From Halobacteriovorax marinus (GTDB taxonomy: Bacteria > Bdellovibrionota > Bacteriovoracia > Bacteriovoracales > Bacteriovoracaceae): a stretch of DNA of 64,000 nucleotides. The stretch spans positions 1-64,000 of the forward strand of contig MAAO01000010.1 in NCBI GenBank assembly GCA_002163155.1, written 5' to 3'. The translations under genes were made by a program, and so were the position numbers. The notes beneath the pieces are model-generated. The model searched no databases. It worked only from the letters and a program-made list of their open reading frames with translations, and was not told where the DNA came from. Positions 1-64,000 of this stretch are shown in pieces; within the stretch, counting starts at the first letter, position 1; the number at the start of each line of letters is the position of its first letter.

Positions 1-389
1 TCATGATCTATTTGTTTTTTTGTTAATATTCCAGAAATAATCTCCATTGAGCATCCTTCGCTACAATAAGTTCGTGTTGGATTTCTTTCTGCATTTTTTC
101 TATTAAGCCTGCAAACTTTTTTACCATTTTCGTACAATCCATCGTCTCTGATATCAACGACTGGCTCGCCTTTCAACTCAGGATTATCAAAATATTTCAC
201 TCTAGGAACTGAACGATGCGCTTTTAAAATCTGACCATCCTCATCTACTTTCTTTTCGTCAAAACCTGGGTAAAAAAATGAAAATCGTGAAGGATGTACA
301 AAATGCTCCTCAACTCCTTCTACTTGGTATCCGTACTCTTCAGCTTGTAAGTGGCCTAGGAGTAATAAGAAAGTCATTAATATCTTCAT
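1..389 (-). CDS. Secreted protein of unknown function (C-terminus cut by window edge)
   Basis: The frame is open from an ATG at 389 to the left edge, 129 codons without a stop, so the 3' end is missing. The start is supported by GAGGGA six bases upstream on the minus strand. The product begins MKILMTFLLLLGHLQAEEYG, a short signal peptide with probable cleavage after QA. The mature part is hydrophilic, with two cysteines close together (YCSEGC) about residues 116-121 and a third earlier (KVCRLN). I do not recognise the family. It is divergent from the next gene at 830. Confidence 0.7.
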   Translation of the reverse strand, partial: MKILMTFLLLLGHLQAEEYGYQVEGVEEHFVHPSRFSFFYPGFDEKKVDEDGQILKAHRSVPRVKYFDNPELKGEPVVDIRDDGLYENGKKVCRLNRKNAERNPTRTYCSEGCSMEIISGILTKKQIDH

Positions 390-735
390 AAAGAGTCCCT
401 CTGTATTTTTTCAACTGATAAGATCTTGTTCATTAAATCTTCACCTAAACGAAACAATTCAGCTCAAATTTAATAATTTAATTAATATGTATGCTACAAA
501 AATTATACACTATATTTAATTTAGACAGACAGTGACGAAAAGACTTCCGTCACCAATCCATTGTTCAAGAAATCTCTATGAAAGAACAAACAGACAAAAG
601 AAAACTACTTCTACAAAATAAGTGCCATTAAATAATACAACGAGTTCAACTGCCTTTGAAGAATATCCTATATTTTTGAAAGGCAAGATTTCTCAAGCTT
701 CAGGTATTCGTTCAAACCTCTTTGGTACTAAAGAT
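390..735. other. Gene-free stretch with one inverted repeat
   Basis: This AT-rich spacer separates two divergent genes. The only structure seen is GTGACG at 532-537 facing CGTCAC at 548-553, a six-base-pair hairpin with a ten-base loop. No T-run marks it as a terminator. No convincing open frame was found. Confidence 0.5.
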
Positions 736-765
736 TTGCACTGAACCAATATAGTGTTCTATAAT
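736..765 (+). promoter_or_regulatory. Sigma-70-type promoter for the membrane protein at 830
   Basis: TTGCAC at 736-741 and TATAAT at 760-765 are separated by 18 bp. Transcription would begin near 772, leaving a leader of about 58 bases before the ATG at 830. Confidence 0.5.
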
Positions 766-829
766 ATAACTGCCTTTAATATACAATTGTTGATTTAGGT
801 TAAGAGTAAAATTAAAAGAAGGTAGAGAA

Positions 830-1189
830 ATGAAAAGAACAGATTTTAATAAAAAGATAAATGCATACCATGAAGATAAAAAGATCAAAACTTTAAAAGG
901 TTATGAAAAAACATCTCTTCTTTTTATATTATTATGGAAAGTTGGAATTAGTATCAAGCCACCCATATTCATGAGTAATTTTAAAATTGTTACTATTCAT
1001 TCGATATTCTTATGGTTTCTTGTGTCTATAATAATGATACCTGTCCTATCCATTATGCCACAAGGAAGCTTTAACTTGAAAACTTGTATAGGATTGTTTT
1101 TATGTGGAATTATTTATGGCTTCATTAATATTCTCTTTTTTAGAAAAGCAAAGGGTCAAATTCAAATAAAAAGCTGGGAACAATATTAA
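830..1189 (+). CDS. Small two-helix membrane protein, DUF6404-like
   Basis: This 119-residue protein has a basic N-terminus, then two hydrophobic segments at roughly residues 51-75 and 84-105, and a short polar tail. The arrangement (hydrophilic head, a KxGI-x-KPP segment around residues 38-45, then paired helices) resembles the small DUF6404 membrane family; this is a judgement by eye. The start is supported by GAAGG upstream of the ATG and by the promoter at 736. There is no operon partner, since the next gene on this strand is over 300 bp away. The function is unknown. Confidence 0.6.
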   Translation: MKRTDFNKKINAYHEDKKIKTLKGYEKTSLLFILLWKVGISIKPPIFMSNFKIVTIHSIFLWFLVSIIMIPVLSIMPQGSFNLKTCIGLFLCGIIYGFINILFFRKAKGQIQIKSWEQY

Positions 1190-1453
1190 AGAATGACTAA
1201 TCTGAATGTAATGACTCTTACGAGGAACCAAACCCCTTCTATAAAAGAAGTGCCACTCTCAAATCCAACAACTCTCCTATCTTTAGAAAATTTACCAAGC
1301 GTCTAAAAGCAAGATTTCTTAACTTTCAGTGTCCCTAATACACTCAAGTCATCACTAGTCCTTTCTAAAAATGAGAAGTTCTTATAAAGTTTTACCAAAG
1401 AATATCTTATGAAAAAAAATCTCACATTGCCTAGGTAATTTAAACAACTGCTA
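1190..1453. other. Gene-free stretch upstream of the BspA-type gene
   Basis: No gene is supported here. A 69-codon open frame on the minus strand (1303-1512) overlaps the promoter and start region of the next gene, has no recognisable product and was not accepted. Confidence 0.4.
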
Positions 1454-1482
1454 TTGAAGTCTAACAATTCGTAAAGTATAAG
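1454..1482 (+). promoter_or_regulatory. Sigma-70-type promoter for the BspA-type gene
   Basis: TTGAAG at 1454-1459 and TATAAG at 1477-1482 have the ideal 17-bp spacing. The predicted start near 1489 leaves a short leader containing AGGAAAC just before the ATG at 1513. Confidence 0.6.
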
Positions 1483-1512
1483 TTTTGCACTATACCTAAA
1501 CACAGGAAACAT

Positions 1513-2418
1513 ATGTCTTTTTCAAGTCTTAATCACATTATCTTTTTAACATTTTTAATGGCCACGTCCTCAGTATCTTTAGCAAACAATTTTACAAGCA
1601 TGGATTGTTTTACAACAAGTAAAAATGAAGACGGTAAGTTGAGAATTGATGATTATATATGTGACAAAAAAGATATCATCATTCCTAACACTGTCGTAGA
1701 GATTGGTTATGCTGCCTTTTACAACAATGAACTAAGGTCTGTAATAATCCCTGAATCTATCGTAACAATTGGTAGGTCTTCTTTTTATGATAACCGACTA
1801 ACTACTTTAGCGATCCCTAACTCAGTAACGAAAATTGAAATGGGCGCCTTTTATAAGAATCAATTAACAGCTGTAACAATTTCCAACTCTGTTATAGAGA
1901 TTGGTAGAAATGCCTTTAGGAAGAATCAATTAACTTCTGTAACGCTACCAAAGTCTTTAATAAAAGTTGGAAAGACTCTCTTTGATTCAGAAGTCACAGT
2001 TATCATGGAATGCTTCACTACAAGTAAAAATGATGACGAAAAATTACGGATTGATAAATATACGTGTGACGAAAAGGATATTGTAATACCTAACTCAGTA
2101 GTTGATATTGGTTTTATGGCCTTTAGTGAAAAAAGTTTATCATCAGTATCGATTCCTGACTCCGTGACAAAGATTGGTGAAGATGCTTTTTCTTATAATC
2201 AATTAACTTCTGTAATAATTCCTAATTCTGTAACATTTATTAATCATGGAGCCTTTCTCAATAATAAGTTAACATCAGTAAAGTTTCCTGACTCTGCCTT
2301 TGAAATTGGTTATGCTGCTTTTCTATTTAATGATCTAACTTCTATAACGCTCCCTACTCTTGCAAAGATAAATGAATATGGTTCTTTTGATTCATATGTG
2401 TCAGTTATAAGAAGATAA
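1513..2418 (+). CDS. Secreted BspA-type leucine-rich repeat protein
   Basis: This 301-residue protein has a signal peptide (cleavage likely after SLA, about residue 24) followed by about nine repeats of the BspA/LRR_5 type. The repeat core is roughly (L/V)TSVxIPxSVxxIGxxAFxxN. BspA repeats typically serve in surface attachment or protein binding; the target here is unknown. The protein is internally duplicated: a cysteine-bearing linker with CFTTSKN and an (I/T)C(D)xKDI segment starts each half at about residues 30 and 166, so two LRR blocks follow two copies of the same cap. An AGGAAAC ribosome site sits directly upstream. It stands alone, convergent with the ankyrin gene. Confidence 0.85.
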   Translation: MSFSSLNHIIFLTFLMATSSVSLANNFTSMDCFTTSKNEDGKLRIDDYICDKKDIIIPNTVVEIGYAAFYNNELRSVIIPESIVTIGRSSFYDNRLTTLAIPNSVTKIEMGAFYKNQLTAVTISNSVIEIGRNAFRKNQLTSVTLPKSLIKVGKTLFDSEVTVIMECFTTSKNDDEKLRIDKYTCDEKDIVIPNSVVDIGFMAFSEKSLSSVSIPDSVTKIGEDAFSYNQLTSVIIPNSVTFINHGAFLNNKLTSVKFPDSAFEIGYAAFLFNDLTSITLPTLAKINEYGSFDSYVSVIRR

Positions 2419-2966
2419 GACTATTTACACATATTGATAGGTAAAGTAGTATTCACAAAACCTTATACAATAATAGACTGTGATTTTCCTAACAACACTA
2501 TTGCTAAGAAGTGATCAGAAAAATTGTTACATACAACATCTCTACAATTGATGATGACAACTGTGAGATAATGAACACTATTCATTCATCTAAAAATTGC
2601 AAATTTTACTTAACCACTACTTTAACATGATATAGGTTTACTATAGTTACAATAAAGGTGTAAGCATCTGATATAAACATGGTGCATCCTTGCACAGAAT
2701 TTCAGAAAAGCTCTACAATAAAAGTAACCCTTTCTAGATCACACTACCTTAATTAAGTATTTAAACTAAATTGGGTCCATCGATTCGCTTATATATACAG
2801 AATAAGTATTTTTTGAAGGGACAGAGAAGGACAAAGAAGGACAAAGAGATAAAATGCGCCAAGGATAATGATTGTGTCCCTGGCGTAAATTGCATATTCT
2901 TTTATTAAGTTTAGGTAACAACAGTCACAATATCCACATAATTAACAAAAACTTCTTATTTAATAT
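2419..2966. other. Gene-free spacer between convergent genes
   Basis: This region lies between the ends of the BspA-type and ankyrin genes. It contains the terminator at 2855-2887 and two short GGACAAAGAAGG-like direct repeats near 2819-2850. A 39-codon frame from GTG at 2511 to a stop at 2630 reads plausibly, with two cysteines, and could be a decayed secreted-protein fragment. I do not consider it a supported gene. Confidence 0.4.
2855..2887 (-). terminator. Terminator of the ankyrin gene
   Basis: The arms TGCGCCAAGG (2855-2864) and CCCTGGCGTA (2878-2887) pair over ten positions with one wobble and one mismatch. Read on the minus strand, the hairpin is followed by a T-rich stretch. Confidence 0.55.
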
Positions 2967-5135
2967 CTACCAAATAAATTCTATTAAATTAACTTTTCCC
3001 GAAACTGTATGAAATTTAATCATTGATGAATATACTACTGATTTATGTAGATTACTACTTTCTTCCGTTAGACTTGGAAAGAGCCTTTTTAGTTTGTACT
3101 TTCTCAAATTAAACAATTCTAGACCGTCGCTAATTGAAGTGTATTTACTAAGCTTAGTCGCATCACTTAAAGAAAGTTTTATCGACTTTAGTTCAAACGT
3201 TTCTAAGTCACAATACACGCTTGAGTTGTTTCCAAACATTAATTGTAATTGTGTATCATCATATGAATCATCAGTAATTTCAAAGTTATTCTCAATGATC
3301 TCACAAGATCTTTTAACCAACCCAAGAAAATTTTCACTTGTTAGTCTATTTTCTGTCTTTGATTTTAAAAAACTAGCAACTTTATTATAACCATTACTGA
3401 TTGCAAACAACTCTGCTGTCATTCCAGTAGCGTTAAATGTAAAAAGGTTAAATTGATTAGTTTCAATGATCGATTTAACAATTTCTAGATACCCATATTC
3501 AGCAGCAATCATCAGCAAGTTTTGATCGTAACTATTTTTCCTTTCTAAATCAATTTCAGGCAAGGCCAGGATAATTTTGACTATATCGTTGTGGTTATTA
3601 ATTATTGCTAGTTCTAGATGAGAGTAACCATCAACATTAACTTGATTGATATTATAATTATCAAGTTTTAAGAAGCGTTTGAATAATTCAATGTCACCAC
3701 TAACTACTGCATCGAATGCCGTAGTATCTGCAGGAATTCCAGCTGACTGAGCTCTAATCAATGATTCAATTTCTTGAAAACCGAGCTTGATAGCGTAATC
3801 TAATGCCGTTAAGCCTTGATCATCAACTTTATTGATATCTAGGCTTGGTTGGTTCAGTAAAATTTTAACAATTTCAACTTTGGAACTAATTACCGAATGA
3901 ATAAATGCTGTTCTGATATTTATTGTATTACTTAAATTTATATCGATCTTCAAATGCTGAAGTATTGCTTTGACTCCGGCTTGGAAGTTATTCACAGCAG
4001 CTTTTGCTAAAACAGAATATCCTTCATTATCAATAAGATTAACGTCAACATTTGGGTGATTTAACAATAATCTTAAAACTCCTAACCGTTTTTCACTTGC
4101 AGCATAATATAATGCAGATGCATTTAAAAATGAATTTCTTTGATTAACTTTTATTTCCGGTCTCGCTAATAAAAGCCTCACAATTTCTTTATGTCCATAG
4201 TAAGAAGCAACCAAAAGAGCATTTGATCCTCCAGTGTTCTCATTAATATCGATATCAGACTTTGCTAAGAAGCGTTTAACTAAATCTATATTACCTTTTT
4301 TTGCTGCCTCATATAAAGTAGCCCCATTAGGTATTCCTGATACTTGTTCTTGAATTAATCTTCTAATAGAATCTGTCGATGCAAGTGATTCAGCAGATTG
4401 TCCCCATTGATCTTTCATATCGGCTTTAATGTTTTTATTAGCAAGAAGCATTTTTACAATACTATAATAACCTTTTTTAGAGGCAACAATAAGTGCAGTA
4501 GCACCAGGAGCTAAATTGTTATTGTAATCTTCTTTAAATATTTCTTTATTAACGTTAATTTTACTTTTTAATAAAAGTATTCTCACTAATTCTTTATTTC
4601 CTTGCATAGAAGCAAGATATAAAGCCGTTTTACCTGTCTCAGATTGAATATTAATATTTGTTCTTGGATGATCAATTATCATTCTAACAATTCTTTTATG
4701 TCCTTTATATGCTGCTAGAATAAGGGGTGCTTCATTCTGTGCTCTTAAGGCCTTTTTATTTGGATCAATTTTCGGATGAGATAATAATGCTGCAACGGCT
4801 TTTGCTTCACCATCACGCGCAGCTATGATTAAAGGCGTGAACTTACCGTACAAACCAAGTTTATTCACATTTATACCACGTGCATTTATAAGGAGTTTGA
4901 GTACATCAATATGTGAGTCTTTGGCTGAGTAATTAATAGCTGAATTTTCTATACTATCTTCTCTATTTACATCAATATCTGATAACGCTAAGAATTTCTT
5001 GACCAAATTATAGTCATTGTCTTTTGCTGCATCCATTATATGATAATAATCTTTCACACCAGGTGGATGTTTGTGATCAAGTGAATAAGTGTTTAAGCTA
5101 CATAAAAGAATAGCCGTTGATAGAATAAATTTCAT
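2967..5135 (-). CDS. Secreted ankyrin-repeat protein with a distinct C-terminal domain
   Basis: This 722-residue protein has a signal peptide (cleavage after about residue 18, NTYS-L) and about 16 ankyrin repeats with typical G-x-TAL-x-xA and VxxLL cores. The repeats form three higher-order blocks, each opening with an A-(A/V)-x-x-G/N-(N/D)-x-x-L-x-K-(R/K)-FL unit near residues 33, 274 and 480. The two inner blocks follow the linkers SGIPNGAT and AGIPADTT. The last ~130 residues are not ankyrin and match the N-terminal half of the secreted protein at 13890. Ankyrin proteins mediate protein-protein contact. Export and the accessory setting suggest a surface, periplasmic or prey-facing role, which is inference. 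AAGGGAA precedes the ATG. Confidence 0.85.
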   Translation of the reverse strand: MKFILSTAILLCSLNTYSLDHKHPPGVKDYYHIMDAAKDNDYNLVKKFLALSDIDVNREDSIENSAINYSAKDSHIDVLKLLINARGINVNKLGLYGKFTPLIIAARDGEAKAVAALLSHPKIDPNKKALRAQNEAPLILAAYKGHKRIVRMIIDHPRTNINIQSETGKTALYLASMQGNKELVRILLLKSKINVNKEIFKEDYNNNLAPGATALIVASKKGYYSIVKMLLANKNIKADMKDQWGQSAESLASTDSIRRLIQEQVSGIPNGATLYEAAKKGNIDLVKRFLAKSDIDINENTGGSNALLVASYYGHKEIVRLLLARPEIKVNQRNSFLNASALYYAASEKRLGVLRLLLNHPNVDVNLIDNEGYSVLAKAAVNNFQAGVKAILQHLKIDINLSNTINIRTAFIHSVISSKVEIVKILLNQPSLDINKVDDQGLTALDYAIKLGFQEIESLIRAQSAGIPADTTAFDAVVSGDIELFKRFLKLDNYNINQVNVDGYSHLELAIINNHNDIVKIILALPEIDLERKNSYDQNLLMIAAEYGYLEIVKSIIETNQFNLFTFNATGMTAELFAISNGYNKVASFLKSKTENRLTSENFLGLVKRSCEIIENNFEITDDSYDDTQLQLMFGNNSSVYCDLETFELKSIKLSLSDATKLSKYTSISDGLELFNLRKYKLKRLFPSLTEESSNLHKSVVYSSMIKFHTVSGKVNLIEFIW

Positions 5136-5165
5136 ATGGTTCCCTTGGTTAATTTTTTTATTTCG

Positions 5166-5291
5166 TTAGATCGTTATTAAAGAATTATTAACCCCAGTTT
5201 GAATTATTGAACCATCTCCTAATTCAATCGTTATATATCCATCTTTCCATTCAGGAATAACATTCAAGTTTTCTACTAAGAAGCTACACAT
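5166..5291 (-). pseudogene. Possible gene remnant (41 codons)
   Basis: On the minus strand a 41-codon frame (ATG at 5291, stop at 5166) has well-formed protein-like composition, including ENLNVIPEWKDGYITIEL. An in-frame TAA stands six codons upstream of the ATG. The neighbouring frame upstream also reads plausibly and would join at the shift. I take this as the tail of a degraded gene, not a functional one. The family is unknown. Confidence 0.25.
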
Positions 5292-5894
5292 CCTTCCATA
5301 GAGACCTTAGAAATCTGAAGTCGGTGAAGAAGAGATAGAGACGACAAAATGAATGCTAAAAATAGTAGATTCAATTGGGCCCGATAGTTAATATTTACAG
5401 TAACAATAAATATTGCCGCAGGGAGTAAAAGTCAAGAGTAATGATGCTAGGGTAAGAAATTTTACTTTTACAGATAAGTATTGAGTTATAAATTCATGCA
5501 ATTGATTTGTTAAAATAACTTTTCTTATTTTAGTATCTTAATTTCAAAATATTTTTCACGTTAATTATATCTGATTAAGTAAATATCCCTTTCGTGAATT
5601 GAATTGATTAGTTTTAATTCTATATAAATGACAAATTCAAGAGATCTCCCCTTAGCTAGTTTTTTGTTTATTTATTATTCGCAATTATATAAAGTATTCA
5701 AACGGAGAAATACTCTCCTACTGTTCCTAGATAAATCAGAAATAAAAATACTCCTCAGCACATCACATTCAATATCAGTGCATTTGATTATTGAAGCTCC
5801 CTACAAAACTAATTGAATTATTCATATCAGGTTCACCATCAAAATGAACAACCACAAAATTATGCTAAAGAAACGGGAATAATTCTTCTCTTAA
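5292..5894. other. Long AT-rich spacer without a supported gene
   Basis: No convincing coding region was found. A 62-codon plus-strand frame at 5628-5816 lacks a ribosome site and a recognisable product. An inverted repeat AATATTTA / TAAATATT lies at 5390-5397 and 5407-5414. The right end merges into the conserved control region of the first 98-codon peptide gene. Confidence 0.4.
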
Positions 5895-5908
5895 GGAGGA
5901 ATTCCTCC
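5895..5908. promoter_or_regulatory. Palindrome GGAGGAATTCCTCC, candidate activator site (copy 1)
   Basis: This perfect 14-bp palindrome lies 52 bp upstream of the -24/-12 promoter of the first peptide gene. Equivalent palindromes occur at the same distance before copies 2 and 4. Position and symmetry fit an upstream activating site for a sigma-54 activator such as the NtrC-type protein at 8536-9939. The link is inference. Confidence 0.5.
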
Positions 5909-5960
5909 CCGTCCTGATTATATCGCATCGCAAACGTGCCGTTTTTACACTGTACCAACT

Positions 5961-5979
5961 TTGGCCCCGTTCGTGCTTT
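5961..5979 (+). promoter_or_regulatory. Sigma-54 (-24/-12) promoter, peptide copy 1
   Basis: TTGGCCCCGTTCGTGCTTT carries GG and GC separated by exactly ten bases, the invariant geometry of RpoN promoters (consensus TTGGCACG-N4-TTGCW). The same element, with GG-N10-GC intact, precedes all four copies. The predicted start near 5988 gives a 50-base leader holding the GATTC/GAATC inverted repeat at 6000-6015. Confidence 0.65.
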
Positions 5980-6037
5980 ATATAAAAGTAACTAACTAAG
6001 ATTCACTAACGAATCATAAAATTTACGGAGAAACACA

Positions 6038-6334
6038 ATGAAAAAACTAATGACACTAATCGCACTTACAGCAACTTTTTCAACTTTAGGTGCACAAATT
6101 GAAGGTAAGAAAATCGAAATTTCAATGGAGAACGTTGAAACACTAGAGCAGATGTTAAAGACTGGTAATAAATTCTACGGTGGATGGGAATGTGAAGCGC
6201 AAGCAATGGATGGTGCTGGTGGTGTTGGTCAAGCAAGATCACGTGCTCAGGCCGCTAGAATGGCAGTAAACTTCTGTCGTAATTACTCTTACGAGCCATA
6301 CAGCTGTAGAGTGTTTTCTTGTTACAGACTGTAG
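6038..6334 (+). CDS. Small secreted cysteine-containing peptide, copy 1 of 4
   Basis: This 98-residue precursor has a signal peptide (cleavage about residue 19), an acidic amphipathic segment (residues 21-42) and a Gly/Ala-rich core with cysteines at 52, 80, 90 and 95, enough for two disulphides. The core pattern (W-x-C-x-A ... A-x-x-A ... C ... C ... C) resembles small secreted proteins such as DUF4189, but I do not assign it. Copies at 13273, 18106 and 22270 differ by only one to a few residues each. The leader and upstream control region are conserved too, which indicates recent duplication or gene conversion. CGGAG precedes the ATG. The function is unknown; an effector, adhesin or signal peptide are all possible. 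Confidence 0.8.
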   Translation: MKKLMTLIALTATFSTLGAQIEGKKIEISMENVETLEQMLKTGNKFYGGWECEAQAMDGAGGVGQARSRAQAARMAVNFCRNYSYEPYSCRVFSCYRL

Positions 6335-6353
6335 TTTAACAAGATGAATAATT

Positions 6354-6382
6354 AGTGCCAGTCTTTAAAAAGTCCTGGCACT
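6354..6382 (+). terminator. Terminator-like hairpin after peptide copy 1
   Basis: AGTGCCAG (6354-6361) pairs perfectly with CTGGCACT (6375-6382). The following run is T-rich but interrupted. Confidence 0.5.
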
Positions 6383-6461
6383 CTATTTGTCACACCTAGA
6401 TCCTCATCTAAGTTACAAATAGATAATACCTAACTTCCTATCTTAAAATATCTTTTCATAT

Positions 6462-6496
6462 AAAGAATATATCGGAGTCACTTCGATATATTCTTT
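6462..6496. repeat. Perfect 13-bp inverted repeat
   Basis: AAAGAATATATCG (6462-6474) is the exact reverse complement of CGATATATTCTTT (6484-6496), with a nine-base spacer. It could be a second terminator for copy 1 or an operator for the next gene, whose -35 lies about 70 bp downstream. Confidence 0.6.
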
Positions 6497-6565
6497 CTTC
6501 TATTTAATAAAACAATCTGTAACAGTTTACGAAGGTGAAGAAATCTTTAGTTAAAGGCTTTCGAG

Positions 6566-6594
6566 TTGACTTCAATAAAGTACATCTATATGTT
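6566..6594 (+). promoter_or_regulatory. Sigma-70-type promoter for the 103-residue peptide gene
   Basis: TTGACT (6566-6571) and TATGTT (6589-6594) are 17 bp apart, so transcription would begin near 6601, just before the ribosome site at 6611. This supports the ATG at 6622 over a longer frame opening at 6535. Confidence 0.55.
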
Positions 6595-6621
6595 CACAAA
6601 AAATATTACAGGAGAATACAA

Positions 6622-6933
6622 ATGAAAAAAATGCTTTTAATCGCTACTACATTACTTTTAACTTTCGCTACTACAGCTACTGAAAGAGACTTTTCTTTCT
6701 CTCAAGAAATTGATCACAGCGTTGAATCAATCTCTCTAGAAGAAGTTCAAGTTCTGAAAGACAACAAGAGAAACAACTGCTACGCCTACACTCAGTGTTG
6801 GGGTGGAAGAAGAATTCAATGTCAGACTTACGGTGATGGTTGTACTTTCTTTGTCCAACAAGGACAGTACGTTGAGTGTAATGGTTACAACCGTTATGGT
6901 CAGTGGGTAAATGCAAACGCATACTGTAACTAA
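6622..6933 (+). CDS. Small secreted cysteine-rich peptide
   Basis: The chosen start is the ATG at 6622, with AGGAG upstream and a signal peptide immediately following (MKKMLLIATTLLLTFATTAT). The precursor is 103 residues. Mature residues about 21-50 are acidic, as in the 98-residue peptides. The C-terminal half is rich in Tyr, Gln and Gly with six cysteines (NC, QC, QC, GC, EC, YC), so three disulphides are possible. The order of leader, acidic segment ending in LKxxNK, and Cys-rich core parallels the neighbouring peptide family, although the core sequences differ. The function is unknown. Confidence 0.75.
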   Translation: MKKMLLIATTLLLTFATTATERDFSFSQEIDHSVESISLEEVQVLKDNKRNNCYAYTQCWGGRRIQCQTYGDGCTFFVQQGQYVECNGYNRYGQWVNANAYCN

Positions 6934-6940
6934 TAAAATA

Positions 6941-6982
6941 AATATGTAGTACTTCTTGCTTGAGAAGTATTACATATTTTTA
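6941..6982 (+). terminator. Strong rho-independent terminator
   Basis: The arms 6941-6956 and 6963-6978 pair over 16 positions with one mismatch around a TGCTTG loop, followed by TTTT. It lies between convergent genes and may serve both. Confidence 0.75.
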
Positions 6983-6997
6983 AAATAGTCTTATTCT

Positions 6998-8539
6998 CTA
7001 TTCAACGCAATTACCAGACTCATCGGCAATACATTTATTAGAAATTCCAAGCGAAGACTTTATGAGTAAAGATTGAAGTTTACCTGAATCTCCCTGAGCT
7101 TGTTCAAGAAGGTAATGCCAATTTAAATTTCTATACCACAGACTTCCATTCGCAGAATAAAAGGCCTTAAGCTTAGGCAAGTTTAATTGCTTATAATCCA
7201 TGATCGCTCTTTTAGACTTCATTTGAGATTCACAGCTCTCAAACATTATAAATCCAATGGGAGATTCAACTTCAGAATTCTTAGTCAAATCAGTTAAGAC
7301 TTGAATAAGACTAGACGCTGAAGTACCAAATGAATTGAAAACTCCTAGGCTTGAATCATCTACCCCAAGAGCTCCATCAAAAGAGCCTATATGATCAGTA
7401 GCTCCAAGTTGTCCAAACTCAGTTCCAAGACGTATTCCACCGTCTCCTAACCTAATTCCACCATCACCAAGAGATCCCCTTTCATTTCCAAGACGAATTC
7501 CACCATCACCTAATAAATGGTTTCCTACTCCGTAGCTATCTAAGTTATCACAATCATCTTTACAGACAACTGCACCATCTTGATCAACCTGAACATTAAA
7601 CTTTTTCAAGTTCTCTTTCTTTGAAAATGGGCTTACGAGGAATCTATTTCTAGGAGCAACTCCTAGACCTGTACCAGTTTCTAGAATTCTCTCTATACTT
7701 CCATTCATAAGAAGCTCTTCGTGCTTCATGATTTTCTCTTGGCATTGATACTTACTATCTTCCTGCTTCTTAGTGAGACCAGTAAGTAATGAATACGGAG
7801 AACCATGGGATTTCATATGAATAAAGTGAGTAAAGCTGTGAGAAGGAAAAAGATGTTTCCTTGCTTCTTCAGTTAACTCAAAAAGGAAGTCAGGATGTGA
7901 TAATGGAAAATTATAGAATGGTTTTGCAACATCATATCCATACATCGTTTGAAAAAGAATTTCCTCTCCTTCTCTCTCAAAGATCCCTGGAGTTAAGAGC
8001 ATTCCTCTTCTAATCTCTAAAGACTTTGCTAAAAGCGTTGGCAGTTTAGCCACATTGAAGCGACCTTCGCTCAATTCTTCTATGTATTCATAACGATCAC
8101 TTCTTTGACCACAATATATGAAACTGTACGGATTATTGGTAACATTTCCACTACTGTCCTTAGTTTTAATACCAAGGTAGTGAGAGTTTAAGAAAGCAAC
8201 CCAATTCACATGGTCGCCAGAGCGACAGGCCTGTCTTAATTTCTTTATTTCATAATCAATAACACTAATCATATAGGGCTCAACGGGATCCACAGCATAG
8301 TAAATCAATGCCGGCATCTTTGAACTATTCTCAATAGATAGGTTAGTTTTAGGTTCAGGTCTTTGATCGTCTTCTTCAGAGTGAAGCTGACATTTATAGG
8401 GGTCGTTTAGTTGCCCTTGTACATATGGACTTATACAGAAATTCTTATGTTTCTTAGGAGCTTCATCTGGACTACAAATTCCACTACCAGCAAATGAGCT
8501 ATTAATTAGAATAAATATAAGTGAAACTATAAATTTCAT
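6998..8539 (-). CDS. Secreted clan-CD (clostripain/caspase-like) peptidase candidate
   Basis: This 513-residue protein has a signal peptide (cleavage about residue 17). After residue 75 comes a strand-helix-strand layout (ALIYYAVD ... VNWVAFLNS) like the start of C11 peptidases. A hydrophobic strand ending in HMKSHG near residue 245 and another ending in FIMFESC near residue 436 match the catalytic His-Gly and Cys strands of clan CD. Between them lies a ~190-residue insert with three GDGGIRLG repeats (about residues 343-375), much longer than the usual His-Cys spacing. The assignment rests on motifs read by eye. Its ATG overlaps the stop of the upstream sigma-54 activator gene (ATGA), so translation is probably coupled; it is the last gene of the kinase-activator operon. 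Confidence 0.55.
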   Translation of the reverse strand: MKFIVSLIFILINSSFAGSGICSPDEAPKKHKNFCISPYVQGQLNDPYKCQLHSEEDDQRPEPKTNLSIENSSKMPALIYYAVDPVEPYMISVIDYEIKKLRQACRSGDHVNWVAFLNSHYLGIKTKDSSGNVTNNPYSFIYCGQRSDRYEYIEELSEGRFNVAKLPTLLAKSLEIRRGMLLTPGIFEREGEEILFQTMYGYDVAKPFYNFPLSHPDFLFELTEEARKHLFPSHSFTHFIHMKSHGSPYSLLTGLTKKQEDSKYQCQEKIMKHEELLMNGSIERILETGTGLGVAPRNRFLVSPFSKKENLKKFNVQVDQDGAVVCKDDCDNLDSYGVGNHLLGDGGIRLGNERGSLGDGGIRLGDGGIRLGTEFGQLGATDHIGSFDGALGVDDSSLGVFNSFGTSASSLIQVLTDLTKNSEVESPIGFIMFESCESQMKSKRAIMDYKQLNLPKLKAFYSANGSLWYRNLNWHYLLEQAQGDSGKLQSLLIKSSLGISNKCIADESGNCVE

Positions 8540-9939
8540 GACTCTAGTCCTAGAATTCTCATTTTATTAAGAAGAGTTTTCCTATCTATTCCCAAGGTTC
8601 TTGCCATTGCAGCTTTAGAAGACTCTTCATTCAGAGCTTTAGTAAATAATGCCTTTTCGAGTACCTTTGTAGCGTCACTAAGAGTAGGAACTGGTTCGAC
8701 CAATATTTTGACATACCCATCGTTTGAAACTGCACTAGTTTGCGCCGTATCTTCAAGATCATCAAATGGATCCGCAAGGAAGTTGAAACGCTTTATTTCT
8801 TTATCAGTTATCTCACTGCCTCTTGTGGTAATCACGAGGTTCTCGATAACATTTTCCAACTCTCTAACATTACCAGGCCATGTATGCTCTAAGAGCATAT
8901 CCATTCCTCGAGTTGAGATTGCTTTTTGTGCCCTATTCTTTGAATGTTTCTTTACAAAGAAGTTTGCAAGCTCAGGTATATCAGAAACTCTTTCTCTCAA
9001 AGGAGGAATTCTAAGTACAATTTTATTCAATCTATAGAAGAGATCCTTTCTAAAAACCTTACCTTTCACCATTTCTACTAAATCTTCATTAGTTGCAGCA
9101 ATAACTCTAAAGTCTAGTTTCTTTGTGAAGCCAAGTCCAACAGGCTCAATTTCTCTTTCTTGCAAAACTCTTAGAAGTTTCGCTTGTAGATCAAGTGGTA
9201 GTGTCCCTATTTCATCTAAGAAAATATCGCCACCATGAGAAAGTTCAAACTTTCCAATTTGCTTCTTTACTGCACCAGTGAATGAACCTTTCTCGTGTCC
9301 AAACAAGACTGATTCAATTAATTCGTGAGGTATCGCTGAACAATTCAAAGTTATATAAGGTCTATTCTTATCATTTTCTTGTTGGTGCAGACTTCTTGCA
9401 ACCATCTCTTTACCAGTTCCTGATTCTCCGAGGATCAAAGTATCAATGGTAGAGTCCTGCAATTGTGCTATATCTTCCTTTAAATTCATCATGGGTTCGC
9501 TATTACCGACGATAATACTAGTAGAGGCCTTAGCAACTTGCTCTTCGAATCCTCTCGCCTTAGTGACCAATTCTTTTTGCTCTAGGCAACTATGAAAAGC
9601 ATTAGCGATATCATTGTCATCAAATGGCTTTTTTAAGAAATCAACGACACCAAGCCTGAAGGCCTTAATAGCATCTTGAATATAGGTAGTAGAACTAATG
9701 ACAACGATGGGAATAGAAGGATCATATTCTTTGATTTTTTCTACAATATAGTGACCCGTTATTTTTGGTAAATTTAAATCTACAAATACAGCATCCATAG
9801 GATGTTTCTTAATACGCTCCATGAAATCTTCCCCATCTTGAGAGTAATGGAGCTGACATTTTCTTCCAATAGCAATATTGAAAAATTCAAAAACGATATC
9901 ATCATCTTCTATGAGTAGAACATTTGGGGTCTTAGACAT
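8536..9939 (-). CDS. NtrC-family sigma-54-dependent response regulator
   Basis: This 467-residue protein has three domains. The receiver (about 1-120) has the acidic pair near residues 11-13, phosphoacceptor Asp54 (VDLNLP) and the conserved Lys in LKKPF. The AAA+ domain (about 145-370) has Walker A GESGTGKE, Walker B GGDIFLDEIG and the sigma-54 contact loop GSFTGA, a Ser variant of the usual GAFTGA. A Fis-type helix-turn-helix ends the protein (AAMARTLGIDRKTLLNKM). It would hydrolyse ATP to open RpoN promoters when phosphorylated, presumably by the hybrid kinase encoded 117 bp upstream. The closest candidate targets are the sigma-54 promoters of the 98-residue peptide genes, two of which flank this operon. 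Confidence 0.93.
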   Translation of the reverse strand: MSKTPNVLLIEDDDIVFEFFNIAIGRKCQLHYSQDGEDFMERIKKHPMDAVFVDLNLPKITGHYIVEKIKEYDPSIPIVVISSTTYIQDAIKAFRLGVVDFLKKPFDDNDIANAFHSCLEQKELVTKARGFEEQVAKASTSIIVGNSEPMMNLKEDIAQLQDSTIDTLILGESGTGKEMVARSLHQQENDKNRPYITLNCSAIPHELIESVLFGHEKGSFTGAVKKQIGKFELSHGGDIFLDEIGTLPLDLQAKLLRVLQEREIEPVGLGFTKKLDFRVIAATNEDLVEMVKGKVFRKDLFYRLNKIVLRIPPLRERVSDIPELANFFVKKHSKNRAQKAISTRGMDMLLEHTWPGNVRELENVIENLVITTRGSEITDKEIKRFNFLADPFDDLEDTAQTSAVSNDGYVKILVEPVPTLSDATKVLEKALFTKALNEESSKAAMARTLGIDRKTLLNKMRILGLES

Positions 9940-10041
9940 TATTATTAATCCTAATTATAAAGTTAATGTTATCTTTTACCTAAAATCAGCATACGAGGCC
10001 ATAAAAACAGTAAAGATTATAGAGGTGTCACTAAACTAACT

Positions 10042-10060
10042 ACCTGTAATTACTCACTAT
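10042..10060. repeat. 19-bp element shared with the Kazal gene control region
   Basis: ACCTGTAATTACTCACTAT here matches 18 of 19 bases of the element at 34125-34143, which lies just upstream of a consensus sigma-54 promoter. It contains the palindrome GTAATTAC and overlaps the end of the kinase gene, upstream of the activator gene. No other clear signal was seen in the 117-bp gap. Confidence 0.35.
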
Positions 10061-12882
10061 GGTAAATTTTCTTCAATAAAAGTAAAGAGAGTCTCTTCTT
10101 CAAGAGGAAGTTTCATAAAACTTACTTTGGAAAGATTCTCAAAAGTTCCTTTTAATTTAGAGTCAATATGATTAGACACTAGCGCCACAGGAAGGTCCGG
10201 ATAATCTTTCTTTAAGTTTAATAATAGATCTACCCCTAAAATTACTCCACCAGAATCTTCCATATGATTGTCTGAAACTATGAAGTCTGGTTCGGAGATA
10301 GTAACTTCTTTCAAAAGATCTTCACCCTTATCAAAAGTCCTAAGATTTATAAGATTTTGTGGATTAGATTTATTCCAATTTTCTATTAATGATTCAAAAT
10401 AGAAACGCATAATCTCTGAATCATCACAATAATAGAGTTTCTTCATATCAACTAAGTTATCATTCTCTGGTAAATCATTTTCAAGTAAACTTCTAAGCAA
10501 CAACTCAAACTTAAGAGGTTTTTCTAAGAAGGTGTATTCAAAAGAAAGATTTTTTAGAATTTCGTCAGATCTAGAGTGATTAGAAAGAATGAAAACCTTA
10601 GAATCAAGCTCAATATCATTTAAGAAGTCTAATCCAGACTTCTCTTCTGATAAATCGATATCTGAAATGATCACATCATAGGAGTTAGAGCTATAGGCAC
10701 TTATAGCGTCATTATAGCTTTTTACAATGTTTAAATTCAAAGTTGTTTCTAAGTTCAACTCTTGAACTTTGTCCTTTAGAAAATTTGAGTAAACCTCTTG
10801 ATCTTCTAAGACAAGAATACTCATACTAGCAAGAGAACTTGTATTAACGACGACTTCCTCATCAGCGACTAAGAAGTTTGGTAATTCTTCTATTTTATAA
10901 GATTCAAGTTCACTTGCCGCTAAAAGAGTTATTTCGAAACAAACCTCTTGAGTAGAGATAAGGTTATAGGCCTTAATATTACCTTTATGCCTTGTCACAA
11001 TTTTTTTAACACTAGCAAGGCCTAGACCTGTTCCTCTTGATTTTCCTGATGTGAAAAAAGGAGTGAAGAGACTATCAATCTTATCACTAGGAATTTGGGG
11101 ACCATTATTATTAATGATCTTTATTCTTACATACTTTTGATCATCAATAACAATGTCTTCACTAGTAAATCTAATTCGACCATGAGTAGAGCCTGCCATT
11201 ACAAGGATGGCCTCAAGAGCATTTGAGATTATATTTGAAAAGACTCTTTGGATTTCCCAGATATTAGCTAGAATCATGTACTTAGAATTTAAATTGTATT
11301 CAAGCGCGACTTTACTTTGATCAAATTGGTCATTATTTCTAAGAGAAACTAGAGTTTGCAGTAAAACGTCATGTAGTTGATGAGTCTCAAGACTTCCCTC
11401 TCCTTCACGTGTAAAATCTAATATCTGATCAACCATCGTATTCACTTGGATAACAGAACTTTCAACTTCCCTCTTTGCTTTCTTCAATAAAACCTTATCT
11501 TGAGCAAATTTATGAAAACTATTTAAAATACTACTCATTTGAGAGAATGGCTTTCTTATATCATGGGCAAGATGAGCAGCTGTCTGACCAATCGCTGCAT
11601 CTCTTGCTTTTTCTTCTAACTCCACAATTTGCCTAACTATCGTCCTCTCATCCTTGGCCATACCGAGAACTGCTAAAGTAGCAATGTAAAGACAAATAAT
11701 AAGATCCAAGAGATTTAGATAGAATAAATTTCCTGCAAGAGATAAAAAAATATGAAGAATTAAGAAGTATATTAAGAAGACTTTATGTCCACCATTGATT
11801 CTCTTGTCCTGAAAACCTTGAAGTAAAGGTATTAAGACGCACAAGAAATAGAAAATATTAATTGAATCAAATATCAACTTTATAGTCACAAAAGTAACTT
11901 CATAATAGAAAAGAATTGAAACGATTGTTCCAGCAATTAGAGAAAAGATAGAAACAAAACGGTAAACATAAAAATATTTTTTAATTCTAAATGAATCTAA
12001 GAGATAGAAGAGAATAGAAGAACTTGCGATAAGTCTTGCCATTATTATAAACCACAACCTAAACGGAATGGATAACACTTCTCCAAGTATTTCACTTTTC
12101 ATCATTTGAATAACTAACATCGAAAAAGAAAAAACTAATACGTTCACATAGTTTTGTCTCTTATTAGTAAATACATAAATCATGGAGAATAAAACAAAGA
12201 GAGTACCAATAGTCAGAGTCCAAAGCAGATGATTCGAAACGCTTACTCTTTCGCTGTGTTTTGTTAGAGAAGCAATTTCAGTATTTGGACCTACAAGCAT
12301 CTTCATAAAACTAAAAATACCATTATCACCTGGTTTAACTATACCCTCGACACCAATGAACACTTCTTCGTTACTGATATATTCTTTAGGAATTGAGATA
12401 TAGACAAATCCGGCCTTTGAACTTCTTCCATCTAAACTTTGAACAAGAACATCATTTATATATATTTTAAATTTACTTAAACTAATACTTAATGGCGAGA
12501 AGACGATAGATTCTTTGGAGTCTAAAAGTTCCTTAGGAATTTTTAACCTCATTCTATAATAGAGTTTATCATCTTTTGAAAACTGAACTGATCGATCAGA
12601 TCGAAAATTGAACTTAGGCAAAGTAACACTCTTCCAGGCATTGTCTAAATGATCACTTAACAACCAACATGGAGTAATTCCACACATTGGAGAAACACCG
12701 AAGTGAATTTTTGTACTAAGCAGGTTTTTATCGACAACGTAAACTAAAGGGTGCTTTGTTACTCTTGAATCAGTGGTAGAGACAAAGTCAATCCCCTTAA
12801 TAAAAGCACCTAAACTTAACAGGCTCAAGAGAGAAACTAAGATTATTGCGGTTTTATTCAAAACATATCCTTTTATTTGCAT
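10057..12882 (-). CDS. Hybrid histidine kinase with 7TM sensor and two receiver domains
   Basis: I start this at the ATG at 12882 (941 residues); the frame extends to a TTG at 12942, but that would overlap the divergent gene. The order is one N-terminal membrane helix, an extracytoplasmic beta-rich sensor (about 30-210), a seven-helix membrane block (about 215-400) of the 7TMR-DISM kind, HisKA with phosphoacceptor His about residue 440 (AHDIRKPF), HATPase with GTGLGLASV, and two receivers (about 690-800 and 814-941). It probably phosphorylates the NtrC-type regulator encoded next in the operon. The H-box resembles that of the 82-residue divergent protein (SHDIKKPI), suggesting heterodimers. 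Confidence 0.88.
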   Translation of the reverse strand: MQIKGYVLNKTAIILVSLLSLLSLGAFIKGIDFVSTTDSRVTKHPLVYVVDKNLLSTKIHFGVSPMCGITPCWLLSDHLDNAWKSVTLPKFNFRSDRSVQFSKDDKLYYRMRLKIPKELLDSKESIVFSPLSISLSKFKIYINDVLVQSLDGRSSKAGFVYISIPKEYISNEEVFIGVEGIVKPGDNGIFSFMKMLVGPNTEIASLTKHSERVSVSNHLLWTLTIGTLFVLFSMIYVFTNKRQNYVNVLVFSFSMLVIQMMKSEILGEVLSIPFRLWFIIMARLIASSSILFYLLDSFRIKKYFYVYRFVSIFSLIAGTIVSILFYYEVTFVTIKLIFDSINIFYFLCVLIPLLQGFQDKRINGGHKVFLIYFLILHIFLSLAGNLFYLNLLDLIICLYIATLAVLGMAKDERTIVRQIVELEEKARDAAIGQTAAHLAHDIRKPFSQMSSILNSFHKFAQDKVLLKKAKREVESSVIQVNTMVDQILDFTREGEGSLETHQLHDVLLQTLVSLRNNDQFDQSKVALEYNLNSKYMILANIWEIQRVFSNIISNALEAILVMAGSTHGRIRFTSEDIVIDDQKYVRIKIINNNGPQIPSDKIDSLFTPFFTSGKSRGTGLGLASVKKIVTRHKGNIKAYNLISTQEVCFEITLLAASELESYKIEELPNFLVADEEVVVNTSSLASMSILVLEDQEVYSNFLKDKVQELNLETTLNLNIVKSYNDAISAYSSNSYDVIISDIDLSEEKSGLDFLNDIELDSKVFILSNHSRSDEILKNLSFEYTFLEKPLKFELLLRSLLENDLPENDNLVDMKKLYYCDDSEIMRFYFESLIENWNKSNPQNLINLRTFDKGEDLLKEVTISEPDFIVSDNHMEDSGGVILGVDLLLNLKKDYPDLPVALVSNHIDSKLKGTFENLSKVSFMKLPLEEETLFTFIEENLP

Positions 12883-12904
12883 ATTAAAAAAAGAGCGATA
12901 CAAT
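12877..12904 (+). promoter_or_regulatory. Promoter for the DHp-only gene, overlapping the kinase start codon
   Basis: TTGCAT (12877-12882) and TACAAT (12899-12904) are spaced by 16 bp. The -35 hexamer is the complement of the kinase's first two codons (ATG CAA). The predicted start near 12911 leaves room for the GAGGG ribosome site at 12924. Confidence 0.45.
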
Positions 12905-12911
12905 TCTTCAA

Positions 12912-12939
12912 CATATAATGTGCGAGGGAAAAAATGCAA
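12912..12939 (-). promoter_or_regulatory. Promoter for the hybrid kinase operon, overlapping the DHp gene start codon
   Basis: On the minus strand TTGCAT (12939-12934) and TATATG (12917-12912) are spaced by 16 bp. The -35 is the complement of the first two codons of the divergent gene. The two promoters are therefore interlocked. Confidence 0.4.
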
Positions 12940-13182
12940 CAAAGTGAAGAACTTGATAAGATCTTATCTCTAATATCCCATGATATAAAGAAACCAATTA
13001 ATAATTTGTCGATGTTTTTGAAAATCTTGCCTATGAAAAAAGATGATGAAGCCTTTGTCAGTAAATCTCTTACTTCAATTGAAAATGACGCGAACTCTGT
13101 GGTTGAATATATTGATAAAATTAGACATTTTTTAAATAAGGAAGGAAGACTTCCGACAGACTCTGAAGAACTATTGAAGTAG
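12934..13182 (+). CDS. Stand-alone histidine-kinase dimerisation (DHp/HisKA-like) protein
   Basis: This 82-residue protein consists almost entirely of one HisKA-like helical hairpin. Helix 1 carries His16 in LISHDIKKPINNLSMFL, an H-box-like motif; a second helix follows (SLTSIENDANSVVEYIDKI); then a short tail. There is no ATPase domain and no membrane segment. GAGGG sits five bases before the ATG. It is transcribed divergently from the hybrid kinase with only 51 bp between start codons. A DHp domain without an ATPase could form mixed dimers with the kinase, accept phosphate or act as an inhibitor. It is not a kinase fragment left by decay as far as I can see, because start, ribosome site and terminator are all intact. 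Confidence 0.7.
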   Translation: MQQSEELDKILSLISHDIKKPINNLSMFLKILPMKKDDEAFVSKSLTSIENDANSVVEYIDKIRHFLNKEGRLPTDSEELLK

Positions 13183-13185
13183 TAA

Positions 13186-13212
13186 AAAGGGGCGACTAAG
13201 GGCCACCCCTTT
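13186..13212 (+). terminator. Terminator after the DHp gene
   Basis: AAAGGGG (13186-13192) pairs with CCCCTTT (13206-13212). It lies between convergent genes and the arms make it usable in both directions. Confidence 0.55.
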
Positions 13213-13272
13213 AAACTAACTCGGCCGAAGACTACGGAAATAATCACCCGACCAATACTTTATTTTAATTTT

Positions 13273-13569
13273 TTATAGTCTGTAACAAGAGAACACTCTA
13301 CAGCTGTATGGTTCGTAAGAGTAATTTCTACAGAAGTTAACTGCCATTCTAGCGGCCTGTGCACGTGATCTGGCTTGTCCAACTCCACCAGCACCATCCA
13401 TTGCTTGCGCTTCACATTCCCATCCGCCGTAGAACTTATTACCAGTCTTTAACATCTGCTCTAGTGTTTCAACATTCTCCATTGAAATTTCGATTTTCTT
13501 ACCTTCAATTTGTGCACCTAAAGTTGAAAAAGTTGCTGCAAGTGCGATTAGTGTCATTAGTTTTTTCAT
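13273..13569 (-). CDS. Small secreted cysteine-containing peptide, copy 2 of 4
   Basis: The 98-residue product differs from copy 1 at a single position (Ala for Thr at residue 11) and keeps all four cysteines (52, 80, 90, 95), the signal peptide and the acidic segment. The leader, ribosome site (CGGAG), sigma-54 promoter and upstream palindrome also match copy 1 closely. With copy 1 it brackets the kinase-activator operon, so one duplication may have moved the unit to the other side in inverted orientation. Confidence 0.8.
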   Translation of the reverse strand: MKKLMTLIALAATFSTLGAQIEGKKIEISMENVETLEQMLKTGNKFYGGWECEAQAMDGAGGVGQARSRAQAARMAVNFCRNYSYEPYSCRVFSCYRL

Positions 13570-13627
13570 TGTGTTTCTCCGTTATCTTTATGATTCGTTA
13601 GTGAATCTTTGTTAGTTACTTTTATAT

Positions 13628-13646
13628 AAAGCACGAACGGGGCCAA
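13628..13646 (-). promoter_or_regulatory. Sigma-54 (-24/-12) promoter, peptide copy 2
   Basis: Read on the minus strand this is TTGGCCCCGTTCGTGCTTT, identical to copy 1, with GG-N10-GC. Confidence 0.65.
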
Positions 13647-13696
13647 AACTGGTACGGAGTAAAAACGGTAAGTTTGCGTTGCAACAATGAGATAGT

Positions 13697-13731
13697 GAGG
13701 AGGAATACCTCCTCGTATAGAGGACAACCTC
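13697..13731. promoter_or_regulatory. Tandem palindromes, candidate activator sites (copy 2)
   Basis: GAGGAGGAATACCTCCTC (13697-13714) is palindromic apart from its centre and starts 50 bp upstream of the promoter. A second GAGG-acaa-CCTC (13720-13731) is centred 20 bp further on, so both would lie on one DNA face, as expected for two activator dimers. Confidence 0.5.
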
Positions 13732-13814
13732 CCAGTTCTTGATTTGTAAAAAATTCAAATAATAATATTTAAACTATTTGAAGAAGTAATTTTCCTTACC
13801 ATTTCTATAACTTA

Positions 13815-13843
13815 TTGACTCATTTAAAATCGGCATATATCAA
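13815..13843 (+). promoter_or_regulatory. Sigma-70-type promoter for the gene at 13890
   Basis: TTGACT (13815-13820) and TATCAA (13838-13843) are 17 bp apart. The leader would be about 40 bases and carry CGGAG. Confidence 0.45.
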
Positions 13844-13889
13844 AGTAAAAAAAATATAAATCAATTTTAATTACAGAACCGGAGAATTC

Positions 13890-14813
13890 ATGAAAAGAAT
13901 TGTATTACTTTTAACCGTTTTAATGTCTATCTCGACAATGGCCACTTCAAACTTCTTAGGACTTTCTGGAAAAAATTGTTCTATCGTAGAAGATAACTTC
14001 GAAATTACTGGTGACGATATCTCTGGAGATAATATTGAACTTCATTTTGGTAACGATTCTATAATATCTTGTGGAAACTCTAGTTTTAAAATTTACGATG
14101 TTCTAACTGTAAAGTCAGATGCAGAAAGATTAGCAAACATCACAGGAGATAAAGCTGGACTTGATCTTTTTGGAATAAGAACTTACAAATTAAAACAAAA
14201 GTTTCCTAGCCTTAAATTAGTAGCAGATGAATTCTATGAAGTTACCTACAGTAATGTAAGATTAACGTTTTTCATTGAAAACGGTAGAGTAGATTCAATA
14301 GGATCTGATTGGTCTAAAAAGTACACGTATGATGATAATCAAAGACGTGCAGACGACAATCAAAGACGTTTAGACGAAAGAAGAAGAGCAGAAGCCGAAA
14401 GTATGAGATTTGAAATTGCAAAAAAAATGACCTCTTTATTTAGTGAAGATATTGACCATATCGGTAGCAAATCAGTATACAGTGCGTCGTTAAATTCTAG
14501 AAGCGATAAAAATTGCAACTTAAAGTTCAGATTTAATATCGATCCAACAAGATATGGAAATGATTCATATGTTGACTTAACTTTAAATTTTAGAAAAGGA
14601 ATTACTTGGAATAAAGTTACTATGTTTGACCAGATCGAATTTTTAATTAAACCCGAAAGAGGAGTGCGATATTCACATCCCAACGGACAAACTGTAGGAA
14701 TAGGATCTCCAGATTTAAGTTTTAAAGATTTTGATTCTAGTAGTAAAGGATACGCAGCTCTAAGAAAGCACTTAGACGAAATGAATAAAAGTTGTTACAA
14801 AACAAACTATTAA
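13890..14813 (+). CDS. Secreted protein sharing a domain with the ankyrin protein
   Basis: This 307-residue protein has a signal peptide (cleavage about residue 19). Residues about 20-130 form a domain that recurs at the C-terminus of the ankyrin protein at 2967-5135. Shared features are NFLGL, a Cys-x-I-x-E-(D/N)-NFEIT segment, FGN-x-S, a second Cys, (S)DA-x-x-L, GL-x-LF-x-x-R-x-YKLK and FPSL. A charged Arg/Asp/Gln stretch (about 150-175) then leads to a C-terminal domain with two cysteines. I do not recognise either domain. The ribosome site CCGGAG and promoter at 13815 support the start, and a strong terminator follows. Confidence 0.75.
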   Translation: MKRIVLLLTVLMSISTMATSNFLGLSGKNCSIVEDNFEITGDDISGDNIELHFGNDSIISCGNSSFKIYDVLTVKSDAERLANITGDKAGLDLFGIRTYKLKQKFPSLKLVADEFYEVTYSNVRLTFFIENGRVDSIGSDWSKKYTYDDNQRRADDNQRRLDERRRAEAESMRFEIAKKMTSLFSEDIDHIGSKSVYSASLNSRSDKNCNLKFRFNIDPTRYGNDSYVDLTLNFRKGITWNKVTMFDQIEFLIKPERGVRYSHPNGQTVGIGSPDLSFKDFDSSSKGYAALRKHLDEMNKSCYKTNY

Positions 14814-14826
14814 TTCTTTATAAAAA

Positions 14827-14857
14827 GGATTAAGGGTGCATTTTTCACCCTTAATCC
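14827..14857 (+). terminator. Rho-independent terminator
   Basis: GGATTAAGGGTG (14827-14838) pairs perfectly with CACCCTTAATCC (14846-14857), followed by TGTTTTTG. Confidence 0.85.
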
Positions 14858-15004
14858 TGTTTTTGTTCTAAGTAAAAAACTAATTCTAAATTTATGTTCA
14901 AATGCTTAAATCAAGATTTCTTGACTCTAGCTAAATACAATTGACTTGCCTTTATACAATAGCTAATTTGCAAAATCATAACCCATTAACCCATAGGAGT
15001 TTCA

Positions 15005-15442
15005 ATGAAAACATTACTTATACTTTTAACAATTGCCTCTTTTAATACTTTTGCTGATGATTGCGCTGGAAGCTTTAGTGCAGGAGAAAAACATAACAGA
15101 AAAGCTGTTAACTACTCTAACAGAGCAAACGATTCATTTGAGTTATCAAAAGATGAAGCAAACAGCTCTTACCCGGATGACGAAATTATTTGTGATGCCT
15201 TAAAAGAGACAGTTCTTTTGTCGTCTATGAGTACTAACCAATACAAAAGTGCTTACAAGTCTTTTCGTAATGTAACAATCTTTTGTGAAGACTCAAGCTA
15301 TCGATCGCAAGCAAGACCTCAAGAGAGATTGAATAAGAAAGGTTTTATTAATCAAAAATATTTCACAAGAGATGTTTGCTCTACACTATCTAATAAGTGT
15401 GACTACGAATGTCCAAGAGCATATACTCATATATATCTATAA
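15005..15442 (+). CDS. Secreted cysteine-containing protein, unknown function
   Basis: This 145-residue protein has a signal peptide (cleavage after FA, about residue 17). The mature part is Ser/Asn-rich and holds six cysteines: one near the N-terminus, two in the middle and a C-terminal cluster ending NKCDYECPR. It contains no known motif. TAGGAG lies six bases before the ATG. TTGACT (14941-14946) with TAATTT (14964-14969) is a possible promoter at 17-bp spacing. It precedes the first large leucine-rich gene on the same strand, 118 bp apart, so separate transcription is likely. Confidence 0.7.
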   Translation: MKTLLILLTIASFNTFADDCAGSFSAGEKHNRKAVNYSNRANDSFELSKDEANSSYPDDEIICDALKETVLLSSMSTNQYKSAYKSFRNVTIFCEDSSYRSQARPQERLNKKGFINQKYFTRDVCSTLSNKCDYECPRAYTHIYL

Positions 15443-15560
15443 AAAGATATAAACTACAAAGGCTCAAGTTAATTAAAGAAACGAAGGCCTTTTAAGTTGA
15501 ATAAATGTATTTTATAAAATTTTCGAGTAATATTTTATCTCACAATGGGGCGTTGTTCAT

Positions 15561-18029
15561 ATGAGTTTCAAATTAAAGAAATTAGTGTCTATTATTCTGT
15601 TTTTTATTTCCACTTCTTTATATGCACAAACTCAGACAAGCCCAGGCAGTGCCTTTCAGAATTTTTGTGAGAACATTGATACTTTTCACCCAATGCACAG
15701 GCTAACCTTAAGCACAATTCTTCAAGTAACAAAGGAACAAGACTGTAAAAAATCATCAAAAATACTTGCGAACCTAGAGAATTTTGCATCCATTGGTTTT
15801 GTAACGACCTTGCTTCCTTTTTCAGATCTAACTCAACTAAAAGGTTTGTACCTTTATCAAACCCTTGCGAGTGATACTGAAGAGTTAAAAAACCTTCGCT
15901 CTTTAAAATTCTTAGCTCTCGCAAATTATTTTAAATATGAAAAAGTTCAAAGTGACATATCGGTTTTAAAAAACCTTACAAACCTTGAAGTACTAAACCT
16001 AACAGGATTTCCAATTACTGATTACAAAGTAATCGGATTATTAAAAAATATTAAATCTATAAAATTAGATGGGCATAATGATGTTACAGACTTAGATTTT
16101 CTAAGTAACCTAGATTCATTAGATGAGTTCTCCCTACAGTGCACAGACCTTTTCAAAGATATTGTCTCAGCAAGAGATCTTACAAGTCCTCACCATATAG
16201 TAGGTACACCTCCCCCCCCATGCTTAAATACTTCATTAAAAGACATAAGCGCTCTTTCAAAATTTAAGGGATTAAAATTATTAAACTTAAATAGTCAATT
16301 CATACAGGACATCTCTTTCATCAAGGAACTTAAAAGCTTACAAGTCTTAAAGCTAGACCTTGTTCCAATTCTTGATTTTTCTCCATTAGAAAACTTACCG
16401 CTATTATTTCTCAGTTTATCTAGAATTTCTCAAAATAAAAATCCCACGTTACCCTATAGAAAAAAACTAGGCTTATATAAAAAGAGAAACTATTCTCCAG
16501 TCTATAAACTTAAGTCACTTGAGAACTTGAACGTGGCGGGAAGTCATCCTAAAGAACTAATTGGCATTAAGAAACTCACATCTCTAAATGCTCTAGATAT
16601 ATCTTCAGACATACTTCCAAAGAATTTGATTTTTTTAAAGGGATTATCGAATCTAACTTATTTAGTAATAAATTCTACAACTAAAAATGGGCATGATCTT
16701 TTAGATGTGAATATACGAAACAGAAGTGATTTAGAAGATATTAGTATTTTAAAAGAATTTAAGTCCTTAAGAGTCCTTTGGCTTCGTGGTCATAAGATTA
16801 AAAATATTAGTTCATTAACAGAACTTAAAGAATTAGCTGATCTCAATCTTTCCCATAATTTCATTTCAAATATAGATCCCTTGAGTGAACTTACAAAATT
16901 AAGGTCACTAGCAATAGACAGGCTTTATAATTCAGTCAATGAAAGTGATGAGCTACAGCTATCAAAACCCATAACAGATATAAATGCGCTTAGTAGACTA
17001 ACAAGACTAAATGTACTAAGCCTTGAGAACCAAGGAATTAAAACAATAATTCCATTAATGTCACTTGCCGGTCTTCGCGTGCTAAAACTCTCTGGAAATA
17101 ATAAAATTTCAAACATAGAAGCAGTGAGGAATATGGCATTTCTCAATACTTTCTCATTTTCATGTATGAATGTAACACCTCACCTATCTGACCCATTTAC
17201 TCAAAAAAAAATTACTCCATGTGATAATCCTATCCTTGAAGACATTTCACCTTTAAAAAATCTAGCATGGCTCTCTTACATAGATTTGAAATACAACAAT
17301 ATAAAAGACCTCTCTCACTTAAGGAATTTAAGCCAGATTCGTTTATTGAAGATTAATGGAAATAAAATTACAAATATTAAACCATTAAGTGATTTATTTC
17401 ATATATCCGGACTGGATATTAGCGATAACTTAATTGAAGATCTTAGACCAATTGCAAATCACATGGCCTTGTCGAGCCTGAACGCAGCAAGGAATCCAGT
17501 AAGATTATGGCCAAATTTAAAAGATCAAGCCTATCTTATGTCATTAGACCTTAGCTCAACTGGCTTAAAGGATCTTAGTATTATTTCAAAAAATGGTAAA
17601 CTTGATACATTAAATCTATATGACAATAACATTTCAGACTTATCTCCACTTAACAGACTTCAATATCTTAGTTACATCGACATAACTGATAACAATATAG
17701 AAAGCTTAGATCCGTTGAATAACTCGAAGCAACTTGAAATTATCAAAGCTCGTAATAATAATATTTCAGATATATCTTCTTTAAGATTACCATCTCTTAT
17801 AACCTTATTCTTGAATGGAAATTCTATTTCTGATATTTCGAACCTAAGAAGTATGCAAAGATTACTTACTCTTGGAATTGATGATAATTTAGTAAGTGAT
17901 TTAACACCTCTTAGATTTATGACTAGCCTAATGAAATTCACAGGAGAGGGCAATCCGATAAAAATAGAAAGCTGCCCATTGAATTCAAGTGTTGAGGTAT
18001 TAAATATTTTTTGCGCAAGTTACTTTTAA
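15561..18029 (+). CDS. Secreted SDS22/internalin-type leucine-rich repeat protein
   Basis: This 822-residue protein has a signal peptide (cleavage after YA, about residue 22) and a cysteine-bearing cap (PGSAFQNFCENI ... EQDCKK). The rest is mostly ~22-residue repeats of the form LxxLxxLxLxxNxIxDISPL, typical of internalin and SDS22 repeats, which build curved protein-binding surfaces. Two cysteine pairs interrupt the series (around residues 195-220 and 535-555). There is no membrane anchor or sorting signal, so it is secreted or periplasmic. It is a paralogue of the gene at 18650 over its whole length. The ATG lacks a strong ribosome site (GGGGCG upstream), and no better start exists before the signal peptide. 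Confidence 0.85.
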   Translation: MSFKLKKLVSIILFFISTSLYAQTQTSPGSAFQNFCENIDTFHPMHRLTLSTILQVTKEQDCKKSSKILANLENFASIGFVTTLLPFSDLTQLKGLYLYQTLASDTEELKNLRSLKFLALANYFKYEKVQSDISVLKNLTNLEVLNLTGFPITDYKVIGLLKNIKSIKLDGHNDVTDLDFLSNLDSLDEFSLQCTDLFKDIVSARDLTSPHHIVGTPPPPCLNTSLKDISALSKFKGLKLLNLNSQFIQDISFIKELKSLQVLKLDLVPILDFSPLENLPLLFLSLSRISQNKNPTLPYRKKLGLYKKRNYSPVYKLKSLENLNVAGSHPKELIGIKKLTSLNALDISSDILPKNLIFLKGLSNLTYLVINSTTKNGHDLLDVNIRNRSDLEDISILKEFKSLRVLWLRGHKIKNISSLTELKELADLNLSHNFISNIDPLSELTKLRSLAIDRLYNSVNESDELQLSKPITDINALSRLTRLNVLSLENQGIKTIIPLMSLAGLRVLKLSGNNKISNIEAVRNMAFLNTFSFSCMNVTPHLSDPFTQKKITPCDNPILEDISPLKNLAWLSYIDLKYNNIKDLSHLRNLSQIRLLKINGNKITNIKPLSDLFHISGLDISDNLIEDLRPIANHMALSSLNAARNPVRLWPNLKDQAYLMSLDLSSTGLKDLSIISKNGKLDTLNLYDNNISDLSPLNRLQYLSYIDITDNNIESLDPLNNSKQLEIIKARNNNISDISSLRLPSLITLFLNGNSISDISNLRSMQRLLTLGIDDNLVSDLTPLRFMTSLMKFTGEGNPIKIESCPLNSSVEVLNIFCASYF

Positions 18030-18055
18030 ACTATCTTATTTCTTATAATAAATGA

Positions 18056-18085
18056 AAGCCGAGACACGATACATCTTCTCGGCTT
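18056..18085. terminator. Bidirectional terminator between convergent genes
   Basis: AAGCCGAG (18056-18063) pairs perfectly with CTCGGCTT (18078-18085), between the leucine-rich gene and peptide copy 3. Confidence 0.65.
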
Positions 18086-18105
18086 ACTATCCCTTAAATT
18101 TTAAA

Positions 18106-18402
18106 CTACAGTCTATAACAAGAAAATACTCTACAGCTATATGGTTCGTAAGAGTAATCTCTACAGAAGTTAACTGCCATTCTAGCGGCCTGAGCACGTG
18201 ATCTAGCTTGTCCTACACCACCTGAACCATCAATGGCCTGGGCTTCACATTCCCAACCACCATAGAACTTGTTACCAGTCTTTAACATTTGTTCTAGTGT
18301 TTCAACATTCTCCATTGAAATCTCGATTTTCTTACCTTCTATTTGTGCACCGAAAGTTGAAAAAGTTGCTGCAAGTGCGATTAGTGTCATTAGTTTTTTC
18401 AT
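18106..18402 (-). CDS. Small secreted cysteine-containing peptide, copy 3 of 4
   Basis: This 98-residue copy has the same four cysteines, with substitutions Phe for Leu at 17, Ile for Met at 57, Ser for Ala at 60 and Asp for Asn at 82. The sigma-54 core promoter is retained, but the DNA further upstream is the most diverged of the four copies and lacks a clean palindrome. It may therefore respond differently to the activator. It lies between the two leucine-rich genes on the opposite strand. Confidence 0.8.
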   Translation of the reverse strand: MKKLMTLIALAATFSTFGAQIEGKKIEISMENVETLEQMLKTGNKFYGGWECEAQAIDGSGGVGQARSRAQAARMAVNFCRDYSYEPYSCRVFSCYRL

Positions 18403-18460
18403 TTTGTATCTCCGTAAATTTGATGATTCGTTAGTGAATCTTTGTTAGTTACTTTTATAT

Positions 18461-18479
18461 AAAGCACGATAGGGGCCAA
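18461..18479 (-). promoter_or_regulatory. Sigma-54 (-24/-12) promoter, peptide copy 3
   Basis: Minus-strand TTGGCCCCTATCGTGCTTT keeps GG-N10-GC. Upstream, only degenerate purine-rich half-sites (about 18515-18545) stand where the other copies have a palindrome. Confidence 0.6.
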
Positions 18480-18649
18480 AGTTGGCACGTAAGAAAATCA
18501 ACAACTTAGAACAACGGGAAGGAGTAGATGGGTAGACATTCTCCCCTAGTACGGGAAAAAGTCCTTATTTTATGAAAAAAATTCATTTAGTTATGATCCG
18601 ATCCAGCTTTTTGGTAATGTGATGATTCAAAATTTTAGGAGTCGTTAGT

Positions 18650-21445
18650 ATGCTTTTCAATATAAAGAAGTTGATTTTTATATTCGTTGTTTATCTATCA
18701 GCCGCAACAAGCGCGCAGATGATACAAACTCCTGGATCGGCTTATAAACACTTCTGCGAAAATATAAACAACTACCCACCTTTTCATATGGAGACTGTTA
18801 AATCTATTACAATGTTTACACAGGAAAGAGACTGTACAAAAGCAGCAGAAAAACTGGCCCTTCTTGAAGAAATAAACATTCCAACAATGATAACCACGTT
18901 TTTTCCTTTTTCAGACTTAACAAAGCTTAAAAGAATACACCTTCTAGGCAACTTTGCTATCGATCTTAATCAATTGCAGAACCTCAAATTACTTAATAGC
19001 CTACAAATTGCGAATTTCTCAAAATCATATATGCCACCTGTTGATCTAAGTCCTCTCCTAGAGCTTCCAAACTTGACAAATTTGGACCTGACAGGGATTC
19101 AGGCCTTAGATCCCACTGTGATCGGGGAACTCACTTCTCTAAGAGGTTTAGTAATAGATGGTTTAAAAGGAATTAAGAGTTTAAACTTTATTTCAAACCT
19201 AAAAGAACTTAGAAGTTTTTCTTATGAATGTTCCGATTTATTTGATCAAAGCGAATTAAATTCACTGATAAAGAATCCTCAAGACATATTAAATTTAGAA
19301 TTACCAGATTGCTACTCATCAGAACTAGAAGATATTTCAGCTCTAAGTAACTTTACTTATTTAACTTATCTAAATTTAAACTTTCAATTTATTAATAATA
19401 TCTCATCATTAAAAACGTTAACTAAACTTGAAGGACTTCAATTAAAGCTTGTTCCAGTTAAAGATTTTTCTCCAATTAAAGATCTAAAACTAAAGCAGCT
19501 CAGTATAGGAAAAATTTCTAGAATAGGTTCAAGAAGTGGATGGAGAAGATTTCAATCAGGACTTTATTCAGAAAGAGATTTATCTCCAGTTTTTAATATC
19601 AAGACTCTTAAAGTTTTAGATCTATCCGGTAATGGGTATTATGAAATAAAAGGAGTTAACAAATTAAAGGAATTAATAAGTTTAGATATTTCAAGTGATG
19701 TCTTTGGAGAGGATCTTAACTACCTGTCAGGCTTAAATAAACTTGAATCATTATCAGCAATTGCGAAACTACCAACAGGAGAAGAGTACTCAGATGGTTC
19801 TTCTATAAATTGGACGTTTTTAACAGATATAAGTGTACTAAGAGAATTTACGAACCTAAAAGAGCTATACTTGCGTGGTCATAGCGTTAAAAATATTTCA
19901 CCACTAAGTAATCTAACAAAATTAAAACACCTTTCACTTTCAAATAATCTAATTAGTGACATATCACCACTTACAAATCTAAAGAAATTAAAAATGCTAG
20001 ATATTTCAAGATCTGCAATTCCAAAAAGTGAATCAATACCGGCCATAACGAACATTATGCCTTTAGTGAACTTAACTAGACTTGAGGAACTCACTTTAAA
20101 TTACCAAGATATTTCTAACATTACTCCCTTAATGCCACTAGCAAACTTAAAGACCTTATCGTTAGATGGAAATAATAAGATTAATAATATTGAAGCTCTT
20201 AAGTACATGCAAAACCTCAGGATCTTTTCTTTTTCTTGTGTAAAAGTTTTTTCTCCCGAAATAGGATTCTCTTCGGAGATCATCAATCAAAATATGACAA
20301 AGTGTGACAAACCAATTCTAACAGACCTCTCTCCATTAAAAGATCTCGTATGGCTACTTTCTATTAATTTATCCTTTAACAATATCGAAGACATTACTCC
20401 ATTAAAAAACCTTAGATATTTAAGAGATCTTAGAATAAATGGAAATAAAATTAATGACATCTCAACATTAGAAAACTTACAGTATCTAAAGGTATTAGAT
20501 TTATCAGAAAACAATGTCATAGACATCACTGCTATTGAAAAATTAGAAAATCTGACATCTTTAGATGCTTCTACTAATCCTATAAGTAAATGGATTAATT
20601 TTAAATTAAATCCATACTTAACTTCCATAAATCTATCATCGACAAATCTATCTTCACTTAAAATTCTAGAGGATTTATCATTCCTACAACTACTAAGTAT
20701 AAATGATAATGAAATAACAGATTTTTCTCCTATCGCTAACTTTGTAACTCTTAGAACACTTTCTGCTAATAAAAATAAGATCAGTGATTTAATCGATTTG
20801 AATAAACTCAGCCAACTAGAAGTTCTTCAATTAAGTGAGAATGATATTTCTGATATTACACAATTAAATATACCTTCTTTAAAATTTCTAAATCTTAGTA
20901 AGAATAATATTTCAAGTATTGAATCACTTGCAAAACTAAGAAACTTATCTCTACTTTACCTTGATAATAATAATGTAAGAGACATTATGCCACTATATAA
21001 GCTGCCCTTAACCTCTGTGAACTTAAGTAATAATGTTATTGAAGAAATAGGACCTTTAAGTGAATCCATTATAATCTGGACACTTGGACTCTCAGGCAAT
21101 CCCATTAAGAATATTGCCTCGTTAAGTTCTCTAGAAAATCTATCAAATCTAACACTAAGTAATACACTAGTTACAAACTACGATGTTCTTCATATGCTCC
21201 CTGAACTATCAGACTTAGACGTTTCTAACCAGAACTTAAACAGCCTTGATGCATTTGTTGGACTGGATCTTGGATATTTTAACTTTAGTAATAATAATAT
21301 TGTCGATGCTACTCCTCTACTAAGGATTATAGACACTGGAGATATAGAGGGTGATAACAATCCAATTTCCAGTGAATTATGCCCACTCAATTCGGAAAGT
21401 ACTTCTATTAATTATTTCTGTTCTAATATTGTAAGTAATAACTAG
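18650..21445 (+). CDS. Secreted SDS22/internalin-type leucine-rich repeat protein, paralogue
   Basis: This 931-residue protein has a signal peptide (cleavage after SA, about residue 23), then the same cap as its neighbour (TPGSAYKHFCENI ... ERDCTK) and a long run of ~22-residue SDS22-type repeats with NxIxDI(T/S)PL. The alignment to the 822-residue paralogue runs end to end, including the cysteine interruptions and the terminal CPLNS segment. The extra ~110 residues are added repeats near the C-terminus. AGGAG precedes the ATG. The pair looks like a tandem duplication separated by peptide copy 3. The binding partner is unknown. Confidence 0.87.
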   Translation: MLFNIKKLIFIFVVYLSAATSAQMIQTPGSAYKHFCENINNYPPFHMETVKSITMFTQERDCTKAAEKLALLEEINIPTMITTFFPFSDLTKLKRIHLLGNFAIDLNQLQNLKLLNSLQIANFSKSYMPPVDLSPLLELPNLTNLDLTGIQALDPTVIGELTSLRGLVIDGLKGIKSLNFISNLKELRSFSYECSDLFDQSELNSLIKNPQDILNLELPDCYSSELEDISALSNFTYLTYLNLNFQFINNISSLKTLTKLEGLQLKLVPVKDFSPIKDLKLKQLSIGKISRIGSRSGWRRFQSGLYSERDLSPVFNIKTLKVLDLSGNGYYEIKGVNKLKELISLDISSDVFGEDLNYLSGLNKLESLSAIAKLPTGEEYSDGSSINWTFLTDISVLREFTNLKELYLRGHSVKNISPLSNLTKLKHLSLSNNLISDISPLTNLKKLKMLDISRSAIPKSESIPAITNIMPLVNLTRLEELTLNYQDISNITPLMPLANLKTLSLDGNNKINNIEALKYMQNLRIFSFSCVKVFSPEIGFSSEIINQNMTKCDKPILTDLSPLKDLVWLLSINLSFNNIEDITPLKNLRYLRDLRINGNKINDISTLENLQYLKVLDLSENNVIDITAIEKLENLTSLDASTNPISKWINFKLNPYLTSINLSSTNLSSLKILEDLSFLQLLSINDNEITDFSPIANFVTLRTLSANKNKISDLIDLNKLSQLEVLQLSENDISDITQLNIPSLKFLNLSKNNISSIESLAKLRNLSLLYLDNNNVRDIMPLYKLPLTSVNLSNNVIEEIGPLSESIIIWTLGLSGNPIKNIASLSSLENLSNLTLSNTLVTNYDVLHMLPELSDLDVSNQNLNSLDAFVGLDLGYFNFSNNNIVDATPLLRIIDTGDIEGDNNPISSELCPLNSESTSINYFCSNIVSNN

Positions 21446-21454
21446 AGTTATAAG

Positions 21455-21480
21455 AGTGGCCCAATATAAAAAGGGCCACT
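21455..21480. terminator. Bidirectional terminator between convergent genes
   Basis: AGTGGCCC (21455-21462) pairs perfectly with GGGCCACT (21473-21480), separated by an A-rich loop. Confidence 0.7.
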
Positions 21481-21491
21481 TATGTCATGAA

Positions 21492-22178
21492 CTAAAAGTT
21501 TAATCTTTTAATATTCGAATCATCTAATTCATCATTAAACAATTGATTCGACTCCTCACCCTCTAACAAATCAGACTTGTACTGCTTCAGTATATTTCCT
21601 ATTGCCACTAGAATTGATTCATTACTGGCAAAGTAACATTTCTTCCCATTCGGTATTATATATCCCTCTTGATCTATTCTTTGGTAGTAGTTAGACTTTG
21701 GATTTTGATTTGCTGTCTCAATATGAATAGAGTATTTACTTCTAATATGAGCTCCACCACTTTCAAGTATGCTCTCAAGATTTCCACTTCCTGCATCTAA
21801 TTCATCGAATACATATTGCCTTTTCAAATATAGATTAGATATTTTAAACTCTGCAAGCGTTACAGGATGTAGAGCAATGTCTTCATAGGCCTGAATGATT
21901 TCAGATAATTTCTCCTGTATAAGCTGCTCCTTGTTTAGTTCTACTAAACTTCTTACTTCGATAAATGCGCACTCTTGATTTTCTTTAGCAATTTTCAGAT
22001 AATTCAAAATTAGCTTTTTTTGATCAGTATCTTCAGTACTTATTGAAGTTGAGCTGTTCTCAACCTTAGCTTGAACTCTTATACTGGATACATACTCACC
22101 TTGAACTCCATTAAGCTCTAATCCATTCACAAGAGGCGATAAAGCAGCTAGCGCTGGTAATAATATTCTAATATTCAT
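21492..22178 (-). CDS. Exported protein of unknown function
   Basis: This 228-residue protein has a hydrophobic N-terminus (MNIRILLPALAALSPLVNG) that reads as a signal peptide. The mature part is mixed alpha/beta with two cysteines, one in QECAFIEV (about residue 73) and one in GKKCYFASNES (about residue 183), possibly disulphide-linked. The C-terminus is acidic. I recognise no family. A GGAGAAATG context precedes the start. It lies just downstream of peptide copy 4 on the same strand, beyond that gene's terminator, so it is probably transcribed separately. Confidence 0.65.
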   Translation of the reverse strand: MNIRILLPALAALSPLVNGLELNGVQGEYVSSIRVQAKVENSSTSISTEDTDQKKLILNYLKIAKENQECAFIEVRSLVELNKEQLIQEKLSEIIQAYEDIALHPVTLAEFKISNLYLKRQYVFDELDAGSGNLESILESGGAHIRSKYSIHIETANQNPKSNYYQRIDQEGYIIPNGKKCYFASNESILVAIGNILKQYKSDLLEGEESNQLFNDELDDSNIKRLNF

Positions 22179-22208
22179 AATTCATTTCTCCATTTTAATT
22201 ACAAAAAA

Positions 22209-22230
22209 AGGAGCAGTTTTACACGCTCCT
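22209..22230 (-). terminator. Terminator of peptide copy 4
   Basis: On the minus strand AGGAGC and GCTCCT pair around a ten-base loop and are followed by seven T residues. Confidence 0.75.
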
Positions 22231-22269
22231 TATTTATATTTAATTTATTTTAGTATTAAATTGTTCTTA

Positions 22270-22566
22270 CTACAGTCTGTAACAAGAAAAAACTCTACAG
22301 CTGAATGGCTCGTAAGAGTAATTTCTACAGAAATTTACAGCCATTCTAGCGGCCTGAGCACGTGATCTAGCTTGTCCTACACCACCTGAACCATCAATGG
22401 CCTGTGCTTCACATTCCCATCCGCCGTAGAACTTGTTACCAGTCTTTAGCATCTGCTCTAGTGTTTCAACGTTCTCCATTGAGACTTCAATTTTCTTACC
22501 TTCAATTTGTGCACCTAAAGTTGAAAAAGTTGCTGCAAGTGCGATTAGTGTCATTAATTTTTTCAT
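22270..22566 (-). CDS. Small secreted cysteine-containing peptide, copy 4 of 4
   Basis: This 98-residue copy has all four cysteines, with Val for Ile at residue 28, the Ile57/Ser60 variants shared with copy 3, and Phe for Tyr at 88. The leader, CGGAG site, sigma-54 promoter and upstream palindromes are all present. The mix of variants suggests copies 3 and 4 share a more recent ancestor in the core, while copies 1, 2 and 4 share the control region. That pattern is consistent with gene conversion. Confidence 0.8.
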   Translation of the reverse strand: MKKLMTLIALAATFSTLGAQIEGKKIEVSMENVETLEQMLKTGNKFYGGWECEAQAIDGSGGVGQARSRAQAARMAVNFCRNYSYEPFSCRVFSCYRL

Positions 22567-22623
22567 TGTGTTTCTCCGTAATTTTTTGATTCGTTAGTGA
22601 ATCTTAGTTAGTTACTTTTATAT

Positions 22624-22642
22624 AAAGCACGAACTGGGCCAA
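22624..22642 (-). promoter_or_regulatory. Sigma-54 (-24/-12) promoter, peptide copy 4
   Basis: Minus-strand TTGGCCCAGTTCGTGCTTT keeps GG-N10-GC. Confidence 0.62.
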
Positions 22643-22694
22643 AACTGGCACGGAGTAAAAACAGTATGTTTGCGGCGCAACAGATACTAAGTGA

Positions 22695-22729
22695 GGAGGA
22701 ATTCCTTCCATAATTGAGGAAAAGTTCCT
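22695..22729. promoter_or_regulatory. Tandem palindromes, candidate activator sites (copy 4)
   Basis: GGAGGAATTCCTTCC (22695-22709) begins 52 bp upstream of the promoter, as in copy 1. A second inverted repeat, GAGGAAAAGTTCCT, is centred about 20 bp further upstream, as in copy 2. Confidence 0.48.
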
Positions 22730-22866
22730 ATCTAGATAGATTTAGGAAAGTCTACAAATAGAGTTAGAGGTATTTTAGTAAGGACTATACTGTAGAGTTA
22801 TAAGAGGAGACTAATGAAGGTTTCAAGAGAACCGTATTTAACCAATACTTATCACACTTAAAAAAG

Positions 22867-22891
22867 GATAGGACGAATTACGCCCCATCCA
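22867..22891 (-). terminator. Terminator of the 142-residue exported protein gene
   Basis: On the minus strand GGATGGGGCG pairs with CGTCCTATCC (two G-T wobbles) around TAATT, followed by six T residues. Confidence 0.65.
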
Positions 22892-22919
22892 TTACACCTT
22901 CTCTCAATATATAAGCTAA

Positions 22920-23348
22920 TTACAAAATTCGTTCAATCACTAAGTCATACTTACTTTTGAAATTCTCTACATCAACATCATCACCAAGAACTGAACATAC
23001 TTCCCCGGCCTTTAGTCTAAAAGTTCCAGTTAGAGATCCTCTCTGTGTATTTCTCATGTTGATAGTGTCTTGATCTACCCTAACGATTAGAGATGGAACA
23101 CTAAGATTCATAATCTCAACATCCCTACCATTTTCCGTAAGAGAAACCATGTACTCTTTTGCTGAAAAATCTTCTGAATCATATTGCCAATAGAAGTTAA
23201 CAACTGCGTATGTTTCCTGTGGATCGACAAAGAGACATCTAGAAAAACTAGGACCCCGCACATGAGAGACTTCCACATGGGAAACTTCTCCAGCATTAAT
23301 GTTCAAAGTGAATAAAAATAAAATGAATGTAAAATAAAGTTTTTTCAT
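22920..23348 (-). CDS. Exported protein of unknown function
   Basis: The start is placed at the ATG at 23348, where AGGGAG precedes it and a signal peptide begins (MKKLYFTFILFLFTLNINAG); the frame runs further upstream to 23444 without coding sense. The product is 142 residues. The mature part is beta-rich, with SHVEVSHV after cleavage and two cysteines (RCLF, EVCSVL) that may pair. No family is recognised. It is a single gene with its own terminator, divergent from the ABM gene. Confidence 0.65.
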   Translation of the reverse strand: MKKLYFTFILFLFTLNINAGEVSHVEVSHVRGPSFSRCLFVDPQETYAVVNFYWQYDSEDFSAKEYMVSLTENGRDVEIMNLSVPSLIVRVDQDTINMRNTQRGSLTGTFRLKAGEVCSVLGDDVDVENFKSKYDLVIERIL

Positions 23349-23548
23349 AATCTCCCTCTTTTTCCACTTACAAAGCAAAGATGATGCCAATTCCCTAGTG
23401 AATAAAACCAAGAGCTTGAGTCGATCAAGAAGGACTTGTTTCATATAAGGAACACTCTTGTTGTATTTAAAGGGGTACTTTCTAACGAACTTTACTTAAA
23501 TTACGCCGTATTTTATAATTGGTTAATTCAATCTAATTGCGAGGTCAC

Positions 23549-23848
23549 ATGCATACTTTCATTATAAACATAACCATAAGGCCTGAATGTATATCTATCT
23601 TTGAAAAGTCTATGGAAAAACTATGTGAGGTAGCAAAAAAGAATGGATGTAATAGTTTTCAAATTTGCCGACCAAAAGATAGCAGTAATACCGAGTACGT
23701 TTTTATAAGTCAGTGGAAAAATGAGCAAGAGATGGCCACGTTTAGCTCTGATCCACAGGCCATTCAAATCAATGAAGAGAACAAAAAAGCAGATATTTTT
23801 CTTACTCCTCCTACTGTAAATGAATATTCAGTCATCATAAAGTCCTGA
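23549..23848 (+). CDS. Antibiotic biosynthesis monooxygenase (ABM)-like protein
   Basis: This 99-residue protein fits a single ferredoxin-like ABM domain. It has an N-terminal strand (HTFIINITIRPE), a helix, a CNSFQICRP strand, a YVFISQWKNEQEMATF segment with the Trp-x-(N/D) typical of the family, and a final strand. ABM proteins such as YgiN act as small dimeric oxygenases or quinol/aldehyde-handling enzymes; the substrate cannot be told. I prefer the ATG at 23549 (GAGG four bases upstream) to the in-frame TTG at 23537. It is cytoplasmic and monocistronic. Confidence 0.75.
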   Translation: MHTFIINITIRPECISIFEKSMEKLCEVAKKNGCNSFQICRPKDSSNTEYVFISQWKNEQEMATFSSDPQAIQINEENKKADIFLTPPTVNEYSVIIKS

Positions 23849-23929
23849 GTAATTATGATATAATTAAGAATTGCGAAACAATTGAAACTTAATGTAGAAC
23901 AGATTGTCGTTACTTTTGGATAATTAATA

Positions 23930-25318
23930 ATGCACTTAGAAACTTTTATTTTTATAACAAGATACCTAACTTGCTTTGTACTGTCCTTCTTTGTGTACCA
24001 ATTTTTTTCGAGTATCTATAACTACTATAGTCACCTAATCAAAAATTCAATTTGGCATTCTCTAATGTGCCTATCAACGGCGATGTATTGTTTTGTATTC
24101 TCATTGAATACTCATTTCTTCACTCAGGAAAGTTCAAATATCCTTTTAGGTGTCTTTTGGATTATGGCCTATAGCTCATACTATTGTTATCTACGAGCTA
24201 TCGAAGCATACCTAGGTTATGAAATAAGGTTATTAAAAATATCTAAGGTATATAGTTTATTTCTAACTACTGCACACAGTATAAACACAATCAGTACCAT
24301 TTTCCTTGGCAAGAATTTTCTATTTGAAGAAACTAATAAGTCATTTACATTATTCTCAAAAGCGATGAGTCTATCGATTTCTCCAAACTACTATGGTCTT
24401 GCTTTAGGGATCGTTGGTGCAGTGATAGTCTTTTATTCTAGTGTCATAATCTGGAGAGAACTAAGCCACAGGAAAGTCAAAGAAAGACTTCTTCAATATG
24501 GGGTGCTAGTTACAGTTATTTGTGTGATTAATGATAGCGCCTTAGGACTAGAACTCACAGGAGGCTTAATTCCTCTATATTATCTAGGTAATGCCTTTGA
24601 AGCTGTACGCTTAAATCTCCACTATCAAAAGATGTCTCACAAAAAAATTAACAAACTAGAATACCAGGTAGATGAGCTAACTAAAACTGCTCAATTTGGA
24701 TTTGCTGCTGCCAGTATATCTCACGACATTAAAAATTATCTCATGATTATCAAATATTCCTTAAAAAAGGCCCTCTCTAGAGATGATAAAGAGAAACATA
24801 TCCTAAAGGCCCAAAAATATATTAATCAAACATCTGAAGTCACAGCACTTTATATGGACCTCTTTAAAAACAATACTGATATTACGACAAGTGATACTAA
24901 ACTCATAAATCTAGTAAATGAAGCTGTTGAGATCGTTCAAGATAAGATCAGTAAGGCCAGGATTAAACTAAGAGTTAATATTGATGAAGAAAGATATATT
25001 ACATGTAATAGTGTTGCCTTCACTCTCTGCTTAGTGAACCTACTGGGGAACGCTGTAGAGGCCATTTCAGAATATGATGAGCCATGGATTGAGATTGAAC
25101 TTAATGATATCGGTAATAGCTTATTAATTCGAGATTGTGGTTTAGGAATTCCAAAAGACATTGCAGATAAGGTTTTTGATGTTAATTTTACGACTAAGAA
25201 AAACTATGGAGGATCTGGATTAGGTCTTGCTATTTCAAAGAAGCTTTTGCAAAAATCAGGTCAAGATATTCAGCTTGATTCTACTCATTCACATACTTTA
25301 TTTGTTATTTCTCTTTGA
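23930..25318 (+). CDS. Membrane sensor histidine kinase
   Basis: This 462-residue protein has about seven hydrophobic segments in residues 5-230, a short coiled linker, then a HisKA-like helix with His265 in SISHDIKNYL. The HATPase domain has N-box LLGNAVEA, G1 DCGLGIP and G2 GGSGLGLAI. The membrane region resembles 7TM sensor blocks, with no periplasmic domain of size, so it may sense the membrane or a small hydrophobic ligand. There is no receiver domain and no adjacent response regulator, making it an orphan kinase. The H-box (HDIKN) is closer to HDxK-type kinases than to the classical HELRTP. Confidence 0.88.
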   Translation: MHLETFIFITRYLTCFVLSFFVYQFFSSIYNYYSHLIKNSIWHSLMCLSTAMYCFVFSLNTHFFTQESSNILLGVFWIMAYSSYYCYLRAIEAYLGYEIRLLKISKVYSLFLTTAHSINTISTIFLGKNFLFEETNKSFTLFSKAMSLSISPNYYGLALGIVGAVIVFYSSVIIWRELSHRKVKERLLQYGVLVTVICVINDSALGLELTGGLIPLYYLGNAFEAVRLNLHYQKMSHKKINKLEYQVDELTKTAQFGFAAASISHDIKNYLMIIKYSLKKALSRDDKEKHILKAQKYINQTSEVTALYMDLFKNNTDITTSDTKLINLVNEAVEIVQDKISKARIKLRVNIDEERYITCNSVAFTLCLVNLLGNAVEAISEYDEPWIEIELNDIGNSLLIRDCGLGIPKDIADKVFDVNFTTKKNYGGSGLGLAISKKLLQKSGQDIQLDSTHSHTLFVISL

Positions 25319-25520
25319 AAGATTTAAGACCTAATTACCTTAAAATTGTGTAACACTAAAAGATATGAAGTGCCTAATGTGAATATTTCTGTGATATAAA
25401 AATTGTATACTCCCCCACCATCCTTCAAGATTTCTCCAACAACACCCCCTCAAAGACCTTTAACAGACTACATATGTAAATTTTATTTAATTCCTAAGAG
25501 TATATGACCGAAAAGGTTGT
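25319..25520. other. Intergenic spacer
   Basis: AT-rich and without an open frame of note. No clear terminator was found after the kinase gene. GAAAAGG precedes the next ATG. Confidence 0.3.
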
Positions 25521-26996
25521 ATGAGCGAAAAGATAATAATTAACACAACAAGACTAGCAAAGAGAACTGATGCCACCGCGGGATATATTCCAAGATCCCT
25601 GGCCCTTCTTATAGATTTTACCTTAATTGGTATTCCCACCCTACTTGTTTTAAATTTTGCGGAGGCCTTATTTGCAACTATTGGAATAAGTGAAAGATAT
25701 TTTTATTACCCCAAGTTTATTTTATTTTCTGCAGTCTGGTTTACTTACACTGCAGTAATGTATCATTTTACAGGAGCAACCTTAGGTAAGTCAGCACTTG
25801 GACTTCAGGTTGTATCTACTGAAACGCAGCACTTACCCTCAACCTTTAGAGTCTTTTTTAGAGAAGTTATAGCGAGACCATTGTCTTCTATTTTTTTCTT
25901 TGGATATATCTTAGCAATATTTAGACATGACAAGAAATCACTGCATGATATTCTAGCAAAAACTGAAGTGATCAATAGAAGATCTAAATTAGAAAATAGA
26001 GATGTTCCTGTTGCCTACGTTCCATTTTTTATTTCCTTGCTTGCATTGTTATCTATGAGCTTTATGTTTAAATTTGAATATTCAGATAGTTTTAACAAAA
26101 TACAATCAGTAACCAAATTTGATCTAGGTAATTTTGAATTTGCCAAAAGGTTTGCGAAGTACCAAGAAGAGAAAGAAATTATCGATAAGTATGAGGGTAA
26201 TTCAATTATTCTAGCTTATGACATTTCAAAAAATCCCGAACTCTTTAAAACATTACCCAAGAAATTGATCACAGAAGAGCTCTTACTAAAAGTGTTCAAA
26301 ACTAATCCAGAATTAATGAGTAAAATACCAGACGACTTTATCTATACTCAAAAGTTTGTAGAAGACCTAGTAAACCTACTGGACAGTCCTGATACTTATG
26401 CAACGGTAAAACTACGCAACAGCAAACACTATACCGATGCAGTTTATAAAAAAAATAAATCTATTGAAGACGAAATGAAACCATATATCGAAGCTTATAA
26501 GAACTTAAGACGCCCATCACTTAAAGAAAAAAGCTTATATACAATCCCAGTAAAAATCTTAAGACACGAAAAGTTTACGACATTTCTAAGTAAGACAGAT
26601 CCAAGATTTGGAAACATGTTACCTAGCGATGCAATCGTAACGACAGAGGCTGCAAAAGAATTTATTAAGCATAACTCTCTAAAGCGACTTCCCATTTCAA
26701 TACAAAAGAATTCTGAAGCTCTAACTTTTGTTCTTACCAATTCAAAACATGCTTATAGAGCAATAAGTAGAGAACATAAGAATGACAAGAAATTGGCAAT
26801 GATCGCAATAAAAGCTTTCCCTTCGAACATTCAATACTTAAAAGGTTCTTTAACTTCTGATAAAGATATATTTAAAATGGCCCTATCAAAATGGGACTAC
26901 TCGAAACTTCTTAAAGATGATCATCATACCAAACCTAAGAAATCTCTCATACAGTATTTGATACAAGCATATTCGAAAAAGATATCGAGCTATTAA
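25521..26996 (+). CDS. RDD-domain membrane protein with repeat tail (first part of a frameshifted gene)
   Basis: The 491-residue product begins with an RDD domain (about 20-155). The Arg in IPRSLALLIDF, the Asp of the same helix, the GATLGKSALGLQVV motif and the Arg-rich FFREVIARPLSS segment are all present, with several membrane helices and a further one at about 165-185. Repeats with NPEL..(L)PKKLIT/..IPDDF character follow and recall DUF4116-type repeats. The frame ends at 26996. The -1 frame then continues with similar repeats, and a join at AAAAAG (26976-26981) gives a smooth protein of about 860 residues. RDD proteins are linked to transport or osmotic stress; the role here is unknown. 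Confidence 0.75.
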   Translation: MSEKIIINTTRLAKRTDATAGYIPRSLALLIDFTLIGIPTLLVLNFAEALFATIGISERYFYYPKFILFSAVWFTYTAVMYHFTGATLGKSALGLQVVSTETQHLPSTFRVFFREVIARPLSSIFFFGYILAIFRHDKKSLHDILAKTEVINRRSKLENRDVPVAYVPFFISLLALLSMSFMFKFEYSDSFNKIQSVTKFDLGNFEFAKRFAKYQEEKEIIDKYEGNSIILAYDISKNPELFKTLPKKLITEELLLKVFKTNPELMSKIPDDFIYTQKFVEDLVNLLDSPDTYATVKLRNSKHYTDAVYKKNKSIEDEMKPYIEAYKNLRRPSLKEKSLYTIPVKILRHEKFTTFLSKTDPRFGNMLPSDAIVTTEAAKEFIKHNSLKRLPISIQKNSEALTFVLTNSKHAYRAISREHKNDKKLAMIAIKAFPSNIQYLKGSLTSDKDIFKMALSKWDYSKLLKDDHHTKPKKSLIQYLIQAYSKKISSY

Positions 26997-27046
26997 TTTC
27001 AACGATTGAAAAAGACCCTGCCTCTGCTCGAAATATTCCTTTTCAG

Positions 27047-28102
27047 TTGGAAAAAAATCTTCTTGTTATAGAGAAAAAAAAGAAAGTTCTTAAAGATCAC
27101 AGGGCCTACTTTATTAATTTAAGTGTTAAAAATGAAATACCTTCAGGCATTATAACTAAGGAGCTTAAGCACTATAGAGATGATAAGGAAATGGCGATTA
27201 TTTTTGGTTCAACCTCTAACCTATATCAATACTTAAATAGGTTCTCAGAAGAAATTACAAATGACCTTGCATTTGGAAAAACTGTCATATCAAAACAGCC
27301 AAATTCATTTAAATACTTAAGTGAAAAAATAAGAGGTAATAAGAAGTTACTTACTAAGGCGATCAAAGCAGATCCTTCAAACCTTCTTAACTCTAGCAAT
27401 ATAGACCTTAGAAATGATAAGAAACTAAACTATTTGGCCATAAAAACTTTCCTTGAAAAAGTAAAATTACCAAAGCGTGGTTCAAGAAGACAAAGAAGAG
27501 CAAAAAATTCATTAAAACTTGTTTCTTCAAAATTCTACAATGACAAAAAGATTATGGAATTAGCAGTAGAAACAAATCCCTTATATATACAATTCATAAG
27601 TAAGAAATTACTAAATACAGAACCTTTTAAATCCAAACGAAGTGATTTGGAACAAGTCATTATTCAAGATTTTATCTCAATGCTAAAAAGTAATGCTCGC
27701 ATGCGAAGGATTTTAAATAAAGACCTACCTCAAATCATAAGTCATAACAAAGAGGCCTTACTCACCGTCTTAAAAATGGCCCCCTATTTTATGCCACAGG
27801 TATCGAAAAAACTTCGATCGGATAAAGAAGTAGTTGAGGCCATGTACATGGGCTGGGAAATGACATCGATCGCAAGGAGTATTTCTAATTTTGAGTTACA
27901 AAGACGGAACAAGAAACTTAAAGCTATATCAATTCACCCTTTAAAAGGTTTATCTAAGAAATATACAGAGGATAAAACATACGTTCTTAGAGCGCTCAAA
28001 ATTACCGCTCTAAGCTATGGAGATATATCTTTTGAACTTCAAAAAGAACCTGAAATTTTAAAATTCAAAGATAACTACATTAGATTAAATAGTCGCTACT
28101 AG
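27047..28102 (+). CDS. Second part of the RDD repeat protein (or separate repeat protein)
   Basis: From 26981 onward this frame encodes a hydrophilic, Lys-rich repeat protein (351 residues if started at the TTG at 27047). Units such as ..DPSNL..SSNIDLRNDKKL.. and ..NPLYIQFISKKL.. match the tail of the preceding product. The TTG has no ribosome site, no ATG precedes 27191, and sense-like coding extends upstream into the overlap with the first part. I therefore read it as the continuation of the RDD protein after a -1 shift. A lost A in the five-A run would explain it, as would slippage on that run. Confidence 0.6.
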   Translation: MEKNLLVIEKKKKVLKDHRAYFINLSVKNEIPSGIITKELKHYRDDKEMAIIFGSTSNLYQYLNRFSEEITNDLAFGKTVISKQPNSFKYLSEKIRGNKKLLTKAIKADPSNLLNSSNIDLRNDKKLNYLAIKTFLEKVKLPKRGSRRQRRAKNSLKLVSSKFYNDKKIMELAVETNPLYIQFISKKLLNTEPFKSKRSDLEQVIIQDFISMLKSNARMRRILNKDLPQIISHNKEALLTVLKMAPYFMPQVSKKLRSDKEVVEAMYMGWEMTSIARSISNFELQRRNKKLKAISIHPLKGLSKKYTEDKTYVLRALKITALSYGDISFELQKEPEILKFKDNYIRLNSRY

Positions 28103-28124
28103 CTGAGAATTTTAGGAAAAAAAA

Positions 28125-28142
28125 GGGCCGCAATCGCGACCC
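28125..28142 (-). terminator. Terminator of the superoxide dismutase gene
   Basis: On the minus strand GGGTCGC and GCGGCCC pair around GATT, followed by eight T residues. Confidence 0.7.
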
Positions 28143-28157
28143 TCTCTTCTTAAAGAA

Positions 28158-28730
28158 TTAAAGATTTGAATTAACAAAGTCCCAATTAACAAGATTCCAG
28201 AAACCTTCGATATACTTAGGACGAGCATTTCTGTAGTCCACATAGTAAGCGTGTTCCCAAACATCAATTGTCATGAGAGCTTTCATTCCGTGCTTCATTG
28301 GAATATCAGCATTTGAAGTATTAAAGATTTCAACTTCACCTTTATTTTCAACAAGCCAAGTCCAACCAGAACCAAAGTTCGTAGCAGCTGCATTAGAGAA
28401 ATCATCTTTGAATTTATCAAATGATCCCCATTTTGCATTGATCTTATCAGCGATGGCACCTGTAGCGGCTCCACCAGCTTTTGGAGCTAGACAGTTCCAG
28501 TAGAAAGTGTGATTCCAAACTTGAGCAGCGTTATTAAAAAGTCCGCCTTCAGACTTCATAATAGTATCTTCAAGAGACATTGATTCAAACTCAGTCCCTG
28601 GAATTGCAGCGTTTAACTTAGTTACGTAAGCGTTGTGGTGCTTACCGTAGTGAAAGCTTAAAGTTTCAGCAGAAATGTGTGGTTCAAGAGCGGTGTCCGC
28701 CCATGGAAGTTTTGGTAGTTCATGTGCCAT
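28158..28730 (-). CDS. sodB: Iron superoxide dismutase
   Basis: This 190-residue enzyme converts superoxide to hydrogen peroxide and oxygen in the cytoplasm. Metal ligands are visible: His in LSFHYGKHHNAYV (about 27), His in QVWNHTFYW (about 74), and Asp/His in IDVWEHAYYVDY (about 157 and 161). AAQVWNHTFYW with Gln in the active site, together with GSGWTWLV, favours the Fe type over the Mn type. The second of two adjacent ATGs is chosen because it sits six bases after GGAGG. A divergent XRE-cupin regulator with two operators lies immediately upstream and probably controls it. Confidence 0.95.
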   Translation of the reverse strand: MAHELPKLPWADTALEPHISAETLSFHYGKHHNAYVTKLNAAIPGTEFESMSLEDTIMKSEGGLFNNAAQVWNHTFYWNCLAPKAGGAATGAIADKINAKWGSFDKFKDDFSNAAATNFGSGWTWLVENKGEVEIFNTSNADIPMKHGMKALMTIDVWEHAYYVDYRNARPKYIEGFWNLVNWDFVNSNL

Positions 28731-28762
28731 CATTGGCCTCCTTTGAATTTATCAGTTTCAAT

Positions 28763-28792
28763 ATTCTAGGAACATAATCGTCTAAAGCTCAA
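28763..28792 (-). promoter_or_regulatory. Promoter of sodB
   Basis: On the minus strand TTGAGC (28792-28787) and TAGAAT (28768-28763) are 18 bp apart. Operator 1 of the divergent regulator lies 15 bp upstream of the -35. Confidence 0.45.
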
Positions 28793-28807
28793 TTTAAGAA
28801 CAGCTAA

Positions 28808-28825
28808 ATGTCCATATATTGACAT
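28808..28825. promoter_or_regulatory. Operator 1 for the XRE-cupin regulator
   Basis: ATGTC-N8-GACAT is an 18-bp inverted repeat. Its core TCCATATATTGACA (28811-28824) recurs exactly at 28863-28876. It overlaps the -35 of the regulator promoter. Confidence 0.6.
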
Positions 28826-28847
28826 TATGCCCACCAGGAAACATAAT
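28819..28847 (+). promoter_or_regulatory. Promoter of the XRE-cupin regulator
   Basis: TTGACA (28819-28824) and CATAAT (28842-28847) have 17-bp spacing. Operator 1 covers the -35 and operator 2 lies just after the expected start (about 28854), an arrangement suited to autorepression. Confidence 0.6.
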
Positions 28848-28861
28848 TCCTTAGTATTTTG

Positions 28862-28876
28862 GTCCATATATTGACA
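28862..28876. promoter_or_regulatory. Operator 2 for the XRE-cupin regulator
   Basis: The second copy of TCCATATATTGACA is exactly 52 bp (about five helical turns) from the first and lies in the regulator's leader. Confidence 0.55.
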
Positions 28877-28888
28877 CAGGAAAGCATT

Positions 28889-29461
28889 TTGAAAAGTGAA
28901 ACGAGTCCTACCATTGACGTTAGCGCCTTTAACACCCACATCTCTGAAAACGTTAAGGCACTGCGCGCCAAGAGAAATTTCACCCAGAAGCACCTCTCGC
29001 AACTGGCAAAAATTCCCCGTACCACACTTACAAATATTGAATCCGGTGAGAGTAACCCCTCACTCTCCAACGTTATTAAACTCGCAGGAGCTCTCAACGT
29101 AAGTATTGATCTCCTAGTCAGCCCGCTGCGCGCCGCTAGTGTTTTGATAAAGAAGAGTGATCTTCCTCTTGAAGTTAAAGGCGGAACTTCAATTTCAAAA
29201 CTTCTTCCAGAAAAAATTAAAGGCATGGATATTGACCGGGTAACTCTTGCTCCGCTACATACTTTTAGAGGAACACCGCACTTAGGTGGAACTCATGAGT
29301 ATATGACAGTGATTTCTGGTGAGGTGGTTGTGCGCTTAAACGGCGAAAAGTTCCATGTGTATGAAGATGATCTGCTAGCTTTCCCAGGAGACGTGCAACA
29401 CTCCTATCAAAACCCTCTCGATAGAGAATCGATTTACATGAGTATCATAATTCCGGGTTAA
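28889..29461 (+). CDS. XRE-family transcriptional regulator with C-terminal cupin
   Basis: This protein of about 190 residues has an N-terminal XRE helix-turn-helix (KALRAKRNFTQKHLSQLA and TTLTNIESGESNPSL) and a C-terminal cupin barrel (GGTHEYMTVISGEVVV ... DDLLAFPGDVQHSY) that may bind a small effector or metal. I place the start at the TTG at 28889, four bases after AGGAAAG. The frame opens earlier (TTG at 28859), but that would put operator 2 inside the gene. Two identical operators lie around its own promoter and between it and sodB, so it likely regulates itself and the dismutase. Its stop overlaps the convergent gene by four bases. Confidence 0.85.
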   Translation: MKSETSPTIDVSAFNTHISENVKALRAKRNFTQKHLSQLAKIPRTTLTNIESGESNPSLSNVIKLAGALNVSIDLLVSPLRAASVLIKKSDLPLEVKGGTSISKLLPEKIKGMDIDRVTLAPLHTFRGTPHLGGTHEYMTVISGEVVVRLNGEKFHVYEDDLLAFPGDVQHSYQNPLDRESIYMSIIIPG

Positions 29462-30024
29462 ATAGTCGGAGCGCCAATTTGTTTCTTCAAAGGAGAACGC
29501 AGAGGTTTATTGCTCAATTTATTTTTACTATCTTTGATTTTTTTAAAAATCATTTGGAAATTCTTTTTTTTATTTTCAAAACGCACACTGGTCTCATCGC
29601 AGTCTTTGGGAATTTGAATTTGTAATGACAAGTATCGCAGCGAGCGAGACTTAGACTTACCTATAGTTTTCACTTCTTCAAAAGTGGCCTTGATTTTAAT
29701 CTCACCATCTTTGATTTCTATATTTGCCTTCTCGTCCTCAATCATCTTGCCGGAGATTTCAAGTATTCTCTCCTTTGAGTTCTCTTTCCACTTATACGAC
29801 TGATACTGCATACCAAAGTTCTGAAACTGTTTGAGCAGATTCTTTTCAAAGGCGCCATTGTAGTAGTTGAGTTGTTTATTATCCAACTTCTCCATGTCGT
29901 CTAACATACTCTCAAACATCTTCTCGTATTTTTTAAAGAGGTTGGCATTTAAGAGCTCGGACAATTCTTTGGGCGTTTGTCCGTAGGTACTAAGGGAAAA
30001 TATTATAACTAGAATGAATTTCAC
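29458..30024 (-). CDS. Exported protein with possible HSP20-like fold
   Basis: This 188-residue protein has a signal peptide (cleavage after YG, about residue 15). The segment about 87-165 (isoleucine-rich strands ... KANIEIKDGEIKIKATF ... LSLQIQIPKDCDETSV) resembles the beta-sandwich of small heat-shock (HSP20/alpha-crystallin) proteins. A helical N-terminal part and a basic tail flank it. This fold match is a visual judgement. It could be a periplasmic chaperone-like protein. The stop codons of this gene and the convergent XRE gene share the bases TTAA. Confidence 0.55.
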   Translation of the reverse strand: MKFILVIIFSLSTYGQTPKELSELLNANLFKKYEKMFESMLDDMEKLDNKQLNYYNGAFEKNLLKQFQNFGMQYQSYKWKENSKERILEISGKMIEDEKANIEIKDGEIKIKATFEEVKTIGKSKSRSLRYLSLQIQIPKDCDETSVRFENKKKNFQMIFKKIKDSKNKLSNKPLRSPLKKQIGAPTI

Positions 30025-30115
30025 TTAACTAACCTTTTGAAATCTCTTTTCTTGTATTTTACTTAAGTCATATTTTATCATAGAACCTTAAGTATCTTAA
30101 ACTTACTTAAAAATT

Positions 30116-32305
30116 ATGTCGCTCATAGCGCTAAGCCCTCATAAAATGGTATCTATGAATAAGAAACTGCCCCTTTACCTCATTTTTACTTGTCTGATTT
30201 TAACAACCCTTGTGTTCCTTGGGGCGAGTCGACATCAGAAAGGTTTAATAGAGAATGAAGTGGAATCTAGGGCCACTTTTCTAGAACATCTTCTACTCTC
30301 CACACTTAAAGCCAACGAAGAAATTCTCCTCTCCATGGAAGGTCTCTTTGCTTCCTCAGAGTTAGTTACTAGAGAAGAGTTTAATACTTTTCTTACCCTA
30401 ACTCTTGAGCGCCATCCCTATATTCAAGCACTGGAGTGGATTCCAAAAGTTTCTCTAAAACAAAAACGCAGCTTTGAAAAAGAAATGAGCTCTCTTGGTC
30501 ATGGGAAATTCTTCTTCTATGAAAAGTCCATAGAAGGTGAAATTGTCCCCGTAGAAGATAGACCCTTCTACTTTCCTGTCTACTACGTGGAACCCTTCTT
30601 TGAAAATATAAAGGCCTTTGGCTTTGATCTGGCCAGTAATGAAAAGAGAAGACTCACTATTGAAAAGGCTATTGCCACAAAGACTTTTCAGGCTACCCCC
30701 AAAATCAACTTAGTGCAAGATAGGACTTCTCAGGCGGGAATGTTACTGATTCACCCCTACTTTGATAAGGCGGGCATAAATACTGGAGTCACTCTGGGAG
30801 TGTATAAAGTTACTGACATGCTCAATATGTTGCTAAGAGAATCAATTATTTCTAAACATGTTTCCTTAATGATTTATGATGGCGACAGCACATCTGCAGT
30901 AGACCTCATTTACCAAGCAAACCTTGCAGAAGGTAACGGAAATACAGCACTTATAAGATCTGTAGATGTTTCCTCACGTACCTGGACTCTTGTATGGTCA
31001 CCAACTCACACTCTTATTACTGATCTAGCTGCTCTTAGCCCCACGCTCTGGGCGGCCATTGCTCTCATTATTTGTGCTCTCATTTCCACACTGATTAATC
31101 TCACCTTTAATCAGAGATTAAAAATTACCAAAGAGGTAGACCTTAGAACAAAGATTGCCGAAGAAGCAGCAACGAGTGCTAATACTTCTAACAAGGCAAA
31201 ATCTGATTTTCTAGCGAGTATGTCCCACGAAATTCGCACTCCCATGAATGGCATCATCGGAATGATCGATATCTTAAAAGAAACGAGTCTCACTAAAGAC
31301 CAGCAAGTTTACATCAATTCCATTGATCACAGTGGAATAGCACTGATGGAGATCATTCACGATATTTTAGATTTTAGTAAAATTGAGGCCAATAAAATAG
31401 AACTTGAAGATCATGTCATTAATCTCCATGAGTTTGTTAACAACCTCTCGCTTCCCTTTGTTTCTATTATTCTAGAAAAAGGGCTCTCTTTTAATATCAA
31501 TAGTGAAGATAACCTTCCTGATTGTATTAGTTGTGATCGCACACGACTTAGACAAATTATTTCCAACCTCATTAGTAATTCTGTTAAGTTCACAGAACAT
31601 GGAGGCATTGAATTATTTGTGAGAAATGGACCATCCCAGAACACTCTAGAGTTTGAAATTATTGACACAGGAATAGGAATCAGAGAAGAAAACCTAGAGA
31701 AACTCTTTATTCCCTTCTCACAGGCAGATAATTCTATCACCAGAAGGTTTGGTGGCTCAGGCCTTGGACTCACTATAAGTAAGACTCTGTGTGAATTAAT
31801 GGGGGGGGATTTAAGTGTTAAGTCAACTTACGAGGAAGGTTCTTCTTTTAAATTCTTCATTCACTACAGACAAGTTTCCATAGAAAAAGTTAATGAGATT
31901 AATATGAGCGACAAAGCTCTCCCTGTGCCTGATAAAATTAATTTAAAAGTTCTAGTAGCGGAAGATAACTCTATCAATCAAAAAGTTATCTCCCTTATGC
32001 TCAAGTCCCTTGGGGTGGAATACACGCTAGTAGACAATGGATTGCAGGCCCTAGAGCAAACCAAGTTAAATTCTTTTGATCTCATTTTAATGGATATACA
32101 AATGCCGGTCATGGATGGCATCACCGCCACAGAGAAAATTATTTCGTCTCTCAAAGAAAAGTCACCTCCCATCATTGCCATTACTGCCAATGTTTTTAAA
32201 GAGGATCGCAAGAGATGCCTAGATGCTGGCATGTCCTATGTGCTTTCAAAACCTGTGCGCAAGAAAGAACTCCTTGATGTGCTCGCTTCCTTTCGTCACC
32301 ACTAA
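30116..32305 (+). CDS. CHASE-domain hybrid histidine kinase
   Basis: This 729-residue protein (up to 13 fewer if the ATG at 30155 is used) has a membrane helix (about 18-38), an extracytoplasmic CHASE domain (about 65-270, with ALEWIPKV and TSQAGMLLIHPYF) and a second helix (about 302-326). HisKA follows with His371 in SMSHEIRTPMNGI, then HATPase (N-box ISNLISNSVKF, DTGIGI, GGSGLGLTI) and a C-terminal receiver with Asp about 660 (LMDIQMPVMDG) and its Lys in LSKPV. CHASE domains bind small extracellular ligands. No response regulator or output gene is adjacent. Neither ATG has a clear ribosome site. Confidence 0.92.
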   Translation: MSLIALSPHKMVSMNKKLPLYLIFTCLILTTLVFLGASRHQKGLIENEVESRATFLEHLLLSTLKANEEILLSMEGLFASSELVTREEFNTFLTLTLERHPYIQALEWIPKVSLKQKRSFEKEMSSLGHGKFFFYEKSIEGEIVPVEDRPFYFPVYYVEPFFENIKAFGFDLASNEKRRLTIEKAIATKTFQATPKINLVQDRTSQAGMLLIHPYFDKAGINTGVTLGVYKVTDMLNMLLRESIISKHVSLMIYDGDSTSAVDLIYQANLAEGNGNTALIRSVDVSSRTWTLVWSPTHTLITDLAALSPTLWAAIALIICALISTLINLTFNQRLKITKEVDLRTKIAEEAATSANTSNKAKSDFLASMSHEIRTPMNGIIGMIDILKETSLTKDQQVYINSIDHSGIALMEIIHDILDFSKIEANKIELEDHVINLHEFVNNLSLPFVSIILEKGLSFNINSEDNLPDCISCDRTRLRQIISNLISNSVKFTEHGGIELFVRNGPSQNTLEFEIIDTGIGIREENLEKLFIPFSQADNSITRRFGGSGLGLTISKTLCELMGGDLSVKSTYEEGSSFKFFIHYRQVSIEKVNEINMSDKALPVPDKINLKVLVAEDNSINQKVISLMLKSLGVEYTLVDNGLQALEQTKLNSFDLILMDIQMPVMDGITATEKIISSLKEKSPPIIAITANVFKEDRKRCLDAGMSYVLSKPVRKKELLDVLASFRHH

Positions 32306-33594
32306 CCCACTTTTTTATCAATATCAATACAGAGAATCTCGCTCCACCTAGAGGTGAAGTGGGCACTCTTTTTCTTGCACATCATCTTCCACATGGGATT
32401 CACCCCGCAGGCGAGAGGTTTTATGGTCTCGCGCCCTTCGCGCTGATTAATAGCATCAATAACCTTCATGAGACTCTCACTCTTTGGATCGTCCGACTTC
32501 TCAAAGAAATTGAGCTGTCCCATCTCCTTCTCCGCCAGAGAACTTAGGGACACTCCCACCTTCTTATAGATAAAACCCTCTCTAAAAATTTCATCTAGTA
32601 GCGAGAAGGCCTCTTTGATCAGTCTTCTAGTGTCACTGGTGGGACTTAGAAATTTTGCACTATGCTCATTAAAGTACTGTGGTGTTTTAGAAAAGGGATT
32701 AGTGGTGAGCCAGATGCTCAGAGTTCTGCACGAGCTGCCCTGGCCGCGCAATTTCTCACTGGCGCGGGAGACGTAACTGGCGAGGGCCTCGCGCACTTCA
32801 AACTTATCGCTCACTCCATGCCCAAAAGATTTAGAAGAGATGATTTGTTTTTTTATATTCGCAGTGGTTTCAATTTCAAAACAATTAATCCCCCGCAACT
32901 CATCCTGCACTTGGCGACCCGTCTTAGTTAACACTTTTAGAATCAATCTCTCATTGGGATAGTCTCTCAGATCTAGTCCCGTATGAATTCCCATCAATTT
33001 TAATTTCTCAGCACTTCTGCGACCCACGCCCCAAATTTCTCCCACGGGAATTCTTCTAAGCGCCTCATCTAAGTAGCGCTCATCGGTTAAGTCTAGGACG
33101 CCCTCCGCCTTAGTAGACTTCTTGGCGTGCCAGTTGGCGACCTTCGCCAAAACCTTAGTGTAGGCAATTCCCACACTCACAGGGATCCCCACATCGCGTC
33201 TCACCTTATCTTTGATAAATCTAGCGTATTCATCAAGCCCCAAATGCTCAAGGCCAGAGAGGTTTAAGAAGGCCTCATCAATGGAGTAAATTTCCATTTG
33301 TGGACACAGTCCTTCTAGGGTCTCCATAATTCTGTTGGAGAGATCTCCGTAGAGAGAGTAGTTAGAAGAGAGCGCCACTCCCTTGCCTTTCTTAAGTAAT
33401 TTTTCCACTTTAAAAAAGGGGTCCCCTCTCTTAATACCTAAGTTCTTCGCTTCTTTAGAAAGGGCCACGGCGCAGCCATCATTGTTGGAGAGAATAATCA
33501 CCGGAATATTTTCAAGCTTTGGATTGAACACGCGCTCACAGGAGACGTAGTAAGTATTGCAATCGACTAGGGCAAAGATTGTTTTCTTCTTCAT
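32302..33594 (-). CDS. umuC: DNA polymerase V catalytic subunit UmuC
   Basis: This ~430-residue Y-family translesion polymerase is close to the usual 422. The palm has ALVDCNTYYVSCERVF at the N-terminus and the catalytic YSIDEAFL (about residue 105), followed by the helix-hairpin-helix region (VGEIWGVGRRSAEKL) and the little-finger domain. The gene follows umuD with a 23-bp gap, the standard SOS mutagenesis operon. Two adjacent ATGs (33597 and 33594) could serve. It ends four bases into the end of the convergent kinase gene. Confidence 0.95.
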   Translation of the reverse strand: MKKKTIFALVDCNTYYVSCERVFNPKLENIPVIILSNNDGCAVALSKEAKNLGIKRGDPFFKVEKLLKKGKGVALSSNYSLYGDLSNRIMETLEGLCPQMEIYSIDEAFLNLSGLEHLGLDEYARFIKDKVRRDVGIPVSVGIAYTKVLAKVANWHAKKSTKAEGVLDLTDERYLDEALRRIPVGEIWGVGRRSAEKLKLMGIHTGLDLRDYPNERLILKVLTKTGRQVQDELRGINCFEIETTANIKKQIISSKSFGHGVSDKFEVREALASYVSRASEKLRGQGSSCRTLSIWLTTNPFSKTPQYFNEHSAKFLSPTSDTRRLIKEAFSLLDEIFREGFIYKKVGVSLSSLAEKEMGQLNFFEKSDDPKSESLMKVIDAINQREGRETIKPLACGVNPMWKMMCKKKSAHFTSRWSEILCIDIDKKVG

Positions 33595-33620
33595 CATGAT
33601 ACCTATCAGAAACTACTGAG

Positions 33621-34019
33621 CTACAGGTGGGGAGAATGAATTATGTGCATCACCACACCCCACAACTCAAAGCGGTCCTCTTCTTTAATTTCAATGGGTG
33701 GGTAGACGTGATTTTCAGGCAGCAGATGAATGGCGCCACCACTTCTTAAGAAACGCTTCACCGTGAACTCTCCATCAATGATGGCGAGAATGATATCGCC
33801 ATTTTTCACCGTCTGCGCGCGATCAATCACCAGGAGATCCCCTGAGCGAATAACCGGCATCATACTCTCCCCCTCCGCCTTCACAAAGAAAGTTGAAGTG
33901 GGTCTTCTCACCAGATGTTCATCCAGCGAGAGTTTCTTCTCTAGATAATCATCCGCGGGACTTGGAAAACCACAGGAGACTTGCCCCGTGAAATAAGAAA
34001 TTTCGACCTTTTTTGACAT
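33621..34019 (-). CDS. umuD: DNA polymerase V accessory protein UmuD (S24 self-cleaving)
   Basis: This 132-residue protein shows the self-cleavage site Cys-Gly in SCGFPSPADDYLE (about residues 16-17), catalytic Ser in EGESMMP (about 52) and catalytic Lys in EFTVKRF (about 89), the UmuD/LexA serine-lysine dyad. RecA-stimulated cleavage yields the active UmuD' that partners UmuC. It is the first gene of the umuDC operon, and two ACTTACGCA repeats lie just upstream. Confidence 0.95.
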   Translation of the reverse strand: MSKKVEISYFTGQVSCGFPSPADDYLEKKLSLDEHLVRRPTSTFFVKAEGESMMPVIRSGDLLVIDRAQTVKNGDIILAIIDGEFTVKRFLRSGGAIHLLPENHVYPPIEIKEEDRFELWGVVMHIIHSPHL

Positions 34020-34044
34020 GGTGCAAGCTTAACATAGAACGACG

Positions 34045-34064
34045 ACTTACGCAAAACTTACGCA
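34045..34064. promoter_or_regulatory. Direct-repeat operator candidate upstream of umuDC
   Basis: ACTTACGCA occurs twice (34045-34053 and 34056-34064), an 11-bp direct repeat 26 bp upstream of the umuD start. LexA sites made of direct repeats are known in some bacteria, so this is a candidate SOS operator. No canonical enterobacterial CTGT-N8-ACAG box was seen. Confidence 0.45.
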
Positions 34065-34124
34065 CACATTTCCGGTACAGAAATTCCTAAAATAGAACGG
34101 AACCTCGAAAAAAGACAACTAATC

Positions 34125-34143
34125 ACCTGTAATTACTAACTAT
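34125..34143. repeat. 19-bp element shared with the region upstream of the activator gene
   Basis: ACCTGTAATTACTAACTAT differs at one base from 10042-10060. It ends 13 bp upstream of the sigma-54 promoter at 34157. Confidence 0.35.
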
Positions 34144-34156
34144 TATAAAATATCCC

Positions 34157-34173
34157 TTGGCACGGCCGTTGCA
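34157..34173 (+). promoter_or_regulatory. Consensus sigma-54 promoter for the Kazal gene
   Basis: TTGGCACGGCCGTTGCA matches the RpoN consensus TTGGCACG-N4-TTGCW at every defined position. Transcription would begin near 34184, about 60 bases before the ATG. Confidence 0.75.
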
Positions 34174-34243
34174 ATATTGATCCTTGAATCAGCAGAGAAA
34201 ACAGAATCTTTGCTCACTAAAACCTTTATAAGGAGAATCAAAA

Positions 34244-34633
34244 ATGAAGAAATTAATTGTACTAGTAGCACTCGTCCTAAGCGCAACAGCAGCACTAGGA
34301 AATGTCGCCGAGCGAGTAGAGGGAAAACTTATCAACAAGAGATTAGTGACGGCCCATGAAACTTATCAACTCACAAGTTTAGTGGCCGGAGCACAAGAAT
34401 GTGCGAGCGGGATCTTCACTATTGTGGAAGATACTTTTGGAGGCTCAGACACTTACTCACTCATCAATGTGGACTCATGTTTTAAAACTGTAAGGCCAAT
34501 ATTCTGTCCCGAAGTCTATATGCCAGTTTGCGCAGCCAACGGAGAAGAAGAGAGAACTTATTCAAACACATGTTTCATGAATGGCTCTGGGGCTAAGTTT
34601 GTTCACCTAGGTGAATGTGGAACCTTAGAATAA
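34244..34633 (+). CDS. Secreted Kazal-type protease inhibitor
   Basis: This 129-residue protein has a signal peptide (cleavage after LG, about residue 19), a ~65-residue unassigned region with two cysteines, then a Kazal domain (about 88-126). In the domain, Cys-x7-Cys (the second Cys preceded by PV), then YSNTC, and Gly-Glu-Cys near the end follow the family's cysteine pattern. Kazal domains inhibit serine proteases. In a predator it could protect the cell from its own or prey proteases, which is inference. AGGAG precedes the ATG. It is driven by the sigma-54 promoter at 34157. Confidence 0.8.
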   Translation: MKKLIVLVALVLSATAALGNVAERVEGKLINKRLVTAHETYQLTSLVAGAQECASGIFTIVEDTFGGSDTYSLINVDSCFKTVRPIFCPEVYMPVCAANGEEERTYSNTCFMNGSGAKFVHLGECGTLE

Positions 34634-34651
34634 CTTAGAATAATTTCAAGC

Positions 34652-34675
34652 ATGACCAAAAAGGAATTTGGTCAT
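34652..34675. terminator. Bidirectional terminator
   Basis: ATGACCAAA (34652-34660) pairs perfectly with TTTGGTCAT (34667-34675) between convergent genes. Confidence 0.65.
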
Positions 34676-34987
34676 TTAATATTGCTCAATGGAATAAACT
34701 TCATAGGCCACGGTCTCATAAGGATGAGCATCCTTCATCGCGTCAATGACTTGCTGAATAATTTTTTTTTCACAAACCATTTCTATCTTCAGTTCCGAAA
34801 CAGTTTCTAGTTTTCCCACTTCACCCACAAAGGCCGAACTGCCTTCTATTGGCTTAAATTGACCAACGCCGAGTGTCTCAAATGAGCAACATTCGTAGTT
34901 GCCAATCTTGCCAGCACCGGCCGCAAACATGGCATTTCTGACATTATCTCCATGACTTTTAGGTACGAAAAAGACGATTTTTTTCAC
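34676..34987 (-). CDS. NIF3/YqfO-type dimetal-protein-associated domain protein
   Basis: This 103-residue protein (MKKIVFFVPKSH ... DAMKDAHPYETVAYEVYSIE) corresponds to the PII/CutA-like insert domain found in YqfO/NIF3 proteins, which also occurs as a stand-alone protein. The HPYETVAYEV motif is characteristic. The function is unknown; a metal- or nucleotide-binding trimer would be expected by analogy with CutA/PII folds. It is monocistronic and cytoplasmic. Confidence 0.8.
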   Translation of the reverse strand: MKKIVFFVPKSHGDNVRNAMFAAGAGKIGNYECCSFETLGVGQFKPIEGSSAFVGEVGKLETVSELKIEMVCEKKIIQQVIDAMKDAHPYETVAYEVYSIEQY

Positions 34988-35135
34988 AGATTCTCCACAC
35001 TTAAGACGTTAGAACTAACAGTTTCTTACATTTAAACCATGTAAGGAAAAACCATTTTACAAAACATAACCGAAACTTAACACTAGTATAACAAGATTTT
35101 AAAATAATCGATATTGTTTCATGGAGGAACATAAT

Positions 35136-36017
35136 ATGAGAAAAGGATTTCTAGCAACAGCTGTTGCCATGCTCATCTTCAGTGCTCAATCTATCGCTTG
35201 TGACCAGCACGGTCAGGGTGGAATTGTTGAAGATAACTCGCTCTACATTCCATCAAATGTAAAAGCTGCTAACGGTATGACTAAAGCACAATTCAACGCA
35301 ACTATTGATAAAGTAGAAGAGATCTACGCACCAATCATCGCTGAAAGAGGTAAGAGACTTCTTATAGAGAGAAAATGGGACGACGGAACTGTTAATGCTT
35401 ACGCTCAACAACAAGGTAGTACTTGGAAAGTTTCTATGTTTGGTGGTCTTGCAAGACACGAAGCTATTACTGTAGACGGATTTGCAACTGTTGTATGTCA
35501 CGAACTAGGTCACCACATTGGTGGACAACCTAAGAAGAAATCTTGGTTTGGTTCTTCATGGGCATCAAACGAAGGTCAGTCTGACTACTTCGCAACTTCA
35601 AAATGTTTAAGAAAGTTCATGGAAAATGATGACAATGCAACTATTCTTGCAACTATGACTATTCCTTCAATCGTTGTTGAAAACTGTCAAAAGAACTTCA
35701 CAAGCGATTCTGAACAACTTATTTGTCAAAGAGGTGCAATGGCAGGTCTTTCTCTTGGAAACCTTTTCAGAGCACTTAGAAACTTAGACACTGAGCTAAA
35801 GTTTGATACTCCTGATACAAGTACTGTATCAGCTACTAATCACAATCACCCAGCTCCACAATGTCGTCTAGACACTTACTTCAATGGTTCTCTTTGTGAG
35901 AAAGATGCTTACACAGACGTAAGTGACAGAGACTTCGCTGTTGGAACTTGTGCAAGAGTTGATGGTTTTGACTCAGGTGTAAGACCTACTTGTTGGTTCA
36001 AACCACCAAGAAGCTAA
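35136..36017 (+). CDS. Secreted zinc metalloprotease (HExxH)
   Basis: This 293-residue protein starts at the ATG at 35136, with GGAGG seven bases upstream and the signal peptide MRKGFLATAVAMLIF immediately after; an in-frame ATG at 35121 is upstream of that site. The zinc site is CHELGHHIGG (His122, Glu123, His126), with a probable third ligand in SNEGQSDYFA about 25 residues later, a gluzincin-type layout. Ten or so cysteines in the C-terminal half indicate disulphides. It probably degrades extracellular or prey protein, but the substrate is not predictable. Confidence 0.8.
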   Translation: MRKGFLATAVAMLIFSAQSIACDQHGQGGIVEDNSLYIPSNVKAANGMTKAQFNATIDKVEEIYAPIIAERGKRLLIERKWDDGTVNAYAQQQGSTWKVSMFGGLARHEAITVDGFATVVCHELGHHIGGQPKKKSWFGSSWASNEGQSDYFATSKCLRKFMENDDNATILATMTIPSIVVENCQKNFTSDSEQLICQRGAMAGLSLGNLFRALRNLDTELKFDTPDTSTVSATNHNHPAPQCRLDTYFNGSLCEKDAYTDVSDRDFAVGTCARVDGFDSGVRPTCWFKPPRS

Positions 36018-36059
36018 TTAGATAATTATCTAATAAATTAAATACGTTCATTTGAAAGG

Positions 36060-36083
36060 GCCCTCGCAAGAGGGCTTTTTTTT
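36060..36083 (+). terminator. Rho-independent terminator of the metalloprotease gene
   Basis: GCCCTC and GAGGGC pair around GCAA, followed by eight T residues. Confidence 0.9.
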
Positions 36084-36086
36084 GAT

Positions 36087-36821
36087 TTAAAATCTATCAA
36101 CCGTCACAATATTCTCAGGAAATACATCATAGAAGCATTCTATTTTTCCCTCTAGGTCTGACTGTACGCAAACTACATAGTCACTATCATTGAACTCAAT
36201 GCTATAAGTTTTCCGTCCCCTAGAGTCTACGAATTTGGGATCACTATGAATCACGTGACAGGATTTGATATCATTAATATCCATTTCTCGGTAAACATGA
36301 TTTCTGCCATTGAAGAAAACTCTCCGACTAGTGATAAAGAGCACTCCATGTCCGTGATGAGAAAAGTCCTGTCCCATTCTTCCCACTAAGGCCCCATGAA
36401 CATATTCATCGGAAAATAAGAGAGGAGGATTATCCATAATCCAGGCCATGCATTCATTATCAAACATTTTCTTAGACTGAGGGGTTTTTAACTCTACACG
36501 GTCTCTTAGAAAATTTTTAATTTTTCTTTCGTCAAGAATCATCTCCTTCATATGCAAGTAGAATAATTCACTATCATCATCACCTTCCTCTAGAGCAAAG
36601 TTTAGATGGGTCCCCTCAATAGTAAAATCAATATAGGGTTTGTCATCTATCTCACGAAAGGTCACTTCTGAGATTTGAATATAAGGAGTTCTATGTCTAA
36701 GCCTTTTGCCACTATAGAAACTTATACCGTGGGCCTCGGCCACCAAATCTCCATGCTTTTCCTCAAAGCATGCCTTAACATGAAACTCTTCATTTTCTGG
36801 TACAACTTTTACATACGACAT
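36087..36821 (-). CDS. Cytoplasmic protein with a bacterial PH-like domain
   Basis: This 244-residue soluble protein has no signal peptide. The C-terminal part (about 150-240) reads HGVLFITSRRVFFNGR ... YREMDINDIKSCHV, the layout of bacterial PH/GRAM-like domains (strand, RRVFF, short loop, DIxxC strand). The N-terminal half is beta-rich and may be a second such domain (SFYSGKRLRHRTPYIQISEVTF). I make no functional claim. It is monocistronic and convergent with the protease gene. Confidence 0.6.
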   Translation of the reverse strand: MSYVKVVPENEEFHVKACFEEKHGDLVAEAHGISFYSGKRLRHRTPYIQISEVTFREIDDKPYIDFTIEGTHLNFALEEGDDDSELFYLHMKEMILDERKIKNFLRDRVELKTPQSKKMFDNECMAWIMDNPPLLFSDEYVHGALVGRMGQDFSHHGHGVLFITSRRVFFNGRNHVYREMDINDIKSCHVIHSDPKFVDSRGRKTYSIEFNDSDYVVCVQSDLEGKIECFYDVFPENIVTVDRF

Positions 36822-36905
36822 AAGGCCTCCATCTAAGAATATTTTAGACTTAAAGCACCAATAAACTTTTATGAATGTTGAGGAAATCTTGTCATTAGAA
36901 AATAA

Positions 36906-36927
36906 AAAGGCCCTAAGATAGGGCCTT
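36906..36927 (-). terminator. Terminator of the L,D-transpeptidase gene
   Basis: On the minus strand AAAGGCCCTA pairs with TAGGGCCTTT and is followed by TTATTTT. Confidence 0.75.
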
Positions 36928-36952
36928 TACTTGAAATTTAAATATGTTAGGT

Positions 36953-38350
36953 TTATCCGTGAATCCACCATCTATAGAGTCTGTCACCTACAGTTCTCTC
37001 AGTTCTATTAGACTCTATGCACTTATTATAGATATCCTTAACTTTCTCATCCATTTTCTTCTTAGCTTTCTTGAACTTCTTCTTAGCTCGTTTAAGTTTC
37101 TTCTCACGTGATCGCTCACTAGCTTCTTCATCAAACTCAGGAGCATAGTCTTCCCACTTAACCACGTAGGACTCATTGCCGTAAGACTTCTCCTTACACT
37201 TAAGTTCAGTCTTCTTCCACTTAGCTTGTACGTGTTCAGCTGTACTGTAGTTGAAAATTTCGTGGTAATTATCACTACTACTATCCACTAAACTCGCAAC
37301 AGGTGCCGACTCTTTCCAGTTATTGTGAACGAGAATGAGATTATCGCGGTCAATCGAAAAATCTGGTTTCGCCACACTTCCATAATTCGCCACTCGTTTA
37401 TAAGGCTTATTTCTCTTTGGAAAAGGATGCTCAGACTTATCACTCGTAGAGTAATTCACAGTGATAGGTAATTGCTGAGTTGGACCTTCTGCTACCATAT
37501 AGTAGAGAGACCAAAGATCAGGAGTTTGCATTCTCATACAACCATGACTATCAAAGGCACGAATAAAATCGTTCTTATCTGGAAAAGGTTGTGCGTGGAA
37601 ACCAATTCCTGTGTAATCAGCACTTGTAGAATTTCCTTTTAAAATTCTGATAAAAGGCAAACCAGCAAAGTATCTTGGTTTCTTTCTATTTTTAATAGTT
37701 GTTCTCTTATCAAGATATCCATCTTTAAAACGTGGAGTTAAAAGAGAGATCTCAGCATTTAAAACCGCTTCATCAAAACTTCCAACCCCTAATGGGAAGA
37801 CCATTTTAATATCGCTATTTAAATCCTTTATGATAATTTTTCTAGATTTAAGGGCCACATCAATCGACAGTTTTGTCGCCGAGAGTTCTGTGAACTTCTT
37901 AGGAGTAACACTAAACTCTTTTACGTCACTAGAGTCGTACTCAACTTCAATGTCTTTAAAAGCAATTGAATCATCTTTATATTTAATAAGAGTTGTAAGT
38001 GAGAGACGAATATTAGACTCACTCCACTGTGGAACCTTATTAAAGAAGATATTTAAAACTTTATCAACCTTACCTTTATCACCAAAGTACTCTTTCTTAT
38101 CCTTAACTAATTTTTCAATTATATGATCAAGTCCCGGAGCAATTGTTGGAAGATGTTTAATAACGTCTTCTACTCTTACACCTAGAACTTTATTCTGAGC
38201 GCCAGCAGGTAATTGCTTAGTTTTCCAGTTGTTAAATCCTTGGAAATCAAAAATTGAAGCGTTGGCCTGTGGTATTAGAGTTGTTTGAATGGGTGCTACT
38301 AGAGTCGCCAGAACTAGTGCTGTCCCTGCAATTTTTGCAGTAAACTTCAT
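36953..38350 (-). CDS. L,D-transpeptidase (YkuD family)
   Basis: This 465-residue exported protein has an N-terminal signal (about 1-31). The YkuD catalytic signature is near residues 247-274: a His in GIGFHAQPF, then DSHGCMRMQ with the nucleophilic Cys about 271. It would form 3-3 peptidoglycan cross-links or attach proteins to the wall, in the periplasm; predatory relatives use many such enzymes for self and prey wall remodelling. The C-terminus (about 395-465) is very Lys/Arg-rich and probably helical. Its promoter carries two 12-bp direct repeats. Confidence 0.88.
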   Translation of the reverse strand: MKFTAKIAGTALVLATLVAPIQTTLIPQANASIFDFQGFNNWKTKQLPAGAQNKVLGVRVEDVIKHLPTIAPGLDHIIEKLVKDKKEYFGDKGKVDKVLNIFFNKVPQWSESNIRLSLTTLIKYKDDSIAFKDIEVEYDSSDVKEFSVTPKKFTELSATKLSIDVALKSRKIIIKDLNSDIKMVFPLGVGSFDEAVLNAEISLLTPRFKDGYLDKRTTIKNRKKPRYFAGLPFIRILKGNSTSADYTGIGFHAQPFPDKNDFIRAFDSHGCMRMQTPDLWSLYYMVAEGPTQQLPITVNYSTSDKSEHPFPKRNKPYKRVANYGSVAKPDFSIDRDNLILVHNNWKESAPVASLVDSSSDNYHEIFNYSTAEHVQAKWKKTELKCKEKSYGNESYVVKWEDYAPEFDEEASERSREKKLKRAKKKFKKAKKKMDEKVKDIYNKCIESNRTERTVGDRLYRWWIHG

Positions 38351-38377
38351 AAATATCCCCTATTTGTGTGTATTACA

Positions 38378-38425
38378 GGGGGGATAATGCAAAAAACTAC
38401 GCACTACGTCAATAAAAACTACGCA
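38378..38425 (-). promoter_or_regulatory. L,D-transpeptidase promoter with two direct repeats
   Basis: On the minus strand TTGACG and CATTAT are 17 bp apart. AAAAACTACGCA occurs at 38392-38403, inside the spacer, and again at 38414-38425, upstream of the -35, 22 bp (two turns) apart. This suggests a repressor or activator with two half-sites. The core TGCGTA also appears in the umuDC repeats. Confidence 0.5.
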
Positions 38426-38483
38426 GCGTGTAATATATACTTATAAACCTGTAACAAACTAAGTTCCAAAGACACTAAGTATT

Positions 38484-39200
38484 ATGAAAAAACTAACTAT
38501 TCTCCTATTTCTCTTCTCTCAAAATTCACTCTCCTGCGAGGAGAGCTATCAATCTACTGGCTTCACGCCTCAGGTCATCGAGCTCTATACCTCAGAGGGC
38601 TGTAGCAGCTGTCCTCCGGCCGATAGATGGATGAACTCACTCAAAGGTGACAAACGTCTGTGGAAGGAGGTCTTCCCGCTTAAATTTCACGTGGACTACT
38701 GGGACTATATAGGCTGGAAAGACGTACTGGCTAAATCGCAACATACACAGCGCCAGCGCAACTATGCCAGCACTTGGAAGAGTCGCAATGTCTACACGCC
38801 GGGATTTGTGTTAAATGGCAGAGAGTGGCGCAGTTACTTTTCTAGGAAAGTTCCAGTATCGAAAAACTATTCTGGACCCATATTAAAAGTAAAAAGAGGT
38901 TCAGGTCAGTATGAAATTGAATATAAGAATTCTTCTAAAGAGAGAGTTCATCTCTCTATGGCTATACTTGGTAGTGGTATCAAACATAAAATAAGACGAG
39001 GGGAAAATGCTGGAAAGTTCTTCAATCATAACTTTGCCGTGCTTGATTACCGAACATTTAGTTTGAGTCGTGAGAAGTTGAATATTTCAATTCCAACAAT
39101 TAAAAAAGGAAGTGCCGAGGGTTATCATGCAGTCTTCTGGGTGGAGAAGTCTCCCTCAAGAGAAATCATTCAAGCCACGGGAGGTTGTGCCCTCTACTGA
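38484..39200 (+). CDS. Exported DUF1223 thioredoxin-like protein
   Basis: This 238-residue protein has a signal peptide (cleavage after LS, about residue 17). ELYTSEGCSSCPPADRW carries the CxxC active-site pattern of DUF1223 proteins, followed by the family's HVDYWDYIGWKD and YTPGFVLNG segments. The family is thioredoxin-like, and a periplasmic redox role is plausible but not established. There is no operon partner; it is convergent with the regulator at 39205. Confidence 0.88.
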   Translation: MKKLTILLFLFSQNSLSCEESYQSTGFTPQVIELYTSEGCSSCPPADRWMNSLKGDKRLWKEVFPLKFHVDYWDYIGWKDVLAKSQHTQRQRNYASTWKSRNVYTPGFVLNGREWRSYFSRKVPVSKNYSGPILKVKRGSGQYEIEYKNSSKERVHLSMAILGSGIKHKIRRGENAGKFFNHNFAVLDYRTFSLSREKLNISIPTIKKGSAEGYHAVFWVEKSPSREIIQATGGCALY

Positions 39201-39204
39201 ACTT

Positions 39205-40011
39205 TTAATATAAATCAAAACCCAAATGAAAAACATCTTCTTGGTCTTTAACCTGCGAAGCAACTTTTTGAGCGTCCAGAATAAATTTCTTAAACAGCTC
39301 TTTAATTTTTATCTTACCATTTTCATCCGTAGAGAAAACAGCAGACATATGATAGTCACTGGGTCTTGGCGTTCTCTTTTGAATAGTTGAGATGGACTCT
39401 AAGCGCCAGTTGATATGATTATTGGGGGAAATATTTGAGGACTCATCTAAGTGAACATTGAATTTAATAAGTTTTATTTCATCTTCAATAACTTCGATAA
39501 TTCCTAGAGAGTGAAGTTTTTCTAACTCTAGTTGTAATTTAAATTCGGGAATGAGAATTTTTTGACACAGCAGACTTGGATTCTTGCGATACTTCTCAAT
39601 GGTTAGGAACATATGAATTTTTGCCGTCACGGCCTCTCTATAATACTCTCTGGTGTATTCTTCAGAAAATTCAGACTCTACGTCCTTCATCTCACTAATC
39701 ACCTTAGAGCGCTTCTCCTGAATATCCGCTATTTTGGATTTCAAAAAGGACTTATGGGAATGGTTGCCACTGGCGCTATACTCTCCAAGAAGGAGAAAGT
39801 AATCCAGTTCCCACTCACGTAGGCCTAGGTCTTTTCCAATTAGGTACAATTGCGTGGCAGAGAAATCTGCTCCATCCGACATAACCCTAGAAAAGTAAGA
39901 AGTATGGATTCCCGCAGATTGAGCAAGGTTCTTTTGTGAAATTTTCAACTGTTTTGCCCAGTTTTTAATAATCTCACGGTACTCTAAGTGCTTGGTTATA
40001 TTAGCTTTCAT
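39205..40011 (-). CDS. TIGR02147-type regulator
   Basis: This ~268-residue protein has an XRE-like helix-turn-helix at the N-terminus (LKISQKNLAQSAGIHTSYFSRVM) followed by the long helical region typical of the TIGR02147/DUF4423 family (DLGLREWELDYFLLL, AVTAKIHMFLTIEKY, and a final winged segment). The family is abundant in Bdellovibrio and Fibrobacter relatives, which supports the placement of this window. Targets are unknown. I start at the ATG at 40011; a GTG at 40026 is the alternative. Neither has a strong ribosome site. Confidence 0.8.
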   Translation of the reverse strand: MKANITKHLEYREIIKNWAKQLKISQKNLAQSAGIHTSYFSRVMSDGADFSATQLYLIGKDLGLREWELDYFLLLGEYSASGNHSHKSFLKSKIADIQEKRSKVISEMKDVESEFSEEYTREYYREAVTAKIHMFLTIEKYRKNPSLLCQKILIPEFKLQLELEKLHSLGIIEVIEDEIKLIKFNVHLDESSNISPNNHINWRLESISTIQKRTPRPSDYHMSAVFSTDENGKIKIKELFKKFILDAQKVASQVKDQEDVFHLGFDLY

Positions 40012-40136
40012 AGGAACACTATACACTAATAGTAAATTTTTACCAGTTAATTAATTTATTATTAGTTGAGAAACAACCCTATACCCGATAAAACTGCTTC
40101 ATCGAAACAATTCGGTAACAGCTAGAGAGAAATTTT

Positions 40137-40580
40137 ATGAAAGCATTAATGATTACACTTGCAGTACTTACACTTTCACTTTCAGCCAACGCTCATCAAA
40201 GAAGAGGACATCATAACGCCAATAGAGGTGCAATGTATGGAAAAGTTAAACTAGGTTCTATGGCCATTCACGAAAACACAGAGAGAAACGTTATTAAACT
40301 TTCTAAATGTGGAGCTCGTAAAGCTAATAAGAAAGTTAGTTATATTAAATTACTAGTAAAATCAGAAAATGTTCAAATTGATAAATTAAAAGTTACTTTT
40401 CAAAACGGAGCGAAACAAGTTCTTAACGTAAAAGATCATTTTAGAGTTGGTGAAACTTCAAGATGGATTGATCTTAAAGGTCAAAAAAGATGTATCAAGA
40501 AAATCGTTGTAGTTGGTGATGCAGATTCATTTGGTTACAACCTTAGAAAGAAAGCAAGAGTTACATTTTTTGGAATGTAA
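40137..40580 (+). CDS. Small exported beta-rich protein, DUF2541-like
   Basis: This 147-residue protein has a signal peptide (cleavage after ANA-H, about residue 19), a His-rich start to the mature chain, then a compact basic domain. The layout VKLGSMAIHENTERNVIKLSK ... VSYIKLLVKSENVQIDKLKVTFQNG ... RWIDLKGQKRCIKKIVV resembles DUF2541 (YaaI-type) periplasmic proteins. Two cysteines (about 59 and 120) could pair. The function is unknown. It is monocistronic, with its own hairpin terminator. Confidence 0.65.
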   Translation: MKALMITLAVLTLSLSANAHQRRGHHNANRGAMYGKVKLGSMAIHENTERNVIKLSKCGARKANKKVSYIKLLVKSENVQIDKLKVTFQNGAKQVLNVKDHFRVGETSRWIDLKGQKRCIKKIVVVGDADSFGYNLRKKARVTFFGM

Positions 40581-40589
40581 GAAACATAT

Positions 40590-40611
40590 TTCAGGAGCTT
40601 AGGCTCCTGAA
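40590..40611 (+). terminator. Hairpin terminator
   Basis: TTCAGGAGC (40590-40598) pairs perfectly with GCTCCTGAA (40603-40611) around TTAG. The tail is AT-rich without a clean T run. Confidence 0.55.
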
Positions 40612-40668
40612 TATATTGAATATTTTACAAACTTCTACTGTAAGACCCTAAATAAGCTATGGTGAATT

Positions 40669-42072
40669 ATGAAAAAGCTAAATCTACTATTTATACTCTT
40701 ATCCTTATCAACAACCGCCACTGAGACTGTAAGTCCCAGCTCTTCTACGTCTTATGTAAGTGATTTAAAAATTACAACTACATTGGAAGCTCTAGAAGTT
40801 GTTAAAGAAGAAAGAGTAGAGAGTATCACCAATCCAAATACTTTGTTTAATCCCACAAACCTTAGAAATATTCTCTTAGATATTCCAGACACTACAAACC
40901 TTAGAAGAAACTTCGATCTAGGAACTCTTTTTAGAAGTGGTTGGTCAGGAAACGGTGGAGATAGTCATCACTTACAAGATAATATTTGGTACCTAGGAGA
41001 GAAGACTGTTTCCTACTGTGTAAAAGTTGGAGCTGATTCAATCGTAAATAAGTATGAAGCATCTAAAATGATTAGAGAGTCTTTCACTGAATGGAAGAGT
41101 TTTTTCAATAAATATTCAATGTTAGAAAAACCTCTTAAGGCCAATAGAAGAAGAGCTAATTTAGCTTTTCCAGATGGTCTTAAAAGATCAATGACTTCAA
41201 ACTTTAAAGAAGTTAGTTGTAATGAGCTTAAAAAGAGTAAAAAGGGTGAAGAGCTAGTCTTTCTTATTGGAAAATCAAATGCTCTCATCGATCTGTATAA
41301 AGACCTGGCCACTGAAAATGCTTATGGTCTGGCACTTAGAAAAGGATACAACCACACAACGTATAGAAACTCTGGTTTTGTTTGGACCTCTCCTGAAATA
41401 AAAGATGTAGAAGTTCTCAAGCACGTTGTACTACATGAAATTGGACACGTCTTTGGAATGAAGCATGACTCTGTTCACGTAATGGATGAAGACCTGGTAG
41501 ATTTCTTAGAAGCAAAGAGAAAACATAGTAAAGCGAACCTTGGAGTTATTGAGTCCAAGTCGTGGAAGTATAGACTTGTAGAAGGACAAAATAATCTCTT
41601 ATCAAAGAAAGGTAAGAAACCTAGAAGAAGAGCTTGTTCAGTTGGCTTAATAAAGAATAGCTCCATCCCTAAGATTGCTAGAAAGAAATTAGGAATGAAG
41701 AGTTATGGTTGTTCTAAACTAGAACTTAAAGTTGATGAGATTCTTGGAGCGAAGAAATTCCATCTCACTCTCATTCTAAATCAAGCAGCTGCGCGTAGTA
41801 AGAATATGAGTGGGCTGTTTAAATCAAGTCGCACAAAACCAAGAGATAGCATGTCACCAGGAGTATTTACTAAACTTACAAATGTAGATGCTACTCGTCC
41901 AAGACGCAAGAATGTACATAGAAGAATTGTTGTTGATGGATTATTTGATCTACCAGCAAGAGGATCATTTAAGCTTGGAAATTCTGAATTCCCAGCTCGC
42001 ATCTCTTATGATAAAGGACTTGTGGTTGAACTAAATTTTGGATCAAATAAGTGGTGGGTTGTAGGGCAATAA
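40669..42072 (+). CDS. Secreted matrixin-like metzincin protease
   Basis: This 467-residue protein has a signal peptide (about 1-18) and a propeptide-like region. VLHEIGHVFGMKHDSVHVM (His256 onward) gives the full metzincin zinc motif HExxHxxGxxH followed closely by a Met-turn, as in M10 matrixins. A C-terminal basic domain (about 320-467) follows, with two cysteines in its first part. It is probably an extracellular or prey-directed endopeptidase. The gene is convergent with the desaturase and shares its terminator. Confidence 0.85.
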   Translation: MKKLNLLFILLSLSTTATETVSPSSSTSYVSDLKITTTLEALEVVKEERVESITNPNTLFNPTNLRNILLDIPDTTNLRRNFDLGTLFRSGWSGNGGDSHHLQDNIWYLGEKTVSYCVKVGADSIVNKYEASKMIRESFTEWKSFFNKYSMLEKPLKANRRRANLAFPDGLKRSMTSNFKEVSCNELKKSKKGEELVFLIGKSNALIDLYKDLATENAYGLALRKGYNHTTYRNSGFVWTSPEIKDVEVLKHVVLHEIGHVFGMKHDSVHVMDEDLVDFLEAKRKHSKANLGVIESKSWKYRLVEGQNNLLSKKGKKPRRRACSVGLIKNSSIPKIARKKLGMKSYGCSKLELKVDEILGAKKFHLTLILNQAAARSKNMSGLFKSSRTKPRDSMSPGVFTKLTNVDATRPRRKNVHRRIVVDGLFDLPARGSFKLGNSEFPARISYDKGLVVELNFGSNKWWVVGQ

Positions 42073-42086
42073 TATTCGCCCTACAA
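42059..42086. terminator. Terminator between convergent genes
   Basis: TTGTAGGGC (42059-42067, overlapping the last protease codons) pairs perfectly with GCCCTACAA (42078-42086), then AGACTTTTC. Confidence 0.6.
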
Positions 42087-42098
42087 AGACTTTTCAAA

Positions 42099-43211
42099 TT
42101 AAACTTGAACACTATCTAAATATTGATTCCATTCATGAAAATGAGTTTGAAAGACTTTCTTTGATTCTCTAATTTTCTGCTTTAACGACGAGAGTCTCTC
42201 ACGAGTAAATTCCGCTTTATTATTTAAATAGAGTACTCTAAAGTCTTGCCACTCTGAAAGTGAAGCCAGTGCCTTTTTCTTTAACTCTAGCAATTCTTCT
42301 AGACGAGCATCTTGCTTAGATAATTTTCTAGCGAGTCTTATTTCTTTCATATTCATTTTAGCATTGAGAATTTTCTTACTAGAGACTACTTTCAAGTCCC
42401 ATGCCATTCCAAATTTTTCGAAAATATTTATAAGCCACTTGGTTGGATCAAAGTGGTACCACATAATTCCATTTCTATAATCATTTTGAAAGTAGTGATG
42501 AAAGTTATGGTATCCCTCTCCAAAAGTTAAAAGCGCCATAAACCAAGAATCTTTCGCCGTATTGGTATCTGTATAAGGTTTTGATCCTAGACAGTGACAG
42601 AGAGAATTAATAAAGAAAGTACTATGGTGAAGAACAACAACTTTTCCCATGGCGCCGAGAGCAAATCCACCGAGATAAGAACCAAAGAGAACGCCACCTA
42701 AAACTGTGGGCATAATGATTCCAAAAACTGCAGAGATAATCAGATAGTACTTATGTTGCCATAGAACTAAAGGATCACGGTAAAAGTCTTTGGCATATTT
42801 CTCTTTAACTGTATCGTTATCTTTTAAAAGAATCCAACCCATGTGAGCATAGAAGAAACCTTCATTGATATTATAAGGATCTGCCTCAGTATCAACTTTA
42901 TTGTGATGAAGACGGTGATCACTTCCCCATTTTAAAATTGAATTTTGAAAAGCTGCCGCTCCAAAAGTAAGGAAGAATAATTTAACTAAGCTATTTGCTT
43001 TGTAAGAACGGTGAGCAAAGAGACGATGATAACCAGCAGTAATCGACAATCCAGTAAGACAATAAAATACAACACCTAACCACAATTGGTTAATATCAAA
43101 ACCATCAACACTTAACCAAAGAGCCGTTGAGGCTATAAATAATATTGGTGTAACAATGAGAAAAGTTGTATTCAACCATGAAAGGGTATCTTTATTGTAG
43201 CTCTTCGCCAT
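42099..43211 (-). CDS. Acyl-CoA/lipid delta-9-type fatty acid desaturase
   Basis: This 370-residue integral membrane enzyme has the three histidine boxes of the di-iron desaturases: HRLFAH (about 63), HRLHH (about 100) and HNFHH (about 236). Four hydrophobic segments surround them in the usual order. It would introduce a cis double bond into fatty acyl chains, adjusting membrane fluidity. The last ~90 residues are a charged helical extension (KQDARLEELLELKKKAL) not needed for catalysis. It is monocistronic. Confidence 0.92.
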   Translation of the reverse strand: MAKSYNKDTLSWLNTTFLIVTPILFIASTALWLSVDGFDINQLWLGVVFYCLTGLSITAGYHRLFAHRSYKANSLVKLFFLTFGAAAFQNSILKWGSDHRLHHNKVDTEADPYNINEGFFYAHMGWILLKDNDTVKEKYAKDFYRDPLVLWQHKYYLIISAVFGIIMPTVLGGVLFGSYLGGFALGAMGKVVVLHHSTFFINSLCHCLGSKPYTDTNTAKDSWFMALLTFGEGYHNFHHYFQNDYRNGIMWYHFDPTKWLINIFEKFGMAWDLKVVSSKKILNAKMNMKEIRLARKLSKQDARLEELLELKKKALASLSEWQDFRVLYLNNKAEFTRERLSSLKQKIRESKKVFQTHFHEWNQYLDSVQV

Positions 43212-43399
43212 ATCTCGTCCTCAGTAACAAGTATTATAGAAATATCCTATCAAAATGATTCGCTACTCTCTGTAAAACAAATGTAAAAAGCTAAGCCCTT
43301 AAAATCTTGTGAAACTTAGAGCTAAAATTGAATTTTTCTTCACAGTATTGATTTAAAATTGGAGGGAGATTTACTAACTCTTCGCCCGGGAAAGAAGAA

Positions 43400-43936
43400 A
43401 TGGATTCCGATGAATATATGGATGAAGAAGATCGTATTGCCCATGAACAAGATGCAGAAGAAACAGTTTTAACCGCAGAAGTTTTCAAAAGAAAAATCCG
43501 CTCACTAGATCTGCCCAAGCCTCTATGCGTAAGTGCTGATACGACGCTTATTGAAGTAGTAAAGAAAATGAAAGCCAGGAAGGTGGGCTCTCTGCTCGTT
43601 GTTACGGACAAGGGAAAAGTTGAGGGAATTTTCACCGAAAGAGATCTCTTAAATAGAGTCTTAGGAGTTGTAGACGATTTGAATAGTGCCAAGGTCGTCG
43701 ATTATATGACACCAAATCCCAACACTCTTTTAAAAGACGATATGATTTGTTTCGCCCTACACGACATGCATATGGGAGTGTATCGAAACATCCCCATCCT
43801 GAATGAAGATGGCACACCTTACGCCATGTTAAATATACAAAGCTTTTTGGATTTCATATTAGATTACTTCCCGCAAGAAATTACCAATATTCTCAGTGAA
43901 CCTTTTAGAGGTGAGAGACAAGCTGAATCAGCATAG
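43400..43936 (+). CDS. CBS-domain pair protein
   Basis: This 178-residue protein has an acidic N-terminus (about 1-25) followed by two CBS domains. The first has LCVSADTTLIEVVKKMKARKVGSLLVV ... VEGIFTERDLLNRV, and the second has VVDYMTPNPNTLLKDD ... RNIPILNEDG. CBS pairs bind adenine nucleotides and act as energy or redox sensors. The ATG at 43400 is the first in the frame, with only GAAAGAAG upstream; a better GGAGGGAG (43361) is too far away, so the start is uncertain. Confidence 0.85.
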   Translation: MDSDEYMDEEDRIAHEQDAEETVLTAEVFKRKIRSLDLPKPLCVSADTTLIEVVKKMKARKVGSLLVVTDKGKVEGIFTERDLLNRVLGVVDDLNSAKVVDYMTPNPNTLLKDDMICFALHDMHMGVYRNIPILNEDGTPYAMLNIQSFLDFILDYFPQEITNILSEPFRGERQAESA

Positions 43937-43955
43937 TGTATTTTTAGAAAAAAAA

Positions 43956-43975
43956 AGGGCCCTATCAGGGCCCCT
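43956..43975. terminator. Terminator shared by convergent genes
   Basis: AGGGCCCT and AGGGCCCC form a hairpin around ATC. The minus strand has a run of ten T residues, making it strongest for the FKBP gene. Confidence 0.75.
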
Positions 43976-43996
43976 CTATATTTAAAAAGTAATTTC

Positions 43997-44746
43997 TTAC
44001 TTCTTACCTTTCTTCATTTTCTTCTTACCGTGTCCATGTCCATCACCTGGTCCATGAGCTTTCTTAGCGTCACCTTTTTGAATTTCAAAAAGTTCCACTT
44101 CAAAAATAAGAGTTGCGCCACCAGGAATCTTTGGAGGTGCACCGTGATCACCGTAAGCAAGTGCAGATGGGATAACAAGTTTAACTTTTCCGCCCTTACC
44201 AATTAATTGAAGACCTTCAGTCCAACCTTTAATAACTCTATTTAAAGGAAAACTAACTTCTTTCTTTCTATCAACAGAAGAATCAAATACTGTTCCATCA
44301 ATTAAAGTTCCGTGATAATGAACTTTTACAACATCAGTTGCAGAAGGTTTTTTTGTATCTCCGGCCTTAATAATTTTATAAGCTAGACCTGAAGCAGTTT
44401 TAATTCCACCATCTTTTATGAATTTTTCAAGAAATTTCTCGCCATCAACCTTAACAGATTTAGAGTGAGACTTAATTCTCTTTTGAAATTCTTCACGAAT
44501 TTTTGGTTGGTAAACTTTTAAATCAGCTTGAGACTCTTTTCCCATTGCTGCATCTCTAAGACCTTGAGTCATGGCAGCTAATTCACCATCATTCAATTTT
44601 AAGTCTTTCATTCTCTGTCCAAACATGAATCCTACAGAATAGAAAACTTTGTCTTGATCAGACGTTACTTTTACATCTTTTTGCTTGTTACAACCTGTCA
44701 TTAAAGCAGTTGCAGCAAGCATACCTACGATTAGGCTCTTCTTCAT
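43997..44746 (-). CDS. FKBP-type peptidyl-prolyl isomerase lipoprotein
   Basis: This 249-residue protein starts at the ATG at 44746 (AAGGAAG upstream). It has a lipoprotein signal with lipobox LMTGC (Cys19), an FKBP N-terminal dimerisation domain (about 30-115) and a C-terminal FKBP domain (VKVHYHGTLIDGTVFDSS ... VIKGWTEGLQLI ... PSALAYGDHGAPPKIPGGATLIFEVEL). It would accelerate proline isomerisation during folding of exported proteins, as FkpA or Mip does. The tail is His/Gly/Lys-rich (GPGDGHGHGKKK), possibly metal-binding. Confidence 0.93.
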   Translation of the reverse strand: MKKSLIVGMLAATALMTGCNKQKDVKVTSDQDKVFYSVGFMFGQRMKDLKLNDGELAAMTQGLRDAAMGKESQADLKVYQPKIREEFQKRIKSHSKSVKVDGEKFLEKFIKDGGIKTASGLAYKIIKAGDTKKPSATDVVKVHYHGTLIDGTVFDSSVDRKKEVSFPLNRVIKGWTEGLQLIGKGGKVKLVIPSALAYGDHGAPPKIPGGATLIFEVELFEIQKGDAKKAHGPGDGHGHGKKKMKKGKK

Positions 44747-44832
44747 GATTACTTCCTTTGTAATATTTATAAATTCATCCATTAAATTCTTTAATTTTTA
44801 TAAGTTTACACGGCCTTAGCAAATTATTCAAG

Positions 44833-45612
44833 TTAGTTATGAGGGTAAAGATGTCTCATTCTAAGTTTTTCTTTCTGCTGTGGGGTCTTTGAGTACTCAT
44901 AATTATATAGAGCTCCTTCCCAATCACCATACATAGGATTTGGCAGCACTATAAACTTAGTACCAAACTGGCCGCGCATCTTATCAACAAGGATATTTCG
45001 ATCATTTGTCCCTTTTTTGTGGAAATCTTCAGAAAAATCACCGAGAGCATCCCCAATAAACTGCACAATTGTGTAATTCTTTAAAATCTTCTGGCGACGC
45101 TCTTCTTTATTAGAAGTAGTCGTTCTCAAATAAATATCCTGTCTTTTGACAGGAAATCCAAGTTCTAGAAGATTCTTATAAGTCGCATCAAGCCCTCTAA
45201 TCTTTCTATTTGAAATATAAATGACCTTAACGCCCCTTTTGCGGACATAATTTAAATAATCAATAGAACCTGGAACGGCCTTGGCCTGCGCTAGATCAAT
45301 CCAAACTTTCCAATCTTTTGAATTGTAGAGTCGATTATCTAGGATATTCTTGGCCTGATAGGGACTATTATCTAAAAGAGTTTCATCAATATCCACCACT
45401 ATCGCCGGCTTCAACTTATACATCTTCTTTCTCAGAACTCGATTTAAGTATACTTTCCCAGTATTGAAGGCCTGATAAGCAAGAGCACGTACTTCTGCTC
45501 CATTTTGTATCCAAAGAGTGGAAGACTCAGTGTACCTGGCTAAGTTATCCTTATCAGAACTTGCACATGAACTCATAAGAACCAAAGCGATAATCATTAA
45601 AACATTCTTCAT
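44833..45612 (-). CDS. Class C (e(P4)-like) acid phosphatase lipoprotein
   Basis: This 259-residue HAD-superfamily protein has a lipoprotein signal (lipobox MSSC, Cys16). The HAD nucleophile motif VVDIDETLLDNS (about residue 72-83), a YISNRK motif II and FIGDALGDF motif IV are visible, in the order of the e(P4) 5'-nucleotidase/acid phosphatase family. It probably dephosphorylates nucleotides at the outer membrane so the nucleoside can be imported. It follows rnhA by 13 bp and is probably co-transcribed. Confidence 0.9.
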   Translation of the reverse strand: MKNVLMIIALVLMSSCASSDKDNLARYTESSTLWIQNGAEVRALAYQAFNTGKVYLNRVLRKKMYKLKPAIVVDIDETLLDNSPYQAKNILDNRLYNSKDWKVWIDLAQAKAVPGSIDYLNYVRKRGVKVIYISNRKIRGLDATYKNLLELGFPVKRQDIYLRTTTSNKEERRQKILKNYTIVQFIGDALGDFSEDFHKKGTNDRNILVDKMRGQFGTKFIVLPNPMYGDWEGALYNYEYSKTPQQKEKLRMRHLYPHN

Positions 45613-45625
45613 TTATATTTCTCCT

Positions 45626-46273
45626 TTAAAATCCACTATCATCTAAGGCCTCATTGGCCAGTTGATCACATAATTCATTTTGTGGGTGTCCAGCATGTCC
45701 TTTGACCCAAAAATATTTAACATTTTTAAAATTTTGTACGACTTCATCTAATTCTTGCCAAAGGTCCACGTTTTCGGGGGTTTTCTTATCTGCTTTCTTC
45801 CAGCCCCTCTTCTTCCAGCCTTTCATCCACGACTTCAAACCATCCACTACATATTTAGAATCACTATAAAGCAACACAGTAGTTTCATCAGCAGAGAATT
45901 CTTCGTTTAGGATGGCCTTAAATGCCTCAATAGCACCCATCATTTCCATTCTATTATTTGTAGTTCTGGTTTCTACTCCAGAGCCTTTAAAAATCACGTC
46001 CCCTTCATGATTTTGCCCCACCATTCCCCAAGAGCCAGGTCCAGGATTCCCACGGCAGGCTCCATCACTAAAGATGGCCACTTCAGACTTTTCGCTAATT
46101 TCTTTAGGGAGAGGGAGATCTCCTCCCAGCGCTTGAGTCGTCACAACACTAGATTCCTCTTCAGGCCATGCATTAATCGCCTCTTTTAGATATTTAATAG
46201 ATTCTAGCGCCTTTTTATCGTCAGGAAATTTTGTTTTGAGTTTATCAAAGAATGATAAGGTCTTGTTCTTCAT
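45626..46273 (-). CDS. rnhA: Ribonuclease HI
   Basis: This 215-residue protein has an N-terminal helical extension (about 1-65) and a C-terminal RNase H domain. Catalytic acids are visible: Asp in IFSDGACRGNPGPGSWG, Glu in TTNNRMEMMGAIEA, Asp in LYSDSKYVVDGL, and the terminal Asp region after WVKGHAGHPQNELCD. It removes RNA from RNA-DNA hybrids. The start at 46273 is preferred (AGGTG six bases upstream) over the in-frame GTG at 46282. Confidence 0.94.
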   Translation of the reverse strand: MKNKTLSFFDKLKTKFPDDKKALESIKYLKEAINAWPEEESSVVTTQALGGDLPLPKEISEKSEVAIFSDGACRGNPGPGSWGMVGQNHEGDVIFKGSGVETRTTNNRMEMMGAIEAFKAILNEEFSADETTVLLYSDSKYVVDGLKSWMKGWKKRGWKKADKKTPENVDLWQELDEVVQNFKNVKYFWVKGHAGHPQNELCDQLANEALDDSGF

Positions 46274-46455
46274 TATATTCACCTAATTTATCAATATTTC
46301 ATATGTTTAGAATTTTATATTTTACATTCTTTATCGCGCCAAGGAAAATAAGAAAACAGAGAGACAAGTAACACACAGCAACAGAGTAAAAACTTTAATT
46401 TCAAAATGAACTAACGCATGTTAGAAGTCTTTCTTACTAAAAAAACGGAGCTCGT
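46274..46455. other. Divergent intergenic region
   Basis: This 180-bp AT-rich region sits between rnhA and the PTPS-family gene. I see no clear promoter pair or open frame. Confidence 0.3.
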
Positions 46456-46980
46456 TTGCAAACGAATTACACACTAAAAGTTTTCAAAGAATACTTTAAT
46501 TTCGCCTGTGCTCATTTCATGATTTTCAAAGATGGAACTAGAGAGCCACTTCACGGCCATAATTATAGAGTGAGCGTTAATGGTCATCACAATACGTTAG
46601 ATGGCGATATGGTTCTAGATTTCTTAGATCTTAAACCTATTGTGAGAAGTGTATGTGATGAGCTTGATCATAAACTTCTTATTCAAGGGGAAAACCCTCA
46701 ATTAGAAATGAGCAAGAGTGAGAACCAATGGGAGTTTAAAACTCCAGATGGATCAAGATTTAGTATTCCAGCAAGTGATGTACTAGTTCTTCCAATAAAG
46801 AATACAAGTGTCGAGAGGATTGCAGGTCACCTTGCTAAAGTCATAGACCTCGAATTACAAAAGAAATTTAACTTTAGTTTCAATATTCTTGAAGTTGAAG
46901 TTGAAGAGTCCAAAGGTCAGTCTGTTATATTTAGACTCATCAAAGAGGACCAAAAAGAAGACCAAAAGGAAGACATCTAA
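46456..46980 (+). CDS. PTPS-family (6-pyruvoyltetrahydropterin synthase/QueD-like) protein
   Basis: This 174-residue protein starts at a TTG (46456), seven bases after ACGGAG; no ATG lies before residue 22, so the TTG is needed to include the zinc site. Ligands are seen in FACAHFM (His20) and PLHGHNY (His33, His35), and the conserved DELDHKLL is present. The catalytic Cys found before HGH in QueD is absent; Glu30 (TREPLHGH) stands near that place, as in PTPS-III enzymes of folate synthesis. The product could thus feed queuosine or folate pathways. It overlaps the next gene by one base (TAATG). Confidence 0.8.
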   Translation: MQTNYTLKVFKEYFNFACAHFMIFKDGTREPLHGHNYRVSVNGHHNTLDGDMVLDFLDLKPIVRSVCDELDHKLLIQGENPQLEMSKSENQWEFKTPDGSRFSIPASDVLVLPIKNTSVERIAGHLAKVIDLELQKKFNFSFNILEVEVEESKGQSVIFRLIKEDQKEDQKEDI

Positions 46981-47651
46981 TGAACTTTATCGAACTTCGT
47001 CCAGGAACTTCTGTAGAAGGTGACAAAATCGAGGCCTTTAAAACTGAAACTAAGGCCAAGAAGTATATCTACTTAATGGCGGGTACTCACGGTGATGAAG
47101 TCGAAGGCGTCTACGTAGTCAAACAACTCTTTGAATGGTTAAAGGAACAAGACGATATTGAACTCAATATGGTTGTTATCCCTATACTTAACCCAGATGG
47201 GCTGAGAATTGGTTCTAGAGTGAATGCCAATGGCGTTGATCTCAACCGTAATCACGACAGTGGAACATGGAGTCCTACAGCTACCAAGAGTAAGTACAAT
47301 CCAGGAACGGCTCCTCTTAGTGAGCCAGAAAATCAATACCTTGTAAGTCTTCTTAAAAAGTTTCCCCCAAGTATTATTCTTAGCTTTCATTCTTGGAAAC
47401 CAATGCTCAATTACAATGGGGATTGTGCTAAAGTGGCCAACTTTCTAAACACTTTTAATGGATATGAAGTCTGCGATGATATTAAAGATCATCCAACTCC
47501 TGGCTCTCTTGGTGATTTAGCTCCTAAGAAGTTTAACTCTCCTGTTTTGACCTTTGAATGCCCAGTCCTTAGTGATGATCAAGGCTTAAAAGAGATATGG
47601 GCAGAGAATGAGGAAGGCCTTAAAGCGCTCTTTAACTCTGAACTTCTCTGA
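46980..47651 (+). CDS. M14-like zinc carboxypeptidase/amidase (MpaA type)
   Basis: This 223-residue cytoplasmic protein has the zinc ligands in GTHGDEVEG (His-x-x-Glu) and IILSFHSW (His), the substrate-binding NPDG-(L)RIGSR and VDLNRNHD, and the catalytic Glu in LTFECP. This compact form resembles MpaA murein-tripeptide amidases and related peptidases, so it may recycle wall peptides, including prey-derived ones (inference). It is translationally coupled to the PTPS gene, although no pathway link is evident. Confidence 0.85.
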   Translation: MNFIELRPGTSVEGDKIEAFKTETKAKKYIYLMAGTHGDEVEGVYVVKQLFEWLKEQDDIELNMVVIPILNPDGLRIGSRVNANGVDLNRNHDSGTWSPTATKSKYNPGTAPLSEPENQYLVSLLKKFPPSIILSFHSWKPMLNYNGDCAKVANFLNTFNGYEVCDDIKDHPTPGSLGDLAPKKFNSPVLTFECPVLSDDQGLKEIWAENEEGLKALFNSELL

Positions 47652-47861
47652 AATAACATCTATTGATCGTAAATGACTAAAGATTGATCAATTCTTACAA
47701 TTAATCACTATATTCTCCTCATCATTTAAGGCCTTAAGCCTCGATCCTTAAGGATAACTTCCTATTTATTCACAGCTTGTATAGGTGTCAGAGTGCCGCC
47801 ACAGGCCTTGGCACTAAGGTTGCAGTAATAACTGAAAAACGACCGAGGAAGGATGTCAAGT

Positions 47862-48701
47862 ATGAGAAGAATAACTTCTAAAGCATTATTATTATTAAGT
47901 TTGTCGCCATTAGTATTAGCGTCAGGATCTAATACAAGTGTACAAAAAGTAGACACTGGTGCCACTGTGCTTAGTCCCAGTTTGGCACTTTCAACTACTT
48001 TAGTGACTAATAATAGAGATATCAATGACGATTCGGACGCCATTTTTGAAATGGGCCTAGGGGCCAGTATTTCTTTGAGATCTAACACTGGCTACAGTTT
48101 TGCTTTTTCATTCTCAGGAAATAAAGACTTAAGAAATGAGAGAAAATTTACTGCTGGAAACTACTCACTAGCTCTTTCAAAGTCTCTTGGAAAACCAACT
48201 AAGTACATAAGTGTTGGTGGAAAAATAAATGCAACACTTCCTACAAGTGAAAACTCAACAAAGATAAAACAACTAAAAACTGCAATATCGGCACAAACTC
48301 CTATTACCTGGGATGGTGCTCAAGCAAATCTAGAAGGTTTCTCAGTCACATACATGCCAAAGACTGTTGTTTACTTTCACACATATGAAACAGATTTAAA
48401 CGGAACTTCAAATACGCAATATAAGTTACAAAACTTTCTTATTTTAGATTACGGCTTCACAGACAAGTTATCTGGAAGTTTAACAAATATCTATATGAGA
48501 AATTTTACTTATGGTGGACATACGACGGATATATTCGCATTTGATCAATCAATTAGTTACTCAATTTCAAAAAACTTCGGAGCTTCAATAGGTCACTCTA
48601 TTGGAGGAAACGCTCTTGCTGCCGATGGATATTCGAGCGATGTAAAGCTCTACGATAAAGAATTGAGTACGTATTACCTGAGTTTAAGTTTCAGAATTTA
48701 A
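47862..48701 (+). CDS. Probable outer-membrane beta-barrel protein
   Basis: This 279-residue protein starts at the second of two in-frame ATGs (47862), nine bases after GAGGAAGG, followed by a signal peptide (cleavage after VLA-S). The mature chain alternates hydrophobic and polar residues in about ten strands (LSTTLVTNN, SYSFAFSFSG, KYISVGGKI, SGSLTNIYMRNF and so on) and ends YYLSLSFRI, compatible with a barrel. No specific family is recognised. It precedes the giant lipoprotein by 62 bp on the same strand, so the two may be co-expressed. Confidence 0.65.
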   Translation: MRRITSKALLLLSLSPLVLASGSNTSVQKVDTGATVLSPSLALSTTLVTNNRDINDDSDAIFEMGLGASISLRSNTGYSFAFSFSGNKDLRNERKFTAGNYSLALSKSLGKPTKYISVGGKINATLPTSENSTKIKQLKTAISAQTPITWDGAQANLEGFSVTYMPKTVVYFHTYETDLNGTSNTQYKLQNFLILDYGFTDKLSGSLTNIYMRNFTYGGHTTDIFAFDQSISYSISKNFGASIGHSIGGNALAADGYSSDVKLYDKELSTYYLSLSFRI

Positions 48702-48763
48702 AGAAGAAAAAATATAAAGAAAATAAAATTTTATAGGCTTATTTAGACATTGGAGAAAAGAAC

Positions 48764-51700
48764 ATGGCAAACAAAAAGAATCTCATGATTAACTTAGCAT
48801 TGGTAGCGCTTATAGCAGCGTCTTGTGCAAAGAAATTACCAGATGAGCACAGCGACGCTGTTAAGGATAATACTTATCCAAAAGAGCTCTTCTCGCAATC
48901 TGTTGTTGTAACAGTTGACGGTGATCAATCAAACATTCTAGCTGTTGAAGCTGAAGAGGCCATTAGTGGTATCTGGGCCTTGAATAGTAAAAAGGTTAGA
49001 AAAGTTGTCAGTGTTGAAGGAAATGAACTACTAGCAAGATTTGTAAAAGATTTGGAACTAGAAAGTACAACTCCTGGACAGAAAATTAAAATTAATTTCA
49101 AATTAACAAAGAATAATGTCATTGGATTTGTTGATGAAGAAAATATTTCAACTGTAAGTGAGCACTCAAGAAGACTTTTAGAAAAAGGTAGAGGTGTTCC
49201 AGTATTTCAATTCGGTGGAGTAAGCTGGGGTATTTTAGAAAGACAACTCAATAGTAATGATGAGGCAACAAGGCACATTGATTTTGATGAAACAGAAGAT
49301 AGAAAGAGTGCAACTCATATAAAAGTTTCTACAAAATCTGGAAACTTTGAGTATGGTGGACTACGTACTACTGATTTAGTTAGTAAGAACGATATCTTTC
49401 TCATTAATCAACTAAATGCAAAATATTTTTCTCTTGATCAAGTTAAAGCGCTCTCTCCAAAGCACGATGTACTTAATGAAGAAAATAGCTCTATTGCAAA
49501 TGCCAATATTTTAAAAGCCTATTTAACTACTGATAATATTTACTTTCACACAGTTGTGAATAAAGAAACTCTATCAGTAGAAGAAAGAAAGAAATTAAAT
49601 CAAGGAATCTATAAGAATGTTTTAAAGAGATGTTCTAAAGAAGATAAGCAAAAATTTGCTTTTAGCGCAAAATTAAAAGATTGTGTTACAAAAGCTATAT
49701 ATAAGAAATCTCTTACTCTTAAGACTCAAAAAAGAGATGAAGATGAAATCAATAGTGGTGAATACTTAGCGACAGTTACGCTTGAAGATTCAAAAGATGG
49801 AGCTAAAACTCTACTTGCTGAAATTGATCACACGAATCAACTAGAAGCTTTTACTAGTACTAATGTATCTGAAATTCATAAAGATTTTGACGGAAAAACT
49901 CTCCTAAAAGTTGGACTTCTCGCAGGCAAGGAATTCTTTTACAGAAAAGTTCTTATCGATGCTCCTAACACTTTTGAAGTGACTTTCTCAGGAACAGCAA
50001 CGGATGTTGTAATCGTTAAAATGGGATTTGAAGAAGGCGAAGTTTCACTTAAGAGATCAAGAAACATTCTTGGTAAAGACGGAGAAACAAATGCTGAAGA
50101 AGAATCACTATTAACTTTCCCAGCAAAATACTACAAACTAGTTAAAGAAATTGATGGTAGAACACTCTTAACTCCAAAGTATATTGAAGTTAAGCACAAT
50201 GAGCCTGGTGCAGTTGCTGCGGTAGACTTTTCACAAAATGGTCTTACAAACGACCTATATTCTATATTAGATAGTTACTACAAAGCCTGTTTTAACGGAA
50301 CAACTGAAACTAAGATTACTGATGTTTTCAACGGAAACAGAGACGGAAAGTACATGCTTAACCTCACGGTTAATACTAAAAGAGGTATTAACCAAAGAAT
50401 GTGTGGAAGTGACTCAGAAGCAGGTGATCACAGAAACATGAAATTCAAAGAAAGAATTTCACTAATGGAATATAAGAAAGGTGAAGAAACAACAGATTTA
50501 AATATTCCTTTTGATGTTCAAAAGAAACTTGGATTTGGATTCTTTACTGACAGAAAACTACAAAAGATTGGATTCAACCAAGATACAGGATCGGAAAAAT
50601 CAAACGTTTACCTACCTTCGAGATTTGATATCAAAGGATGTAAGCAAATAACTTATGTAATGGCCGGAATTCCTCTAGAAAATGGAGACAAGAATAATGG
50701 TACAACAGATTTAAGAAAGAGACTTATCTCTTCTTCTAATAAAGTTATCAACGATCTTAACAAAGGATTTAAAAAGGCACTAGCTGGAACACCACTTGAT
50801 AGAAGTAAGTGTTCAAATACAGGAAAGTACCTACCAGTTTTAAAACTAGCCATTGAAAAAGATGCAAGTATCGCTGGTACTACTCTTCAAATGTGTAGAG
50901 ACTACGAAACTAAAGGTAAAACAGCTAATTGTAAGAAGTTAGTTCTCCCAGTTGTTGAAAAAAGAGAAATGGGTGACCTTGATAGAAATTATATCTACTA
51001 CATGCAAAAGTCGACTTCATACCCAATCCTAGGACTTGGTGGAGCTCACAACAATCCACAAAACGGTGATGTTGTTTCTGCTTCTGTATACCAATATGGT
51101 GGAAACATGAAGAATTCAATCGATTGGATGATTGATTCTTATAAAGCACACATGAAATGGGCAAAGTTAACTGAACCTACTAAAGCGCTTATTAAAGCAG
51201 CTGAAGCAGACGCTACAGAAACTGAATCAGTAGAGACAGAAGGTAGTACAGCATCAGCTAATGAAGATAAAGTAAACGAAGCACAAAGAAATGCAGCAGC
51301 GAGAATGAAAGATATTCGTTCAAAGAAACTGCTAACTTCTTTTACAAATACCATCTCTATAAAGGATAGACTTCTTTTAGACTTTAAAGACAGAATGGTA
51401 GAAGCTGGCGGTCAAAAGAAAATCACTGAAGAATTCGAAACTTTATTAACTGCTAAGAAGTTATTTAAAGAAGCAATGCTTTACCAAGAACTACTAGAGA
51501 ACGCGAGTAGCCCTGAGAAGATTGAAAGCATTATTTTAAAGCATAAGAACCCTACTGCTTTTAAGAAAAGAGAATTTCTTGAAAACATTCAGTGGAAACA
51601 AGATGGTGATAAGAAAGTTAAGAGAAATATTTGTCTTAAGTCAAAAGACACAGCTCTTATCTCGAGCATCATAACTAAGCTTCACAAAGGTTATAACATT

Positions 51701-54274
51701 GTAGAAATTAGTAAATCTAAGCACGGTATGAACAAGATTCTTATCGATACTTGGAGACCTACTCTTGCTCACGAAATTGGTCACAACATTGGACTTAGAC
51801 ACAACTTCATCGCTTCATACGATAAGTACAACCATAAGTTTGATGAAAAAGATTCATCTAAGAGAAACTACTCTTCAGTTATGGATTACATGATTGACGA
51901 TCACATCACTTACGATGGACTAGGGCCATATGATGTTCATGCAATTAGAGCAGGATACACAGGACTTCTAGAGCTTAACCCAACAAGTCCTGCAGCAGAT
52001 TTTGCTAAGACAGAAATTGAAGGTAAGAAGTTCATCCACGTAAATACTGTTAAAGCATTACTTGGACTAGATGTTTGGATTAACATTGATGATGAAAAAG
52101 TTAAAGAAATTGGACTTAAGAAGTATGCATTCTGTTCAGATATGGAAGCTTACTACGGATTAACTCCAACTTGTCAAAGACACGACTGGGGAACATCTCC
52201 GGAAGAGATTGTTGATTATACAATCACTTCAACTGAAGCAATTTACTCAGAGGCAAACTTAGTTGGCGATTCAAAATCTTTCTCAGCAAGTAGACAAGGA
52301 AGAATTTTCTCTAACTACTCAAGACTAAGATCATTCAATGAGGAATTTCTTTATAAGAGATTTAAAGAAGCTCCACTATTCTTTGACTATAGTATGTTAA
52401 GAGAAGAAGACCTTTCAAAGTTTGATATTGAAACTCGTAAGTTTATCGAAGAAGACAGAAGTTATATCGCTGCCATCTTTAAGACTTTCGATTACCTAGA
52501 GTCTAAAGTTAGACAACCAGGACTTAGTGCTAACGTTAAGGATAAGTCATCACTTAGAAGATATGTTCCTCTAACAACAAAAGAGACGATTACTGAAACA
52601 AATGAAGAAGGTGTTGAAGTTACAAACGAATACAATGTAACAAGACTTATCCAAACAAAGTCGATTGAAACAATCTCTTTAGATGGACTCGGTCAAAGAA
52701 ATAAAGTTAAAGGTGTTGATATTGAAAGAATCATCGCTTTAATCTTCTTAACACAAAAGGAAGGGGTTACTCAAAAGCACCAGATCAATAGCTTAGACTT
52801 CCCTTACTACCTGTTAAGTGATGATCTTGCAGCTAGAATTGAAAAACTTGAAGCTGAGCTTCTTCTAGGTGAATTAACTCCAGCAACTATGATTGATGGA
52901 AAAATGGTAGAACTTGAAGCACCATTTACAACGAGAATTACTGACTTCTTACAAACTTACTCTGCAATAACAAGTACTATGTACCTTGATGTTGAAGACT
53001 TAGATAGTGAGACTAACATTGGTAGAAAGTTTAGAATTCTATCTGAAAGATCAAGTGAAGCTCCGAGTGATGTAGCTTTCCAAGAAGCGAAGGGCGATAA
53101 GTTCTTCTACCCTTCTGCTGAAGATGCAACAGTAGCAATCCAAATGATTGAAAAAGCAAACGAACTTAACGCTTTAATTAAGAATGGTGTTTCAAAGAGT
53201 ATCGAAGAAATTGTAAAACTTGAAAAAGATCAAGGTGAAGAAACTTTATTTGCAACTGATGATACAGCTCTTATAAAGAATATCAACGGACAAATCGTTG
53301 GTAACCCTGGACTTGTACAAATTTACAACCTTTCAAAGGCCGATCAATTAAAGCAGATCGCAGAAGTTAAAGCGAGTATCTTAAAGTTAATTGGTGTTGA
53401 AGCTCCTGTAGAAGTAGAAACTGAAACTCCGGTAGAAGTAACAGAAGCTCCAGCAGATGCAACAGAAACTCCTACAGAGGAAACAGAAACTCCAGTTGAA
53501 GTAACTGTTGTCGAAGCTGAAGAAGAAACTGAACCAGTAGAAGCTGAAGAAGAAGTTGAATTAACTGAAGAGCAAGAAGCTGTTGCACTTGAAGAAGCGC
53601 TTGGGCAGTACAACCTCTTTACAATCATCGCTGTTAACAAAGAACTAGTTAGTAAAGTAGAACTTGATGCTGTTAAGACAGAACTTGTTACTCCATATAT
53701 TGAAGTACAAAAAGAAGTTTTCAACTACAACATGAAGAAGCAAGGAATCACGACTTTAGAACAATTAGCACCTGGACAACCTCCAGTAGAAGTTCCACTA
53801 AACATGGAAACAATCAACTCTACGATTGGACTTGCTAAACAAGTGGCCGACGTTTCAAAACAAGTACTTGAAGTTAACTTACCTCTACCATTCCTAGGGG
53901 AAACACAAGCAACGATGAATGCTGAAATAGCAATACTTGTAAAAAGAGAATGTATCGAAGGCTGTAAAACAGAAGAAGAGAAAGAAATTGCAACTAACAA
54001 TGCATTAATGCAAAGAAGATTAATTGCTTTTGAGAAATTGAAAGGTTATTTAACTACTATTGCCAAGTCATCACCAATCAAAGCGATTATCATTGACTCA
54101 GCAGATACAGATGTAGAAGTGACTCAACCATTCATGAAAGCTTTCTTAGGATTTACAACACCTAGCGAGAAGTTAAGTGTATCTCCAGGAATAAATATTA
54201 CAACAGTAAGAAATGATACTGTTAATAATATCAAATTCCTTGAGAGACTATACTTCATGTCTAACAACAAATAA
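48764..54274 (+). CDS. Giant lipoprotein zinc metalloprotease (1836 residues)
   Basis: The lipoprotein signal (lipobox AASC, Cys21) anchors this 1836-residue protein to the membrane. A long N-terminal region of beta-rich character (about 40-770) is followed by a metalloprotease core. LAHEIGHNIGLRHNF (about 1001-1015) gives HExxHxxGxxH, and SSVMDYM (about 1045) supplies the Met-turn, the layout of DUF5117/DUF4953-type proteases. A low-complexity acidic Glu/Thr/Val/Pro segment (about 1545-1605) separates it from a helical C-terminus. It is probably a surface protease acting on large substrates. AGGC/GGAG sequences precede the ATG. Its size is about twice that of related proteases. Confidence 0.85.
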   Translation: MANKKNLMINLALVALIAASCAKKLPDEHSDAVKDNTYPKELFSQSVVVTVDGDQSNILAVEAEEAISGIWALNSKKVRKVVSVEGNELLARFVKDLELESTTPGQKIKINFKLTKNNVIGFVDEENISTVSEHSRRLLEKGRGVPVFQFGGVSWGILERQLNSNDEATRHIDFDETEDRKSATHIKVSTKSGNFEYGGLRTTDLVSKNDIFLINQLNAKYFSLDQVKALSPKHDVLNEENSSIANANILKAYLTTDNIYFHTVVNKETLSVEERKKLNQGIYKNVLKRCSKEDKQKFAFSAKLKDCVTKAIYKKSLTLKTQKRDEDEINSGEYLATVTLEDSKDGAKTLLAEIDHTNQLEAFTSTNVSEIHKDFDGKTLLKVGLLAGKEFFYRKVLIDAPNTFEVTFSGTATDVVIVKMGFEEGEVSLKRSRNILGKDGETNAEEESLLTFPAKYYKLVKEIDGRTLLTPKYIEVKHNEPGAVAAVDFSQNGLTNDLYSILDSYYKACFNGTTETKITDVFNGNRDGKYMLNLTVNTKRGINQRMCGSDSEAGDHRNMKFKERISLMEYKKGEETTDLNIPFDVQKKLGFGFFTDRKLQKIGFNQDTGSEKSNVYLPSRFDIKGCKQITYVMAGIPLENGDKNNGTTDLRKRLISSSNKVINDLNKGFKKALAGTPLDRSKCSNTGKYLPVLKLAIEKDASIAGTTLQMCRDYETKGKTANCKKLVLPVVEKREMGDLDRNYIYYMQKSTSYPILGLGGAHNNPQNGDVVSASVYQYGGNMKNSIDWMIDSYKAHMKWAKLTEPTKALIKAAEADATETESVETEGSTASANEDKVNEAQRNAAARMKDIRSKKLLTSFTNTISIKDRLLLDFKDRMVEAGGQKKITEEFETLLTAKKLFKEAMLYQELLENASSPEKIESIILKHKNPTAFKKREFLENIQWKQDGDKKVKRNICLKSKDTALISSIITKLHKGYNIVEISKSKHGMNKILIDTWRPTLAHEIGHNIGLRHNFIASYDKYNHKFDEKDSSKRNYSSVMDYMIDDHITYDGLGPYDVHAIRAGYTGLLELNPTSPAADFAKTEIEGKKFIHVNTVKALLGLDVWINIDDEKVKEIGLKKYAFCSDMEAYYGLTPTCQRHDWGTSPEEIVDYTITSTEAIYSEANLVGDSKSFSASRQGRIFSNYSRLRSFNEEFLYKRFKEAPLFFDYSMLREEDLSKFDIETRKFIEEDRSYIAAIFKTFDYLESKVRQPGLSANVKDKSSLRRYVPLTTKETITETNEEGVEVTNEYNVTRLIQTKSIETISLDGLGQRNKVKGVDIERIIALIFLTQKEGVTQKHQINSLDFPYYLLSDDLAARIEKLEAELLLGELTPATMIDGKMVELEAPFTTRITDFLQTYSAITSTMYLDVEDLDSETNIGRKFRILSERSSEAPSDVAFQEAKGDKFFYPSAEDATVAIQMIEKANELNALIKNGVSKSIEEIVKLEKDQGEETLFATDDTALIKNINGQIVGNPGLVQIYNLSKADQLKQIAEVKASILKLIGVEAPVEVETETPVEVTEAPADATETPTEETETPVEVTVVEAEEETEPVEAEEEVELTEEQEAVALEEALGQYNLFTIIAVNKELVSKVELDAVKTELVTPYIEVQKEVFNYNMKKQGITTLEQLAPGQPPVEVPLNMETINSTIGLAKQVADVSKQVLEVNLPLPFLGETQATMNAEIAILVKRECIEGCKTEEEKEIATNNALMQRRLIAFEKLKGYLTTIAKSSPIKAIIIDSADTDVEVTQPFMKAFLGFTTPSEKLSVSPGINITTVRNDTVNNIKFLERLYFMSNNK

Positions 54275-54300
54275 GACAAAATAAGTTGTATATAATCAAA

Positions 54301-54328
54301 GGCCCACAATAGTGGGTCTTTTTTTTTG
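54301..54328 (+). terminator. Terminator of the giant lipoprotein gene
   Basis: GCCCAC and GTGGGT pair around AATA, followed by nine T residues. Confidence 0.85.
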
Positions 54329-54508
54329 CCTAGTTTAATTGCCATTAAACAGCATGAAAAAAGACTCTTCAAGAGCACTACAATCGCACAACTATCTAAT
54401 TTCACATCCATTTTTAATTTCTTCATATTTCCCCCAACATTGAATGTTAATATGTTTCATCTTTGATCCGAATAGGTCATAGATTTATTTCAAACGTTAG
54501 GAGCGATT

Positions 54509-54883
54509 ATGAGCGGCAAAAATTTTGATAATTCCTTTTTAAAAAAGCAAAAGGAAGCTCTCTTGCATCTTAAAACTAGTATCTTAAATCATATGAGAAC
54601 CCATTCTATAGATGATTTACAACCAGATAGAGATGAAGTCGTTGAAGAGGTGGATCAGAGCCAAATTTCAATGTCACAGCAAATGAGCATGGAGTTAAGA
54701 GAGCGTGAACTCAAACGTCTACATGAGGTAGAAGAAGCCTTATATAGGATAGATGAAGGCATCTATGGCCTCTGTGAAGAGTCTGGAGAGCCTATTGGTA
54801 AGAAGAGACTGGAAAAACTTCCATGGGTTAGACTCTCAATTGAAGCGCAAGAAGAAGAAGAAAGACACTTAAGAGCAGCTTGA
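54509..54883 (+). CDS. DksA/TraR-type regulator with a degenerate zinc site
   Basis: This 124-residue protein has a long coiled-coil (about 10-85) with acidic residues at the tip (QPDRDEVVEEVDQSQ) and a C-terminal globular region YGLCEESGEPIGKKRLE ... LSIEAQEE. The fold and IG-x-x-RLE match DksA/TraR proteins that bind the RNA polymerase secondary channel. Canonical proteins have four zinc cysteines; here only the first remains, the other positions being Ser, Ser and Ala. It would therefore work without zinc, as some DksA paralogues do. AGGAGCG lies six bases before the ATG. Confidence 0.87.
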   Translation: MSGKNFDNSFLKKQKEALLHLKTSILNHMRTHSIDDLQPDRDEVVEEVDQSQISMSQQMSMELRERELKRLHEVEEALYRIDEGIYGLCEESGEPIGKKRLEKLPWVRLSIEAQEEEERHLRAA

Positions 54884-54907
54884 AATATAAATTTTTGAGA
54901 CAAAAAA

Positions 54908-54926
54908 GCCTCGAATATTTCGAGGC
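54908..54926. terminator. Bidirectional terminator
   Basis: GCCTCGAA and TTCGAGGC pair around TAT, flanked by A6 and T6, so it serves both convergent genes. Confidence 0.85.
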
Positions 54927-54954
54927 CTTTTTTATGTAACAATATTTTTTATAA

Positions 54955-55791
54955 CTATCTAGCGAATTTAATAATCTCTACCGGACAAGCTTCAGCAGCT
55001 TCTTCAATTGAAATCCCGTTATCAAGGGGAGCACCAGGCTTAATTATACAAGTATCACCTGTAATCTCAAATACATCAGCATTGATATCAACACAAGCGT
55101 CACAAACAATACAACCCTCTTCAATCCAAACTTTAGTTACAGAGAAATTCTCAACGGCAGCTGCTTCAGAGCCTCCACCACCAGCAAACTCTCCAGCAAA
55201 CTCAGGATTAGAAGCAATTTTTAAAGCTTTGCTTGAAGCTGGAAGAGGTTCAGCAATGAAGCTTCTCTTAGGAAGATCATAAACTGGTTTTGCATAATTT
55301 AACTTATTCTTTTCATTGAATTCATCAGCAGTCCCAGTGGACTTAGCAAGCATATCTTTAAACTTTGGAGCTTTATAAATAAAGTGATGAACAATGGCAC
55401 CCTTAGCAGAAATAACCTCTATTTCAACTGAAGCATTTTCTAAACCTTTTGCTGACAATAATTCAGCAAAATCATTACCAAGATCTAAATCTTGCGCAAA
55501 AGTAGAAGAGGCAGCAGTATAATCACGATTGATTATGACTTGCGTAGGAGATCCAAACGGATTGTATAAACGAAGTTTGAATTGATCAAACTTAGCAGGC
55601 TCACGTGAGCTATTCCACTTAAAGGAAAAAGCAAAACCATTTTCACCTTTTTCTGACTTAAGTATCGTTAACTTTGGACGAGCAAACAAAAAATGCAATG
55701 CCCCTGAAAGTAGACTTAAAATTCCAATTTGAACCACTAGCCCTATTCCTGCTAGCAGAGCAATCCCCATTGCAATGAAGGTTGTACTCAC
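54955..55791 (-). CDS. Membrane-anchored protein with C-terminal [4Fe-4S] ferredoxin domain
   Basis: This 278-residue protein has one N-terminal membrane helix (about 7-34), a beta-rich middle domain (about 40-170) of unknown kind, a Gly/Ala-rich linker (about 205-215) and a ferredoxin domain. CIVCDACVDINADVF and EACPVEII give Cys-x2-Cys-x2-Cys plus Cys-Pro, enough for one 4Fe-4S cluster. It may pass electrons to a membrane complex; no partner gene is adjacent. The middle domain is soluble and on the same side as the cluster, presumably cytoplasmic. Confidence 0.8.
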   Translation of the reverse strand: MSTTFIAMGIALLAGIGLVVQIGILSLLSGALHFLFARPKLTILKSEKGENGFAFSFKWNSSREPAKFDQFKLRLYNPFGSPTQVIINRDYTAASSTFAQDLDLGNDFAELLSAKGLENASVEIEVISAKGAIVHHFIYKAPKFKDMLAKSTGTADEFNEKNKLNYAKPVYDLPKRSFIAEPLPASSKALKIASNPEFAGEFAGGGGSEAAAVENFSVTKVWIEEGCIVCDACVDINADVFEITGDTCIIKPGAPLDNGISIEEAAEACPVEIIKFAR

Positions 55792-55920
55792 TTAACACTC
55801 CCTGTATTAAGAACTGAGCTCAAATAATAAGAGATCTCAGCATATATATTTCTATCAATAATTGTATACCTTAATATAATCATTTTAAAGGCTTTAGCCA
55901 ACCTGTTTTAGAGTGGTTAT

Positions 55921-56865
55921 CTAGTTTTTTTCAACCGGCTGTATTCCAAACCCAACACGGGACCTAAGAACATTGCCCTCAACCTGCCCTAAACCTAGTA
56001 ATTGACCTTCATAGTATACCCAATAATACTCGTCCACTAAGTCTTGATGCATAGTAAGCCCATTAAAAAACTTTGTGGCCATCACCAAAGAGAGTTCAAT
56101 TTTAGCATAATTTAGAAAGTCGTCCACAGGACAACCAATTTTCTTTATATCAAAATCTTCATCGCGCTTAGGCCAGTCAGCAGACTTTAGAGCATTGGAA
56201 GAAATTGCCGGCCCAATTGAGACCCGTTCAAGATTCTTCAAGGCACCATGTGTCCCCAACTTCTTGGCAATATCTTCAAATAAGACCCTGATATAGGTTC
56301 CAGAGCTTGCCGTCACAAGAAATTCGACTTCCAGCCCTTCTCTTGAAAGTAATTCAATATGCACAATATTTCTAAGAACGGGAGGTTTTTCAATGATTAC
56401 ACCTTCTCTGGCCCACTCATAAAGGGGTTTCCCTTTGTGTTTCGTGGCAGAAAAAGCGGGAGGTGATTGTTCATACTCACCTAGAAATGACTGAATAATT
56501 TCACTGAGAGTTTCATCACTAAATTCAGGGCAAGCCACTTCTTTGTTCTCCCCACCATCACCGGTGAGATCTCCCGTGGGACTTTCAATTCCCAAAATCC
56601 CTCGTGCCTTATAAGTCTTAGGGTACTTCTCGTGAATATAATTATTAAATCTAGGTGCTTGGCCAATAGCAATAAGTAGAACGCCATCCGCAAAGGGATC
56701 TAAAGTTCCAAAGTGACCAATTTTTCCAAAACCTTTAGGAAGGTGATGTTTGAAGTGTCTTACAACATCAGTACTAGTCATGCCTTCTGGTTTATAGACA
56801 TTAAAAACTAAAGGGCCAAAAATTGGCCCCGGTTTATTCTTTTTCTTATTTGAATGAGAACTCAC
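55921..56865 (-). CDS. truB: tRNA pseudouridine(55) synthase
   Basis: This 314-residue enzyme makes pseudouridine 55 in the tRNA T-loop. The catalytic Asp lies in GHFGTLDPFADGVLL (about residue 57), after the family's NVYKPEGMTSTDVV start; YKARGILGIESPTGD and SSGTYIRVL motifs follow. It starts at GTG overlapping the rbfA stop (GTGA), so translation is coupled. It is the last gene of the rimP-nusA-infB-rbfA-truB operon. Confidence 0.95.
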   Translation of the reverse strand: MSSHSNKKKNKPGPIFGPLVFNVYKPEGMTSTDVVRHFKHHLPKGFGKIGHFGTLDPFADGVLLIAIGQAPRFNNYIHEKYPKTYKARGILGIESPTGDLTGDGGENKEVACPEFSDETLSEIIQSFLGEYEQSPPAFSATKHKGKPLYEWAREGVIIEKPPVLRNIVHIELLSREGLEVEFLVTASSGTYIRVLFEDIAKKLGTHGALKNLERVSIGPAISSNALKSADWPKRDEDFDIKKIGCPVDDFLNYAKIELSLVMATKFFNGLTMHQDLVDEYYWVYYEGQLLGLGQVEGNVLRSRVGFGIQPVEKN

Positions 56866-57224
56866 GTTGGTCCTCTTCCTTTCTTTGCTTCATCATTCAA
56901 GAGATCATCGATCTTCTTCTCCTCATCAAATTGAGAATCATAGATAAATGAAATTGCAGGAACGTGCCTCATTTTTAAAAGCTTCGAGAGATGAGTTCTT
57001 ATTTTTCCGGCCATACCTTCGATCGCCTTCTTAGAATCACCTCTTTTGGAAGCATCAAAAGTGTCCCAGTAGAGTTTTGCCGCTGACGCATCATCGGAAA
57101 CCTCAACTCTAGTTATACTTACAAAAGTAAGACTAGAGTCAGAGACACTTGTTCTTAAAAAGGCATTGGCCCCTTGAAGAATTTTCTCAGAAAGAATATT
57201 TTTCTTACTACCACCAGCTGCCAA
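56862..57224 (-). CDS. rbfA: Ribosome-binding factor A
   Basis: This 120-residue protein has the KH-like fold of RbfA: SLTFVSITRVEVSDDASAAKLYWD ... LSKLLKMRHVPAISFIYD, where the RHVPxIxFxYD motif is diagnostic. It assists 16S rRNA 5' end maturation and 30S assembly. It sits four bases after infB and overlaps truB, in the usual operon order. Confidence 0.93.
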   Translation of the reverse strand: MAAGGSKKNILSEKILQGANAFLRTSVSDSSLTFVSITRVEVSDDASAAKLYWDTFDASKRGDSKKAIEGMAGKIRTHLSKLLKMRHVPAISFIYDSQFDEEKKIDDLLNDEAKKGRGPT

Positions 57225-57227
57225 ATC

Positions 57228-59999
57228 TTACTCCGTAGCTTCTGCTGCAGCAGCTGCTTCAGCAGCTTCAAGTGCCGCAAGCTCAGCAGCTTCAGCCGCT
57301 AACTTTTCTTCTTTAGCAACATCTTCAAGAGTTCTTTTCTTCTCTACTAACATATAAGCTTCGAATTGATCGTTAACTTTGATATCAGTATATCCTTCAA
57401 GTGCGATACCACACTCAAATCCGTTCTTAACTTCTTTAACATCATCCTTAAATCTCTTAAGTGATGACATTTTTCCGTCAAATAAGATTTTACCGTCACG
57501 TAGTAAACGAATATTACAACCTTCTTTGATTTTCCCGTCGATAACAGAAGAACCAGCAATTGTACCAATTTTTGGAACACTGAAAGTATCTTTAACTTCT
57601 GCTCTACCGATGAATTCTTCAACAGTGTCAGGGTCAAGCATACCTTCAATAGCTAGAGTAATGTCATTGATTAGCTCATAGATGATTGAATAAGTTTTAA
57701 CATCAATTGATTTTACCTCAGCAAGTCTTCTGGCAGTTGTATTAGGTCTCATGTTGAAACCAATAATAAAGGCACCTGAAGTTTCTGCGAGAGTTACATC
57801 ACTATCGTTGATGGCACCAACACCACCAGCAATAACTTTAACTTCAACTTCTGTATTACTAAGAGCTGTTAATGATTGCTTAATAGCTTCAAATGAACCT
57901 TGAACATCAGATCTTATAATAAGATTAAGGACTTTAGTTTCACTTCCTTCACTAGCTGCCATTCCAAAGAAGTCTTCAAGCGAAACTTTTGCTTTTGGCT
58001 TCAGATCGAGCTTCATTCTTTCAAGAGCTCTGTTTTGACATATCTTCTTAGCTTCTCTTTCATTTTTTACAACGTTTACTGAATCACCTGGACTAGGTGC
58101 TTGATCAAGACCGAGCACTTGCACAGGAGTAGAAGGTCCAGCAGAATCTAATTGATTACCGAGGTGATCAGTTAAACTTCTCGCTCTACCAAAAGTTTCT
58201 CCAACAACAATTGAATCACCTTTCTTTAGTGTTCCTGCTTGAATAAGAACTGTAGCAACTGGACCACGTCCTTGCTCAACCTTAGATTCAATAACAACAC
58301 CATCTACAACACCTGTATCACTTGCTCTAAGTTCAAGCATTTCAGTCTGAAGAGCAATAGACTCTAGAAGATTATCAACTCCATCACCTTTTAGTGCAGA
58401 GATCTCAACAAATTGAGTATCACCACCCCACTCTTCTGGACTCATATCAAGTTCAGCAAGTTCAGATTTAATTCTATCAGGGTTAATCCCTTCTTTATCC
58501 ATTTTGTTAACAGCTACGATCACTGGCTTTCCTGCATTCTTACAGTACTTAACCGACTCACGAGTTTGTGGCATAACACCATCATCAGCTGCTACCACTA
58601 GCACAACAAGGTCAGTAACATCAGCACCACGTTGCCTCATCGAAGCGAAAGCCGCGTGACCAGGAGTATCTAAGAAAGTTAACTTAGAATCCTTAACATT
58701 TACAGAATAAGCTCCAATATGTTGAGTAATTCCACCAGCTTCACCATCAGCGACTTTTTCATTTCTAATATAATCTAGAAGAGTCGTCTTACCATGATCA
58801 ACGTGTCCCATAATCGTAATAATTGGACTTCTTCCTGGTAATTTATTGTGCTCTTCATCAGATAGAGACTCTTTACCCATAACCTTATCTTCATCAAAGG
58901 CCACGTTTTCTGCTCTATAGTCATAGAGAGAAGCAATCTCACCAGCTAGAATCATACCGATAAAATCACCAGATTTAATGAGAAGGTTCATTTCTAAACA
59001 CTTATCAATCATATCTTTCAATTTAACTTTAAGCTTCTTAGCTAATTGGTCAGAAGTTGCACCATCGTGAAGCTTCACAAGCCTCTTAGAGTCTTTAACT
59101 TCTGTAATCTCAGTACCTCTCTTGGCACCTGTATATATTCTCTTTCTTTTTACAGTTGAGTAAAGTGGACGTCCGGCACCACCAGAAACTCCATAACTCT
59201 TCATTTCTGTGTCTGCTCTATCTTGGATTAAAGTCTGTGCTTTATTCACAATCTTCTTTCCAGACATCATAGATGCTAGAGCACCCATTCTACCTTTAGA
59301 AACGACTTTTGCATCAGTAGAGGTCTCTGTTGATTCTTCTTTCTTCGCTGGTGGAATATAAACAGGAGTGAAACGATGAGGCTTATCAGCCGTATCTTCT
59401 TTCTTTCCATCAGCTTTCTTAGTTTCAGCAGCAGGTTTCTTTGCTTCAGCTTTCTTAGCTTCAGGTCTAGAAACAACTCTTAAACCAAAAGATGAATCAT
59501 CTTTCTTAGTTTCTTTAGCAGGAGCCTCTACAACATCTTCAGTAACTGTTTCAGTTTGGTTAGCTTCAACAACTTCAGAAGTCTCTTCAACTTCTGCAGC
59601 CATTTCTACAACTTCTTCAGTATGAGTCTCAACTGGTTCAACAACTTCAGCAGCATCTACAGCAGGAGTCTCTTCACCTTTTTTACGAATAACTGTTTTT
59701 CTACGAACTACAGTTGTCTTTTTAGTTTCAGTTGAATCTTCTTCAGAAGTACTTTCAGTAGCCTTAGCTTTCTTAGCGACTTTCTTTTTAGCAACCTTCT
59801 TCTTAACAACTTTCTTCTTAGTTGATTTAGCCTTTTCTTCGCTCAAGGAACGATAGTTAGCCATTATTTTTTCAACTTCATCATCAGTTAAAGATGTCAT
59901 GTGGTTACGAACAGAAAAACCTTGATTCTTTAGTTCTTCAACTAAATCCAATGGTCCTTTATTCAATTCTTTTGCCAGTTCAAATATTTTCATAGGCAT
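57228..59999 (-). CDS. infB: Translation initiation factor IF-2
   Basis: This 923-residue GTPase brings initiator tRNA to the ribosome. The N-terminal IF2_N motif (FELAKELNKGPLDLVEELKN) is followed by a long Lys/Glu/Ala/Val-rich linker, a second IF2_N-like segment (about 330), and the G domain with GHVDHGKTTLLDYI (about 400), DTPGHAAF and NKMDKE, then domains II-IV. An extra Ala/Glu tail of about 25 residues follows the usual C-terminus. GGGAG lies seven bases before the ATG at 59999. Confidence 0.96.
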   Translation of the reverse strand: MPMKIFELAKELNKGPLDLVEELKNQGFSVRNHMTSLTDDEVEKIMANYRSLSEEKAKSTKKKVVKKKVAKKKVAKKAKATESTSEEDSTETKKTTVVRRKTVIRKKGEETPAVDAAEVVEPVETHTEEVVEMAAEVEETSEVVEANQTETVTEDVVEAPAKETKKDDSSFGLRVVSRPEAKKAEAKKPAAETKKADGKKEDTADKPHRFTPVYIPPAKKEESTETSTDAKVVSKGRMGALASMMSGKKIVNKAQTLIQDRADTEMKSYGVSGGAGRPLYSTVKRKRIYTGAKRGTEITEVKDSKRLVKLHDGATSDQLAKKLKVKLKDMIDKCLEMNLLIKSGDFIGMILAGEIASLYDYRAENVAFDEDKVMGKESLSDEEHNKLPGRSPIITIMGHVDHGKTTLLDYIRNEKVADGEAGGITQHIGAYSVNVKDSKLTFLDTPGHAAFASMRQRGADVTDLVVLVVAADDGVMPQTRESVKYCKNAGKPVIVAVNKMDKEGINPDRIKSELAELDMSPEEWGGDTQFVEISALKGDGVDNLLESIALQTEMLELRASDTGVVDGVVIESKVEQGRGPVATVLIQAGTLKKGDSIVVGETFGRARSLTDHLGNQLDSAGPSTPVQVLGLDQAPSPGDSVNVVKNEREAKKICQNRALERMKLDLKPKAKVSLEDFFGMAASEGSETKVLNLIIRSDVQGSFEAIKQSLTALSNTEVEVKVIAGGVGAINDSDVTLAETSGAFIIGFNMRPNTTARRLAEVKSIDVKTYSIIYELINDITLAIEGMLDPDTVEEFIGRAEVKDTFSVPKIGTIAGSSVIDGKIKEGCNIRLLRDGKILFDGKMSSLKRFKDDVKEVKNGFECGIALEGYTDIKVNDQFEAYMLVEKKRTLEDVAKEEKLAAEAAELAALEAAEAAAAAEATE

Positions 60000-60022
60000 T
60001 AATGGTCTCCCGATCCAAATTT

Positions 60023-61426
60023 CTACTTAAGCTTAAAAGCCGCTAATTCTTCTCTTAATCTTCTTTCTGCATCAGAAAACTTATCTTGAGAATCCTCATC
60101 AGATTGGTCTTTATTAATAATACCGTGATAGGCAGGTACAGCAGATGCCGAGACAAGTTCTTCCTCATCATTAGTATCAAACTGAATTTCACCCACTTCA
60201 ATGGCTTCAATTGTATCTTTAATAACTTGAGCTGCTTTTTCTTCTTCTATTTCAACAAGTTCAGCAAGATCACTTGCTTCAGATCCAGCAATATCTCCAA
60301 TATTCATTATTCCATTCTGAACCATAACCTGGGCCATAGCATCAGTAATCGAAGAAATTTGTAGTAAGTTTTCTACAGATTTTTGGATTTTCTCTTGTAA
60401 CTTAGATTTAGAAATAATGTTGATTTTATATCCACTTAACATGGCCGCGAGACGAACATTTTGTCCTCTTCTACCAATTGCAAGCGATAACTGATCTTCT
60501 TCAACAACAACATCCATTCCACGTTCTTGGTGATCAATTTGAATATTTGTAATTTCAGAAGGAGCAAGTGCTGCTCTAGCAAAAGTATCAACATCATCAA
60601 ACCATTTAACAATATCGATCTTCTCACCCTGAAGCTCGTTAACAACATTTTGTACACGAGAACCTTTCATCCCTACACAAGCTCCGACAGGATCAATGTC
60701 TTTATCTACAGAAACAACTGCAATTTTTGCTCTCTGACCAGGTTCACGGGCAGCAGACTTAATTTCAATTGTTCCATCTTGAATCTCAGGAACTTCTAGT
60801 TCAAATAATTTAACTAAGAATAAAGGAGAAGTTCTAGAAAGACGGATTTCAGGACCTCTATTAGTCATAACAACTTCTGTTAAGAAGGCTTGAATTCTAT
60901 CACCTGGCTTGAAATTCTCTCCAGGAATAACTTCTCTTCTCGAAAGAACTGCATCGGCCTTACCAAGGTCAACAACAATATTTCCTCTTTCGTATCTTCT
61001 AGCAATACCTGTAACAAGTGTTCCTTCTTTATGCTTATATTCTGCAAAAAGAATTTCTCTTTCTGCGTCTCTTACCTTTTGAAAGATAATTTGACGTGCT
61101 GTCTGTACATCAACTCGAGAGAAGTTTGGGTTTTCAATCTTAATACCAATTTGGTCACCAAGCTCGACGTCTTCATCAAGTTCTTGAGCTTCAACAAGGT
61201 TAATCTCAACGATCGTATCCCTTACTTCTTCGACAACATTTTTATATTGAAAAATCTCGATGTCACCATCGTTTTCATTATATCTAGTTTCGTATTCACC
61301 TTGAATACCATACTTCTTTCTTGCAGTGACTAGGAAAGCTTGTTCAACAGCTTTAACGACAATGCTTTTTTCGATTCCTCTTTCTTTACCAAGAGTTTCT
61401 ATAACTTTTCCAAGTTCAGAAAACAT
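60023..61426 (-). CDS. nusA: Transcription termination/antitermination factor NusA
   Basis: This 467-residue protein has the N-terminal RNA polymerase-binding domain (about 1-125), an S1 domain (GTLVTGIARRYERGNIVVDLG), two KH domains (DPVGACVGMKGSRVQNVVNEL and LSLAIGRRGQNVRLAAML) and a C-terminal acidic helix-hairpin region (about 350-425). It modulates pausing, termination and antitermination. The standard gene order next to rimP and infB supports the call. It lies 18 bp after rimP. Confidence 0.96.
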   Translation of the reverse strand: MFSELGKVIETLGKERGIEKSIVVKAVEQAFLVTARKKYGIQGEYETRYNENDGDIEIFQYKNVVEEVRDTIVEINLVEAQELDEDVELGDQIGIKIENPNFSRVDVQTARQIIFQKVRDAEREILFAEYKHKEGTLVTGIARRYERGNIVVDLGKADAVLSRREVIPGENFKPGDRIQAFLTEVVMTNRGPEIRLSRTSPLFLVKLFELEVPEIQDGTIEIKSAAREPGQRAKIAVVSVDKDIDPVGACVGMKGSRVQNVVNELQGEKIDIVKWFDDVDTFARAALAPSEITNIQIDHQERGMDVVVEEDQLSLAIGRRGQNVRLAAMLSGYKINIISKSKLQEKIQKSVENLLQISSITDAMAQVMVQNGIMNIGDIAGSEASDLAELVEIEEEKAAQVIKDTIEAIEVGEIQFDTNDEEELVSASAVPAYHGIINKDQSDEDSQDKFSDAERRLREELAAFKLK

Positions 61427-61444
61427 ATTTCCCTTCCTTCCGCT

Positions 61445-61963
61445 CTAACTAAGATCTAGAGCTGGTTCTAAATTTGCTTTTTTTATATCTTCGTATTTTA
61501 ATTTCAATTCATAATTGTTAGCGACACAAGTAATGCCAACATCTGTGACATCAATAAGTTTCCCGATAACTTTCCTTTCGCCTTTAAGGGTCTTAGGAAT
61601 TCCAGGATAATCATCTCCAATTAACCTAGCCTTGGTACTGATTAAAATATCCTTATCCAAAGACATTTTAAAATGTTCAATTGTATTTAATTGTCTAAAC
61701 ATTCCAGGCGAAGAAACTTCTAAAGTTAGTTCACTTGGCATCCACTCTTCCTCTTCTACAAAAGGAGTAAGAGCATGGTCTAACTTAGAGCAATCACCAA
61801 TGACTGCAGTACCAGTCTTAGGGTCTATAATAAAAATCCTAAGAGTATGAGATCCTTTTAAATAATCAAGATCGTAAATATCAAAACCTAGTTCTGTACA
61901 AAGCTTTGAACAGAGTTCATAAAACTTTTTTTCAACACCAGTTCTTTCATCTTTTAAAACCAT
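61445..61963 (-). CDS. rimP: Ribosome maturation factor RimP
   Basis: This 172-residue protein has the two RimP domains: an N-terminal alpha/beta part with LRIFIIDPKTG and the signature TLEVSSPGMFRQL (about 100), then an Sm-like C-terminal barrel (GERKVIGKLIDV ... YEDIKKANLEPAL). It is needed for 30S assembly. It is the first gene of the operon with nusA-infB-rbfA-truB. A TGCCAC/GTGGCA inverted repeat lies in its leader (61981-62000). Confidence 0.94.
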   Translation of the reverse strand: MVLKDERTGVEKKFYELCSKLCTELGFDIYDLDYLKGSHTLRIFIIDPKTGTAVIGDCSKLDHALTPFVEEEEWMPSELTLEVSSPGMFRQLNTIEHFKMSLDKDILISTKARLIGDDYPGIPKTLKGERKVIGKLIDVTDVGITCVANNYELKLKYEDIKKANLEPALDLS

Positions 61964-61980
61964 TCTACTCGCTCTATTTC

Positions 61981-62000
61981 TGCCACTTAGTTTTGTGGCA
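61981..62000 (-). promoter_or_regulatory. Leader inverted repeat upstream of rimP
   Basis: TGCCAC (61981-61986) faces GTGGCA (61995-62000), 17 bases before the rimP start codon on the minus strand. It could be an operator or an mRNA hairpin controlling the operon. Confidence 0.4.
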
Positions 62001-62006
62001 ATAAAA

Positions 62007-62028
62007 AAGGGAAGATTAAATCTTCCCT
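62007..62028 (-). terminator. Terminator of the rimI operon
   Basis: AGGGAAGATT and AATCTTCCCT pair, and the minus strand continues TTTTTTATT. Confidence 0.85.
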
Positions 62029-62143
62029 AGTTTCGCAAAAAAAAATTGAAACCATAGATAGAAACCGATAAAAGTATTTTGAATCAATTAATATCTAAAT
62101 ACTTGATATCAAGATTTCAGCCATTTGGCAAATATTGAAACGT

Positions 62144-62587
62144 TTAAAGATGTTTTTCCATAATATGGGCATCTGCACCATTTGAGTAGAATTTCTTCTT
62201 AAAATGAATTTTCTTGTAACCCATTCTGTCATAGAGCTTCAAGGCAGCTTGATTAGAGGATTCAACTTCTAAAAAAGTTCGCTCAAACCCTAATAATTTA
62301 AGATTTTGATGCGAAGTGCCCAATATCTGGGAACCAAGTCCCTTCTGTTGTTCCAAAGGGTCTACTAAAATTTTAACGAGGTGAGCCAAGGCCTCAGCAG
62401 GCGATAAACTAAAGAGAATGAAGCTCGATAAATTCTGATTAAAGAAGAGATGAAAAGAGTTTTTATTCACAGCTTCAGCCCACTGCTGATCAGTCCATGG
62501 GAAAGGAAAGTATTGTTGATCAAGAATTTTAATCTTCTCAACTACCTCCATAGAACAATCTTTTAAAGATAAGGAATGAATGATCAC
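62144..62587 (-). CDS. RimI-like GNAT acetyltransferase
   Basis: This 147-residue GNAT-fold protein has PFPWTDQQWAEAV (the RimI (F)PW motif), VKILVDPLEQQKGLGSQIL with the acetyl-CoA-binding Q-x-x-G-x-G, and LEVESSNQAALKLYDRMGYKK. RimI acetylates the N-terminus of ribosomal protein S18, but GNAT substrates cannot be fixed by sequence alone. Its start overlaps the stop of the upstream gene (ATGA), so translation is coupled. Confidence 0.85.
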   Translation of the reverse strand: MIIHSLSLKDCSMEVVEKIKILDQQYFPFPWTDQQWAEAVNKNSFHLFFNQNLSSFILFSLSPAEALAHLVKILVDPLEQQKGLGSQILGTSHQNLKLLGFERTFLEVESSNQAALKLYDRMGYKKIHFKKKFYSNGADAHIMEKHL

Positions 62588-63135
62588 CTAAAATATACCT
62601 GCTCAGTTAATTTCCTATTAATTCCAGAATAGAAGATGCGTAATTTTTCAAAGAGATTTTCATTAAGGACAAGATGATCTCTCTCTCGCAAAAAGCGATC
62701 CCTTAGTAAAAATTCTGCTCTAACAAGAAGCTTTAGAGTATTGCTCATTATCTTGCCCTGCTTATGACACTTGAAAAATCCAATTCTCTGCAAGTCATTC
62801 TCCTTAACTGAAACATTAACAGAAGTAGAAAACATGAGAATTTTATTTAAGAGTACTATTTTGTGCAATTGATCTTGTCTTCGGCGAAGAACTTTATAAT
62901 CAGAAACCAATGGTCTTAAGACCTCGTAGTCTTGTTCTGACAATTTCAAACTAGTCATCAAAACACTTTGCTTCTTCAAACAACGAAAGACATCTAGAGA
63001 AGAGAAAGACTTATTAACTGAAGAGAGGTAGAAGACTTGCTCTTCAATTTTAAAAAGAGCGGTATCACCAATAGTTTGGGCCAATAAATTTGGCCCAGAC
63101 ATAATTAAAAGAATAATAAGATAAACTAATTTCAT
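62584..63135 (-). CDS. Exported protein of unknown function
   Basis: This 183-residue protein has a signal peptide (cleavage after LLA, about residue 19). The mature chain is mainly helical and basic, with cysteines in FRCLKK (about 52) and FKCHKQ (about 122) that may pair. No family is recognised. It lies 7 bp after the TPR-winged-helix regulator gene and overlaps rimI by four bases, so it belongs to a three-gene operon. Confidence 0.7.
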   Translation of the reverse strand: MKLVYLIILLIMSGPNLLAQTIGDTALFKIEEQVFYLSSVNKSFSSLDVFRCLKKQSVLMTSLKLSEQDYEVLRPLVSDYKVLRRRQDQLHKIVLLNKILMFSTSVNVSVKENDLQRIGFFKCHKQGKIMSNTLKLLVRAEFLLRDRFLRERDHLVLNENLFEKLRIFYSGINRKLTEQVYFR

Positions 63136-63142
63136 TAGTCTA

Positions 63143-64000
63143 TTATACAGGAGAACTCAATTCAACGTTAGCAATAGTTTTATCGTCAACAGTTTTAGTT
63201 TCCATGTGAAATCTGATTTTTGCTTGAGGGTTAAAAGTGTAACCATCCTTACCACGGATGATATATTTTCTTTTCTCACCGCGAGCAAGTTTTGGCTCAA
63301 TTAACTTTCTAAGTCTTGAAACACTAGTATAAATAAGTTTGTCGTGAATAAGAGGGTTATACTCATCTTTCCAGATAGACTTAGCTAGATCTTCTTTATC
63401 AAAGTATTGTCCAGGATTCTTAGCAAGTAAGAAGAGAATCTCTAAAAGTACAAAACGATGTTTAAAATCAATTGTTCCAAGAGCTCTTTCTTTAATTTTT
63501 CTGTTATTTCTATCTAAATATAAATCTACGCTTGAATCGTTAACATCTTCAATTTCGCTAGCAAGTAAATTAGAAAGTCTCTTGAACACAGTTGGATCAA
63601 TAGACTCAGCAGCTAAATTAAAGTAATCAAGAGCACGGTCAAAATCACCCATATTCTTATATATATTTCCCTTACCTAAGAGAATATATCCAAATAGGTT
63701 CCAACATTTCTTCGTTTGAAGAGTTTCATTCGCAAGCTTGAAAAATTTTAATGAATTATCAAATTCTTCAAGTTCTAGATAGATTTTTGCTGAGAAGAGA
63801 TACATAGCTCCACTTAAATAATCTTTCTTAATAATGGCCAACAACTGATTTAGCTGACCAAGATAATCAAGGGCACTAGTATAATCTTTTCTATTATAAC
63901 AATTATTAGCAAGTGCTAATAAAGTCTTAGCGAGGATATCTGGTTCGTTTTCTTCTTTTGATTTCTTATAAGCAAATTGAAAGTTCTCAAAAGCTTGATC
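63143..64000 (-). CDS. TPR-containing transcriptional regulator (N-terminus cut by window edge)
   Basis: The frame is open to the right edge: the 52 codons from 64000 to 63845 read as TPR-like sequence continuous with the rest, so an internal TTG at 63844 is not the start. The visible 285 residues hold several tetratricopeptide repeats (AYNRKDYTSALDYL-like and GNIYKNMGDFDRALDYFNLA) and then a C-terminal OmpR/PhoB-type winged helix (LLEILFLLAKNPGQYFDKEDLAKSIW ... IYTSVSRLRKLIEP ... YIIRGKDGYTFNP). DNA binding is thus C-terminal to the TPR sensor. It is the first visible gene of an operon with the exported protein and rimI. Confidence 0.82.
   Translation of the reverse strand, partial: DQAFENFQFAYKKSKEENEPDILAKTLLALANNCYNRKDYTSALDYLGQLNQLLAIIKKDYLSGAMYLFSAKIYLELEEFDNSLKFFKLANETLQTKKCWNLFGYILLGKGNIYKNMGDFDRALDYFNLAAESIDPTVFKRLSNLLASEIEDVNDSSVDLYLDRNNRKIKERALGTIDFKHRFVLLEILFLLAKNPGQYFDKEDLAKSIWKDEYNPLIHDKLIYTSVSRLRKLIEPKLARGEKRKYIIRGKDGYTFNPQAKIRFHMETKTVDDKTIANVELSSPV

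Follow-up and report, generated by a model that had tools for sequence, protein, structure and literature searches.

The window, the whole 64,000-nucleotide stretch of Halobacteriovorax marinus DNA analyzed here, carries at 12934..13182 (+) a gene for an 82-aa stand-alone DHp (HisKA) hairpin protein, recognized from its ORF, Pfam, AlphaFold2, codon usage, and a homologue at locus L021 in another genus. Judged by its sequence and setting, there is about an even chance that this gene encodes a minimal Spo0B/ChpT-like phosphotransferase—one in which the ATPase-like half is absent—that would pass phosphate from the receiver of a hybrid kinase to an NtrC-type regulator. The hairpin also leads to a broader, apparently undescribed set of small hairpins coupled to NtrC-type genes. 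We lean slightly toward the view that the whole taxonomic family uses a class of 60–85 residue DHp-like hairpins, mostly translationally coupled to NtrC-type regulators, that replace HPt proteins or act as dedicated regulators and are mostly too divergent for Pfam. No description of a DHp-only or HisKA-only protein family was found in the literature searched, which lay mostly outside subscription journals.

The coordinates, frame, and 82-aa product of the preliminary description agree with the sequence, as do His16 (codon 12979-12981) within the hairpin H-box SHDIKKPINNLS (SHDIKKP) and the H-box of the adjacent kinase, AHDIRKPFSQMS (AHDIRKP). Its identification of a DHp domain standing without an ATPase or sensor is likewise borne out by a HisKA match, a predicted fold, and a His kept in a second genus. 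Residues 8-66 match Pfam HisKA (PF00512) at E 5.3e-7, with 30.0 bits against a curated cut-off of 26.9, and AlphaFold2 models the monomer as the helical hairpin expected of such a domain rather than as another fold (two helices, 2-35 and 39-69; pLDDT 82). No HATPase, sensor, or Hpt domain is matched in the 82 residues by Pfam at E ≤ 1; the product thus has neither the HATPase_c domain that marks a histidine kinase nor the Hpt domain (PF01627) that marks an HPt protein. Among 77 genomic HisKA matches it is the sole small member, no other match lying in an open frame of <200 aa. Codon usage is consistent with a translated gene: the plus frame scores 0.215 per codon (mean of the genes, 0.192), a value exceeded by 0.3% of shadow-frame pieces, and the frame that is open in antisense reaches -0.04.

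A ribosome-binding site belonging to the gene, also part of the earlier account, is present as GAGGG (12924..12928, +), with the ATG 5 nt further on. Upstream, a promoter-like site (TTTGCA-17-TACAAT; 12876..12904, +), identified by consensus match only (9/12), falls in the gap common to the hairpin gene and the divergent kinase gene. The terminator that the preliminary description assigned to the gene is better placed elsewhere. The inverted repeat at about 13186-13212 (-) folds strongly when read on the minus strand (-24 kcal/mol, z -3.5), where a T tract follows, and weakly on the plus strand (-15 kcal/mol, z -0.8). With both its strength and its T tract limited to the minus strand, the repeat is mainly the terminator of the convergent gene at 13273-13569, and by its folding energy it would be a weak terminator of the hairpin gene at best. 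Rfam gave no match around the hairpin locus.

The neighboring genes outline a signaling module. Divergent from the hairpin gene, a hybrid histidine kinase is encoded at 10057..12867 (-; ORF, Pfam), with an N-terminal membrane sensor, DHp, HATPase, two receiver domains, and no HPt; the sensor region is membrane-spanning and 7TM-like by eye, and the start codon is uncertain, as the ORF may begin at 12942. The probable output of the system is an NtrC-type response regulator with the Pfam domain order REC, sigma-54 AAA, and Fis HTH (8536..9939, -), whose gene lies ~3 kb from the hairpin. Next to it, a secreted 513-aa protein without a Pfam match (6998..8539, -) is kept in the module, accompanying the kinase and NtrC genes in two further genera; it bears an HGS...ESCE motif, which we take to recall clan CD (cysteine) peptidases. 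The same protein contains a repetitive GDGGIRLG insert. On the other side of the hairpin lie a small secreted Cys-containing protein of 98 aa (13273..13569, -), an ORF with a homologue in the G091 module, and a secreted leucine-rich-repeat (LRR) protein (15561..18029, +) found by comparison of modules to be kept among them. A second copy of the Cys-containing protein is present at 18106-18402 (-), with 94/98 residues the same by eye, and the two copies flank the LRR gene region. Pfam finds no Hpt match on the contig of the hairpin gene and 14 elsewhere in the genome.

Within the genus, the hairpin gene is absent from the four congeners (0/4), and the adjacent kinase was not found in them at E ≤ 1e-60. 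The search for DHp-only genes beside hybrid kinases suggested in the preliminary description was productive: Among 129 family genomes, one other genus (G059) carries a stand-alone homologue (E 3.4e-12) of similar size that shares the phospho-acceptor His and H-box. Its locus, L021, is a rearranged copy of the five-gene module (hairpin, kinase, NtrC, protease-like, and LRR). Relative to the window, the NtrC regulator has 50% identity, the kinase has 31% identity and one receiver rather than two, the protease-like protein matches at E 7e-72, and the LRR protein is also there. In this genus the divergent neighbor of the hairpin gene is the NtrC gene, not the kinase gene, which lies 1.4 kb away.

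A profile built from these two hairpins returned no third member in 369 phylum genomes. Searching with a kinase profile revealed the module in a third genus as well (G091, L048); there, the 3' end of the NtrC gene is overlapped by a 65-aa ORF with the H-box FHDLKN that the hairpin profile had missed. In both G022 and G028, H-box ORFs likewise overlap NtrC, in the vicinity of related hybrid kinases. Counted by locus, a hairpin accompanies 5/5 loci that have the kinase family with its NtrC and 0/4 kinase loci without such an NtrC (L049, L050, L051, and L054); kinase relatives in G309 and G037, from another family of the phylum, are cut by contig ends and were left out of this count. Phage and plasmid collections and IMG/VR contained no true hairpin relative, and a GTDB contig scan for the hairpin gave one kinase fragment and nothing else. 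One further candidate, a stand-alone HisKA-like protein of 100 aa with the motif GHELRQP (L023 8485-8787, G028), has no kinase or NtrC-type regulator directly beside it and was put aside as a relative for its different context. At L053 and L052 (G022 and G028), the kinase, NtrC, and hairpin genes lie among transporters and solute-binding proteins, together with genes resembling YcaO or radical SAM peptide-modification enzymes.

We describe the association with NtrC across the family from a sample of about 80 further NtrC-type genes, drawn by NtrC similarity alone, whose downstream sequence was inspected. A coupled ORF was defined as 45-110 aa long and starting no more than about 50 nt from the NtrC-type stop codon, and an H-box was scored as H[DENQH][hydrophobic] within the first 50 residues. 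Coupled ORFs stand behind 46/87 NtrC genes with enough downstream sequence, and 43/46 of them carry an H-box vs. 34/496 control ORFs (p = 1e-38, a figure that ignores kinship among loci). About 20 genera contribute coupled hairpins, of which a few are weak members, and the most frequent sequence type is lIHDINSxLSAL...NPELVDKILPL...KL..L...W..LK. The window hairpin, at its distance from the NtrC gene, falls outside this coupled group. All five genomes of its genus have a coupled hairpin (L082, L084-L086, and L088). The one in the window genome, at L084 2362-2559 (G000:C6), gives that genome a second H-box hairpin that stands alone, and it is coupled to a different NtrC gene; it is unseen by Pfam, is predicted to adopt the hairpin fold (pLDDT 95), and is kept in all five genus genomes as a conserved NtrC-hairpin pair with no kinase beside it. 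No NtrC protein with an H-box fused at its C-terminus was found.

Profile comparisons suggest that the coupled group is likely akin to DHp domains. The DHps of the kinase subfamily are matched by the window-pair profile with a probability of 97.3% and by a profile of 26 coupled hairpins with 94.5%. Window pair and coupled group align with each other in hhalign at 89.6% (E 1.9e-6), His on His, and reversed or column-shuffled profile controls reach at most 2.5%. Because the 26 hairpins were chosen partly for their H-box and the E-values are those of single comparisons, we treat these values as support, not proof. Among the 26, HisKA is the commonest Pfam match (7/26, weak, best 5.5e-4); one hairpin matches SPOB_a, and one weakly matches two ChpT models. 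Foldseek and VIA-align did not separate the DHp hairpin from hundreds of unrelated helical pairs.

Conservation at the residue level makes the NtrC regulator the best candidate for the hairpin's partner. Residues 16-35, comprising the H-box and the REC-facing helix, share 80% identity between the two hairpins, and the remaining residues about 15%; the equivalent segment of the kinase DHps shows 45%. Across the same two loci, NtrC alpha1 is 64% identical vs. 36% for the rest of REC. REC alpha1 is the docking surface for the DHp face that follows the His, and the joint conservation of the REC-facing helix and of NtrC alpha1 therefore points to this pairing. At H+1 the hairpin has an acidic residue (Asp), and the H+1 acidic residue of HisKA proteins is required for kinase activity. 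The H+4 position of HisKA proteins carries phosphatase activity as Thr/Asn (PMC3510030), and 20/25 sampled genomic HisKA domains have Thr/Asn there, with Lys in this kinase only. Lys also occupies H+4 in the window hairpin, the G059 homologue, and every aligned member of the linked kinase subfamily. With this Lys, little phosphatase activity is expected of the window hairpin, and the shared residue suggests that the hairpin may stem from the linked kinase subfamily.

In the relay that we infer—dimer, phosphotransfer, step order, and target promoters alike—the DHp hairpin alone would pair as a dimer into a four-helix bundle. The hybrid kinase would autophosphorylate at its own DHp, phosphate would move to its receiver domain(s) and from there to hairpin His16, and His16 would hand it to the Asp of the NtrC-type regulator. 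The regulator would then drive sigma-54 promoters, probably those of the module's secreted protease-like and LRR genes. The third step of known relays is taken by an HPt protein or by a pseudo-kinase such as ChpT or Spo0B (PMC9981736, PMC5898713). Here the kinase has receiver domains and the locus has no HPt, so the hairpin probably provides the missing relay step. A bare DHp is plausible in such a role and has precedent, given that split EnvZ HisKA and HATPase halves keep activity and that HATPase is missing from 3.66% of HisKA proteins in SMART (PMC3591291). The separate phosphotransfer module put forward in the preliminary description is therefore the function that fits the comparison best, through the lack of an HPt in locus or contig, the constant company of NtrC across modules, and the alpha1 co-conservation. 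Against a relay stand the divergent orientation of the window gene and its kinase, the coupling of most other hairpins to NtrC, the L084 pair with no adjoining kinase, and the single clear sequence homologue (G059) in 129 family and 369 phylum genomes.

Alternatively, the hairpin may be a dedicated NtrC partner rather than a relay transferase, binding REC as a phosphatase, sink, or holder and limiting or resetting its activity; we regard this as a tentative possibility. In its favor, hairpins are constantly coupled to NtrC genes, at L084 with no kinase close by, and such a partner would likewise account for the co-conservation with NtrC alpha1. The commonest coupled type, HDINS, moreover has a polar residue at H+4, the phosphatase position (PMC3510030). 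The window hairpin and its G059 homologue, however, have Lys at H+4 in place of a Thr/Asn phosphatase residue, and their His is kept although such a phosphatase would not strictly require it.

We think it unlikely that the hairpin pairs as a heterodimer with the neighboring hybrid kinase through the DHp of the latter, either titrating the kinase or being phosphorylated in trans by its ATPase domain. The two genes are divergently arranged and share the locally unusual H-box HDxxKP, whose Lys at H+4 is the sole one in the 25 sampled domains; the profile probability with this kinase subfamily is 97%, and EnvZ halves do function in trans (PMC3591291). Yet the hairpin resembles the adjacent DHp (28% identity) no more than it does the genome's other DHps, and its RR-facing residues are unlike those of the kinase. 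The hairpin of G059 adjoins NtrC with the kinase 1.4 kb away, and most hairpin relatives sit on NtrC genes. Titration, the other function raised in the preliminary description, is thus the weaker of the two and gains nothing from the comparison. A decaying histidine-kinase fragment without function, already disfavored, seems very improbable: Restriction of the hairpin to the window species within its genus would fit decay, but the frame is intact, codon usage is normal, the ribosome site is there, and the homologue in another genus is alike in size and context, with 80% identity around the His.

The proposed phosphotransferase has partial counterparts among known systems. Spo0B (Bacillus) and ChpT (Caulobacter) likewise use the active His of a DHp hairpin to link a receiver with a response regulator, but they retain a degenerate ATPase-like domain, whereas the hairpins are 60-85 residues long, have no such domain, and are NtrC-associated; the window product, a hairpin only, therefore lies outside the Spo0B/ChpT type as defined by DHp plus that domain. 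HPt proteins hold the same place of His intermediate in a phosphorelay as is proposed for the hairpin; they are monomeric four-helix bundles, whereas the HisKA-type hairpin has no Pfam Hpt match and is expected to need dimerization. Split histidine kinases (CheA3/CheA4; HisKA without HATPase) also carry the His part on its own polypeptide, but the partner kinase of the hairpin is a complete one, having both DHp and ATPase, and the locus has no ATPase-only partner. Closest in size and domain is the isolated EnvZ dimerization domain (PDB 1joy, 5b1n), whose structures match the hairpin sequence weakly (E 0.33-0.36); it is an experimental fragment, whereas the hairpin is a natural gene product.

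If the phosphotransferase reading is true, a bare DHp hairpin, as small as a His-phosphotransfer protein can be, would be a normal gene product systematically paired with sigma-54 regulators, and it would supply a missing link for the hybrid kinases without HPt and the orphan NtrC regulators of this family. Because most of the coupled hairpins are short and unseen by domain libraries, they have probably been overlooked or annotated as no more than hypothetical proteins. The same downstream sequences also contain a second class of NtrC-type genes, followed ~20-70 nt downstream by a small HTH-like protein (by eye) with the motif FRIFNGAEMK and no hairpin (L064, L070-L072, L079, L081, and others).
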